From Branchiostoma floridae (Eukaryota > Chordata > Leptocardii > Amphioxiformes > Branchiostomatidae), in NCBI RefSeq assembly GCF_000003815.2, contig NC_049993.1:10115505-10179504 (forward strand): DNA of 64,000 bases. Direction: 5' to 3'. Positions 1 to 64,000 of this stretch are shown here, piece after piece. A program made the position numbers and the translations under genes. Numbering within the stretch: the first letter of the stretch is position 1; every line of letters begins with the position of its first letter. The notes below the pieces were generated by a model that ran no database searches, had not been told where the DNA came from, and saw only the letters and a program-made list of their open reading frames with translations.

Positions 1-752
1 CATTTCGGACACTTTTCCAAAATCCGCATTTTGGGTCGCGGTTAGGGGGACTTAGCTAAGAACGGGAATAACTCGGCAACAAAAAGAGCTATCTGAAAAC
101 GGATTGCAGCGTTCAACTCCCCACCAAGAGACCTTTCCAATGATACCATAGTTTGCCTATTTCGGACACTTTAAAAAAATCCACATTTTTGTTCGCGGTT
201 AGGGAGACTTAGCTAAGAACGGGAATAACTCGACAACAAAAAGAGCTATCTGAAAACGGATTGCAGCGTTCAACTCCCCACCAAGAGACCTTTCCAATGA
301 AACAATAGTTTGCCTATTTCGGACACTTTTCCAAAATCCACATTTTGGGTCGCGGTTAGGGGGACTTAGCTAAGAACGGGAATAACTCGACAACAAAAAG
401 AGCTATCTGAAAACGGATTGCAGCGTTCAACTCCCCACCAAGAGACCTTTCCAATGATACCATAGCTTGCCTATTTCAGACACTTTGAAAAATTCCACAT
501 TTTGGGTTACTGTAAGCGGTGCTTAACTATAAACGCGAATAACTCGACAACAAAAAGAGCTATCTGAAAACGGATTGCAGCGTTCAACTCCCCACTAAGA
601 GACCTTTCCAATGATACCATAGTTTGCCTATTTCGGACACTTTAAAAAAATCCACATTTTGGTCCGCGGTTAGGGGGACTTAGCTAAGAACGGGAATAAC
701 TCGACAACAAAAAGAGCTATCTGAAAAGGGATTGCAGCGTTCAACTCCCCAC

Positions 753-1016
753 NNNNNNNNNNNNNNNNNNNNNNNNNNNNNNNNNNNNNNNNNNNNNNNN
801 NNNNNNNNNNNNNNNNNNNNNNNNNNNNNNNNNNNNNNNNNNNNNNNNNNNNNNNNNNNNNNNNNNNNNNNNNNNNNNNNNNNNNNNNNNNNNNNNNNNN
901 NNNNNNNNNNNNNNNNNNNNNNNNNNNNNNNNNNNNNNNNNNNNNNNNNNNNNNNNNNNNNNNNNNNNNNNNNNNNNNNNNNNNNNNNNNNNNNNNNNNN
1001 NNNNNNNNNNNNNNNN
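753..1016. other. assembly gap (264 N)
   Basis: Run of 264 N inside the satellite. Its length is not the round 100 used for the other three gaps, so it may be an estimated size. Confidence 0.99.
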
Positions 1017-2185
1017 GACAACAAAAAGAGCGAGCGGAAAACGGAAGGCAGCGTGCAACACCCCACTTTGAGACCTTTCCAATGATACCATAGCTTGCAT
1101 ATTTCAGACACTTTGAAAAATTCCACATTTTGGGTTACTAAATCTCGGCAACAAAAAGAGCTATCTGAAAACGGATTGCAGCGTTCAACTCCCCACAAAG
1201 AGACCTTTCCAATGATACCATAGTTTGCCTATTTCAGACACTTTTAAAAAATCCACATTTTGGGTTACTGTAATCGGTGCTTAACTTTAAACGCGAATAA
1301 CTCGGCAACAAAAAGAGCTATCTGAAAACGGATTGCAGCGTTCAACTCCCCACCAAGAGACCTTTCCAATGATACCAAAGTTTGCCTATTTCGGACACTT
1401 TTAAAAAATCCACATTTTGTGTCGCGGTTAGGGGGACTTAGCTAAGAACGGGAATAACTCGACAACAAAAAGAGCTATCTGAAAACGGATTGCAGCGTTC
1501 AACTTGCCACCAAGAGACATTTCCAATGATACCATAGTTTGCCTATTTCAGACACTTTTAAAAAATCCACATTTTGGGTTACTGTAATCGGTGCTTAACT
1601 TTAAACGCGAATAACTCGGCAACTTTAAAAAATCCACATTTTGTGTCGCGGTTAGGGGGACTTAGCTAAGAACGGGAATAACTCGACAACAAAAAGAGCT
1701 ATCTGAAAACGGATTGCAGCGTTCAACTTGCCACCAAGAGACATTTCCAATGATATCATAGTTTGCCTATTTCGGACACTTTTCCAAAATCCACATTTTG
1801 GGTAGCGGTTAGGGGGACTTAGCTAAGAACGGGAATAAGTCACAACAAAGAGAGCTATCTGAAAACGGATTGCAGCGTTCAACTCCCCACCAAGAGACCT
1901 TTCCAATAATACCATAGTTTCGCTATTTCGGACACTTTTAAAAAATCCACATTTTGGGTCGCGGTTAGGGGGACTTAGCTTAGAACGGGAATAACTCGAC
2001 AACAAAAAGAGCTATCTGAAAACGGATTGCAGCGTTCAACTCCCCACCAAGAGACCTTTCCAATGATATCATAGTTTGCCTATTTCGGACACTTTTCAAA
2101 AATCCACATTTTTGGGTCGCGGTTAGGGGGACTTAGCTAAAAAACGGAAAAACTCGCACAAAAAAAGAGCTTTCAAAAAACGGAT

Positions 2186-2285
2186 NNNNNNNNNNNNNNN
2201 NNNNNNNNNNNNNNNNNNNNNNNNNNNNNNNNNNNNNNNNNNNNNNNNNNNNNNNNNNNNNNNNNNNNNNNNNNNNNNNNNNNNN
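2186..2285. other. assembly gap (100 N)
   Basis: Exactly 100 N inside the satellite, probably a placeholder of unknown true length. Confidence 0.99.
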
Positions 2286-4175
2286 AGATGTGGTTAACTT
2301 TAAACGTTAATAACTCGACAACAAAAAAAGCTATCCGAAAACGGATTGCAGCGTTCAACTCCCCACCAAGAGACCATTCCAATGATACCATAGTTTGCCT
2401 ATTTCGGACACTTTTCAAAAATCCACATTTTGGGTCGCGGTTAGGGGGACATAGCTATAAACGGGAATAACTCGGTAACAAAAAGAGCTATCTAAAAACG
2501 GATTGCAGCGTTCAACTCCCCACCAAGAGACCTTTTTAATGATACCATAGTTTGCCTATTTCGGACACTTTTCAAAAATCCACATTTTGGGTCGCGGTTA
2601 GGGGGACTTAGCTATAAACGGGAATAACTCGACAACAAAAAGAGCTACCAAAAACGGAATGCAGCGTTCAACTCCCCACCAAGAGACCTTTCCAAAGATA
2701 CCCTAATTTGCCTATTTCAGACACTTTTCAAAAATCCTAATTCTAAGTTGAGGTTAGATGTGGCTAACTTTAAACGGTAATAACTCGACAACAAAAAAAG
2801 CTATCTGAAAACGGATTGCAGCGTTCAACTCCCCACCAAGAGACCTTTCCAATGATACCATAGTTTGCCTATTTCGGACACTTTTCAAAAATCCACATTT
2901 TTGGTCGCGGTTAGGGGGACTTAACTTTAAACGGGAATAACTCGACACCAAAAAGAGCTTCCAAAAACGGATTGCAGCGTTCAACTGCACACCAAGAGAC
3001 CTTTCCAATAATACCATAGTTTGCCTATTTCGGACACTTTTCAAAAATCCTAATTTTAAGTTGAGGTTAGATGTGGTTAACTTTAAACGTTAATAACTCG
3101 ACAACAAAAAAAGCTATCTGAAAACGGATTGCAGCGTTCAACTCCCCACCATGAGACCTTTCCAATGATACCATAGTTTGCCTATTTCGGACACTTTTCA
3201 AAAATCCTAATTTTAAGTTGAGGTTAGATGTGGTTTACTTGAGACGTTAATAACTCAACAACAAAAAGAGCTATCTGAAAACGGATTGCAGCGTTGAGCG
3301 CCCCACCAAGAGACCTTTCCAATGATACCATAGTTTGCCTATTTCGGACACTTTTAAAAAATCGCCATTTTCGGTTACTGTAATCGGTGCTTAACTTTAA
3401 ACGCGAATAACTCGGCAACAAAAAGAGTTATCTGAAAACGGATTGCAGCGTTCAACTCCCCACCAAGAGACCTTCCAATGATACCATAGTTTGCCTATTT
3501 CGGACACTTTTACAAAATCGCTCATTGGGGGTTACTGTAATCGGTGCTTAACTTTAAACGCGAATAACTCGGCAACAAAAAGAGCTATCTAAAAACGGAT
3601 TGCAGCGTTCAACTCCCCACCAAGAGACCTTTCCAATGATATCATAGTTTGCCTTTTTCGGACACTTTTAAAAAATCCACATTTTGGGTCGCGGTTAGGG
3701 GGACTTAGCTAAGAACGGGAATAACTCGACAACAAAAAGAGCTATCTGAAAACGGATTGGAGCGTTCATTTCTCCACCAAGAGACATTTCCAATGATACC
3801 ATAGTTTACCTTTTTCGGACACTTTTCCAAAATCCACATTTTGGGTCTCGGTTAGGGGGACTTAGCTAAGAACGGGAATAACTCGACAACAAAAAGAGCT
3901 ATCTGAAAACGGATTGCAGCGTTCAATTCCCCACCAAGAGACCTTTCCAATGATACCATAGTTTACCTATTTCGGACACTTTTAAAAATTCCACATTTTG
4001 GGTCGCGGTTAGGGGGACTTAGCTAAGAACGGGAATAACTCGACAAAAAAAGAGCTATCTGAAAACGGATTGCAGCGTTCAACTCCCCACCAAGAGACCT
4101 TTCCAATGATACCATAGTTTGCCTATTTCGGACACTTTTACAAAATCCACATTTTGGGTCGCGGTTAGGGGGACT

Positions 4176-4875
4176 TCAGTGCTGAATATGGCTTCAGCAC
4201 TGGATTTCCAGTGTTGAATGCTCTCTCACCACTGGAAACGCCTGCTTCAGCACTGGAAACCGAGTGCTGACGAACATTCAGCACTGGAAACCAAGTGCTG
4301 ACAAGTTTTCGGTGGTTTTATTCGGATGTTATAGCAAAGGACCAGGCGTTATGACACCATATACACCTCGGGGCGGGTCATTAACCCTTAATACATATCT
4401 GCCTACCTTCAAGTGAACCATCGAATTTACGTCTAGTGCCGCTCTCAGCACTGGGAGATTCCAGTGCTGGAAAGACGTCAGCACTGGTTCGAACATCGTT
4501 CCAGTGCTGGAAAGACGTCAGCACTCGTTTTCCAGTGCTGAAGATTTCACAGCACTGGTTTTCCAGTGCTGAAGTGTCCCCGAGCACTGGTAAATCCAGT
4601 GCTGAAGGTGAGGTTTTTGTATATCAGCACTCGGTTCCAGTGCTGACGGCGAATTCAGCACTGGGCAATCAGTGCTGAATGACATTGACCTGGCCCGGCC
4701 CCGCTGTCCCCGGATTTCAGCACTGGTAACCGAGTGCTGACGGCAGTTCAGCACTAGAAAACCAGTGCTGTGCGAGTTTCAGCTCTGGAACAAGGCCGAT
4801 CAGCACTGGAAAACGAGTGCTGAAATAATTTAGACCGTTTAGACAATTGAATCAGCACTGGAACACCAGTGCGGA
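4176..4875. repeat. phased array of 24-bp palindromes
   Basis: About 14 imperfect palindromes of the form TCAGCACTGG-N2-8-CCAGTGCTGA, with starts near 4194, 4247, 4278, 4445, 4478, 4518, 4549, 4581, 4624, 4655, 4717, 4748, 4800 and 4852, plus half-copies at 4176, 4226 and 4779. The typical copy is 24 bp with a 7-bp spacer. Start-to-start distances cluster at 31-33 bp (31 at 4247, 4518, 4624 and 4748; 62 at 4655), and 21 bp occurs twice. Each unit can fold into a hairpin with a stem of about 10 bp. The stretch 4302-4444 has no copy. The array begins where the satellite stops. Function unknown. Confidence 0.85.
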
Positions 4876-5446
4876 AGGCGAGGTTTTCGTAGACTTGCGC
4901 TAGGAATGTCAGAAACATATCATTTTCTAATCTGGCAAATATGTGACCTTTGCCATGTTTTGGCCTGTAGTTGAACGTTGAATAAGAACCCAGCGTATGG
5001 ACTGACACATTATTAATGTGTCATTAAGACAAGGTGAAATCCTGGTGCTATTTTAAATCTTCTGGCTGCAGCTCATTAAACCCGGGGGTTGACCTTCCAC
5101 TTTTTGAACAACATGCTGTCCTATACACCAGAGAGGTCTAATTTCTAGTGGTTCTGATAATTCAGCATTATGCAGAGCTCTTGTTTTTGCACAGTTCACA
5201 GACATCGGAAATACGAGATAATAATGCAAATATGCTGGAAAGTGGTTGTAACGTCATGTCATTTGCATGAATGTTTTGTACTCCAGAATATTTTCAATTT
5301 TGGGACTATATATATAGTGCAGCTTTAACCATGTATTTATCGCATGCATTGGGAAGTTAAAATTGGTAGTCCCTTCATGGTCTATGCAACGCCAGGTCAA
5401 CTAACGTTAATACATCCCGCTCAAGCGCCCCCCTCCCCCATCCAAC
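4876..5446. other. no gene seen
   Basis: Non-coding stretch. I see no exon with splice sites and no recognisable repeat other than the last part, a C-rich tract (5425-5440) that corresponds to the start of intron 1 of the adjacent minus-strand exon. Confidence 0.6.
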
Positions 5447-5553
5447 CTTATTCCTTCCACCTCCAGAACCACGTCAGTCAGCTCTGCCTGCTCCCTCAGT
5501 TTGTTTAGCTCATCCAGAACACTGTAAGAGTGATCTTCGTGCATGACGTTCAT
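5447..5553 (-). CDS. orphan first coding exon of a kelch-like (KLHL) paralogue
   Basis: On the minus strand an ATG at 5553 opens a 107-nt exon that reads MNVMHEDHSYSVLDELNK and then LREQAELTDVVLEVEG, ending at a GT donor (5446-5445). It has the same length and phase as exon 1 of the complete kelch-like gene at 15687-15793 and shares its REQAELTDVVLEVEG core, the start of a BTB domain. The similarity continues upstream: sequence at 5637-5668 (cctttgacctactgtgatat) resembles 15888-15915 before the LINE interrupts it. No later exon is visible at lower coordinates, where the palindrome array and satellite lie. It is either the 5' end of a gene continuing outside the window or a relic of a duplication. 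The frame is open. Confidence 0.65.
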
Positions 5554-6632
5554 ATCTAATTCTGTCTGGGGGACCGAAACGAAACGAAATTCTTCCTACA
5601 CAGTGTCCGTCGGTGACAAACACGTTGTTTTTTTTACCTTTGACCTACTGTGATATCTGATAATCCATATACCTAATCCTCTTCGCTCCCTTTGGTGGAG
5701 CATAAGGCACTGACGAACTTCTTCCAGTCCTTCCTATCTTGGGCCATCCATCTAACTTCATGCCAGGTCTTACGTGCTGCCTTCATCTCCCCTTCAACCG
5801 TCCTTCTCCAGGTCCCTAGAGGCCTGCCTCTGCTTCGCTTCCCTTGAGGGGTCCATTTGAGGGCGACATAAGGGTGTCTGTTTTTGTGCATACGCAGCAC
5901 GTGCCCCAACCACTTCCAACGTCTGCGTTTTATTTCCTCAACGATGTTGGGAATTCCTGTACGTTCGGCAACCTCCTTGTTGGAGACTCTTTGCTCCCAA
6001 CGTATTTTCAGGATTCCCCTGAGGCATCTACTTTCAAAACCCCTAATGCGCTGCTCGATCTTTTTATTTGTTCTCCAAGTTTCTGCTGCATATAGAAGGA
6101 CTGAACGGACGTTTGATCTGTATATCCTCAGCTTGGTCTTTTGCTTCAAGGTCGATGCTTTCCAGATGTTTCTCAGCTTGTTAAAGGCTTGTGCTGCCAT
6201 CCCAAGGAGACTTCCTTCTCTATGTTGCTGTCAGATGAGATGTAGCTACCAAGATACTTAAAGTCCTGTACTTCCTCTAAGTCCTGTCCACGAATGGTCG
6301 TCTTTACTGTACTCTTGCTCTTTACTTTTAATATCTTGGTCTTATCTTGGTGTGTCTTGAGGCCCACACTACTTGCTTGTTGGTCCACGTTGTTTGTTTT
6401 CTCTTGTATGTCTCTTTGCGCGTGTGACAGTAGAGCTATGTCATCTGCGAAGTCGCAGTCTTCCAATCTGGATGTGAGACCCCAGACAATCCCTCTTGGA
6501 TGTCCTGCAGTGGCTCTTCTCATCACCCAGTCGATGACGACAAGGAAGAGAGTAGGTGAGATCACACATCCCTGTCCATCCTCACACTCAGGGTTGACAT
6601 CGCGGCAAAGCCTAACGATATCACCCCTGACA

Positions 6633-7148
6633 AATCAGCCAGGGTATTTGGGTATTTGGGGCGCCCTGCTTATGAATATTAATGAGCTTGCCTGATTTGT
6701 CGCGGGCCAATCAGCGACCGGATTGCAAGTTTCGAACAAACAGCGTACGGCGCGGCGTGTACAAAGATCTGTATTTCTTTGCGTGATGGTAATGTTTTTT
6801 TTATCGTATGCTAGGTCGGTACATATATACTGTGATGCCGTGGTTACCCTATACCCACAGAACCGACAAATGTTAAATTTGGTACCTGATAAAGACGTCT
6901 GGACGCTGAAAGAACGTTACGCCGGTAACGTTCTAACTGTAATCGTGCTCCCGCCAATTCATGATGCGCCTTATATGCAGTGTTTCTGAGCTGAACATTT
7001 CATTCACCGAGAGACCGAGAAGCGCTGTCTGCCTTGGCACGTCTGATTGCCTCAGGTTTAACCGGGTGGTACTACAGCCCTCCTTCCTCCAGCTGTCACT
7101 GCTCCAGCTCCGGTCCCTGCTTGACAGCGATGATCTGATGACCACCTC
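6633..7148. other. foreign sequence interrupting the LINE
   Basis: Sequence between the two halves of the LINE reverse transcriptase. The part near 6670-6690 (ccctgcttatgaatattaat, then gagcttgcc) resembles 42031-42056 and 44261-44286 in the nrf-6-like intron, so it belongs to a dispersed repeat. A short inverted pair, gacaaatcag (6629-6638) and ctgatttgtc (6693-6702), brackets it. From about 6960 it becomes kelch-like intron and exon sequence. It borders the 100-N gap, so a scaffold misjoin is possible. Confidence 0.55.
7056..7148 (+). pseudogene. partial kelch-like (KLHL) exon, BACK-domain start, cut by a gap
   Basis: After a good acceptor (ctgattgcctcag, AG at 7054-7055) the plus strand encodes FNRVVLQPSFLQLSLLQLRS and then LLDSDDLMTTS until the gap at 7149. 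This is nearly identical to the start of exon 4 of the kelch-like gene at 12239-12829 on the other strand (FNQVALQPSFLQLS). The similarity also includes intron sequence before the acceptor (ctgaacatttcattcac, about 6992-7008, matching about 12883-12899). It is a second copy of that locus in inverted orientation, within the span of the LINE. It could be a duplicated gene fragment, part of an intact paralogue hidden by the gap, or an assembly artefact. Confidence 0.7.
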
Positions 7149-7248
7149 NNNNNNNNNNNNNNNNNNNNNNNNNNNNNNNNNNNNNNNNNNNNNNNNNNNN
7201 NNNNNNNNNNNNNNNNNNNNNNNNNNNNNNNNNNNNNNNNNNNNNNNN
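7149..7248. other. assembly gap (100 N)
   Basis: Exactly 100 N. It separates a plus-strand kelch-like exon fragment from minus-strand LINE sequence, so the join across it is unsupported by the sequence itself. Confidence 0.99.
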
Positions 7249-9223
7249 CAACGATGGTGCGTAGGACAAAGATCTGGTCTAGACATCCCCGGCCACTTCT
7301 AGATCCGGCCTGTTCCTCTCTCAGTATCTTGTCAATGGAGCGTCTTGTACGCTGTAGTAGGACTCGACAAAAGATCTTACCTGTAACTGACAGGAGATTA
7401 ATACCTCTCCAATTTCCACAAACCGATAGATCACCCTTCTTTGGCAGTTTTACTATTATCCCTCTTTTCCAAGCTTCTGGTACCGTTTCTTCGTACCAGA
7501 CTTGGTTAAAGAGTGTTATTAGACCTCTGGCAGTTGCTACTGGGTCTACTTTCAGCATGTCAGCTGTTACTCTATCTTCACCTGGGGCTCTGTTTGCCTT
7601 CGTTTCTTTTATGGCATTTACAATCTCCTGAAGTGTGATAGGACCACGTTTCATCTCTATGTTAAACCCCATATCCTCGATGGTCGCTTCGGACTAGGGG
7701 GGAGGTCTGTTTAATGTTTCTCTGAAGTGTTCTGCCCATCTGTCCAACTGGTCTTTTCCCTCCATGAGTACTTTCCCGTTCTTGTCTTTTACTGCTGCGG
7801 CCCTGTTTTTGAGATCTCCTGATAGCTGTTTAGTGATTTTATACACGGTCCTAGTATCACCCTTCTCTGCTGCTTGTTGTGCCTCAGTTGCTAAGCTATC
7901 CATATACACACGTTTGTCTCTTCTGGCACTTCTTTTCACTTCTTTGTTCTTTGCTTGGTAGGTCTTGGCTGCTGCAGCCCTCTGTCTCTCGCTTCCATTC
8001 AACATGTGTTGCTTAGCTGCCTTCCTTTCTTGTACCAGGTTCCAAGTGGTCTCTGATAGCCACTCCTTCCTCTCTCGTTTACGGTATCCTAGTACTGCCT
8101 TACTGGTATCTGTAAAGACTTTGTGTATATCCTCACATCTGGCATTTATGTCATCAACCGGTATGTCCTCGAGTACCTGAAACCTATTCTTGAGCTCCAC
8201 GGTGAACTGTTCCTTTGCCGCTAGGTCTTTGAGCTTCCCAGAGTCGAAGAGTGGATCATTCTTGACCTTGCTTGCCTTCCTAAGTTTCAGTTGTAGTTTG
8301 CACAACATCAGGTGGTGATCGCTGCTTGCATCAGCACCTCTAATGGCCTTGACGTCTCTCAAGGTTAAGGACTTCCTCCACTTTCGGTTGATACATATGT
8401 GATCAATCTGGTTACTCGTTCTCCCATCTGGGGATACCCAAGACAGCTTGTGGATGTTCTTGTGCTTAAAGATTGTGCCCCCGATGACAAGACCATTCTC
8501 CATGCATACATCTACCAGTCTTTGACCATTGTCGTTCCTCTCACCGACACCTTCTTTTCCCATGCAGGCTTCGTAACCTACATTCTCTGTACCGACTTTG
8601 GCGTTGAAATCCCCCATCAGGATGAGAATGTCGTGCCGTGGAGTTTGGTCTATCTGGTCCTGAAGGCTGCTGTAGAAGAGATCTTTGTCCTCTTCCGTTG
8701 CCTGTTCGGTTGGCGCGTAACATTGAATAATGGTTGTCTTAATGTATCTTGAATAAAACCTCGCTCTTATAATACGCGGACTAACTGGTTCCCATCCTAG
8801 CAGGCTTTTCCTTGCCTCTTTGTCCATGATAATGCCTACGCCTTCCTGGTGTTGACCATCTGTCTTACCTGAGTAACAGACTGTTTGACCTGAGTTGAGC
8901 GTTATCATGCCTGAGTCTGTCCATCTCATTTCGCTTACACCAAGGATACTCAACCTGTACCTCTCCATCTCTTTTACGACTTGTAGTGTTTTGCCTGTCT
9001 CGTACATGGTTCGCACATTCCAGGCTGCAATTCTAAGTGGTTGTTGGGGTGTTGCCAAGGACTCCCTCAGAACGGAAACTTCCTCTCGGCTTTCATTTCC
9101 ACTCGTCATGTGGGGTTCTGCCCCAGTCATCAGTTCCACGCCCGAAGAAGAATAACTTTCTAAGTTCGTCAGCGTTTCAGTAGCACTGCAACTTTCACGT
9201 GGCGGGATGCTGACCCAGCGCAC

Positions 9224-9430
9224 AACCTTCTCTCTTTCACATCCGGGCTTGGGACACCGGCAACGGCGGAGTTGGATCCTCCATTTGGCGACTACCCAAT
9301 TTCCACCCCCTCATTCGAGGTTACAGAGTAGGAACTTGCCACCTACCCCAGGACAAGGAAATTGGTACATTCGGGCCCTCACACCACGACAAGGCTGGAG
9401 GATCGGGAGCCGATGTTTGGGCTCCCAGTG
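9224..9430 (-). mobile_element. probable 5' untranslated region of the LINE
   Basis: GC-rich sequence directly upstream of the LINE ORF on the minus strand, continuous with it and ending near gggctcccagtgagggat at about 9420-9437. No gene frame fits here. The 5' limit is a guess because I could not find flanking target duplications. Confidence 0.45.
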
Positions 9431-10332
9431 AGGGATATAATCCATATAGTGTAACGCTAATTTGCAGGACTTGTCTGTGCGTTGTAAAAGACAAAGAACT
9501 TTCTCGGTGTGGCTAAGGTTTAAAGTCATATAATTACCACAACGTACAGTAGAAGTACAGTGACTTTCCTAGCTTGTGCAATTGAACACATCATAGAGTG
9601 AAGTTTTAAAAAAAAAAGAATATCCACCAAATTCAAATTCTGGTAGACATTCATAAAACACTTTATACTTTATCAATTTCCTGGTGAGGCCACAAACATG
9701 TGTTTTATGCCATCAAATATTCTTATACTTATGTTCAAACATGGATTATATATTGCAGCCAATGCTTACACACAATGTAGGCTGTGTTTGGACTTGGAGA
9801 TCATGTTTATCACCACCTCAGGAATCTATCTCTGGTAAAATCTGGAGTTATCGATTTTAAAAGTACCTACATGTAGAATAGACATCCAAGTAAGATTCTC
9901 CTTTTGGCTGTTAACATGTTTTTTTTTTATTGTACTTTAGGTAACAAATTACATGTAGTAGCAAAAACACTGTCTGCATGGGATTATGTATAATAGATGT
10001 GCAATCCGAAATACATGTACGATTTCTTTCAAAATCTGAAATGCTACATTAATATTGTATGTCTTTCAGAATCACGAGTCTGTGATTAGTGTCACTGTCA
10101 AGACGTATCCAAACGTATGGCGGTGTTTCTTCATGGTAACTTTGGGTATATGTCGAGAGCATTACGAGTGGCACATTTGTGTTGATTCAATCTTGTATAA
10201 CACTGAGGGAGTATTACCAAATCTTCTCCTTTGCTCTCTACATATCAAGACATTGTTTGCAAATTTGTAGAGGCATTTTCTTGTCCCTGATGCTGAGGCC
10301 TGTCAGATATCTCCATCATCACTCTAACTCTG
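9431..10332. other. 3' flank of kelch-like gene
   Basis: AT-rich, no coding signal. On the minus strand it is downstream of the kelch-like stop codon and contains a candidate poly(A) signal (AATAAA read on minus at 9926-9931), about 400 nt past the stop. Confidence 0.4.
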
Positions 10333-13300
10333 TCAGTCGTTATCAGAATTTTCTTCATCGCTGTCGTCTTGGTCCGAGAGATCTTGCTGACTGTCATCAG
10401 TGGTTCCACTTCCGAAAGAATCCTCATCAGAGGTTATCTCCAGGCCCTCGTACATGCTTGTATCCCCCGGACTCCTCTGGATCATCCTTGCTGCCAGGCA
10501 GTCTACGCTATTCCCAGATTTGAAGTGTGCCAGGGGAGGAATCAGCCTGCGCTTAAAGGCCTTGTCTGTAATAAACAGCCAGGAGTCTGCATCTGTCTGG
10601 TACTGGTGGACATTAATCCAGCGCTGCGTCGGTCGTCCAAATATGCGGTCATGTTCGATGTGTGCAGTGATGAGATACAGGCTTCCGTCGTGCTTCATCA
10701 GGGTTGAAGCGAGGAAGGCAAAAGTCTCGCCGTTCCCAGACCGCTTCCATACGCCGTCGGCGGGGTCGTACATTTCTACACAAATGGGGTCAGAAGAAAC
10801 AGCCGATGGTTGATGACTGTCCATACAGAAAATGCGCCCCTGACACGTGACAACCCGAGGACGCACTGGTGGAAACAACATGTCCGCTATCTTACTCCAC
10901 TTGTTCTCTGGGGTACTGAAAGCTGTAGCAACCCTTCCTTACTTATAACATAGATGCTGTCATCCAGAGTCACAGTACAGAATTGTAGGAATCCGCTCAT
11001 GGGGTGAGGGATAGGTGGCATGGACGTCCACTCATCAGTGCTGGGGTCGTATCTCTCTGCTGTTCCCTTGGTGTTATCACCACCAATAGCATAGATGTAG
11101 CCCTTCAGATGCACCAGACCACACCTGGGGAAGAATAGGAAACAATAGACCAAATCAAACCACACACACATGTACTGCTTTTGTCATAGATACACAAGGG
11201 TGCCTGAGTATTCATACAATCCTTACAGAAAACATCAGTCCTTACAGAAAACATACCACCCTTACAGAAAACATGCGATCCTTACGGAATTTTAACTCCA
11301 CTACTAAAAAAAGGAGGAAACAAACAATTCTTACAGAAAACAATTATGATCCTTGCTAATTCCACGTGATTAAAGAAATTAGTAAGGATTATGTTTCTTA
11401 TAAGTGGATGGAATATTTTCCATAACGATCATCTTGTTTTTCTGTAAGGGTCATAATTATGTTTCTTAGTAGTGGATGGCATGAACTTCATAAGGATCAT
11501 ACATTTCTTAGTAGCGGACCGTTTAGATTCCGTAATGATTGTTTGTTCTCTGTAAGGATCATATGTTTTCTGTAAGGATTGTAATATGAATGCTTACTGC
11601 AGGCATCCCTGATACAGGGAATTTTGCTCACAAACTGTGCACGTCTGTAAACAACAGATTGGTTCAAATGACATTCCCAAAATTCTGCCAGTTCTTACAT
11701 CCTTCCTCGTCCCCCACCATCCAGTTATTATAAAATGAGTTTGAATTGGACAGTTCTTGAAGCTTTTCATCATACTGCTGTCAGTCGTTTTGTTACTTGT
11801 GTTAAATCTGGCTGGACAGACAACTGCATTTTCAAGCTAAGCTGCAAATGCTGCAAGTTTGCTCCTGCAATTATTGTAGTACTAATTAAGCCCTCACCTC
11901 TTCCTGATACAGGGAAAGTTATTCTAATGTCCATTCCAGCTCTATGAATTTGTTTTTAAAAAATTCCAATGTTCCCTGCATCTCTATAAACTTGAGAATT
12001 GCCTATCATACATTATAAATTAAATCACATGAAATATTGTGCACATATAGTTTTGCATCTTTCCTACAACTGTTTAATTTTTTTTCAATTTCAGGGCCTT
12101 TCTCATTTATCCAGATACAACCTGAAATAAAGTATGCACCTGAACTTTGGCAACAACCTTTTGGATTTAAAAATGTATAGTTTAAAAAGTGCGTACTTAA
12201 ATTGAGAAAACATTGTAATGTGCAAGAGAAAGACGTACCCAACTCTGGCTGAAATCATCTCACACCTTGGTTCCCAGGTGTGTAAGAGTTGGTTGTACTG
12301 GTAGAATGCCTTCTGCCTGCTAACCTTCTTGCTGCCCCTAACACCCCCTGCCAGGTACAGATCATCAGGAGTGGATGTCAGAGAGAAACTGCCCAGGTTC
12401 CTGGGCATATTGATTACATCCAGCCCACCTGTGGAGGGGTTGTAGCAAGGAGCAGACCACTGGGAATAAGAATCATCCATTAAATCATCTTGTACCTCTA
12501 TTGGCACTTCTGGTACAATCTGCATCTCCGTTCGCACCTGACCTAGTCGCTGGGTTGTGCTTTTGCTGAAAACTAACTCGCCGTCTGTCGATGGGCGCCT
12601 ACTCTTGATTTCGGCATGCTTTTCTGAGCTAATAAGCGAACGGCGGAATGATTTGCACAGAGCAGGAAGGTGTTTCAAGCGCTCATCTTGGTTGAATTCG
12701 ATCCATCTTAGAGCGGCTACAACGACGTCGTCTTCTGAGGTGGTCATCAGATCATCGCTGTCAAGCAGGGACCGGAGCTGGAGCAGTGACAGCTGGAGGA
12801 AGGAGGGCTGTAGTGCCACCTGGTTGAACCTGGGGCAGTTAGATGTGCAATGGTTTAATGCACTGCTCGATCTCACTGTGAATGAAATGTTCAGACTATG
12901 TACAATGTATATGATGCACAAAATGAACTGGTGGGTGTACTACTAAGTATCAGCTACGAAAGAACAAGAAATAGTCATACGTTCAAATACCATATTTATC
13001 AAAGTGAAAATAGAATTGTAGTGTTCTAAATCAATTTTCCTTAGAACTATCATAGAGAGGGTCTCATTGCCACTAAAAACTGTAGGAGCAATTCCTTGAA
13101 GTAGATTATTAAACTTTAATTTAAAGAGCATTTCCATTGCTAATGTTAGGAGTTATAGGTCATTCGGTGTGTTAAAAAAATACATGTAACCAGCTGCTGC
13201 TGTGCCGCATGCTTGCGAAGCTGGTGTCTTACATCAAAGGGTGTGTGGGTATGTGGTTATACTGGCTACATTGATATAGATATAGAATTGATTTTCTTTC

Positions 13301-15793
13301 TAAATTAGTGTTGTTTTGTCAAATGTCAAAATTTAATTTTGTACATTTATCCATCATCATATACAGGGCACTTCATTCCTTGAGTATTAAGCAGGCCAAA
13401 AATATTCTAACTGGATACTATGTGACTCCACTACCTAGCCAAAATATTGCTATTGTCTGCAGGTTTTCCCAAGGTAGGTCAGGAATCAGCATGATGGTAA
13501 AATTTGGCCCTAAAATTTCCAGACTTCTATGTGGGGATATTTTTTAGAGCACGAACATGTTCCATCTGATGTGACCGCGCACGAATCGAACAGAACAGGC
13601 GTTCTATTTGGGGTCATCCGCAGTCACCCGGAGATTGTTACAGTAAACACGCAGAAAATGCCCTTGTTTTCCTGGGTGCCGTGCGTCAGAAGTAAAACTA
13701 ACAATTTTACAAATATAAACATATATTTGGCAAGCTTAGTTTTGCTGCCGCTTAGATTTGGATTTTTGTCAAATTTAGGACCAATCTAAATATGGTATTT
13801 GTTTTTGGGTCCACCAAACACCCTTTCTAAATCAACCAACCAGGCACATTTCAGAAAACATTGAGACAAAACTGTGCAGCACACTTATAGGTCAAGATTT
13901 GACGTGTACACACTGCTAGTTTTCGTTTAATATCTAGGAGGCACATGCGAGGGGTTACTTTTCTAACTATCATGATCTGTTGGAAGATGTTACAGTTACT
14001 GTCAGGTTCCCCGGAGCGCGCGCGGGGAGCCCCGGTAACCCGATACCCTACGTTCGAATGGAAACTTTGGGGCCAAATTTGACCATCATGCAGGAAAGAC
14101 AACATTTTTCTTTAAGTAGGTCTAACTACCATAGGACTGACCTGGATGCAATGTACTTCTCACTGTTCTCCATTAGTTGACCACAGTCCCCCAGCATGTC
14201 AGCATACATCAGGGCATCCACACAGTTTGACATGTCCAGATGATCTGCCATGTATTTTGCTGCCCTCTGGCATACAAAGTCCACCTAGAAGCAGAAAATA
14301 TGGTTAAAACCTACCATTCTTCACTTATCAGTGTACTACACAAAGGCTTCTTTACATTCGTAGAACTTTTAACAAAATCAACTCAAAGTCAAAGTAAACA
14401 GCCTAAAGATGGCATCTCTAAAATATATCACAAAAGCTGCATGGACCTGGGCACTGTAGCAGCACTGTAGCAGCATTTCAGAAACTTAACAAGCGTCAAG
14501 CTTAGGCAAGCTTGCATAACTGAGTCCAGGAACAAAGCAAGAGTTATAAAGGCTGCCTGGAAAGAGTACGAAAAAAGAATCCGTAACGTTACCTATCAAC
14601 CCTATCAACAGAAACACAACATTTTTCCAGGTCTCACCTGTAATAGTCTGGCTGCAGACATCACAGCCTGGACCTGGTCTGGCTCTGTCTGAAGGTAGCC
14701 GGTGTAGGCGTAGTCCAGAATGGTTGCCATGGCTACCCCACTCACATCCTGAATGAGGACCCTTTCCTGTTTGGCCTCCTTGTAGCCACTGGTGAACATG
14801 GTACGGAAGTAGCGACTGCACGATGCCAGGACAGCACGATGGCAGGGAAAACTGTGGAGGAAGATATATTTTTGTTTGATAACAAGCCCACGGGTAAACT
14901 CACTTCATAGGCCCTGTGAGAATGTAGTCATGTGCCACCAACTGTGCCCCACTGTTAACAAACAGGAACGGACTAGCATGTCTGCACTCTCGGACTTAAC
15001 TCAGCTTATCTCAAAATGGTAAGCTCGTGCAGTTTTCACCAATATCTATATCTATATTTGCAAAAATAATTATGACCTCCGGCCCACCTCACCTCCTCCC
15101 TACACCTCCAGAACCACGTCAGTCAGCTCTGCCCCCTCCCCCACCTCCAGAACCACGTCAGTCAGCTCTGCCCCCCTCCCCCATCTCACCTCCTCCCTTC
15201 CACCTCCAGAACCACGTCAGTCAGCTCTGCCCCCCTCCCCTATCTCACCTCCTCCCTTCCACCTCCAGAACCACGTCAGTCAGCTCTGCCCCCCTCCCCA
15301 CCTCACCTCTTCCCTTCCACCTCCAGAACCACGTCAGTCAGCTCTGCCCCCCTCCCCCACCTCACCTCCTCCCTTCCACCTCACCTCCTCCCTTCCACCT
15401 CCAGAACCACGTCAGTCAGCTCTGCCCCCCTCCCCCATCTCACCTCCTCCCTTACCCTTCCACCTCCAGAACCACGTCAGTCAGCTCTGCCCCCCTCCCC
15501 AACTCACCCCCTCCCTTCCACCTCCAGAACCACGTCAGTCAGCTCTGCCCCCCTCCCCACCTCACCTCCTCCCTTCCACCTCCAGAACCACGTCAATCAG
15601 CTCTGCCCCCCTCCCCACCTCACCTCCTCCCTTCTACCTCCAGAACCACGTCAGTCAGCTCTGCCCCCCTCCCCTCCCCACCTCACCTCTTCCCTTCCAC
15701 CTCCAGAACCACGTCAGTCAGCTCTGCCTGCTCCCGCATTTCGTTCAGTTCTGTCAGAACATTGTTACCGTGCTGTTCGTGCGTTGCGTACAT
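10333..15793 (-). CDS. kelch-like (KLHL) protein, BTB-BACK-Kelch, five exons
   Basis: Coding exons on the minus strand: 15687-15793, 14638-14851, 14142-14284, 12239-12829 and 10333-11124, all with AG/GT borders and matching phase (107, 214, 143, 591 and 792 nt). Exons 1-3 give the BTB domain (TDVVLEVEGKSFPCHRAVLA; later ILDYAYTGYL). Exons 3-4 give the BACK domain (LQPSFLQLSLLQLRSLL, VVAALRWIEFNQDERLKHLP). Exons 4-5 give kelch repeats (HLKGYIYAIGG, ERYDPSTDEWTSMPP). The tail is very acidic and ends at 10333. Total is about 615 residues, normal for the family. In exon 5 the frame breaks at 10932-10934: after VISKEG the protein continues in another frame (ATAFSTPENKWSK), and one more C in the run would restore it. 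By family it is a candidate substrate adaptor of Cullin-3 ubiquitin ligase. The start at 15793 (MYATHEQHG) matches the paralogue's start, though the frame is open further upstream to 15997. Confidence 0.85.
11215..11583. mobile_element. inverted-repeat element with repeated CCTTACAGAAAACAT ends
   Basis: Lies in the last intron of the kelch-like gene. Left end TACAATCCTTACAGAAAAC and right end GTTTTCTGTAAGGATTGTA are exact inverse copies, and the left arm carries further copies of CCTTACAGAAAACA (near 11239 and 11260). The right arm mirrors this (ctgtaagg at 11539 and 11570). TA flanks both ends, compatible with a mariner-like TA target. No coding sequence, so non-autonomous. Confidence 0.65.
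13178..13290 (+). repeat. SINE-tail-like fragment
   Basis: Contains accagctgctgctgtgccgc, gcgaagctggtgt and ggttatactggcta, which resemble the repeated tail units at 42652-42800 and 44884-45080 in the nrf-6-like intron. It lies in intron 3 of the kelch-like gene. Confidence 0.45.
13488..14091. mobile_element. diverged inverted-repeat element in kelch-like intron
   Basis: gcatgatggtaaaatttggc (about 13489) and the inverse of gccaaatttgaccatcatgc (14072-14091) form imperfect terminal inverted repeats about 600 bp apart in intron 3. The interior is non-coding. I could not define target duplications. Confidence 0.45.
15095..15687 (-). repeat. tandem array of a duplicated exon 1/intron 1 boundary
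   Basis: Ten copies of a unit of about 58 bp (ccagaacc at 15108, 15146, 15206, 15265, 15323, 15401, 15466, 15524, 15582 and 15640) precede the genuine exon 1 end (15703). On the minus strand each carries the last 30 or so coding bases of exon 1 (GAGCTGACTGACGTGGTTCT), and most continue through the splice donor context (AG followed by GTGAGG) with a G-rich tract from intron 1. The plus-strand proline-rich frame across it is a by-product of this repetition. The paralogous exon at 5447-5553 has only one copy. Confidence 0.9.
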
Positions 15794-15997
15794 ATCTGCC
15801 ACTGTCAGAGGGCGGGCCCAGAGTGAAGAAATCGCCTCACTTGTTGCTACTACTTGTTCCAACACAAACCAAAATTTTTGTTCAAACTTTGACCTCTGAC
15901 CTATCTTGATACCTGACAATACACAACATGAGGAGGTCAAGAGGCCTAACGTTACGTATAAAACTTTTCTGGTACTTGGAATGTGCATGCACCCCAA

Positions 15998-16840
15998 GAC
16001 AAATCAAAGTTTAATAACCTTCGGTACTCAAACAACAGGAGCTATAACTTGAGATCCATTTGCATCGACCTCATCTTGACTTTGTCTTGTTCCTTATATT
16101 TGTCTGCAGCTCCTTGTATATGAGCGAGGCTATTAGCGAAGAAGACATATTCTGGGTAAATGTTAATTCATGTATTGCAAGAACATTTAGTATAAGGTTG
16201 AGGAACTGTCCATATTTAAACTGAGTGCACCTGCAATTCGCCATATCGACAGACTGACAGTAAGTGATATTATTCGGGATATAAATTCGAAGGTTGTAGG
16301 TGAGACCCACAATGCATTGTACCTAGTTTGCTGACTTTTGACCTTTGCGGTGGCGGGAAGTAACTTTGGAACCATATTTTCTGCTTTTATTTCTGTCCGT
16401 TCTACTTCCATCCCCAGAAAAGTGTAAGTGTAATTATGATACTACATGTCTAACTGATGAACCTTACTGATGAACATGTTTATCTGACAAAACATCGCTA
16501 TTATATAGCGCAAATTACGTTAAAACTGCCCTTGGGGAGGGGGGTGTCTCTGCACATAATCAGAACTTTAATACCATATGTACCCCGGTACCAACTTACC
16601 ATATGTACCAACGTTACCAAGGACTATGTAATGTCCTTGGCTAGACCAGAGATTTCCCTACCTTTGCCTTCCTGTGCTGACCTGGGTGGCTGGCATTTCT
16701 TTTGGCTTTTCTACGCTGTTTTTGTTAGGTGCATTAGGGACATAATAGGAAGTTGGAATCGTGAAAGGTCGTCGCTTTTCATTAGTGCCTGAAGTGCCTA
16801 GTATATACGTAGTCACTCACTCACTCACTGCCCTCTTGTC
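15998..16840. other. kelch-like 5' flank, no gene seen
   Basis: Upstream of the minus-strand kelch-like gene. No convincing exon or repeat boundary was found before the inverted-repeat element that starts near 16845. Confidence 0.4.
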
Positions 16841-16844
16841 TATA

Positions 16845-17932
16845 ACGGGGGCCACCCTAAGATGTCTCCTGCCTTTACGCACTCGAACTCACGGCGCTCC
16901 GTCACTAGTTGCCAAAGAGTGGTCAAGTTTTGATCAATGAATTTTTAACACATTCATCTAGAGACCATACTTGAATGAGGAAGGCATCCATACTGTTCAT
17001 GAACCCTTCACCCTCCGCGTTACAACTGGCAAACACCGAGGACGTTATCGTGGATATAAATTCCGATTTTGAGCTGCGTTAAACAGTGCGCCCTAACTTG
17101 CCCCGCTTTTGGAATTTGCTCTCTTCGGAAGCTGGTGACCAATTTAGACAAACGTAAATAAAAATTCTAATCTTATGATATATTAGCTTTCTTTTGACAG
17201 TAGAATTGTGATTGTGTGTGCTTCTTGTCTCTTGCGAGGAGGGCTAAATCTTTCACAATCCAGGTCGTGTTTTCGTGTTTTCATGGGTAATGGGCGAAAT
17301 GCACTGAATGCGGCGGCCCGACTCACAAAATCATTACGAAAAACGACAACGCCAAAATCACAAAGAAACTCTGTGTACGTATTGGAAAACATAGTCGACA
17401 TCACTCTGTGGAGTTTCATTTTTATAGACGGTACAAATCATTTGTTAGACTTAGAGTAACAAATTTTTTGGGCGTTCGCTCGTCTGCCACCTGCGGGGCC
17501 ACACTCCCTGGGGAAAACAATGGCAGTGATGCTTATGTTGTTTTTTCTATGGCCGTTCTTCTACTCAATAAACATTTGAAGACCAATATTTGTAGTGTTT
17601 TGTGAAGCTTTATTTCTTATGTGTATGGCAGTTGTGTGGCTGTTTTTTACTGGTTGTTTATTCATGGACACGAGCCACCAATACCCAGTAACAGTTGACC
17701 ACAGTGATTCGGCGCTACCAACATTATTGTGAAAATTCTGTCTTCCAAAAAAAAGGGAAGTGAATATGTGTAAAAAAATTTTAATAAAAAAAAAGCTGCT
17801 TGTTTGGACTTGGTTTATTTACCTTTCTAATCATCATAGTCAGTGGCAACAAACACGGCGTACTTATGCATAATAAGATCAGCAAAAAATCCGGGCATCT
17901 TAGGGCAGGGGGCATCTTAGGGCGGCCCCCGT
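16845..17932. mobile_element. non-autonomous DNA transposon with terminal inverted repeats
   Basis: Left end ACGGGGGCCACCCTAAGATG (from 16845) and right end CATCTTAGGGCGGCCCCCGT (to about 17932) are inverse copies with one mismatch. TA stands at both outer borders (TA|ACGGGG and CCCCGT|TA), the target used by Tc1/mariner elements. The right end carries a second copy of catcttagggc just inside. The interior of about 1.1 kb has no recognisable transposase; its short reading frames look incidental. Confidence 0.7.
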
Positions 17933-18141
17933 TATCTCAAATGCTATTGACCTCAATATAGATGAATGCAAAGATATGAGGGTCTGCTGCTCTTTTCCAT
18001 AAGGCTTAGGCAGCCTATTTTCATTTCCCGCAATTCGTAGGGAAAACCATCTTAGCTACATAATTTGTAGCGAGGAGACCAAATTTAATGTCCGCACTAC
18101 AATTGTTTAATGTCAACAATTTTCCTTCTGTCTGTTAGACA

Positions 18142-19917
18142 ATGGACGACGGTCAGTCAAAGGACGATAGTCACACCACGGAAGTCAGTGAGACAGTGGA
18201 TGAGAAAGTGGACGGTGGACTAGAGTGTGACGACTCTGACTGGTATCCAGCCACTTTCCTGCAGCGGTTACTGGACTTCAGGTCGGAGGGTCACCTGTTG
18301 GATGTAACGCTGTGTGCGGAAGGGAAGGAGATCCCCTGTCACCGCCTGGTCCTGTCTGCCTTTGCTGAGTACTTCCATGCCATGTTCCGCGGAGGCCACA
18401 GTGAGAGTAAGAAGGACAAGATAGAGATAGGAGGGGTGAGTGCAGAGGCACTGCAACAGCTGGTGGACTATGCCTACACATCCAAAATCACCGTCACCAC
18501 TGATAATGTCCAGTCACTGTATGAGGCTGCTAATATGCTGCAGGTAAAGTCTGTTGAGGACAGGTGTGAACAGTTTCTCACAGACAAGTTGAGTCCTGAG
18601 ACATGTTTGGAAAGCTGGGTACTGGCAGACAAGGTGTCATGCAAACGATTGTTAGAGAAGGCAAAATTCCATGCTTTAAAAAATTTTGAACAAGTCTGCA
18701 TGACCGAGGAGTTCCTTGAGCTACCTGTAGACATTCTAAAGGCATATCTCTCAGATAGTGGCCTTCATACTAAGAAAGAAGAACAAGTGTTGGAAGTGAT
18801 CATGCGTTGGGCAGGACATGATCTTCAACAGAGACAAATACATGTCAAGGCGCTCCTTGAGTGTGTTTGTTTCTCACATGTGGACCAAGACTATCTGAAG
18901 GACATTCTGAAGAAAGACAGAACATTGTCAAGCATTCCTGGAGTCAAGGAACTGATACAGGATCAGTCTATGCACGCTAGGCCTCGTCATATCCATCAAG
19001 AGGAAATTCTTGTTCTAGGTGGCATCAAACATGTCATGCAACCAGAGGAAGAGGATAACAAGGACATATACAGACTTAGCCTCAACTGTGATTGTGTTGA
19101 CATTTCTCCATTGCCAGAATTTCTTTTGGAAAGCGACGGATATGAAGCTTGTGTTGTTAACAATGATGTTGTTATAACAGTGGCTCAGTCATTTTCTGAA
19201 TGCAAAGTATGGCAGTGTTCACTTAATTCTTTTACTCAGCTGGGAAATCTTGTTAGGAAAGAGAGACAATTCAATAGTGTTGTAGCTTTACACGGACAGG
19301 TGTATGTTCTTGGCGGTATTACCTTACCCAATTGGGAACCAGTATATGATGTTGAGGTGTACAGTGAAACGACTGATAGTTGGAATCTGGTAGCACCATT
19401 GTCATTACAAGGGGGAGTAAGGGACTTTGGCATAACCACCTGTTCTAAAAAGATCTTCGTATTCGGTGGTAAAACTGGACAGTGTACTCAGTTGGACTAC
19501 TGTCATATCACAGATGCTGTTCAATGTTATGACCCTTCTTTAAATGTGTGGACTTTTGTTTCATCACTACCAAATCCAATGCATGGTGTGATGGCATGTA
19601 CAGTTAACTGTAAGATATATTTGGTTGGAGGACAGTTACCACATGTTCTGTGCTATGATCCTCAGCAAGAATGCTATGTGAGAATGACTGGCCGACTAGC
19701 CCCATGGTGTGCATGTGGTGCCACTGTGTGTGGCTCTGACGTCTACATCATTGGTGGCTGTGACAGAAAGTATTCACTCAGTGAAACTGATGATGATGAT
19801 TATGACTCCCATACTGCAGTCCAATGTTATAATGTGCCGAGTGATACCATGATCTTACTGAAGAAATTCCCACACCCAATCTCTGAGCACGTCAGTGTAA
19901 CAATACCAAAACTATAA
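18142..19917 (+). CDS. kelch-like (KLHL) protein, BTB-BACK-Kelch, single coding exon
   Basis: An uninterrupted 591-residue frame, the usual size for the family. The N-terminus is acidic (residues 1-35). BTB is at about 40-150 (LLDVTLCAEGKEIPCHRLVL, LVDYAYTSKI), BACK at about 155-260 (CLESWVLADKVSCKRLLEKA, VIMRWAGHDLQQRQ), and about six kelch repeats follow, with GG doublets in EILVLGGI, QVYVLGGI, KIFVFGGK, KIYLVGGQ and DVYIIGGC. A pyrimidine tract and AG (18137-18138) just before the ATG suggest an upstream non-coding exon. A candidate AATAAA lies at 20797. It is clearly different from the five-exon neighbour, which faces the other way. By family, a candidate Cullin-3 ligase adaptor that binds a substrate with its kelch propeller; the exact orthologue is not assigned. 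Confidence 0.93.
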   Translation: MDDGQSKDDSHTTEVSETVDEKVDGGLECDDSDWYPATFLQRLLDFRSEGHLLDVTLCAEGKEIPCHRLVLSAFAEYFHAMFRGGHSESKKDKIEIGGVSAEALQQLVDYAYTSKITVTTDNVQSLYEAANMLQVKSVEDRCEQFLTDKLSPETCLESWVLADKVSCKRLLEKAKFHALKNFEQVCMTEEFLELPVDILKAYLSDSGLHTKKEEQVLEVIMRWAGHDLQQRQIHVKALLECVCFSHVDQDYLKDILKKDRTLSSIPGVKELIQDQSMHARPRHIHQEEILVLGGIKHVMQPEEEDNKDIYRLSLNCDCVDISPLPEFLLESDGYEACVVNNDVVITVAQSFSECKVWQCSLNSFTQLGNLVRKERQFNSVVALHGQVYVLGGITLPNWEPVYDVEVYSETTDSWNLVAPLSLQGGVRDFGITTCSKKIFVFGGKTGQCTQLDYCHITDAVQCYDPSLNVWTFVSSLPNPMHGVMACTVNCKIYLVGGQLPHVLCYDPQQECYVRMTGRLAPWCACGATVCGSDVYIIGGCDRKYSLSETDDDDYDSHTAVQCYNVPSDTMILLKKFPHPISEHVSVTIPKL

Positions 19918-21190
19918 GCTAGAGTTAAGTGTTAACACAGAGCTAGATTTTACTTACGTTTCATGGTCGTAGCCGGGTTCTACCCAAGATTTTATGTTAG
20001 TGGTATTATGGCAAAGTAGTAGAGCGTTCAGTTGGGTGGTCTTTTAACAGTGAGGAGATTTTGAAAATACAGTAATAGGGTAAAAAGTTGCCATTCTAAG
20101 GTTACTCACGACAAAAGTGGACATTTAACACCATATGTAATGAGAACCTGGATTTTTAGGGTCGGTTTGGAGGATCATATCAATATGTATTTCATATTTG
20201 ATCAGACATTGCTACACAAGTAAATACTTGGTAGCAAAGTATCACTATGCTAGTTGAAAAGTAGCGCAGTGGTCCTTGTGTAGCGTGGTGGTCGCAAATT
20301 ATAGTGTGATTGACCAACATGCTAAATGTATACTAGCTAGAATCCTTGGTAGACTTGAAGTTGCGCTGGCAATGATGTTTAGGGTAGCATGTTTAACCCT
20401 TTTGAGATATCATTTAATTGAAAAAAATCCACAGATATAATAGTAGTAGTCCCTTTTCATATGCAATTTGATTATTGATTGTCTTTGGAATTTTTTATGG
20501 ACCTATACTCACAGATTTGAGCATTTCTGATAGAATGTACAAGGGGACTTGATATATTGCGGTAATTCAATGAGGACTATTGATAGAAAACATAGTAAGT
20601 TGCTTTTAGTAAGAACTTGATTTAACCAATGATATCATTATAATATCGTTCTCACTTATGGTTGTTTAGTATGTCATCTTCCTTGGAACACCCCTGCACA
20701 ATTGGTTTAAACACCTTCCTGGCCGTCACTATGGTAACGGTGTGTACCTCATTGGTTTGTATTTATCTTCATCAGATATCCTTCAGCTCACAATGTAATA
20801 AAGAACAAGAAGGTGCTTCCCGAGACAAACAAAAGTCTGCATAACTTTTATGATTACCGTTTTTCTCTTCTCGTTCAAATATTGACCATGTCTGTTCAAG
20901 CTGTTATCGGGATAAAAAGTCTCAGACAAGTCGTTTTACACATATGGTTGATTGACATGCAAAGAATTTTGTACACAATAGCAGGATGTTCATGGCATTT
21001 TGAAGACCGTTATAAACCTCCCACCAACCTATGACTGAGCTATCTCAAGTGTTTGCACACATAAAGGCAAAGCCGAACAAGAGTTCGTAGACCTCAGGCC
21101 TGCATGTATTGTTTTGGATTATGCTGATACGTTGTGTGCTATCAGGTCTGTTGTTAAGGTGGGTGGGTATGGTGTTGATTGTGTCTGTGT
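19918..21190. other. 3' flank of kelch-like gene, no second gene seen
   Basis: AT-rich. Likely includes the 3' UTR of the preceding gene, up to the possible poly(A) signal AATAAA at 20797-20802. No other feature recognised. Confidence 0.4.
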
Positions 21191-21344
21191 CTGAATTTAC
21201 TTGAATTTACCTGAATGTACCTGAACTGCAGAGACTCCGTGGCCTGTTTCTGCAGTCAGGAGCTTGAAGGCTGGTAGCCCTCTGTCGCTCCTCTGACGAT
21301 TTCGGCCTCTATGTGTTTGTTTGTCTGTTTGTCTGGATAATTGT

Positions 21345-22080
21345 ACATAACTAGGCATAGATTATGCAAATGTACAAACTTTCCTTATTAATTATGCAAA
21401 TTAGCTGTCGATTTGCATAATTAGAATTCCATCATGTAAGTCTTCCCTTTGGCTATCTACATACCAAAAATCATGACGATCCGTCAACACGTTTATATTT
21501 TCTCATGTGCATAATTAATTTGCCTTGATATTTCTCTCTTTCTCCTGTATATATGTGATAAGTTTGAAAGTCCTATCATGAAATGAAGTGGATTATAAAC
21601 TTTCCTAATTAATTATGCAAATTAGCTGCTGATTTGCATAATTAGTATTCCATTATGTACATTGTTACCTGGGCTATCTACATACCAAAAATCATGACGA
21701 TTCATCAACACATTCTCGAGTTATTCTCGTCCAAAGTTTGAAAGGAAATCGGCGACTGCAGTTCTAAAGAAGCTGCTAGGGGGTCCAAACTTACAGCACT
21801 TACTCTCTGCCCCAATGGCTATCTACCACTAAAAAATCACAACCAAAGCATGTCTTATATATAATATATATATAATATAAAAGATTGAGGTTCTGCTGCA
21901 GTACCTTAGCAAGCCGCTAGGGGACCCATTATCGAACTTGACCTTCAATTTCCCGACCCCTACCCACCTACCAAATATCATCGGGATCCATCCAAGGCTT
22001 CTCGAGTTATGCTGTTAACACACAGACACACAGACCCACAAGCCCAAAACATAACCTTAGCCATTTTGGCAAAGGTAACC
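21345..22080. repeat. dispersed repeat with internal direct copies
   Basis: Two diverged copies of a segment (tatgcaaattagctg, then ctatctacataccaaaaatc) start near 21397 and 21611, about 215 bp apart. The following part (gaagctgctagggggtcc; ctgcagtaccttagcaagcc) is the inverse of a motif seen at 52923-52960 (gggccccctagcgg, ggtactgcagcgg). It ends at accttagccattttggcaaa (22052). It is a member of a repeat family found at several places in this window, in both orientations. Confidence 0.6.
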
Positions 22081-22294
22081 AATACAACACCGATATATTA
22101 TCTGGCAGGAGCTGAAGCATCATCTGGCAGCAGCAGCATCTGGCACAAACAGGGGATACAAAGTAACCCAATACATTGGAGGTGACCTACATGTAGGCCC
22201 CTGCTAACCAGATGACCGTCACCTGTTTTCACAACCAAGTAGATATTAGGGGGATGCCCCAACCACACGAAAACAGGATCAACCTATACAGTAT

Positions 22295-22910
22295 CAAGTT
22301 CAAGCACTAGGAGGCCCAAAATCAAACCTGACCACCAGGACACCACCAACAATTCATGTACCAAAAAGCAACACAATGGCACCTTGCGTTCCGGAGATAC
22401 AGCGCACGCCTCGTGCCCACACAAAAGGTAACCTGGAATGTCAAGTTCAAGCACCAAGGGCGCCAAAATCAAAATTGAGAATTATTCAGCCACCGCCGAC
22501 ACATGTGCCAAATATCATCGCGCCCGCACCAACCGTTCAGAAGATATAACTCCGGAAAACCCCCTCCCGGACACGAAATTCGACCTGCCGCGTCAAGTTC
22601 AAACGCGACAGGGCCCAAAGTCAATCCTAGGCAACAGGCAACAACCCCCCACCCATGCACCAAAAATCGTTGCAATCCCGCGTATCGTTCCGGACACACA
22701 GCGCCAAAAGTGCCCAAAAAACACAAAAAATGCCACCTGCAATGTCAAGTTCAAGTGCCAGGAGGCCCAAAATCACACCTGAGTGTCAGGCTACCACCCC
22801 CAACCCACGTACCAAAAATCGTTGTGCTCGCACCATCCGTTCTCGAGATACAGCGCCCTAAATCCCCAGCTTCCAAAAGTTCCAACGCCCGTGAAAACCA
22901 TACCTGCATA
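22295..22910. repeat. about 150-bp tandem repeat, four copies
   Basis: The motif caagttcaa recurs at 22295, 22442, 22593 and 22745 (spacing 147, 151 and 152). Each is followed by a gcccaaaatc-type segment, a C-rich stretch and an accaaaaatcgtt-like segment with a cgttc...gatacagcgc motif. Copies have diverged strongly. No coding evidence. Confidence 0.7.
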
Positions 22911-22929
22911 CATGCAGGTAAAAAGGAAC

Positions 22930-24830
22930 ACGGTTAAAGTTCTAGTAGTGCTGTGCACTACCAACAAGTTTTTACACGGTCTCTCTTATCGTTCTGCTCC
23001 CGACAGGTCACTGTGTACAAAATAAACCTGACGGCTTATATCTCTGGCTTTGAGCATTGAACTGTTTTGAACATTTTGACTTTTGAAATATGTTTTCCAC
23101 ATGCTAACGTTATAGAAACTACCACAGCTGGACGTTCAATTGGGACCAGTGCAATGTTGGGTTATACGTGTACATTGTACTTTTTTTATCAATTACGGTA
23201 TACTGCTTTAGACAAACAGCATTACATCAATAGTTCAAATCAACTGATTCTGGTCGGACCTAAAACTGGACACATTGCAATTGGGTACAAAAACGCTTGA
23301 AAGCCTTTTTTTATATATATTTGATTTAAAAAAATACCTAGCAAAACTATGCAAAAATCAATTTGCATATGTGCATGTGCCTAGGAAAGTCTACAATACC
23401 TGTATGAAAATAAGTGTCCTTGTCATGGAGCTTATAAAAGTTAAGATGAAAATGGTCTGTAACACGTTTTAGTTACTTAAGCTTTAATGATTCACGGCCG
23501 TTGATTATTGCCAGTTAACTCAAATTTACATCTTCAAATACTAGTATAACATGATAAATGTAGTCAATGCTTGTAAATAGTGTCTTTGCAGTGCCTGCCA
23601 CTCGCCATCCTCTTCTATCCTCTATAGTAAATCAACTCCATGTTAGTAGCCACAGATTCTGTGCTTTCTTGCTGTTTCTGTGCTGCGGAAAGGCTTGCAC
23701 AATATGGGGGGGGGGGGGGCTAGCTCTGATTCCCATTCAGTAGATTTCTAGCGAGGGCAACGCCCATGAAGTCCGCTCGTTCAAATGCAGAGTAACTAAT
23801 TAACACTAAACTGGTGGCACGCGAGGGGCAGGGAGGAATATTTCACACCTATTGTCCGTCGATTACTGGCTGTTAAATACCGTCAATACATTACAAAGGA
23901 AATCTTTGTAGAGGCTCCTTTAGTTTACAGCATGTATTTTGTGAGCTGGTCCCTTTCAATGCCGGTAATATAGAATAGAAGGAAGGACTGAAAAAAAAAA
24001 CAATACGACTTGAGTACATAGCGTTATATTTGACAATTTACTGCAGCCGTTGCGCACGGGTCATCAGATTCAGAGATCTTTTTACCTACTACGGTTACAA
24101 GATTCAGTGACTTGTAGAAGTACAGTAGAACTACGTGATGTTTTTATTTTATGTTTTACAAAATAACAACGATGGATAATGTCACATTATCCCAAAACTC
24201 AATATCGTCGTTACCGACTGTGGTTGTCTGGGATGTTTGTGGTTCTTCTACAGCATGAATAAATTATCGTGTTTACATAGCTAGGTGACGGACGTATTCA
24301 AATTCTGGAAGTGGTTTTGCATCACATAGAAGCAACCTTTCAAACATGTGAACGTCTTTGTCAAAGTTACAAGTGTGTTGTCAGCTACTTTTGCATAATT
24401 ACAAGAAGATTAACAAATGAAATAAACAAAATGAAGCAGAATGACCGATTATATGGTGCGTGATTTACGCTGACTGTATTATATGTAACAGAACGGATCT
24501 TATTTTCGAAGATAGAACCTCCTTGACATGACGAAGCATATGCAGCAAAACATATCGCGGTGTAACTTTGTGTAGTATATGCAACATGAGTCACTCAGTT
24601 CTAAACTGAGTACGTTGTATCAAGGTCTTCGGCCGTGCTATATGTAACCAAGGAGGTGTTTTTTTAATCTCCTTGATGTAACTTAAAAATGTAACGTTTA
24701 TAGTTTATGTTTGGACAGTGACAATTATAAAGGTGTTATTGGCGCTTAGCAAAGATTTTTGTATAATGACTAGTCATGATTTTTTTACAGGATCGTTGAC
24801 AAATATGTTTTTTTGCTTGTTATTACCGAT
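22930..24830. other. no gene seen
   Basis: Non-coding, with a 13-base G run at 23707-23719. No exon, RNA gene or clear repeat identified. Confidence 0.4.
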
Positions 24831-24832
24831 TT

Positions 24833-25150
24833 CTATGTCTCCCGCCATGACCGGTGAACCAAAGACTCGGGATGCGCTGTTAGGTGACTGTCCTGGAAAA
24901 TGCGTTCGATGTCTTCTCTCGCTGATTGTCTGTAATTTGGGGCGTCACAATGCGCCATAAAATCCTCATCCAGGACAAGTTTAGATTTGATTTCCCTCCA
25001 TTTTAGTACGCGGCCCTTCCTGGAGAGCTTGATCTTGTTGGGAAATGTTGGGTCAACTCGACAAATCTCACCTTCGTCGGGATCCGTTCCTTCACGTAGC
25101 GACCGCTCCATTAGCGCGAGCGTAGCACCATTGAAAGTGTAAAACTTCAT
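24833..25150 (-). CDS. unrecognised 105-residue open frame
   Basis: Minus-strand frame starting MKFYTFNGATLALMERSL and ending at 24833. Charged, globular-looking composition (SRKGRVLKWREIKSKLVLDE). I recognise no family and found no splice partners. It lies downstream of the Crypton/ZMYM-like relic on the same strand but does not resemble the C-terminal part of that family. It may be a chance frame. Confidence 0.25.
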   Translation of the reverse strand: MKFYTFNGATLALMERSLREGTDPDEGEICRVDPTFPNKIKLSRKGRVLKWREIKSKLVLDEDFMAHCDAPNYRQSAREDIERIFQDSHLTAHPESLVHRSWRET

Positions 25151-25559
25151 TTCTACAGTCCCGAGGCGTTTTGATCATCAAACTTTCAAAGTTGAGTATT
25201 TTCAAGCTGATCTATCTAGACATACGGAAGAAACTCAAAATAGCAACTCAAATGTGCTTGGGTTGAGCTTAGGACATTTACATGAAACTAGGGGCGCTAC
25301 AAGGGGTGCGATTAGCCCGTAACTGGGCTGCCATTGGCTGATTGTCGACTGCGGTCAGTGACCTGCTAGCAGCCATCTGATTGGTCCTCGCTAGAAACCG
25401 CCAGATATGTACTGCATGTGAAATAGTGTACACGGGGGGGGGGGCGGGGGGGGGGTGACCTCCGACACGTATTTCTGAAAACGTGGAGAATGACTGGCAA
25501 GAACATGGGGGTGGGGGGTGGGGTGGGGTACGTCATCGTCTGTCACTCGCACGGTTGCT

Positions 25560-26152
25560 TAAGTAATAAGTATGTGGACCCCCAGAGCATGCTGCAATGC
25601 CCTGCCCTGTACTTCATCCCAAAGAGCATGGTGTTCTTGAGCCACAGGCCACTGATGAGGCTTTCGGGGTTGTAAGGCCCAATAAGCTTTTTTTTTATCC
25701 AAAAGTTCCATTTCGGCTGCGCTCATCGGGTCCGCAAGCTTTGGCCTACTATCCCTTCCCCTCCTTTAAATTCTTCCGCTTCGCTTCAAGGCATTCACGT
25801 GAATGCGCAAAACGGCGATCAGTTATGATCTCTGCTGGGTAGGCCTTCTCCTTTAGATAACGGGCAATGAACCGATGCTTGCTGGTTAAACTGTCTGGCT
25901 CATATTCTTCGCCACTATCCTTGCGTATGGCTAAGAAGAATCTTCCCAGCAGCTCATTCAAGTCTTCTACCGACAAGTTCTCCGGCCTCCTCTCTTCTCC
26001 ATTTGCCTACAGGAACAACACGAAGTGACTAATGTCGGCCTCTGTCGAATCCTCTTCGTGTTGAAGTTCTTTTCCTTGTCAATGTAACTCGAGCTTGAAA
26101 CACGATCATACTCTTGGAAAACAATACTTCTCTTCATCTTTGATGCCGCCAT
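25560..26152 (-). pseudogene. Crypton/ZMYM-like (DUF3504-type) gene relic
   Basis: A possible first exon starts at 26152 (MAASKMKRSIVFQEYDR). After an acceptor (AG 26008-26007) the frame 26006-25749 encodes ENLSVEDLNELLGRFFLAIR, EEYEPDSLTSKHRFIARYLK and EIITDRRFAHSRECLEAKRK. That is the N-terminal part of the domain shared by ZMYM/QRICH1-type proteins and Crypton tyrosine recombinases. Similarity continues after an apparent one-base shift (RPKLADPMSAAEMELL, about 25690-25745) and a second shift in the A9 run (T9 on the plus strand) near 25688 (NPESLISGLWLKNTMLFGMK). At least two frame breaks and no visible C-terminal catalytic region mean this is a remnant. Family assignment is from memory of the conserved pattern. 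Confidence 0.5.
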
Positions 26153-26339
26153 CGTAAAAAGAAATGTAACAATTTGGTTCGAGAAGCCATTGTTCGAATT
26201 TTCGATGGCGCGTTGTATTTAATCGATGGAAGCCCGTGTGATGCAACTTCGAAGCTTGTGTGATACGTCTTTTAATCACACGGTCCGGAACGCCTGTATA
26301 GAACGTTTTCGCGTCACAGGTATGATATAACATTCTTTA

Positions 26340-27000
26340 TTTGACTTTTATAATATTTGATTTCAGTAGTAGGTCAACTTTCGATAGAAACATCAGGCCC
26401 AGACAAAATGTTAGAAAATAAATATCATCTACCATTTAGGCCGTACTACCTACAAAGATAATGATGTTGTTTTTTATATACCAACCGTTACTTTTGTTTG
26501 GACTACTACTAATAAAGCATAGCTGTAATTTAAGTCCCGCTGCCTTCGTCTATGATATTTTGTACAATGTAGTTCCTTTTCTCCTGTATCTTGTATGCAG
26601 TCAGCATGCATGTCAAAGAAATTAAATCATTAAATAGACCTTCTTATAACGTTTGATCATCGTCTACAAACATCGGTATTTGATTCACTTGTTGCCGTGA
26701 GAGAGAAACCGTAGGAAATATACAGCAAGACGGAACCCAAAGGTTTCTCCATCTTCAGCTGAATAGGTTTTATGATAGATTAAAAAAAAAATTCCCACTA
26801 AAAACCGAGCTCACGTTAAAGTAACACGATGATGTCCACTTGTTAGTTGTATTTGTTGCTGGCATGTTCAGCGATTAGACATTTGCCGGTCCGACTGGCT
26901 ATTAGGTCTCAATTAGACGGAACCATTGATTTAAGTGTTAATACGAATCTTCTATATGGTGAGCACACATTCTCGTAAGTCAATAAAAAAATGTCACCGA
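26340..27000. other. no gene seen
   Basis: AT-rich non-coding sequence before a MITE. No repeat or exon recognised. Confidence 0.4.
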
Positions 27001-27007
27001 AGTCTAA

Positions 27008-27352
27008 AGCTAAGGGCACAACCCGCCGTACGTGCAATTTATCCGTACGTTTTTTTTTTTTTTTGAGAGGCCACGTCCGCCACGTATTTCTGGAAACGTT
27101 CAGGCTGTACAGGGCAGGCGCATCGCCCGTACTGACACCTACGGCCGCGGGGGGCGATCCGCAGCCCGATGGCACACAACGTTTTGCCTGCACGTTAAGT
27201 TCTACGGCGTGTCTGCGTGCTCCAAAATCCGTCGGATTCCCTACGAGTTCGTACGGAGGCGGTACTTACCACTTACGGATCCCATAAGATTGCCCACGTT
27301 TTGGCACGTAGACAGCACGTATTTGCACGTACGGTGGGTTGTGCCCTTAGCT
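27008..27352. mobile_element. MITE, PIF/Harbinger-like
   Basis: The 345-bp element has long terminal inverted repeats: AGCTAAGGGCACAACCC (left) is the exact inverse of GGGTTGTGCCCTTAGCT (right), and beyond a mismatch the arms continue with GCCGTACGTGCAA. The 3-bp sequence TAA flanks both ends (27005-27007 and 27353-27355), matching the TWA target duplication of PIF/Harbinger elements. The interior is GC-rich and non-coding. Confidence 0.8.
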
Positions 27353-27813
27353 TAACGGACGAATAATATTTATCACATTTCACACTGCAATTACCCAATA
27401 TACGCTTGAAGCACTTTTCGGTCTCCGTCGCCTGACCGCAGCACTCAGGACCAAAAAATGTACACGTCCGACAATAGTTCGCATTACGAAACTTTCCTAC
27501 GCAACAATGACAGAAATACACAAGCTTTCATCTCAAATCCTTTTCACACCAGGTGGAGCGATGAAAGAGAATTCATTATATATCCAAACACACGATATAA
27601 ATACCCAGGGCAATTACTTTTTAGCCAGGATTTTTTCAGGGTCTACACTCGGAGTGATATAGAAAGAGACCATTTAGCAGGTCACATACCAGAGTTGAGA
27701 CCGTATTCGTTACGCTTCGCTGTCACATGACACACAGTTTTTTCAACATTACAAGAGCGGAATGAACACTAACAAACAAGCACCCTACAATCGTGCTCTG
27801 TACAGTCGCCAAG

Positions 27814-29308
27814 ATGACTTGTGGACAGCGAATGAGAAGCGAATTTCGCCTGAAATCGTTTGGGCTGACGTACAACGACCTGCACGTGTTCACCAGAACG
27901 CCGGTGAGCTTACTAGTTTTGCCGAGATATGGTTTGAGAGTGACCATAGGGAATACATGTACTTGTAGGCCATTTAGTTTGTTTCCTTTAGCATGTGTTA
28001 GCCGTTCTGATATGCAACGAACTATTCAAACAGTTATGAAACTTCACTGAGAAGGTGAACTGAACTGAACTGAACTGAGAGAGATAGAAAGAGAGAGAGA
28101 GACCATGACGTAGGTCAAACACACACAGTCACACAAGGACACACAGAGGCACACACTGACACACACAGGTACACGTGGACACAGGTAGGCACACACTGAC
28201 ACATAGGCACACGTAGACACACAGACACACGCGGACACACACAGGCACACAAAGATACACACACAGACACACACGGACACATACCAGCACACGCGGACAC
28301 ACACACAGACAAAAGCACACACGTGACACACACGGACACACACAGACACACGTAAAATTTTTAGGTCAACTTGGATTCTTTCCCACGCTCTTATTTCTTT
28401 GTTTTCAGTGGCTGAGTAACCAAAACCAGCTACCATTCTTGCTGTATAGACTTGCGGTATGCTTGTACCATGTCGTTATTTACGTCGGCCTACGCGGAGC
28501 CCTGGGCGGTTTCCAACCGCTGAATCTGATATACCTGACAGACTGGGCCTACATTAGTCTCACACTCCACACCGCACTGAACGCGTTACTCTGCCTGGCT
28601 GACTACTTCAACTCTCGTTCGCAGCGTGGAGCAACATCTGACGAGTCGTCTGACGACGTCATGGATACGGGACCTACCATTTCACCCACAACCACAGGTA
28701 GTAACGCAGCAGCACAAGAGAGCATCGGCCAGGACTCCAGCCAACCCCTACCTATACCATGGTTCTACAAACTCAGCTGGGTGTTGTACAACGTCGCCTT
28801 TAGCGAAGGGATACACATCACGATTTTGTTCTGGGCACTGATAGGAGGTGACAGTAGCGATGTTAGCATCCTTATGCACGCCATTAATTCTGTCACCATA
28901 GTGATAGACGTAATGGTTAGTGGTTTCCCATGTCGACTGCTGCATTTTGTTTACCCTTTGACCTTTGGGGCTGTGTACATTCTCTTTACTGTCGTCTACT
29001 GGGCTGCAGGTGGGAGGGGAGAGGATAACCTTCCCTTTATATACCCCTACCTTGACTATGGAGGGAATCCTGTTCTAGCCGTCATTGTAGCTGTACTGAG
29101 TGTTGTAGTAGCAATGCCATTATGTCACTGTGTCGTCTTCGCTCTCGCTCTGGCTCGCGAGAGTTTGGTGCGGTTATTGCAGTGGCGTCCTCCAGGTGAT
29201 AGTCAGAATGTTAACGTTACTGGTTCTGTTGATACTGGCCTTGAAAACCATGCAAACTCCACGTGTCGTTCAGGAACCCTGACTTCCATAGAATGCACTG
29301 CACTTTAA
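27814..29308 (+). CDS. rolling stone-like multi-pass membrane protein, two exons
   Basis: Exon 1 27814-27903 ([17 protein letters not shown], then [13 protein letters not shown]) ends at a GT donor. Exon 2 starts after ttttcag at 28409 and runs to the stop at 29308. Both junctions are phase 0, giving 329 residues. Exon 2 reads [20 protein letters not shown], then a series of hydrophobic segments ([97 protein letters not shown]). A polar loop (about residues 100-140) separates the first and second halves. This order matches the Drosophila rolling stone family, known from myoblast fusion; the function here is inferred only. The first exon is assigned from phase and family pattern and is less certain than the second. 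Confidence 0.85.
28113..28352. repeat. CA-rich minisatellite in the rolling stone-like intron
   Basis: Irregular repeats of gacacacac and gcacac-type units over about 240 bp. The cysteine/valine-rich frames read from it on the minus strand are artefacts of the repeat. Confidence 0.9.
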
Positions 29309-30846
29309 AATGTCCACTTGGACCGGTAATGAGTAGCGATTACGTTTGTTATTTGCTTTATTTGTTTATCTATTTATTTATTCATTTATCTATTTATTGG
29401 CTTGGCTGTTCAGCACGCACGCACACCCAGGGCTGCCCAACTGGCCTTTGCCTATTGCAAAGGGCTAGCACTTCTTTGGCTTTTGCATAATTTATGTTTT
29501 AATGCAATATGTTTATATATGATATTATTTATGATTATTATTTATATATATATACATTCTGCTACTTATATTAATCATGTTACAACTTTCCGTGTCAAGT
29601 AATTTACAAGTTGTTACAAGTTTTTCTTTGTTAAATTTCTTGGTGAGGTTTATTATTTTTATATTGCTTCGTGTATTCGGTCCCGTAGAAAATCAATTCG
29701 GTGGTATTGAATGGGCCACCTAATTGTCTGAAAATTCTATAAATAGATAAAAGTAGATATATTTTAAACTTTCATATTAGATACGTTGCACACTTCGGAT
29801 CATGTTGGTAGGGAGAGAAAATGGCAGTCTCAGTAATTTAACTAGGATGGTACCCAAGATAGTTAAATGTGCAACAGGCCAAGTACTGCTGTATGTCTAA
29901 AGGGAAACATATATAGAGATAACGCAGAGAATAATGGCAGCAAATTGCTGGAACTTTGCCTGTGCTCTAACTCGATGATCAAGTAATGAAAGAGATTGAG
30001 TAAAGTATTTGATGGTGTCACGAGTGAAACTGGTTTAATTGAGAAACTATCAATCTGATATGAGTCGACAAGAAAGCCAAGTTACATAACCAGTACATCT
30101 CTACAATGTGTTACACGTCAATTCTGTAAATGGGCGCGTGGACGGGGTAAGGCATCCCTTGTGATTGTTCGTCAGACCCCTATTGAGGTTTTGCGTCTTC
30201 GCTTATTGTCGTACAAATTGTGCTTGTCCTACAAGTGGTATGTTCCTCTTGCTATTTCACAGGGGATAGCACACCCCCTCCTAGGGAGAAAACCCTAGCC
30301 AAAAAAAGCCAGTGGGAATGGCCCCTGCAACAATATGTAAATGGGTTATAGTATATAGTATTACATGTGCCTAGATGATTGGGTAAAGGTAGCTTGTCCA
30401 ACAAGTGATATGTTCCTCTTGATATTCAGATACAGATACAGATACTGTCATTCTTCCATAGGACTGTTTAGCCATAGACGAGGTGTAGGCTGATATCAAT
30501 TAGGATTTATAAGAGGATAACAATTTCACTAATGTTAAATTGTGTAATAATATACTACTCTTCCATTGCACTTTACTAAAATTACTATACTATAATCATT
30601 TTAACCAAAATTTACCATGGACATTTAGGGAGGCATACTGTATATGATATGTACTTCAACAGAAGCTGCTGAATTAAAGAAAAATTTTCATTCAATATCA
30701 TTTCAACTACATGCAAATCTACAGTGCATTTATTTCCTCATGTCCAATCCTTATCATAAGTATATCAATTACACCATCAGATATACGAAGGAAGTTTAGG
30801 CATAGGTTGCCTGTCCTTCGTGCTTGGAGTATTCTAAAGTTCTGTC
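29309..30846. other. intergenic, with one dispersed repeat
   Basis: Between convergent genes: rolling stone-like (+) and nrf-6-like (-). It begins with a T/A-rich (ttta) tract near 29345-29400. The segment 30280-30392 (cctagggagaaaaccctagc onward) is a diverged direct copy of 32582-32692 in the nrf-6-like last intron. No gene recognised. Confidence 0.6.
30729..30734 (-). promoter_or_regulatory. candidate poly(A) signal of the nrf-6-like gene
   Basis: AATAAA on the minus strand, about 113 nt past the stop codon at 30847. A typical distance, but not tested. Confidence 0.45.
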
Positions 30847-33800
30847 CTATTTCTTGAAGACGACTTTCTCCACCCCCATCAGTGGTGACTCCACCGCCAC
30901 AGACACCAGGAAGCCCATACCGAAGGATAGAGCCAAGTGCCCCAAGAAGAAGTAGATCTGAAAAAAAATTCAAAGGGATGTTAAAAGTCAGCTAACCGAT
31001 GTTTATGAGAGAAGAGACAAAGGTTTGCAAAAGAGCATTTTCGGAGATATTCAAGTCCTAGCCTCTACCAGGCTCCGCGGATCGCTGGTCAAATAATAGA
31101 ATGTAGTTATGTCTTGTGTTGAATAGACAGGTTGTTTTAGTTGAATTATAACCTTATTTGATTACTTCTACGTTTGTATGCCAGCTACACGTCACTTTGT
31201 TATTTGATTTCTTGTTGTTTTATTTCACGTCGTTATCATTATCTCTTGACTTTGTTATGTAGCCATGTATACGTATGTATGTCCTTATTTTGTTTATGTA
31301 CATGAGGAGAAGACCTCGATAAGCAGGGTCTGCTTTCCGTCTCATTCTCTTTAAAGAAATGTGAATAAAAAAAATAAAAATAATAGAACTTGAACAAATA
31401 GAGCAAATAGTATTGCTATGGGAGCATTGACTCATCTTGCCGACTGACTGCCCTAGTATTCTATTTCCTCTATTCGTCCAATCTCTACTATTCAACCAGT
31501 CATCCACGGAGCCCGCTAAAGGCTATTCAAGTTTCGCTAGTTTGTCGGATGGACCGGTTTTTGTCTATTTCATTTCACCAAGAATGTTGTGGAAAATTCG
31601 ACGATTGACCCGCTGGTGGATTACCAGGATTCCAGATTGTAAGAGGTACATATTTTTATGCTTTCTTCTTGTTTGCTCTTTAGTTTGGCAAAGCTGATCA
31701 TGTCTTTTTTTAGTAAACCCATCACTTATATTCGGATTTTTGTTAAACTGATGTGCTTTGTAAGTCTTAATGTCTGTGTTTTGTTTTTATTTTGTATGAT
31801 TGCTGTAGGAATGTTTTGATTTTTTATTTGTTAATTTCTTGTCTGTAATACTGATATGATGCTCAATTATTCATGTATAAGCTTTTAGACGTTCGTGTGT
31901 TGTGTTCCCATGTTCCGATGTTTAGGTTTGTGTAAGCTAATGTTGTATTTGAACATTGCAAGTTCTGATGTTTTTGTGAGTTGTATTTGTAAACATTGCA
32001 AGTTCTGATGTTTTGTGGGTTGTATTTGTAAACATTGCAAGTTCTGATGTTTTGTGTGTTGTATTTGTAAACATTGCAAGTTCTGATGTTTTGTGTGTTG
32101 TATTTGTAAACATTGCAAGTTCTGATGTTTTTGTGAGTTGTATTTGTAAACATTGCAAGTTCTGATGTTTTGTGTGTTGTATTTGTAAACATTGCAAGTT
32201 CTGATGTTTTGTGTGTTGTATTTGTAAACATTGCAAGTTCTGATGTTTTTGTGAGTTGTATTTGTAAACATTGCAAGTTCTGATGTTTTGTGTGTTGTAT
32301 TTGTAAACATTGCGAGTTCTGATGTTTTTGTGAGTTTGTTAATATTATTAAGATAGTGAGATCTTTATGTGTAACGTGTGTTACTTATATTTGATGTGTT
32401 TATATTTGTAATTTTTCGTTTTTGTCTTTGTAAGACTTCTGATTTTGTTGCTTATGGGAATGGTTGAGTAAATGACAAATGTTAATTTGTGATATTTGTA
32501 AAATTGAAAACCAGGGAATGAAAACCCTGCACAAAAGTCCTAGGGAAAATCCAGTGGGATAAAACAGCCCTGTTAAAAAGTCCTAGGGAGCAACCCTACC
32601 CAAAAAAGCCAGTGTGAATGGCCCCTGCAACAATATATAAATGTGTTATAGTATATAGTATTGCATGTGTCTAGATGGTTGAGTAAAGGTAGACCATTGT
32701 GTAAAATGGTAAGAGAATGTTAGTGTAAATATTTCATAATGATTGTTTTTAGGTGTGTATAATTTGTCTAGTGATACAACTGTCTAGGTGAATAGCTTTC
32801 AATGTTCTGTACTTTATGATTTGTGAATAAAAATGTAACAAGATCAGTTGACCTGAGTTGACCCAACCATCCCCCTGATCACAGCTTCCTATCAGTTGAC
32901 CTGAGCTCAGCCGGCCCAACCATCCCCCTGATCCTGGGACTTGACCCAAATTCCATTTCACATTCATTGAGGCTAACATTCCATACATGCCTGTGGAAAC
33001 ATGCGTAGCATGCCTGTGGAAACATGCCTGTACAATTCCTAGAATTTGTGCAGAGACTGCAGACTGAACATAATATATATCATTGGGCTCGCCCCTGAGG
33101 CGTCGCCAAAAAAACTTCTTGTTTTTGTTTTTACAGAATTGTACACTAACGTACCATAGTGAAAGTGCTGTAGTGGATGGGCACCTCCATGGTGAAGTAG
33201 AAAGCAAACACCACGGGAACATGCATGAGGTAGGTGCAGAAGGTCAGTCGGCTCAGGGGCACCCAGCCGTCCCAGGAGAGGATGGTGTTCACCACTCCTG
33301 TAGTGAGCAGAATACATCACAGCGGTCAATAAGAATTATCACGGAAGCTCATCTGTGTAGGTAGTAATCATAGTGCAATGCTAAACTTTCTTCCAACACA
33401 AAGGTATACACGGATCAAATTTTCAACTACCACTGTCGCCTTCGTTAGAACCAATAATGATCAATACCAATAGTGATGATCCTGAAGAAGGCGACAGTGG
33501 TGTTAATTTGATCCGTGTATACCTTTGTGTTGAATGTAAGTTTATCATGGGACTTGGTCCATGGGAACTAGTAGTCCAATTCAGCAGGGAGTTATGTTGT
33601 ATTTCTGCGTACAACATTTATAATTATATGATACCTTCAGAGAGTGCACCTCATAAAATGAGGATAGTATCCGGATGATGCTTGAGCACTGCTCTGACGT
33701 ACTGTTTGACAAAGAGTAAAGGACAGTTTAAAAGTACTGCAATAACGGAAACAGCTGTCGCGCTAGAGATGGAATCATCCAAAAATTCATATGTCAAATT

Positions 33801-36759
33801 GTACTGATATATAACAATTAACTTAACTTGAAACATCACGTATCATTGCCTGTTTGTGATTCAAAACGACAGCGGTTGCTACATGACAAATGCAGGCAAG
33901 AATTCGAACTAACTCGGCTCATATACTCTTATCAAATGTTAAAGATAAACTTAGATGTTCTGTATACCAAAGATTGCGTGAAAAAAGGATAGATTGAATC
34001 CTTGACACCGCCCCCATACCAGCAGGATAAAAAAGAGTTGAACACAAACATTGAAATTTGGGCACTTTTTTTTTCGTGACCCACCGACGTAAGTAGCTCT
34101 AGTGCTCGTTCCGGGAATTTATAATCATAAGAAGTTTGATACCATATGGAAGGAAATCACACACGCTTTCTATTAATATATAACACATTAAAATTGATGC
34201 AGAAACAACGGAAATATAATATTCCAAACTTTTTGTGCCGACTTAATGTTTGTACCTCCGTATCCATAATGACACGCGACAACCACCCATGCAAGCGCCA
34301 TGGCCCAGACGGTACGGTGGACAGTCAGGTACAGCGCATTCGCGGACAGCGTGTGGAGAGTCGCGCCGAGGTACTGGCCGTGCGTTGGGTACAACACAGC
34401 CACAGCAGAGGCAGCAGCAACGAGCCAACCAAGAATCATCAGCAGGCTCACGGTCTGGTGCGGAAAGGCGTGGAATTCGTCATTATGAACAGTAGTAAAT
34501 GCCATCATTGGTGCACAGAAAACGTTGGTGCTTAAAGGAATGACTATTTCTTGTTTTTGTCTGAGCTAGGTCAAGTATCGTCCAGTCAATCAGTCATTTT
34601 GTTCATTCAACCATTCATTCATTCAACCATTCATTCATTCATTCATTCAATGTTTTAGAAGAATGGTACAATTTATAAACATTTTTGACTCACCACGCTC
34701 CTTGTTTGCTTCCCTTTGATCTTGACCATCAGCCAGCCAACAGCAAGTCCAACCAGGTATGGTCCGATACGGCAGTACGGCCTGAAATAGTACCTACCGT
34801 CCCTGGATATCAAATACATATACAAGAAGGTATTAATGATAACAATAGAACTTTTTGCGAAATCGTCGACAGCAATGTTAAGGTAAATACAAAAGATCCA
34901 CATGACAGTATGCTATCTACCCTTATCCCTCTCTCCCTGTGTCTCTCTGCCTGTCTCTCTCTCTTTCTCTCTCTCTATACTTGACTATGACAGCATTGTC
35001 TGCCATATCAGGGATATTGATCAATCCTTACCCAAGCGGTGCTTCCATCTCAAAGTACAAGGTGATCCCTGCAGTCGTGAGGAAGCTGGCCAATAGAATG
35101 GCCAGCTGCACGGCCATCCCGAATATCTGCCATCTGGAAGGAAGCAGGTGTATCATGGATCAATGTGTCCTAAACTTGCATGATTAATGAGTCATTCCTA
35201 AAATTTTCGTGCTTTCTATATACCTGTATCATATGTATTTTAGGTCAGGTGCAACTTTACAGACACAAATAACGGCCAAGTACATACTTACTGCAAATGT
35301 TATTGTTTCGTAGTGGCAAATGATTGCAATTTCATGGTTCTGACATATGTAGGTAAGTTAACCGTGAAAACCACCATGCATGGATCATGTAAAAAGAGAT
35401 TTACATAAGGTGTTGACAAGCTTTTCATATTTTTGTGGAGGTACGAGATCTCCGAACTCTTGTTTGCAATGAGGTGCAAGGTTAACACACCTGTAAAGTA
35501 TGTAGACGAGAGGAACTCCGATGGCGAAGAACTGCATATCATTGGCCAAGTACCAGGACCAGCTCATACACTATATATAGAGAGATACAAAGTTATCTAT
35601 TATACGATTATTTTATTATAAAGACACTTTGAATAATCAAGAGTGTTAAATCATAATACAGGTACCTTAAAGAACAATACAGCATCAGCATCGTACATTT
35701 AAAACGTTAATTTCAGTGAGTTATCTTCGAGAGAGAGAGAGAGAGAGGAAGAGAGAGAGAGAGAGACAGAGAGACAGAGAGAGAAAGAGAGAGAGAGAAA
35801 GAGAGAGAGACTGTGTTGTATATGTGGTTCAAGCACTAAATAATATAAATAAATTATTTTCTCCCTTTGACTTGTACACCATATTCGGTGTTTTAAAACA
35901 AAACAGAGAACAGACGTGTGCTTACCACGTCATCAGGGTTGATCAAGTTGTTGATGTACAGTGGGTTCGCCCACCACCAGCCCGGACAGTCTGCGTCCAA
36001 TGCGTTAGGAGCTTGGGACCAGGTGGGCCCAGAGAACATGGGGGGAATCACCCACACGTACAGCATCAGGACGAACATGTAAGTAGGTGTCAACCTGAGG
36101 GTGGCAGAAGGAAAGCAAGTGTGTTACCGTCAACTATCATAGTTCCACCAGGTGCCAAAATACCGCCACCTTTAAAAACGTTAGAATAGAGGTTTTCCCA
36201 AGATTGTCTGGAACACCGAATGTTAAATATCACAAATGTAATACAAATGAGATATTAAGGTGTTGAAGACAATCTTGAGAAGATCTCTATAACAACGTTT
36301 TTTTAGGTGGCGGTATTATGGCACCTGGTGGAATTAAGCGAATGTGTGTTACAGCACATTCCTTCGGCTAGTAATGGATGTCATTCGAAACGTCCGGAAG
36401 TAGATATCAAATTTATATCCTGTTGTAGAGATGGAGAGAGAACTGACAGGACAACATCGCAGAATGGACCTACCTCAATCTACAGGAAAGGCTGACCCTG
36501 GCAAGAGAAAGAATTCGAAGGGCCTGGAAACAGCTCTCCAGCTTCATGTCTACCTTGCACCCCCCACCCCCTCACACACACACATACACACACCGCAACG
36601 ACCTGGACGTCAAGGGATTAGAGGTAGATACGTAGAGATAGACATATATCGTGTACCTGCAGCCGGATGTCTAACCTTCATTAACAGACTAGTCCTTATA
36701 TAACATTTTATTCATATTACTGGCGGTTCATGCAGTCCCCAGCTTCTTTTGATGTAGCG

Positions 36760-36832
<73 letters not shown>

Positions 36833-39800
36833 GGTAGAATCCTCCCGGCAGTACGGTTTTAGGTAACAGAAAATAAGTTTTCAAAGGCAGATCATTGAAC
36901 TATACGATACTTGTGTTTACAGGAGAAACAACGAAAGTGTCTTAGTTCACACGTACTTCAAAGTCCTACCACGGGTATGAAGAGATCTAGTTTTGAGGTT
37001 GTTTTCTTAAAATCGTGTTTTCATCTGCTGTGCATCGTGCTTCAAAATAACCCTTGGAACATACCTCAAATACCTGTGGAGATACATCATCCCATAGGGA
37101 ACTGATTTGCCATCTTCTTTGCTCTTCTGTATCCTCTTGAGTAGAAGGTATGACATCAGGAGCCCACTGGTGGGGAAGATTTGAAAATTCGGTGAGCCAT
37201 TGCCTCATTGTAGCGTACAAATGGATTTCGAAAGCAACATTTTGAACAAAGCTACGGGACTGCGTAGCGCAGCGGCAGTGTGTTCGGCCCGTGACCGAGA
37301 GGTCGCAGGTTCGAATCCGGCTGCCATGTTACCGATCTTGTGCCATTGGGAAAGGCACTTTACACGACTTTCCTCACTTTACTCAGGTGAAAATGAGTAC
37401 CTAGCTTCGGCTAGGGCCGTCCCTCGGATAGGGTGTATGGGAAGAGTCACGTCGCACACCCCATGCACGTTAAAGAACCCCCACACGTGCGATGGTGCGG
37501 TGTGCGATCGAGCAAATTCTTCTGTCTGGAGTTGGTGATTCACTTCAAATCACCCAGATGAAGGCCTGGCGAACCTCCATACCGTATCAGCCACAAGGCG
37601 ATTTACATCATTCACCCCGGACGGGAGACTTGGTGCATCCCCGTCTTGTATTCAGCTAGAAGAAAGGGTATGCGACCCCGTAACGGGCGGTATAACCCCA
37701 ACGGTGCTGTAATACACCGTATGACTATGACTGACTGACTGAGAACAAAGCTATCTCAACATTTTTGAAACATAGAAAAAAGCTAATCTTTCTTCTAACA
37801 CAAAAGTATACACGGATCAAATTTTCAACGACCATTGTCGCTTCCTTCAGGATCAATACTGATGACCAATCACTTCAGAAAGGAAACTCGCAGGAGTTAC
37901 GGACACGTGATCCTATTAACATCTGACATTCCGGATACGTCGTTGGTCGTTAAAATTTGATCTGTGTGTGTACTTTTGTGTTGGAAGAAAGTTTAGCTTT
38001 GTGCTATGATTACTACCAACACTGATGACCTAACATGATACTTTTTGAAACATGTACCTGAACCAGGGTCCATTGATAAAATGGTTACGTTACCTGATGA
38101 AAAAGAAGGAGTCCACAGAAACGGAGGAATTATTGACGGCTTGAAATGCAAATGCTTGCCGGGCCTCCGAGAACTGCAACGAGTTGTCTGAAAGAGCACA
38201 TAATAAACATAATCATACATTCTAGATAGGTAAATTTATGTACTGCGGGGATTTATATGCTACACACGCATACCAGTACTTGATATGGCACACACACAAA
38301 CCGCAAGCACACGCGCCGATTTGACCTAGCGCTCACAGCTCAATAACAAGTAACTTTCCATTTCTTCTAAGAAAAAAAGGAGACCTTGTAATTGTGGTGC
38401 CTTCTTTGCAATCTTGGAGACCAGACTCAAAGTTACAGTTACAACAAGCCAACATTTCCCTACAAGGCTGTTTTCCCGGCTATCGTGGCGGTTTCAATTT
38501 CTAGTCTTCCTGTTTAGCTGAAATTCCTTGTCTATTGTTTATAATGTTATATTTTTAAGTATTTTGAAGAGAGACTATTCGATACTATGCGGCGTCTTAG
38601 GCCAACCCAACACCCACGTAAACGGTATGGCAGTCAGTGGCAGACTGATACCAGATTGTTTAACTAGCCGAAGTGTTTTTATAGTGCAAAGCCGTCGCGG
38701 ACATGAAAAGCTCGAAAGCCTTTGTAGTTAACGTTGCGTTGAAAATGATTGTCGAGTTTTGTACTGAAACAACAAGAGGGGCGAGTAGAACAGAAAGAAA
38801 CAATGTATACAAATATCCTGACCGACCCGGGAATCGAACCCGGGTCCTCAAGATCACAACACAAGTAGCGTAACTGACTGACCCTGACAGGCGTTTGGAT
38901 ATGGTCAGTTAGCACTACTTGAGACCCCCACCCCACTGTTACACTACTGAATACGACAGGCTACCTACCAAAACTCGGTATAGCAATTTGATAAGTGTGC
39001 CCCAGGATGATCCAGCTCATACTCAAGAATCGGATGCCGTTCAGACACTTGATGCTGCCGGGTGCCTGTTTGGTGCTGAGGAGCTTTCCGATGTTGGTGT
39101 AGACGGAGAAGCTCAGGATGATACGGCCGGCGATGCCTATAGAAAAAGGAGCAGTTCAAACTTTGACACAACAAAGCCTAACAAGTGATATCACGCTCAT
39201 GATATAATTGTTTGATGGCTAGCCATGTGAAATCCTTGGATATGATCTCGACTTACTTCTGTTTTTTTTTTTTGCTTTAAAAAATGTAGACGATCATAAA
39301 ATGGTTGAAAAAAAAATATGTCAATTTCATTCCGACCTGTTGCCACTGAGGTCTCTTCGTCAGGTGGAGTCAGGGGGGTGCCGTCATTCTCCTGCAAAAT
39401 TACGTCAACAGACGTCATGATCACCGTCAGTGCAGCCTTACGAACAATATGCAATGTTCATCTAACTGTTCTAATTGAACTTGATACGGGCAAATGCGTT
39501 TTTTTAGTTTCATGAATTCGATGCTTCTGCGATGTCTTCTTACCTTCTGCCCTTTCGTGGCCATCATTCGTGGTTGGTGGACGGTGACGTCATAGATGGT
39601 GCCGATCACAAGGAGGAGAAGGATGACGCCGCAGATACAGCTGTACACAGAGCAGAGGAGACAAGCATTAGTTTTATGATAGTATGCTGGAAAACAGCTT
39701 AAATCGTAGGCATTTGCCCTTAGCCAAGTACAAACAGTATCTACTCACATCCCAGCGATAGTGACATTCTGGATTGGCAGGGATTCCTGGGAAACGGCTG

Positions 39801-42800
39801 ACGTCACTTCCAGCATCCCCTGCTGGATAAGGGCACGCCAGTAGATACCTGGAAAAAACAACAAAGATGCTTGTCTTGGTCTTGAGTGACTAGTTTGAAG
39901 CCAAAACGACTAAATTTTAAAAGATTCAGTCTAGCCTATACTTGAATCATCTGCATTGGTCGTCAGTATTTGCTAAATAATTGCTAAGATTGAATATTTA
40001 ACATTGAAAGATTATGCTGGAAGCGACAATAGTCCCTGACCCGCAAGATGAGGATGGGACGAGGTGGGGTCAGGTTGAAAAGTGCATGATCAAGAATTGG
40101 GCACGTTTTTTACACGTTCTATCGACAGCTTTATAAAGTATGAGCGAGATTCGAAGCCAGGCGTACCACCGTCCAGTCTTTCAATGACGTCTTGTTGGCT
40201 ACAGGAACTGGGCACGCAGACGGCCACCGTTAACTCGCCTCCGCCCTATTAAAACAGCAGCATGAGTTTAGTCTCCAAGCAGACCCTACGGTGCCTTAGA
40301 AATAGTATCAAAGCTGGTATAGTGGTGCCCGTTTGACTCCCTTTGGCCGGCTATCTCCATTTGGCCGGCTATACTCCTTTGCCAGCTTTGATACTATCTC
40401 TTTAGGCACCGTAGGGTCTGTTTGGAGACTAGCATGAGTTAGAATTGTTTCATTTGTTTCGTGTGAGGTAGACACTTTTTAAGCTTGGAGAAAAATGTAA
40501 CACACGCATTCGTACAGAGCATCTCCGCCTCTGAAAATATACATCATCATCATCACCCGGTAGTTCAGACGCCTCCAACGACAGTACCTCCTGGAGACAT
40601 TGTATCAGTCTTATCTACAAACATCTTGGCTAAGATCCTACTCGATATTTTACTGTGTATGTATTTGTATTCTTGTATTGTATATTTCTATATCTACTGT
40701 TGTCATTTGATATGGGTCAAGTGCTTGAATTAAAGATGAAAATAATTCATAAGAGAGATTTGAATTTTCAATTCATGTGAAAAAATGTGACATCTGCATG
40801 CAACTTCATTTATAAAGGCATTTTGTCAACCACTGCGACTTTTACACACCTGTGTTGTCTGTTGAACAGGTATACTAATGTAGTCATGTAGAACTCACCT
40901 GTGTTGTCTGTTGAACAGGTACTAATGTAGTCATGTAGAACTTCCCATCGAAGGTGATGTTGAACCCTTTCCTCGTGATATTCACGCACTGGTAGTAGCT
41001 ACCGGTCCAGGCCAGGTTTCCGCCCAAGATTCCGCTCGGTGGTTTTCCACCCGCGTCCAGCACTGTTAAAGAGAGGAGATGCCATCATTTCGCCCTACAA
41101 ATTAACCCATGTACCAGGACAGTCTTCTGATTGTTGGGATGGAAACGAATTCATTCCGTCTGTCAAATACAATCTGAAGCTCATGACATGAAAATTGTAG
41201 TTTCGAAAGCTAGGTCATGGATGTAACGACAAAAACTAGCAACATGGGATTGCAAACAATGAGTGGGACAGAGAAAAATGAATACATTTAAAGATGGAGC
41301 CAGCCCTGGTATGTACAGTCAACAACGTTATCTTCATACTCACGCCCCTTCTGATAAACGGAGCAAATTTAACTGTAAAACCAAACAGACTACAGGATCT
41401 TTGACCCGTATTTTTTATATAAGAGAGAAAACAAGCGTGGGGTCGCGTGGCCCTTTCCCCAGAGGTCATGGGTTCAAATCCGTTGATGTGTCACCGACCT
41501 TGTGCCCTTGAGAAGGGCACTTTACACGACTTTCCTCACTTTACTAAGGTGTGAACGAGTACCTATATCTAGTTATTGAGGGACGTCCCTTGGATAGGGC
41601 ATTAAATGGAGGTCCTGTGTTTGAGAAAAGCTACATCTCGAGGTCGTAAAAGAACCCATTACAATAATCGAAAAGAGTAATGGGTTCGGTGTAAGTTGTA
41701 AAAAAGAATATCGACCAAATCTGACCGGATATGCAGCTTGTACTCTTCTGTACAAACCTGGTATGTTACGGCATATTACCTGATCTTTGCTCCGTCGTTT
41801 TTATAGAACTTTATTGCGCAACGATCGTACACGGTACAATGTATACACATACAGTCCCGCAACATTCGGGATGGTTTCTTATACCCTCTCCGTTTCGGCA
41901 TACCGTTAAATATTTAAAGATGGAGGTAGCCCTGATATGTACCATTCTCCTACGCAGTGGGACCACAGTCGTGTCGAAAATCCTTGGGGTCACCTCTGCT
42001 ATCTGACGCACCCAGACCAGTTCCTAGCCACCCTGCTTATAAATATTAATGAGCTTACCCTTATATGGGCAGTCAGCCGTTGGGGATCGGGCGCAGGAGG
42101 ATGGTGCTATGTAAGACGTAACATGATTGGCTGATAGCTTCCCAGCGGCCTTTGCGAGATGGCTTTCGTAAACAGAAAGCCCAAGAAATGCCTATTCTCT
42201 GATTGGTTGACAGCTGGTTTGTGGCGACAACCATAGTAACCGTTGGTAGGCCATGAGATAGCAGGGCCCCAATAGGCAGTTAGCTAGCCGTTGGGAACCG
42301 TGCGTAGGAGGATGGTATGTACAGGCAACAGATGTTGAAGAGGTTTGCCGAGTCATTGCTCCCCCTGTGTCCTGTCTTACATAAACCATGCATCGATCAA
42401 AGATCAGGTAGTATGTAGCACACTTGAGTGACCTGGATGAAGTAACTGGTATGTGTAAATATTGCATAAAAGTGTGGTGGATTAAGTCGATCGCATACAT
42501 AATTACACCTAATCATGTATCAAACAGTGGATGCATTCGAGAGTGGAATTTGTTATCACCAAGCACAGTAGGGGCATCATATCTGGATAGTTTTAAAGAA
42601 CGCTCGCAGATAGATGTGCAAAAGTTAGGTGTGATGGATCGTTCAGTAATATAACCAGCTGCTGCCGCACCTCGTGCCTGCGAAGCTGGTATGTTACGCC
42701 AAATGGCGGTTATACCGGCTATATAGATACAGATCTATACAGAAGCTGGTGTGTTACGCCGAAGGGCGGTTATACCGGCTATATAGATACAGATACAGGT

Positions 42801-45800
42801 ACAGAAACAAGTTATACAAAGGCAGAGACAGCCCTAGTATGTAAAGGCAACAAATTTTGAAGAAGTTTGCCGAGTCATTGTGCCCCCTGTCTTATATAAG
42901 CCATCGGGCAAAGATCAGGTAGTATGTTTGTCTTGCATAGCTCCACTTACTTGAAGGCGCGTGCGTGATTATGACGATTTAAAGTGACCTAAATAAAGTA
43001 ACTGACATGTGTATAAATCGGCGCTGTATGAAGTCAATCGCAGGTATAATTACACCTGAGCATATATCAAACATAAAGTTATAAAATTACACCTTAAAGC
43101 AATCCTACAGGCTACATGACAAAGGACGATTTTCATTCCAACGACAAAGATCGTTCCGCAACATTCGGGATGGTTTCATATCCTCTCCCTTCATGCCACT
43201 CAAATCCTTAGCGCTGACTTACACGAAAGCCATGTCCAACTAAAGGGCTAACTATAAGGGCTAACTATGATGTACCGGTCCTCAATGCCTGACGTCTTTA
43301 GATATTACCGCCTTTTTCTTAATATTTTCACTATGACTGTAGCTGGCACCAAGTAGGATTAGACAGACGTACATGTTTTCAAAACCTGGTTCATGTAGCT
43401 TAGAATGTTCTCAGGACATTTGAACGAGTGCTGACGGGCATGCTAGACAGAGATGTCTGAAACAGCAGCATCCGCTGGCACCCGAGTCGAGAATGAACTG
43501 AACGCTGAGACTTGTATCCCAATGAACCTAGTCTCCAAGCAGACCCTACGGTGCCTAAAGAGATAGTATCAAAGCTATCAAAGGAGTAAAGCCGGCCAAA
43601 GGGAGATAGCCGGCCAAAGGAAGCCAAACGGGCACCGGAGCAAGCAGACCCTACGGTGCCTAAAGAGATAGTATCAGTGGCCCTTTTCCCAGAGGTCCTG
43701 GGTTCAAATCCGCTGATGTGGCACCGACCTTGTGCCCTTGAGAAAGGCACTTCACACGACTTTCCTCACTTTACTAAGGTGTGAATGAGTACCTATATCT
43801 AGTTATTGAGGGACGTCCCTTGGATAGGGCATTAAATGGAGGTCCTGTGTTTGAGAAAAGCTACATCTCGAGGTCGTAAAAGAACCCATTACAATAATCG
43901 AAAAGAGTAATGGGTTCGGTGTAAATTGTAAAAAAGAATATCGACCAAATCTGGCCGGATATGCAGCTTGTACTCTTCTGTACAAACCTGGTATGTTACG
44001 GCATATTACCTGATCTTTGCTCCGTCGTTTTTATAGAACTTTATTGCGCAACGATCGTACACGGTACAATGTATACAATACAGTCCCGCAACATTCGGGA
44101 TGGTTTCTTATACCCTCTCCGTTTCGGCATACCGTTAAATATTTAAGATGGAGATAGCCCTGATATGTACCATTCTCCTACGCAGTGGGACCACAGTCGT
44201 GTCGAAACTCCTTGGGGTCACCTCTGCTATCTGACGCACCCAGACCAGTTCCTAGCCACCCTGCTTATAAATATTAATGAGCTTACCCTTATATGGGCAG
44301 TCAGCCGTTGGGGATCGGGCGCAGGAGGATGGTGCTATGTAAGACGTAACATGATTGGCTGATAGCTTCCCAGCGGCCTTTGCGAGATGGCTTTCGTAAA
44401 CAGAAAGCCCAAGAAATGCCTATTCTCTGATTGGTTGACAGCTGGTTTGTGGCGACAACCATAGTAACCGTTGGTAGGCCATGAGATAGCAGGGCCCCAA
44501 TAGGCAGTTAGCTAGCCGTTGGGAACCGTGCGTAGGAGGATGGTATGTACAGGCAACAGATGTTGAAGAGGTTTGCCGAGTCATTGTTCCCCCTGTGTCC
44601 TGTCTTACATAAACCATGCATCGATCAAAGATCAGGTAGTATGTAGCACACTTGAGTGACCTGGATGAAGGAACTGGTATGTGTAAATATTGCATAAAAG
44701 TGTGGTGGATTAAGTCGATCGCATACATAATTACACCTAATCATGTATCAAACAGTGGATGCATTCGAGAGTAGAATTTGTTATCACTAAGCACAGTAGG
44801 GGCATCATATCTGGATAGTTTTAAAGAACGCTTGCAGATAGATGTGCAAAAGTTAGGTGTGATGGATCGTTCAGTGTAATATAACCAGCTGCTGCCGCAC
44901 CGCGTGCCTGCGAAGCTGGTATGTTACGCCAAACGGCGGTTATACCGGCTATATAGACACAGATACAGAAGCTGGTGTGTTACGCCAAACGGCGGTTATA
45001 CCGGCTATATAGACACAGATACAGAAGCTGGTGTGTTACGCCGAAGGGCGGTTATACCGGCTATATAGATACAGATACAGGTACAGAAACAAGTTATACA
45101 AAGGCAGAGACAGCCCTAGTATGTAAAGGCAACACATTTTGAAGAAGTTTGCCGAGTCATTGTGCCCCCTGTCTTATATAAGCCATCAGGCAAAGATCAG
45201 GTAGTATGTTTGTCGTGCATAGCTCCATTTCCTTGAAGGCGCGTGCGTGATTATGAGGATTTAAAGTGACCTAAATAAAGTAACTGACATGTGTATAAAT
45301 CGGCGCTGTATGAAGTCAATCGCAGGTATAATTACACCTGAGCATATATCAAACATAAAGTTATAAAATTACACCTTAAAGCAATCCTACAGGCTACATG
45401 ACAAAGGACGATTTTCATTCCAACGACAAAGATCGTTCCGCAACATTCGGGATGGTTTCATATTCTCTCCCTTCATGCCACTCAAATCCTTAGCGCTGAC
45501 TTACACGAAAGCCATGTCCAACTAAAGGGCTAACTATAAGGGCTATCTATGATGTACCGGTCCTCAATGCCTGACGTCTTTAGATATTACCGCCTTTTTC
45601 TTAATATTTTCACTATGACTGTAGCTGGCGCCAAGTAGGATTAGACAGACGTACATGTTTTCAAAACATGGTTCATGTAGCTTAGAATGTTCCAGGACAT
45701 TTGAACGAGTGCTGACGGCCATCTAGACAGAGATGTCTGAAACAGCAGCATCCGCTGGCACCCGAGTCGAGAATGAACTGAACTGAACGCTGAGACTTGT

Positions 45801-47028
45801 ATCCCAATGAACCTAGTCTCCAAGCAGACCCTACGATGCCTGAAGAGATAGTATCAAAGCTGGCAAAGGAGTATAGCCGGCCAAAGGGAGATAGCCAGCC
45901 AAAGGGAGTCAAACGGGCACCGGAGCAAGCAGACCCTACGATGCCTAAAGAGATACAGTCAAACCTGCCCTAGCGACCACCTTTTCTCAACGACCACCTG
46001 GCCAACGCGACCGCGACCGGCCCAAATTGGGACCCATAACGACCGCATCATTTTCAAATTTGAGGTTTTCATTTTTCTTTTAATGATAACTAGCGCGATT
46101 TTGTGCCGAAATCGGCCAATTTGCGTCGGATTTTGGGGTTAGATTTACAGTTTACAGTGTGTGTGTTGTATTTAACATTAAAGACCTCTCTTCTTTGCGT
46201 GCGTGCAGTGTGCTTGCTATTTGGCATTAAACACAACGGAAACCATTTATACTTTGCATCGGGCATGTTTTGAGTCGATACTCTTCTCAGCGACCACCTG
46301 TCCAAATCGACCGCTTTTTTCTGGTCCCCCGGGTGGTCGTCTTGGGCAGGTTTGACTGTAGTATCAAAGCTGGCAAAGGAGTATAGCCGGCCAAAGGGAT
46401 ATAGCCGGCCAAAGGGAGTCAAACGGGCACCGGATCCGGAGCAAGCAGACCCTACGATGCCTAAATAGATAGTATCAAAGCTGGCAAAGGAGTAAAGCCG
46501 GCCAAAGGGAGATAGCCGGCCAAAGGGAGTCAAACGGGCACCTGGTGCCGCTACACTAAGTCCCTTGCCAGCTTTGATACTATTTCTAAGGCACCGTAGG
46601 GTCTACTTGGAGACTACAATGAACCGCAACGTATCAGTCTGTGTCCAACATTTAGACCTACGTCTTATATTTAGAGAGAAGCAGATACTAAATTGACGAA
46701 GTATTCATCAGCATATATGTGGAGCTCACTCACTTTTCAGGGCATACATCTTCCCTTGGGACAGGTCTGCATTGTACTGTGCAAGATCCTTCTGACACTG
46801 TTGGCTGATGTTGGCGGTGGGTTGGGCGGTGATGGAGATATCAGTCCCGTTTTCGGTGCGCGAATCGCGGACGGTGTCGGCAAGATTCTGCTGAAGAGGC
46901 CCTTTCGAGCCGAATAAGGAAGCCAATAACTGGGCCGAGGCGTCGAGAACACCCTGGTTCCATACTGCCTGGGACCTGGCTATGGCAAATACAGCCGAAC
47001 AAAGACAAATGTACAGCAACAGCCTCAT
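30847..47028 (-). CDS. nrf-6-like membrane acyltransferase, 16 exons
   Basis: Coding exons on the minus strand: 46734-47028, 40899-41062, 40167-40245, 39749-39848, 39544-39640, 39337-39391, 38969-39136, 38094-38187, 37065-37166, 35926-36094, 35491-35570, 35032-35133, 34694-34802, 34256-34454, 33155-33297 and 30847-30957. All borders are AG/GT, every phase agrees, and the sum is 2067 nt (688 residues plus stop). A signal peptide (MRLLLYICLCSAVFAIARS) opens an extracellular cysteine-containing NRF region (GKPPSGILGGNLAWTGSYYQ, VAVCVPSSCSQQDV). A membrane anchor follows (GVILLLLVIGTIYDV), then the acyltransferase-3 region (CLNGIRFLSMSWIILGHTYQ, SFFFISGLLMSYLLLKRI, MSWSWYLANDMQFFAIGVPL, YCRIGPYLVGLAVGWLM, LTFCTYLMHVPVVFAFYF). 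It ends GVEKVVFKK. The family includes C. elegans nose resistant to fluoxetine protein 6; acyl transfer to an unknown substrate is inferred. The large first intron is full of repeats. Confidence 0.93.
31220..32692. repeat. repeat-rich part of the last nrf-6-like intron
   Basis: Outside the separately listed minisatellite, this holds T-rich sequence and a direct copy (32582-32692, cctagggagcaaccctaccc onward) of 30280-30392. At 32845-32937 a segment of about 50 bp (cagttgacctgag ... caaccatccccctgatc) occurs twice. No exon found. Confidence 0.5.
31950..32335. repeat. 39-bp minisatellite, about ten copies
   Basis: Units of gcaagttctgatgttttgtg plus tgttgtatttgtaaacatt, 39 bp, with 40-bp variants that carry an extra T and GAG. 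Because 39 is divisible by three, long open frames appear on the minus strand (NTTHKTSELAMFT repeated). These are artefacts, not genes. Confidence 0.93.
33361..33531. mobile_element. foldback element, copy 1
   Basis: ACACAAAGGTATACACGGAT (left) and ATCCGTGTATACCTTTGTGT (right) are exact inverse copies, extended inward through caccactgtcgccttc-like sequence, with a short loop. The left flank (gtagtaatcatag, gctaaactttcttcc) also matches the outer ends of the copy at 37781-38014. Located in an nrf-6-like intron. Confidence 0.75.
34603..34650. repeat. ATTC microsatellite
   Basis: Irregular (attc)n and (cattcaac) repeats in an nrf-6-like intron. Confidence 0.85.
35729..35810. repeat. GA microsatellite
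   Basis: About 80 bp of (GA)n with a few interruptions in an nrf-6-like intron. Confidence 0.95.
36143..36333. mobile_element. MITE with 38-bp inverted repeats
   Basis: TTCCACCAGGTGCCAAAATA (left) and its near-inverse TATTATGGCACCTGGTGGAA (right) continue inward through ccgccacct and aggtggcgg to aacgtt. Length 191 bp. Immediately downstream (on minus) of the exon at 35926-36094, beginning 49 bp from its acceptor. No clear target duplication. Confidence 0.7.
36764..36829. repeat. AT microsatellite
   Basis: About 66 bp of nearly pure (AT)n in an nrf-6-like intron. Confidence 0.95.
37255..37740 (+). mobile_element. tRNA-derived SINE
   Basis: The head has a pol III A-box-like TAGCGCAGCGG (37265-37275) and a B box GGTTCGAATCC (37308-37318), with a tRNA-like anticodon arm between them. 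The body contains cactttacacgactttcctc and gtacctagcttcggctaggg, also seen in the repeats at 41510-41590 and 43740-43810. The tail is (actg/actgactg)-like (37724-37742). Located in an nrf-6-like intron. It is not a functional tRNA: the anticodon loop lacks the usual T33 and the acceptor arm is absent. Confidence 0.8.
37781..38014. mobile_element. foldback element, copy 2
   Basis: Related to 33361-33531: left acacaaaagtatacacggat and right gtgtgtacttttgtgttgga, continuing outward through agaaagtttagct to gctatgattacta. The loop is longer and includes gaaaggaaactcgcaggagt. Located in an nrf-6-like intron. Confidence 0.7.
38815..38895 (-). repeat. tRNA-like fragment (probably SINE head)
   Basis: On the minus strand, ccgggttcgattcccgg forms a T-arm with a B box, preceded by gttgtgatcttgagga, which resembles an anticodon arm. 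The predicted acceptor strands do not pair and no A box of good quality is visible, so a real tRNA is unlikely. Confidence 0.4.
40260..40440. mobile_element. MULE-like MITE with 9-bp target duplication
   Basis: The element 40269-40431 (163 bp) has inverted ends: TAGTCTCCAAGCAGACCCTA and TAGGGTCTGTTTGGAGACTA, extended through cggtgcctta and atagtatcaaagctgg. The 9-bp sequence GCATGAGTT flanks it on both sides (40260-40268 and 40432-40440). A 9-bp duplication with long inverted repeats fits Mutator-like elements. Its near edge is 23 bp from the exon at 40167-40245. Confidence 0.85.
40847..40942. repeat. 49-bp tandem duplication of an exon end and splice donor
   Basis: cacctgtgttgtctgttgaa starts at both 40847 and 40896. 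The copied segment contains the last coding bases of the exon 40899-41062 and its donor. The inner copy (donor GTGAGT) keeps the frame. The outer copy (donor GTGTGT at 40849) would add 49 nt and an immediate TGA. Confidence 0.9.
41440..45813. repeat. 2.3-kb tandem duplication in nrf-6-like intron 1
   Basis: Copy 1 from about 41440 to 43675 and copy 2 from about 43680 are nearly identical (agttattgag at 41571 and 43801; ctgacgca, ctgcttataaatattaatga and others keep the order). Each starts with a SINE-like head (ggttcaaatccg) and holds accagctgctgccgcacc and tail units of about 68 bp (ttacgcc...ggttataccggctat): two units in copy 1, three in copy 2. Both end in the left end of the MULE-like MITE, preceded by caatgaacc. 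Few differences, so the duplication is recent. All frames inside are paired copies and not genes. Confidence 0.9.
43529..46616. mobile_element. rearranged second copy of the MULE-like MITE
   Basis: The left end TAGTCTCCAAGCAGACCCTA starts at 43529 (and again at 45814 in the duplicated copy). The matching right end TAGGGTCTACTTGGAGACTA stops at 46616. The 9-bp CAATGAACC lies outside both: 43520-43528 (and 45805-45813) and 46617-46625. The interior repeats the segment atagccggccaaagggag several times and contains the inserted mariner-like element. Confidence 0.75.
45956..46358. mobile_element. mariner-like MITE nested in the MULE-like MITE
   Basis: 403 bp with ends CAGTCAAACCTGCCC and GGGCAGGTTTGACTG, extended inward by gaccacc and ggtggtc. 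TA stands at both borders (45954-45955 and 46359-46360), and joining the flanks restores the host motif agatagtatcaaag of the MULE-like MITE. Interior non-coding. Confidence 0.88.
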
Positions 47029-47700
47029 GGTTCTGTTCGTATAAGCAGAGCACCCGTGAGCGGCACTTCGTCACCACAGCCTGGCGCGATGCAAATAAGA
47101 TCCAGAGGGTTGAAACAAATTTGATACCAGATCAGCAGACTGGCGTAGTTACGCAAACAGAGATACGCCCTGATGACATTTTGCGAAGTGAGATGTAGGT
47201 TAATTGGGGGCACTTGTTTATGGAGGTAAAGATATGCAATTCGTTACATGTACGCCTTGGACAAAAGTTGCTTAGGTTTTCAGACAGCGAACCCATGTAA
47301 GAAATGGTCGATAGCCCCAGTGGAACCCATGTAACGTTAACTAAGCTTTATTCCTTTAGTGATAAATTTGTACCTAGAAACCCCCGTGCGAATGTCTGAA
47401 TAGGTACAACTACCCAAACTGCTGACCCAGCCGTTTGGTCTTTACTGTGTACATGTATGTATACCAAAGGTCTGTTTTCCGTACATGAAGATAACTATGT
47501 CATTTCAACACTGAGTTACTTATTCTAACAACTGACATGGATGTTTTTCACACTGCCCTTAGTTTGCGATTGTACAACGGATGTGACCAAATCCGAAGCT
47601 ACTTCCATGGAATATTCCGTTTTGTATTCATATTTCACTATCAATGCAAAGGTCGATGAATTTTTTCCCGAAAATGTTTGGCTATCCTACATCCATTATC
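47029..47700. other. nrf-6-like 5' flank
   Basis: Upstream region of the minus-strand nrf-6-like gene. I see no clear core promoter motif and no other gene. Confidence 0.4.
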
Positions 47701-47756
47701 ATCAGTCCCACACGGTATTAAGGGATATCAAGTCGACAGACGTTGGTTTCCTGTTG

Positions 47757-48089
47757 TAACGCTAGTTCACCTTTGTCCGTGGGGTAACCTTTATCCGTTG
47801 TTCTTCAAACAGCACATTTAGGGGTATCAAGTCGACGGACGGCTGTTCATACTGTAATTCTTTTTCGAAATATAGCAGTTCGAACTCATTTCGTTGGCAT
47901 GATAGCTCTAAATACACTGCTTAAGAAAATAACGGATATAGCTTACCCCACTAATAAAGGTGAACTAGCGTTGATATGTTGAAACTATTGTAGTTTGAAA
48001 CTATCGTCCGTCGACTTGATATCCCTAAATACCCGTTTCCTAAAGCAACGTATATAGGTTACCCTGCGGATAAAGGTCAACTAGCGTTA
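47757..48089. mobile_element. inverted-repeat MITE
   Basis: TAACGCTAGTTCACCTTTGT (left) matches the inverse of the right end (aaaggtcaactagcgtta). Inside each arm are ggggtaacc- and atcaagtcgacggacg-type motifs in inverse order. Related half-units lie just outside on the left (gggatatcaagtcgacagac at 47722). No coding sequence. Confidence 0.65.
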
Positions 48090-48324
48090 ATCCAATTATT
48101 TTGTATTTAGCTAAGATTCTTGACAACTGTTGAATTATGAACTTCAAGGTTTCTCTTTACTTATGCAAATAAGATCCTCATTTCCAAAGTTTACATCAGT
48201 TTTGTAATATAATCTTCTCCTCCAAAATGACACACATTGTGCAAGTAGAAAAGTCTCACATTGACAAAGTAGGCTACTGGTAGGCAGAGAAACTGGAAAC
48301 TGTAGCACTACAAAACAGGTGTTT

Positions 48325-48740
48325 TTTTGTGTTTGGCGGATGTGGTGTTCAGCACCAAGGGCAAATAAACCTGTACCTGTGTCTTTGTGCGCATGGGATT
48401 GTGTGAATTCATGTAGTATTCATTACCTAAGAAACGACGTACTGTAGACGATAAAGATTCATTTTTTGTGTTTGGCGGATGTGGTGTTCAGCACCAAGGG
48501 CAAATAAACTTGTACCTGTGTCTTTGTGCGCATGGGATTGTGTGAATTCAATAGTATTCATTACCTAAGAAACGACGTACTGTAGACGATAAAGATTCAT
48601 TTTTTGTGTTTGGCGGATGTGGTGTTCAGCACCAAGGGCAAATAAACTTGTACCTGTGTCTTTGTGTTCATGAGATTGTGTGAATTGAATAGTATTCATT
48701 ACCTAAGAAACGACGTACTGTAGACGATAAATATTCATTT
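48325..48740. repeat. 138-bp tandem repeat, three copies
   Basis: gtttggcgga starts at 48331, 48470 and 48608 (139 and 138 bp apart). Each copy holds gtggtgttcagcaccaaggg, a gcaaataaac segment and gaaacgacgtactgtagacg. Copies are nearly identical, so the expansion is recent. Confidence 0.93.
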
Positions 48741-51302
48741 TGAACCCAAGGAACTCATAAGAAGTAAACAGCTTAATAAACAGTCAGGGAGGTATGATCT
48801 TCTGCGATGACCATGGTCACCGATCAACAGCGCCGCCTGACAATCCATACTAGCATTGCAATTTGCTTGTCAAAAACATGTATATTCGTCAACGTTTAAT
48901 TCCGTCATGGATCAAACGAAGCGTCTTGCAATGCTTACTAAAACTGTTAACTTTTCTAGAATCACGGCGATGTATGTTCGGACAGTTCAGTACAAACAAC
49001 ACTTTACAAGGGATCCCGGACGTCCAGAGAAAAATGTGAAATCTTGACCATCTGAAACTTCGCATTCAAGGGGCACAATTTGCTTGTAAACCTAGTTCCC
49101 TAATGCCATTTTTTTTCGATGGCCCTTCCTCGGCTCAAAAAGTTTTCGATGGCCCTACTCTCAGGCCAAAAAACGTTTCAATGCCGGCCCTTCTCACTTA
49201 AATATCGTCAAGTCCCTAGCCATATAGGATTGACGAAATGCATTAATTGATGCAGAGGGTAAGTAGCATTTGAGGGTAACTTTTCCTGGTCTATGGTTTT
49301 GATTATTTAAATGGCACCTTTGTCATCTCCACTTTCCTAGCTTCAAACATGCCTTCCTACGGGGGTGCGGGGATCGTACAATTCCGAAAAAAGGTGGGAA
49401 ATTGGTCCGGGAAGTCAGTCCACGCTAAGGTTCATCCGGCTGGGCGGTCGGCCAAACCCTGTGATAGTAAAACTCTGCTGGAAAATTATTCTCCCTATAA
49501 CAGCCAGCGTAGTCAGGCTGCTAGATCTTGAGACTACCACTTCCACCCAAAGGGTTTACTTTACTGGCATATGCTGCAATAGTGGCATTACTTCCAATAA
49601 CAGCTGTACTGGGCAATTACTAGTATGCTGTGCATTAAAAGGGACATATCGGAAAGTAAATCTTAAAAATGTGAAATAATTTTAATGTTTGGCATATAAA
49701 GTTAATACACTGTGGTCATTTATTCAACATTCGAATACTCCTGACTTCCATATTACAAATGAAGGTAATATATATATTTTTCACACGCTCGAATCAGTTT
49801 TGGGATACCTAGAGTATGCCATCCATTCAACCGAATTGACATTGCCTAATGTAACGGTTACTGTAAAACCTCGTGCCTGATCACGCCACCATACACCATG
49901 TAATCAACAAGACCGTCAAACATGGGGCAGGTATGGGGGATGGGATGTCTACTCTTCCAGGATTATTATTTCTATAATGACACGTTCCTACTTCACCAAT
50001 GTCAATTTTGTTGTATTTAACGTACGAGAAATATAAATATAATTCAATAGAAGTGAACGTACACCGTTGAAACCGATATGTTATACATAAACATTAGCGT
50101 CGCGTTCGGCGTTGACCCATTTCATAATGGTACCGTCCTACCGCATGACCTTCTTTCGTGAACAATCTAGACCTGGTATTTCTGGTTCCACACCCACAGA
50201 ATAACAACGTTGTGTTAACTGTATTATTTATATCGCGGGTTTTTACAGCGGGGAGGTTTTTGTAAATATGTGCACATATAATCGTTGTCGCTGAGAGATT
50301 TCGTGACTGAGGTAAGCTGATGCCTTATTGTATTGTATTGCATGTTTATTGTTTTATGTTATTGTTTGTCAGTTCAGTCTGGTTTCGCCTAAGTCATTGA
50401 CACGCCGTTCAAAAGCCTGATACGTGTTCGGAGCACAGGGCTGTGAAAGGAGAACACAAGGCCTGGCTCATATAGCGTTTTCTCGTTGGTAAACTGCACT
50501 TTAGCTACCCAAAGCTCCCCACACACAGCCCGAGTCGACTTCAAACGAATGACGTCAAGGTCAAGAATTGTTACTTTACAATAACATAGTGTTTCATGTT
50601 GCACCTCTAGAGATCCTGGCTGTCCATCACAATTTAATCAATTTAAACAGTTTAACCAATGACATTAAAGTAATAAGGGGTTTGACCAATGAAAGAGAGG
50701 CAGCACAAAAATTTGCATCTTTTTGTTTACATTTTGCATATTTTCTACGTTTTGAGGGATGTTTGTGTGTTCATTATTTAATGGACAATATTCTGACTAT
50801 GCAATATTTTACCTCACTATTGTATTTTTACCTCAATGAAAATGGATTTAACATTATAGCTTTTGGTGTGTCTGTCTGTCTGTGTGTCTGCCTGTCTGTG
50901 TGTCTGTTTGTGTTTCCGGATTTGTGGTTGAAGCATGTCCTCTGGATGGATTGTAATGATATATGGTATGTAGGTAGGTGTTTGAAAGACGAAGGTCAAG
51001 GTTGATTTTGGGCCCCCTAGTGTGTGACCTTGGTACTGCAGCAGTTGACAGATATAGCTTATGATGTAAGGAAGAAGTGATGTATTTTGGGCTCCAAGCA
51101 GCTTGCTCTGAAACTGCAGGGGCGTTTTTGTCAAAATCTTACAACAAGCATTACACAACAGAACGATGAATTTCCATGATATTTGGCATGCAGATATCTT
51201 TGGCAGAGATGTACATAATGGAGTGCATATTATGCAAATTTCCAGGACTTCATCTGCATACTTAATGAGGAAAATCTAAATTTACAGTGTTTTGTTTTTT
51301 AG
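48741..51302. other. intergenic or 5' region of TLCD4-like gene
   Basis: No convincing coding exon. From about 50935 to 51130 it carries the dispersed motif gggccccctag ... ggtactgcagcag also seen at 21770-21930 (inverted), 52923 and 55770. The acceptor at 51301-51302 implies at least one untranslated exon upstream that I cannot locate. Confidence 0.4.
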
Positions 51303-51312
51303 GTGAAGCAAA

Positions 51313-54300
51313 ATGACATCTGCTGTACCCATGTACAGCATAGAACCAGTGTACCTGGCGACCTTCCTTTGTACCATTGTGGTCTGCCTCTGCATCTTCA
51401 AGTTCATTGGTCCCTGGATAATGAGAAGGGTGACAAAGAAGTATGACACCCTGTCCTACATAAAAAGAGTGGAAGTGAACGAAACGTAAGTATGACTACA
51501 TTCAAATATGATTTTATTTCATCTTATTTCATTGAAATTGTAACAATGCAACAGAGTAAATGAAATCTGTGCACCACTTTATTCTATTGTCTAAAGACTA
51601 ATGTTGATTTGATAATATGGGTGACAACTGAGCATGCATCAGTTTTTTTTCCTTTTACAAAAAGATAGTTTTCAATCATATAATTTGAATACAAAGCAGC
51701 TGCTAATATGGTTAATGTGTAATGTACTAAATCGCAAAAAAGAATTGAAAACTAGATAATGAATGAATGTACTGAATGCTACATTGTACATCTCTTAACT
51801 TAAATGTACAATATACAGGGCTCGAAATACTTTTTTCTGCATACCTGCACTGGTGCAGGTAACATTGAAAATTACCTGCACCAGACAAATTTTACTTGCA
51901 CCACTCTGAATTTAGGAAGTACTGAAATTATAGGATCATACTAAAATTATTCAGGAACCATTGCAGCTATTTTTTCTTGGTAACAGTCAATGCAGCTAAT
52001 AACAATCCATATACACTTGCATCATAGGACATTTATGTATAAAACCAAGTTCATGGACCAGTGCAGGTTAGGTGCAGGTACAGGTAGACACCAGAAATAC
52101 CTCAGCACAGCTCCAATTTTACCTGCACTAACCTGCATATGCAGGTAGTATTTCGAGCCCTAATGTTTAGGTACAATGCCATTGTCTTATTAATAACTAA
52201 TTTGTTCAACCTTCCTGACTACTTTCATTAGGAAGGTAACTTTTTAAACTTATTTCTAATCACTTTCAGAAATGTACTGTTTAGTAGTAGTCTTTACACA
52301 ACCTTCCTCACTCCACCCAGGTGTAACAATGGGCACCAGACTTTGGTTGGGGAGGTTAAAGATGCATGGGCTCCGCTCCCTTATATATAGACACAGTGAA
52401 TAACATGACCCACTGCCCTTAAACCTTTTATGTATTCAAATTCACAGAATGATGGCACTGGCACACTCGGCAGTTGTTGGCGTGGCTTCCTGGTACGTGT
52501 ACTTTACACAGGACGACATCAAACCCACACTTACCAGGTCAGATCTATACTAAGTCATGGTTATGTGTCAGAGATATCTGTTGGTAATTTATGTCTGCAC
52601 TAGTATACAATGCATGTATGTTATGGCCTGATGCAGTTTCCTTGTACATTTCCGGCCAATATTTCGCTACCACGTTTCTCCAAAGACAGTAATATTTCTG
52701 ACTCAAACAATTGATGTTAACTTTGTACCATGTAATCCTTGTCCCTTACACTAAAGTTATATTGAACTCTGTATTATTACCTTCGGCAAGAAGGTTATAT
52801 TTTGGGTAGCGTTTGTATCTATGTTTGTAGAAGACCAGCATAATTCAAGAACGCCTGGATGGATTGTATTGTTATTCGATATGTGGGTAGGTCTTGATTA
52901 CACGTAGAAACAATTAGATTTTGGGCCCCCTAGCGGCCTGTTACGGTACTGCAGCGGAACTTCCGGGTTTGATATTTCAAGTTCTGGACATGCTGCGGTT
53001 ATGATTTTTAAGTGGTAGACAGCTCTTGATGCCGAGAGTAAGTGGTATAGGTTTGGGCCCCCTAGCGGCTTGTTTTGGAACTGCTGGGCTGGTATAGTGT
53101 CAGACTTTGAAAGGGAATGACTCAAGAAGGGGTCGACAGATTGTCATTTTAGTATGTAGATAGCTTAAGAAAAGCTTCATATAATTACATATTAATTTTG
53201 CAAATTGGAATCTAATTTGCATAATTAATTAGGAAATCGTCTAAACACGCTCAGTTCCATTATAGGACCATTGACTCAATTGCAACATGTGACATTTGTA
53301 ACTGAGAAAGAGATGAATATTAATAGGTATGTAATGCAAAATAAAGGCCTAATTTGCATACTTAATGAGGACATGCTATAATGTCATTGTGGCAAATGAC
53401 GGGAACTTCTAACTTGTGGCATTTGGAAGTTATGTATAGGTGAACGTCATTCAACATTAATTATGCAAATGAGGACTTCATTTGCATAAATTATCAGAAA
53501 ATATGTAACCTATAAAAACCTTTGTAACATTTATATTGTGTATGTCTGTTTGGTGGAGGAGATGATCAAGTAATATAATTTATGCAAATGAGAACCTTAT
53601 TCGCATAATTAATGACGAACACAATGCATTAATACAGCAGTTGTAAAGGGTAGAATCATTTGGCGAAGGTATGGGGTCGTGGAACTCTAGTTGTGAATTG
53701 GGTAGATATTAGTCTTGATGTTTTGAATAGTACTGCAGCTCTAGCATACATTGTATCCGATGCGAATATTGAGCAACACATTGACTGACAATGTCTATGA
53801 ATGGACAGAATAACTGAAGGTTCATTACGATATTTGCTAGGTGGGTATAAATAGGCGTCAGGAAAACCATGGAGATTATACTGACTATAAGTATAACCTC
53901 CTAGAGAAAACAAAGGTCAAGTTTGAAAATTGACCTCCAGGCAGCTTTCTACGGTATTGCAGCAGCGCTTCTGGTGTTGATACATGTATCTCGTGTTCAC
54001 GCAATGACCCTCATACTGTAAGTTACTGTAAATGTTTTTAAGTTCGCGGGGATCTAATTTCGCGGTAGCGGGAAAAACGACTTTTCGCGGTGGATTTAAG
54101 TTCGCGGTAACACCATACACTGCAATCTAATATCATAGTAGAAAAATGTTCGCGGTGGTTTTAAATTCGCGGTGAAGTGGTCACCGCGAAAACCGCGAAC
54201 ATTAATCCACCGCGAACATTTCTGCATTTACAGTACTCAATAGCAATTTATGTGACTGTTACAGGTACAATTCTCCTCCTGTGTTGTTCATCGACTCCAT

Positions 54301-57300
54301 CTTCTTCGGGTTCAGTGTCTCTGGTAAATTGGCACTTATTGTTTTAACACATGATATTAAACACTGAGTCAAATTCAATGCGGTTTTAGAGATAGAACTT
54401 CGAAACTTATTTTGAAACCATGTATTGACTGAAGTATCCTTTTGTTGTGTATTTCAAAATTGTATGCTGAAACTAATGGCATGCCTTGCATCAACTTACA
54501 GGGCTCGAAATACACTTTTCAGTCAACTTGCACCTGTGCAAGTTAAGCCAAAGGTAACTTGCACCAAAAGAAACTTACTTGCACAACCCAAAATAGTGAA
54601 CTTTTAACCCCTTATCTCCTCTTCTGAAAATTTGCAAATGTACGTGTCTGAGTAAATGGGGATACATACCGGTAAAGACCACATGTTTGGATGTTTTTCT
54701 GTAGCGTATTTTATTTTTGGTTTGAAATTGTACAAACTGTTTCATAAAAACTGTGAATTTAGCCTCAATTAAGACAATTCAATGTCTACAACTCGATAAG
54801 ATCCATAGATTTCTTCTGGACTCTTCGAGTGACATCCATCACAGTAACTAGTCTTAAGCCTCTCCAGAATGAAGTGGTAGAACAACTCAATACAATACAT
54901 ATAACTGGAAAAACCAGTTGAACATATTAAAGTCACTAATTAGTATGCAAATGTACTCATATGCAAATCAAGGTAAAACAGCACCATAGGAATCATTAGC
55001 ATTGTAGAGATGGATTTGTTTAAAAAAAAATAGTTTACCTGGATGTCTAACCAAATTTAGAAAATAACAGAAATAAAAAATTTAGGCTTTTTTTTTATTC
55101 AGTGTTATTTTCTTTTTACCTTTCAATGACAGACAATATTCTCGGTGTGTGTAAGCTTTTTCTAATGTCAGGTATTAGAGGACAAAAGTAACTTGCACTG
55201 GTGCAAGTTTGGTCTAAACTTACTTGCACCACACCAATTTTACTTGCACAAACTTGCATATGCATGTGGTATTTCGAGCCCTGACTTACAATGTACTCTT
55301 ATGTAGTAAATACCTTGGCTAATATTAACGAAACTAATAAGCTGTTGAACTCTTTTTTTTCAGACTTGGTCTTGCTGGTCATCTATCGTGTTTTCGGGCT
55401 GCCTTTTGTCCTACATCACATGATGGCTGCATTTAATGGATACGTTGTCTTGGTATTGCATGATTTAATTACCTTCGCCAAGGAGGCTGTATATTTGGTG
55501 CCATTTTCTTTGTGCTTGTGTTTGTTGCCAGCATGACTCAAGTCAGTTATGATAATTGGCATGGGCCGGGGTAGGGTTGGAAAAACAAAGGGACAAGCTT
55601 TATAGTTGGCCTAGCTGCTTTCTTAAGCACTGCACCAGATTGAACTTCCATTTTTTTATATCTCATATTCATTATCTTGTGTTCTCATGCTATGTTTGGT
55701 ATGATTTTTTTAGAAGTAGATATGTAGCTCTTGGAAGAGAATGTGAGTGGTCTGGGTAATGGGCCCCCTAGCGGACTGTTAGGAACTGCAGGGCCTACTC
55801 TGTTTGCTACTTTAAAAAAGAATAACAGTCAAGATGTGGTTGACGGACTGCTTAACTTTGTTTATAACGAACTCTTCGCAGGTTGNNNNNNNNNNNNNNN
55901 NNNNNNNNNNNNNNNNNNNNNNNNNNNNNNNNNNNNNNNNNNNNNNNNNNNNNNNNNNNNNNNNNNNNNNNNNNNNNNNNNNNNNTGGAAATTTCACTTT
56001 GTCATTGTGGTTTTAAGTTCACAATTGAAACTGCGTTGCAGGGTTTTACTGTATGTAAAAGGGGAACATTTGCCGTGATGCAAGCCACCACAAACATTTC
56101 AATCTCCAAGCAGATCCTACGGTGCCATAAGATGGTATCAAGGCTGGCCAAGGAGTATAGCTGGCCAAAAGGCTTCACTCCTCTCCCAGCTTTTGAATGC
56201 TATCTTATGCTACCAGCAGCTTTCGATACAATCTTATGCTACTGGAGGATCTGCTAGGAGATTACAAACAATTTCCCAAAAATATCAAGCATTGACTGAC
56301 TGCCCTACCAAGGACTTTACATAGGAGGTTATACAATGTACCTTTACGTATTCTTGGACTTACTTTTTTTCGAACAAACACTAGTGATAAGACTCATGAC
56401 ACTAATTGTTTTTTTAAAATCACTATTGTTTTTTGTTAATTACCATTGTTTTTCAGTACAACAATCACAACAACCAAGTTGTGTAACTTGCTTTTGTCCA
56501 TCACCTGTCATCCAGGCGTACCGCTCCATGCCTTACTACTGTCTGACAGGAATGATGATGGAACTGTCTGGTCCATGTACTAACATGAGGTACACGTATG
56601 TTCAACAGTTTTCATAATAATTACCTCAAAAGAAGGTCCATCTCTCATAAGTAGAGCTGTGTACGTACCGGTACACTGTACCTATACAGTACCCTGAGGT
56701 ACAATGAATTACATGACTTTTTTTGTAGGTGCAGGTCCAAAATTACCGGAACACTGGTGTACTGGTACTGAATCTGTATCTACTAGTAATTAGTGCAAAC
56801 CAGGCAGGATAATAGGTCAGAGGATGGCCACTTTGACAGATAAAATTACCATGAAATTATCGTCAATCTGACGGATAAAATTACTGTGAAATTACCGCAG
56901 TCTCTGAGTGTGTGTTCAGCATCAACCTCAGTCCCAGCCCTCCCGTGGGTCAGATCACCTGGCTAAACACACTTCACTACCAGTGGACTGGCCCCCTGCT
57001 GTAGTGACTTATATATGTGTGACCCCAGGGCTTAAAAACGGAGATGGGTGCCGGGCCTACGCATCACAATGTGATGTATGGCAACTTAAGCTTTAGCTTT
57101 AGAAGAGATGGTGGAGAAGGAATTGCACACCCCTCCATATCCTTCACCATAAAAACTCATGTGCAGGTCAGGCAAACAGGTTGCCGAACCCACCGGCAAG
57201 TGCCTGTTTGCCTGCTCATCTGTCGAAAAATTGACAGGACTAACCGAAATAATGCTGAACAAAGATTTTGACATGGAGTTTCTCACATCACTTCCAGGTT

Positions 57301-57595
57301 CCTACTGAAAGTTCTCGACGTAGACCAGACGTCAACGCTTTACGTCAGAAACAGCGTCGCCATGTTGGTGTCCTTCATTGCTTTCCGGATAACGGCAAAT
57401 GGCATTAACCTCTATAACCTGTTCTGGCTTGCCTTTACGGACGACTTTTATCAGTTGACTTTGGCTGAGTATGTCAGTTTTGTTGGCGGCCTCCTCGTGT
57501 TTTCAGTACTGAACTGTTACTGGTTGAGAAAGATGATCAAAGGAGCCATCAGACTTTTGCATGGGCAGAAGAAATATGACCCAACTTTCTTCTAA
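51313..57595 (+). CDS. TLC domain-containing protein, TLCD4 (TMEM56)-like, six coding exons
   Basis: Exons 51313-51485, 52448-52537, 54265-54323, 55364-55452, 56516-56589 and 57298-57595 join in phase with AG/GT borders: 783 nt, 260 residues, close to vertebrate TLCD4 (about 263). The frame is intact. The order of features matches the TLC family: first membrane span (LATFLCTIVVCLCIFKFIG), ETMMALAHSAVVGVASWYVY, the loop FIDSIFFGFSVSDLVLLVIY, the paired histidines in FGLPFVLHHMMAAFNGYVVL, MMMELSGPCTNMR, then two more hydrophobic segments and a basic tail (RKMIKGAIRLLHGQKKYD). An untranslated first exon is likely, since AG precedes the ATG by 10 nt. The introns contain hAT-like and mariner-like MITEs and one gap. 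Related TLC proteins affect membrane lipid composition; the role here is not known. Confidence 0.92.
51816..52161. mobile_element. hAT-like MITE, copy 1
   Basis: CAGGGCTCGAAATAC at the left and GTATTTCGAGCCCT at the right. Interior hairpins include cctgcactggtgcagg. In intron 1 of the TLCD4-like gene. Target duplication not clear here. Confidence 0.75.
52785..53640. repeat. dispersed repeats in TLCD4-like intron 2
   Basis: Begins attaccttcggcaagaaggt. Contains gggccccctagcgg twice (52923 and 53050) with ctgcagcgg and ggaactgctggg, and later several tatgcaaatgag/atttgcata inverted motifs (53208, 53465 and 53583). Related to 21345-22080 and 50935-51260. Confidence 0.55.
54026..54233. mobile_element. 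mariner-like MITE with CGCGG-rich interior
   Basis: Ends CTGTAAATG and CATTTACAG with TA on both sides (54024-54025 and 54234-54235). The interior repeats ttcgcggt and its inverse accgcgaa, making a strong foldback. 208 bp, in TLCD4-like intron 2, 30 bp before the exon at 54265. Confidence 0.8.
54499..55283. mobile_element. hAT-like element, copy 2
   Basis: CAGGGCTCGAAATAC and GTATTTCGAGCCCTG as inverted ends. ACTTA flanks both sides (54494-54498 and 55284-55288). 785 bp, non-coding interior with ttgcacctgtgcaag-type hairpins. In TLCD4-like intron 3. Confidence 0.85.
55886..55985. other. assembly gap (100 N)
   Basis: Exactly 100 N in TLCD4-like intron 4. No exon is missing there: phase and family order join exons 4 and 5 directly. 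Confidence 0.99.
56098..56265. mobile_element. diverged relative of the MULE-like MITE
   Basis: tctccaagcagatcctacgg at the left and ggatctgctaggagatta at the right, with ggtatcaaggctggccaagg inside. Similar to the ends at 40269 and 40431 but with GATC instead of GACC. In TLCD4-like intron 4. Confidence 0.6.
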
Positions 57596-58680
57596 AACAT
57601 ATTTGGTATTAATTGGAGTACATGTATAATTTTGTATGGTCATAGTATTTTTTGTAGAATTGATTTATTTTGTAAAATGTCATGCGTATAAGTGTGATTT
57701 CTTCTTTGTGAAAATTGATTTGATTTTCTTAGATTTTTTAGAATTGATTTGTAAAGTGTCATGCACACGGCACTTTGTGTGATCTCTTGTTTGGGAATTT
57801 TTTATTTGATTATCTTGATTTCCAAAGAAACTTATTATAATGACATTAGTGAACTATATCAAAAGTGATTTATATTTAAAGTGTACTTACCTCGGATTTA
57901 TGCTGCTAGATTTGTTACTAAATCCACAAGAATAAGTGACCAGGCCAGTTGCTGCAGAGATTATATGTATTTAGCATATAAAATATATATCTCATACACT
58001 TGGATTCAAGTTCGTGTTGTTCAACATTTCATGCACTGTGTAACTGCCTAGTGGCACATAAGGCAATAAGCATTCAAACATTCCTTGCTGTTTCTGTTGC
58101 AGGGTATACACATGTGTATTTTTACATGGAGGGGTTGCTAGCCCTTTGAGGTACAAAATTTACATGTGCATGTTCCACAAACAAGGCAACCCTAGTTTAT
58201 GTCCAGACAGAGAAAATTCAAGGTAGTGTTCCAACTGAGATGCCCTACCCAGGACTTGAACTACTGTTACAGTATTACTGTAGGTATAATGCACCAGTTA
58301 CCAACTGTAATATATTTAAGAACAAATGTTGAATGGTCACCTAGTAAGGTAATATTAATAATAATGATATCCCATCTTTAGTCTGCATATATCATTGAGA
58401 ATGAAGAGAAGTTGGAGGTTTCTGATGCAGTGTTGACAAAAAGTCTATCACGTTATAGTGATTTAAGTCTGCATCTCAATGTTCATAATACTATGGATTG
58501 CAACTGAAGTCACATGTAAAGTTGGTCCAGGCTTAAACGGGGTCAAGTGGCCAGACAACATTGTTGACAAAACCTCACCGTGTCCTTGGTTATAGAATTG
58601 ATGTAAAAATAAACAATTCATCCGCCAGGCTAAGCAACTAGTCTTTTGCTTGAAGTGTGTTCTATGTCCTGAGAAGTGAT
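57596..58680. other. 3' flank of TLCD4-like gene
   Basis: AT-rich, no coding signal. A canonical AATAAA close to the stop was not seen. Confidence 0.4.
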
Positions 58681-58728
58681 CTTCAATGGCCAGGTGGTCC
58701 TTTAATGATGTGGAGGTAGGCACTAGTA

Positions 58729-58911
58729 CAGAAGAAGCCAGTTGATTGCACAACAGATAATTGCACACTTCTGTTAACTGCACAAAATTCCAAAATCCCG
58801 TGGTGGTGCAGTCCAGCTTAATAGCTTTGTTGCGCCATTCGGATAATTGCACGATATGCACTGGCAAATGGGGTGTGCAAGTAAGCGGCTTCTTCTGTAC
58901 AGGTTTGACTG
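58729..58911. mobile_element. mariner-like MITE (partly degraded)
   Basis: CAGAAGAAGCC (58729) and GGCTTCTTCTG (to 58897) are inverted ends with TA next to both. The right end continues tacaggtttgactgta, the same outer sequence as the element at 45956-46358. Interior has attgcac/gtgcaa motifs. Flanks carry direct copies of caggtggtcctt (58691 and 58928). Confidence 0.65.
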
Positions 58912-58984
58912 TATATCAATCATTGTCAGGTGGTCCTTATTATGTAGAAGTGGTCACGTTTTGGCTCACAGGTTAATTGTAATG

Positions 58985-59342
58985 CAGGGCTCGAAATACT
59001 GGGTGCATGTGCACCCAAGGAGCTGTGCACCCAATTATTTTCTGTGGGTTCACCCAAATATTTTCTCACTTTTATGTATGTAAAGATATCAAAGTATACT
59101 AGACTAAGTATACATCTGATTTTTTACATCATATTCTTGACATCTAAGTGTTGGAAAGATAATAAAATGTCTGCCATTATATACTTGTTAAGAATTTGAT
59201 AGCTTTTAACTAAGTTTTATTATTATGTTACTACTTAAATTTAAGTGGTGCACCCAGAAATTTTTTAAGCTGGGTGCACCCAGAAATTTTTTAAGCTGGG
59301 TGCACCAGTGCACCTAATCCCCAAAATGAATTTTGAGCCCTG
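58985..59342. mobile_element. hAT-like MITE, copy 3
   Basis: CAGGGCTCGAAATAC at the left, TTTTGAGCCCTG at the right, TAATG directly repeated on both sides (58980-58984 and 59343-59347). Interior holds gtgcatgtgcac and a tandem copy of cccagaaattttttaagctg (59247 and 59279). Confidence 0.85.
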
Positions 59343-59347
59343 TAATG

Positions 59348-60360
59348 GAATATTTAAATCTATACTTAACTTTCATTTCACTATCCGATTAAACGTCTGT
59401 CTATAGGAAGTCACTCTCTGCAGCACAGAAACTTAACAGGCAACAGAATTTTCTGGTTTTGGGTAATTCCTTGCAAACAACCTGTGGACATTACAAAAAC
59501 TCATGTAGATCAAGGTGCTTTGCACTTTATGAAGTCATCAGTCCAACATGATATGCGACGCATTTGCTTTATTTTCAAATCGTCTTTCTTGTACAAAATA
59601 TCTACAGTATGTACGTACAAAACTAACTTCTTTTTCACAATATACAAACTCAAGTTTTACCTGGCAGTTTTGACGAACTGTAATGTTGTTACATGTTTGG
59701 GTAAACGTTGCATGCCAGCATGCGTTTCACAAGAGGACAGAAAGAATAAGAACAATCTTTTGAAATAAAAAGGACAGGGAGCTACATCTGTACATGTAGA
59801 GAGAACGCAAGAAACAAATTTGTACAAGCAACTAAAACAGGCTTTTGTAAGTAGACTGTAACATTGTGTTTTGACTTTCCTTGAAGAAAAGGCAACAGAT
59901 TTGAGCAAAAGCAAGTAAGTTGGGGCAGCTAAAGTGCTGTTTTTCTCTGCTACCCTTTTCTGTGTCAAACTAAGGAAGTTGGTAAAACTGTCTTCTTCAT
60001 ATCTGCAACAGGATTGGGGGAGTGTTTTTAGAAACCATGTTTTGTGTCTTGGCGCTCTTAATATCAATATGATTCATTAATTGTTAGTCTGACAGGGATC
60101 CCAGCAGCAGTATAATCAAAAATGGATACAACAATACGACGATGAGAGTTTCTAGTATTTGTTTTTCAAAAATGCGTCTTTGGCAGAAATTATTGCAGAT
60201 TGCATGAACATGTCATATTTCGATTCTAATTGGCATAAAAAAAGCTTTTTTGTGGTTATTGGTAACTGCCTTTAACATTTATCCATCTTCCGAATGGAAA
60301 AAAAAAGTGAACTGTCAAGTTGACGAAGAAGCCTCTGGCTCCTATACACTTTGTCAGAGT
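59348..60360. other. no gene seen
   Basis: AT-rich. The reading frames on both strands at 59480-60067 show no family resemblance or splice context. Confidence 0.4.
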
Positions 60361-60364
60361 TGCT

Positions 60365-60677
60365 AATTTCGAAGCAGATCCTATAGTGTCAAAAGCTACC
60401 AGAGGAGTGAAGCCTGCCTAGGAGTGTGTCTGGCTACCAGACTTTGTCCCGGACAAAGCCAAAAGTCGCTTGAAAAATTATTAGCACCTCGGATATTCAT
60501 GTAGCTGTTAATATGGCAACAGGGAGAGGCAGCAACACCATTGTTGAACAGAAACGCTCCTCCCTGTTTAAGTGACGGCAGATCCCTGGTAGCTAATGCA
60601 CACTCCTAGGCCGGCTTCACTCCTCTGCCAGCTTTTGATACAATCTTAGGCTACTATTGGATCTGCTTGGAGATGAA
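60365..60677. mobile_element. diverged MULE-like MITE relative, interrupted
   Basis: gaagcagatcctatagtgtc at the left and actattggatctgcttggag at the right, with ccagcttttgatacaatctt inside. The middle (about 60430-60600) is unrelated and bracketed by ctaggagtgtgtctggctac and gctaatgcacactcctaggc, itself an inverted pair, so a second insertion is likely. Confidence 0.5.
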
Positions 60678-60679
60678 GA

Positions 60680-63600
60680 GTTGCGAGGTTGTAAACCGAA
60701 GGTACAGACATCTCATTCCAGCAGCGACAGTTTTCTTTGCAGAATATGGAAGGAAACTAGCCTGGTATTCTAGCTAGGATTCAGTCCTCTGATCATTTCT
60801 ACACACAACAGTCTGGCTCCCATCTTTGTTGAAACGCTGTACATGCAGTTCAATTTTTGAGAGTCGTATTTTATAATTCTCAGGAGTGTAATGGGGATCA
60901 AACTTCTGAATGCTTGTTTGATTCGATACCATTTCATCACGAGGTTTGTAAACTTTGAGTTAAAGTCTTCGTTTATAAGCGAATACTGACATGTCAATCT
61001 TTCTCTCTAATAGATGCCAGACTATTCAGTGAAGAAGCGATCAGAGAAATGACAGAGCTAGAGTAGAGTGGATACCAGACTAAGACATAACATTAAAACA
61101 ACAGTATGGGACATGTATATACAGCTGCGCACGGAGTGTCCACAACCCCTCGGTGGAAATGGGAAATGGAATGGTCCAAGATAAAGAGGCACCTCAAAGA
61201 TAGACCAAGAGTCACACGTTGTAAGAATGAGAAGAAAAATAAAACAAAAAGGGACACCACTTTATAGTGCAGAAAAAATGTTTTAATTAATATTCAACAA
61301 ACTACTAACAGCGATTAATTAATAGGAGTAAAAACGAGTGTTAGAAGCTGTGCGGTTAAATTTCCTGAGTATATGTAATACACAGCAATGCCTGGCGACT
61401 CCACACATGCACCTCTTACACTTACTGGAAATCAAAAGACGATACAAATGAATAAAATGACAGCAAAGAGATTGAAATATTCCACCTTCCTTTCAGGGTA
61501 CTATCCTGGGCAATAGGTTAAAATGGAGACGTCACTCTATCACTAATTTTTTAAGATAAATTTTCAAGTCTCAGATTTGAAAAAAGAATTGTTTTAACGT
61601 TAGCTCCTAAAAACCATTCTAGGTAATTTTTATTAAGTCAATGCATAAAAAGGTATCAAATCACAGCAAATATAATTTCATCCAATTGCCCAGTATCTTT
61701 CTATGACCATAACCATTACAATTATGTCACCACAAACATTAACAGACAATAACTTTTGACCGCACAGAAAACTAAATGTGTGGAAAGAGTGACACAATAC
61801 AGTATTGTTGGAGTGGACATAAAACAGTGTTTCAAGCTATAGAACTCATTCAACAACTTTAAAAGGGTAATATAATTATCTAAAGACAGGGTAAAGAAAG
61901 TGCAATTGGCGGTTCAATAGCTACAATGTACATTCAAGTCATGACAGTTAACTTGAAAGTTTATCTGTGTTGGTAGAAGTCATTCTGAATCACTGAAGTT
62001 GAACTGTAATTTTCAAAGCAAAACTCGGACTGTTCCAAATTTCTTTAACATGGGAATGAGCAATCCGCCATTTTTGTGACGTCACATTGCAGAAAATCCA
62101 TGGTGCCCCGCATCTTTGTTGATTAGGGCTTTACAATCATCCCTCAACCGAGACGGGGGGCGCCATAGGTTTTCTGCAACTTATGATCTGTGCAACGTGT
62201 CTTATCTCCATAAAATGGAGTCATGGAAGGTATGGATTGCAAACTTCTTTGTAAGAACGATTCAACTTCGATTCAGATGTTGTGACAGTGATTTTCATAC
62301 AAGACTGTGTAAAATAAAAATGTGTGGTCGTACAACATTACCTACAGGTAAAACAGGACAGCCAGAATATTGGAGCAATGATACGTGACCCATGTGCATG
62401 AAATAAAGAAAAGACAGCTTGTGGCAAAGTGCAAAACTTGCATTAGAAATTTCTATCATATATATATGTGTATATATATACCATTCTATATGACTGTGCT
62501 AAGTGTCGAAATACATGTGCAACGTGAGCTAGTTATAAGCATGTGATATTGTACATATTGTTTCATCATCATAGAATTATACTTGTAGTGTATAACATGT
62601 TATCTAGAAAGTTAGTTATATCAATCATTGTTAAAACTCACTACCAACTCTGCCACACGCTGGGAGTTAGCAAGGCAGTGACTATACCCTTCCCATCATG
62701 CTTCAATGCATCCCACAATGCCACAAAAAATATCCATTTTCACCTTACCATCATTAAAAACAGTACAAGAATTCCATGCAAGTAGACAATGGTATAGAGT
62801 CAGGCTCTAGCTTACCTTGGAATCATGTGATATGGCATTTTGAACTAATTATGGTAATGTCTCATGTTAGGTGGATATGTATTACCACTGCAATAACATT
62901 TAAACACATGTATGTTTACAAAGTATACGTTTGGTGATCTCATACATACATATACAAGTAGAGAGACAGTTGATAGGCAGCAGCAAAAACGATAGTAGTA
63001 TATAAAAGCATTTTTTTTCAGATATTGCATGGGATGCCTGTTTTCAGATCTTAAAACAACAGTTTTTAGCTCAGAGTTGGTGACTGAATCATGTATAGAT
63101 TTTTTTGTTTGTTGAAATTAGTGACTGTGAAACTGTAGAAATCTTTTGGTTAAGAGTAACAACAATACAATCAAGTGAGAGAGGAAAAAAAATACATTAA
63201 TGTCAGTAGAGGATCTGTAGGGCCCCACCCCTGAGGTGCTGCCAAAAATTACAGTGATACATGGCCAGCACCACTCTAAAATAGGGGTGGTCAGGATTAA
63301 TTCCTCAGTCTAGTATTAATGACAGTTATAGAGCGATGAACACAAAACAGAAAAAGAAAATCTCGACATATAAGGCATCCAAAACAGTTCAGTGAGGCAC
63401 TGTTAGGTTCGTGCAGCAGGTTTCAAATTTCCAACATTTCCAGTATAGTTTTAGTACATGTAAGTTTAAGGTAAAGTTCTAAGCTATAAGGTCAGCTACA
63501 GTGAGAGGCAAAGAAGGATACGTAAAGAAAGTGTTCTAACTGGCTTTGTCTGTACAGTGCTTTATACTTAAGGTGAACAGCATAGCCAATCTTGATAGCA

Positions 63601-64000
63601 CTGGCCTCTCTTTCTACTACTCTACTATCTACAGTATAATATCACTAGCATCTAGCAAACATGCACTATATAAGGATATAGCATAGTTTTGTGAATAATA
63701 TCAGACTGGCTTCAGGTTACAAAATATACATATACTGCATTTGGATCTTCACACGTACAGTTTTATACCTCGGGCGTGGGTACGTTAGGAAATCTCATCA
63801 CCACACAAGGACTAATGCACATACGGTTCATACAAAAGTTGTCAGACAACTGCAAACGTGTGGCCATGCTTTTCAAGTGCCCCCTAGCTACTTCTGACAG
63901 AAGTGCACTTCATGTTTTTGTTAGATACATGTAATAATTACTAAAGATCTTTGCAGTGACTTGTGTAAAGATGGCTAAAACACCAGGAACAACAACCATT
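60680..64000. other. no gene seen
   Basis: AT-rich, no exon or RNA gene supported. Many scattered AATAAA-like motifs. It could hold untranslated sequence of a neighbouring gene, but nothing shows it. Confidence 0.4.

Follow-up and report, generated by a model that had tools for sequence, protein, structure and literature searches.

Helically phased imperfect palindromes in Branchiostoma floridae DNA, a candidate array of sites for a dimeric protein

Positions 4176 to 4875 of a 64-kb stretch of Branchiostoma floridae DNA (the window, meaning the whole stretch analyzed) hold an array of imperfect palindromes whose half-sites keep to the helical turn of DNA, even across irregular gaps. Our best explanation, which rests on the sequence and to which we give about even credence, is that these palindromes are binding sites for a homodimeric DNA-binding protein, with an origin in a mobile element or a virus the likeliest. 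Two features of a helix-phased array of dimer sites were present here, namely, a repeated site with two-fold symmetry and spacing by whole turns.

The array was delimited by its half-sites. With up to two mismatches permitted, positions 4176 to 4875 contained 31 of them, 16 left (TCAGCACTGG) and 15 right (CCAGTGCTGA, the reverse complement), in agreement with the location given in an initial annotation of this DNA. At one mismatch or fewer, 30 half-sites fell in the array compared to 3 in the remaining ~63 kb of the window, and five Markov simulations of 63.3 kb yielded 1 to 6. A pattern of three half-sites matched eight times in the window, with all eight matches in the array, and none of 100 shuffles had any. 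The 31 half-sites pair into 14 complete palindromes, the approximate copy number noted previously, plus three partial units that the half-site search placed at 4176 (R-only), 4226, and 4779 (both L-only). The array is also the densest 700-bp bin of the whole window for short hairpins of any sequence, with 16 compared to 8 in the runner-up, which contains a TA microsatellite. DNA folding of the array gave a z score of −22 against 20 shuffles.

The units lie in three blocks, and by loop type (the loop rule) they can be called forward or reversed. The left block (4176 to 4301) comprises the R-only unit at 4176, a palindrome at 4194 to 4217 with a T-rich loop, the L-only unit at 4226, and palindromes at 4247 to 4270 and 4278 to 4301, both with A-rich loops. 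A 143-bp interruption (4302 to 4444) follows, within which half-site-like scores are weak only and of which no further copy was found elsewhere in the window; the left half-sites that flank it are 167 bp apart, or 16.0 turns. The middle block (4445 to 4646) contains six palindromes (units at 4445, 4478, 4518, 4549, 4581, and 4624), includes the loops of atypical length, and has four of its six palindromes reversed (4478, 4518, 4549, and 4624). In the right block (4655 to 4875), all five palindromes (4655, 4717, 4748, 4800, and 4852) are forward, having A-rich or GCAA loops, and the L-only unit at 4779 lies among them. The longest listed open frame through the array (4385 to 4678, 97 amino acids) had no Pfam match, and a coding reading was set aside.

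Conservation is concentrated in the arms. As initially annotated, most palindromes are 24 bp: 10 of the 14 have exactly this length (10 + 4 + 10), and the other four, with loops of 3, 5, 6, and 13 bp, measure 23, 25, 26, and 33 bp. Only 16 mismatches occur in the 280 positions of the 10-bp arms. Arm positions 5 to 8 (CACT) are invariant in 28/28 arms, positions 2 to 4 and 10 match in 27/28, and the variable positions are 1 (consensus in 23/28) and 9 (21/28). The spacers that separate a right half from the left half after it, previously described as variable and of about 7 bp, measure 7 to 8 bp in 10 of 14 cases, and their sequence is nearly random. Compared with random 7-mers of the array (identity, 0.25; standard deviation, 0.018), the mean identity of the 7-bp spacers was 0.24 for those preceding left halves and 0.30 for those following right halves. 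The latter value is ~2.7 standard deviations above random, so the spacers retain some shared descent. The neighbors 4445 and 4478, for instance, have the spacer GAAAGACG in common. Units 4581 and 4852 share a 17-bp flank that differs at 3/17 places, while their arms differ at 3/20, so no added constraint on the arms is apparent in this pair. No mismatch in any of the 14 palindromes compared was accompanied by a compensating change in the opposite arm; the mismatches break base pairs or convert them to G-T pairs.

The spacing of the units fits a placement on nearly one face of the helix. Left-to-left gaps along the array are 32, 21, 31, 167, 33, 40, 31, 32, 43, 31, 62, 31, 31, 21, and 52 bp. 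The initial annotation had put the spacing mainly at 31 to 33 bp, with 62 bp where a unit is missing; this describes 8 of the 15 gaps, and the 62-bp gap is present, but the rest are 21, 21, 40, 43, 52, and 167 bp. Divided by 10.45, the gaps correspond to 3.06, 2.01, 2.97, 15.98, 3.16, 3.83, 2.97, 3.06, 4.11, 2.97, 5.93, 2.97, 2.97, 2.01, and 4.98 turns, meaning that the irregular ones also fall near whole helical turns. We scanned periods from 5 to 45 bp and obtained a best period of 10.44 bp for the left half-sites (coherence, 0.934; n = 16) and 10.46 bp for the right half-sites (coherence, 0.906; n = 15), two tests that are not independent of each other. Deviations from the 10.44-bp grid are no larger than 1.4 bp for any left half and 1.7 bp for any right half, and the palindrome centers gave the same period with a coherence of 0.82. 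The period of 10.44 bp was retained in all 16 leave-one-out sets of left half-sites. Relative to the usual 17.4 bp, the longer spacers carry an excess of about 10.6, 20.6, 30.6, and 135.6 bp, and the long loop contributes 9 bp more.

We compared this phase with several nulls. When the irregular gaps were jittered by up to 5 bp, the left value was reached in 0 of 5,000 trials and the right value had a P of 0.0008; with jitter up to 15 bp, the left value was reached in 6 of 20,000. A null in which the irregular gaps were assembled from steps of 31 and 10 bp, with noise of 2 bp, gave a P of 0.013. The previously suggested check for a period of 31 bp, or of 31.5 bp, came out poorly, with coherences of 0.23 and 0.10 over the whole array, because the irregular gaps break such a period, while the 10.44-bp grid holds throughout. 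The proposal that all sites occupy one face of the helix is borne out more strongly than by the regular 31- to 33-bp steps alone, because the irregular gaps fit 10.44 bp as well.

The palindrome has no perfect copy. With a loop of 1 to 14 bases permitted, the perfect consensus form, as it had been annotated, had no match, and none of the 14 palindromes is free of arm mismatches: 12 have exactly one and 2 have two. This count covers the 14 complete palindromes and leaves out the three partial units, each of which has lost its partner half. Permuting the mismatches by column and arm gave P values of 0.0005 for zero perfect copies and 0.0006 for at least 12 with exactly one mismatch (0.0019 and 0.0021, respectively, with the arms folded), all of which are too small because the units are related by descent and because the mismatch at position 9, found in 7 of the 14 palindromes, may be largely one inherited event. 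The excess was also spotted post hoc. Its plain reading would be threshold selection on the palindromes, in which one error is tolerated and two are not, and the many possible one-error sequences outnumber the single perfect one. If the site behaves in this way, an excess such as 12/14 is what we would expect.

The palindromes may carry an orientation. The position-9 variant CG or CA is found in the right arm of four units with A-rich loops (4247, 4278, 4717, and 4800) and in the left arm of two units with T-rich loops (4518 and 4624). Loop type and the arm of this variant therefore agree in 6/6 units, which is why the units may have direction; a seventh unit, 4748, has another change at position 9 and does not fit. 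We dropped a division into three clean orientation blocks (+, −, +) because the loop rule makes 4194 reversed and both 4445 and 4581 forward. Clustering of orientations into blocks is weak. The 14 palindromes form 6 runs compared to 7.4 expected (P = 0.19), and a set of 13 units chosen post hoc (adding 4226 and 4779 and omitting the ambiguous 4445, 4478, and 4581) forms 4 compared to 6.5 (P = 0.04). Two inverted matches were seen inside the array: 4245 to 4302 matches 4517 to 4574 over 58 nucleotides at 84%, and 4800 to 4823 is the exact reverse complement of 4518 to 4541. A CRISPR array would have direct repeats and unique spacers about as long as the repeat; the array does not fit this description, as its spacers are 7 to 8 bp in 10/14 cases and the units seemingly occur in both orientations.

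The initial annotation had already suggested dimer-binding sites that share one helical face. The phase test speaks for the layout it proposed, as do the conservation of arms beside near-random spacers and the absence of compensation; from these computed features we infer the protein itself, its dimeric state, its cooperativity, and selection on phase. In our model, each 24-bp imperfect palindrome would take one dimer. Dimers mostly three helical turns apart would lie on one DNA face with neighbors in contact, and their binding would be cooperative and would bend, coat, or loop the DNA. The reader of the array would be a protein on double-stranded half-sites rather than on a hairpin, since the arms are conserved next to near-random spacers, the phase continues through irregular gaps, and the mismatches are uncompensated. 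The array may derive from a cis-acting terminal region, either of a DNA transposon or of an integrated DNA virus, and now sits amid satellite, a broken LINE, and kelch-type gene pieces. We consider such a source the likeliest; a mobile element is preferred because animal transposases make use of palindromes close to element ends and because a foldback MITE-like element (11206 to 11590) lies in the same window. The protein could belong to the transposon, to the virus, or to the host.

Several observations weigh against this binding-site model. Because the units share descent, P values that assume independence are too small, and some of that descent is left in the spacer identity of 0.30. The flank of the 4581/4852 pair is as diverged as its arms. 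The P of 0.013 under the null of 31- and 10-bp steps leaves room for a mechanical origin. The motifs of the element at 11206 to 11590, many of them ~20 bp apart, are nevertheless off the 10.44-bp period, which argues against a general phasing rule. Of the 109 open frames listed, 10 were scanned, and these contained neither a transposase nor a viral protein; no terminal inverted repeat outside the array was found among the inverted pairs listed (25 of 50) for 3600 to 6000 or in a self-search of the flank. A more elaborate version of the binding-site model has a lineage-specific animal dimer forming a one-sided filament on a dedicated phased array, in which selection would have given each site one perfect and one slightly imperfect half-site, a counterpart of the Epstein-Barr virus (EBV) repeats that arose through domestication of a mobile element or virus; we regard this version as unlikely.

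The main rival of the dimer-site array is a neutral satellite of the foldback type, which we consider somewhat unlikely. Here, template switching at hairpins would have copied and inverted a 31-bp unit with a self-complementary core, and the phase would follow from steps of about 31 and 10 bp, 10 bp being the length of a half-site. Much of the pattern could arise from such hairpin-based copying and inversion. In its favor are the 58-nucleotide inverted match and the exact reverse complement, the position-9 variant that follows loop type in 6/6 units (apart from 4748), the GAAAGACG spacer common to 4445 and 4478, the 157-bp satellite that adjoins the array, and the two 21-bp gaps, each equal to a unit minus one half-site. 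However, even the null made of these very steps reaches the observed phase with a P of only 0.013, the orientation blocks are weak (6 runs against 7.4), and copies with similar arms should have similar spacers, which in this array are mostly dissimilar. Selection on pairing itself, as in a hairpin RNA or cruciform array, would account for the folding z score of −22 but is disfavored by the lack of compensatory changes and of perfect pairing in 14/14 palindromes; with no Rfam match in 3900 to 5700 at gathering scores, we judge it very improbable. A host enhancer or silencer with REST or large-Maf sites is scarcely credible. The motif TTCAGCAC resembles the left half of RE1, and TGCTGA resembles a Maf half-site, which were the hints offered in the initial annotation. 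Neither hint was supported, as we found no match to the 21-bp RE1 with its two half-motifs at up to three mismatches, and the only two MARE-like matches at up to two mismatches sit outside the array, at 9208 and 47420. Furthermore, the TGCTGA half-sites are mostly 7 to 8 bp apart across spacers, and a Maf element has TGCTGA and TCAGCA separated by 1 bp.

Two further proposals concern the specific origin of the array. The palindromes may be subterminal repeats of a nonautonomous DNA transposon and thus putative transposase sites, an idea that is compatible with the dimer-site array and that we hold as a tentative possibility, short of an even chance. Animal transposases do bind palindromes near their ends, as described for piggyBac and piggyBat in PMC11707139, and the window contains a foldback MITE-like element with a repeated motif at 11206 to 11590. 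The lack of a terminal repeat among the inverted pairs listed tells against this origin, although ends may lie elsewhere, as do the lack of a second copy of the array within the 64-kb window and the fact that the motifs of the 11.2-kb element are unlocked from 10.44 bp (coherence, 0.38 and 0.28; n = 5 each). No target-site duplications were noted around the array on inspection by eye. We think it quite unlikely that the array served an integrated DNA virus in replication or maintenance, as an element comparable to the EBV family of repeats or the baculovirus homologous regions (hr). The likeness is one of layout, to the 30-bp EBV units in two inverted regions (PMC3218044) and the 30-bp imperfect palindromes bound by IE1 in baculoviruses (PMC2834656). 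The frames scanned held no viral protein, however, and the three-half-site pattern had no match in the viral contig collection. In prokaryote contigs, the same pattern matched twice (Colwellia and Alishewanella), each time as an isolated single match in the ~500 or 700 bases around it, and we took both matches as chance.

Palindromic-site arrays at near-helical spacing are familiar from viruses, but we know of none from an animal chromosome, and to our knowledge the palindrome motif matches no factor. In open-access papers, none of the matches listed dealt with this motif or with a helix-phased palindrome array in an animal genome; five papers that matched short motif strings were taken, judging from the listing, to contain them by chance. 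The closest layout is that of the EBV family of repeats at oriP, the sites of EBNA1. According to PMC3218044, these are 30-bp units with a palindromic core, some off consensus, present in 29 copies in B95-8 and oriented in two mutually inverted regions. Palindromic units, a possible orientation, and a layout of ~30 bp are shared with the amphioxus array. The EBV core is TAGCATATGCTA, however, in 30-bp units of a viral genome, whereas the amphioxus spacers are near-random, the steps follow 10.44 bp, the orientation blocks are weak, and a viral gene is absent from the frames scanned. In PMC2834656, baculovirus hr sequences consist of 30-bp imperfect palindromes whose intact form is required for enhancer function, and the title of a reference cited there describes IE1 as dimeric; hr3 has 3 palindromes in 651 bp and belongs to insect viruses.

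Among mobile elements, piggyBac and piggyBat also have imperfect palindromes, located near an end and bound by two cysteine-rich domains of a transposase dimer, as stated in PMC11707139. PiggyBat, as described there, has three at one end, 44 bp apart and paired with a GCGGGA motif, in contrast to 14 palindromes here, for which ends were not found. In Tetris, a foldback transposon of Drosophila virilis, the inverted arms contain tandem subrepeats from which satellites can arise (PMC4079207), but those subrepeats are ~220 bp, and terminal repeats were not found around our array. Amphioxus mirages are minisatellite-like arrays, described in a lancelet, that duplicate intron-exon boundaries (PMC3087553); our array differs in having palindromic units. 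In PMC5802833, palindromic repeats are noted where a lancelet opsin exon ends.

Should selection maintain the phase, the array would point to a candidate dimeric DNA-binding protein with cooperative assembly and would itself be a ready probe with which to isolate that protein. Should the array be neutral, it would show how duplication driven by hairpins can produce a look-alike of a regulatory array, a useful caution for motif searches.

The surroundings of the array are rich in repeats. A 157-bp satellite, its period close to 15 helical turns, runs from 2 to 4176, with runs of N at 753 to 1016 and 2186 to 2285, and stops at the array's first half-site. On the other side, a different palindrome lies at 5003 to 5023, ~128 bp past the array, with 20/21 positions self-complementary, the center excepted. 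Within the flank (4875 to 5700), the DNA from 5427 onward has a match in the tandem repeat at 15.1 to 15.8 kb. Next comes a minus-strand LINE (5673 to 9310), whose endonuclease, reverse transcriptase, and DUF6451 matches fall in separate frames; beyond it are kelch, BACK, and BTB genes or fragments. The foldback or MITE-like element at 11206 to 11590 is ~380 bp long and has 21-nucleotide arms that are 100% complementary. Its motif CCTTACAGAAAAC (at least 9 of 13 bases) has five forward copies in the left part and five reversed copies in the right part. Farther along, two nearly identical frames of 106 amino acids (42192 to 42512 and 44420 to 44740) lie ~2.2 kb apart, with similar tandem repeats beside them at 42682 to 42794 and 44912 to 45080; from sequence, this looks like a recent local duplication. 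A 39-bp tandem array at 31941 to 32332 contains ten copies with 95% matches.
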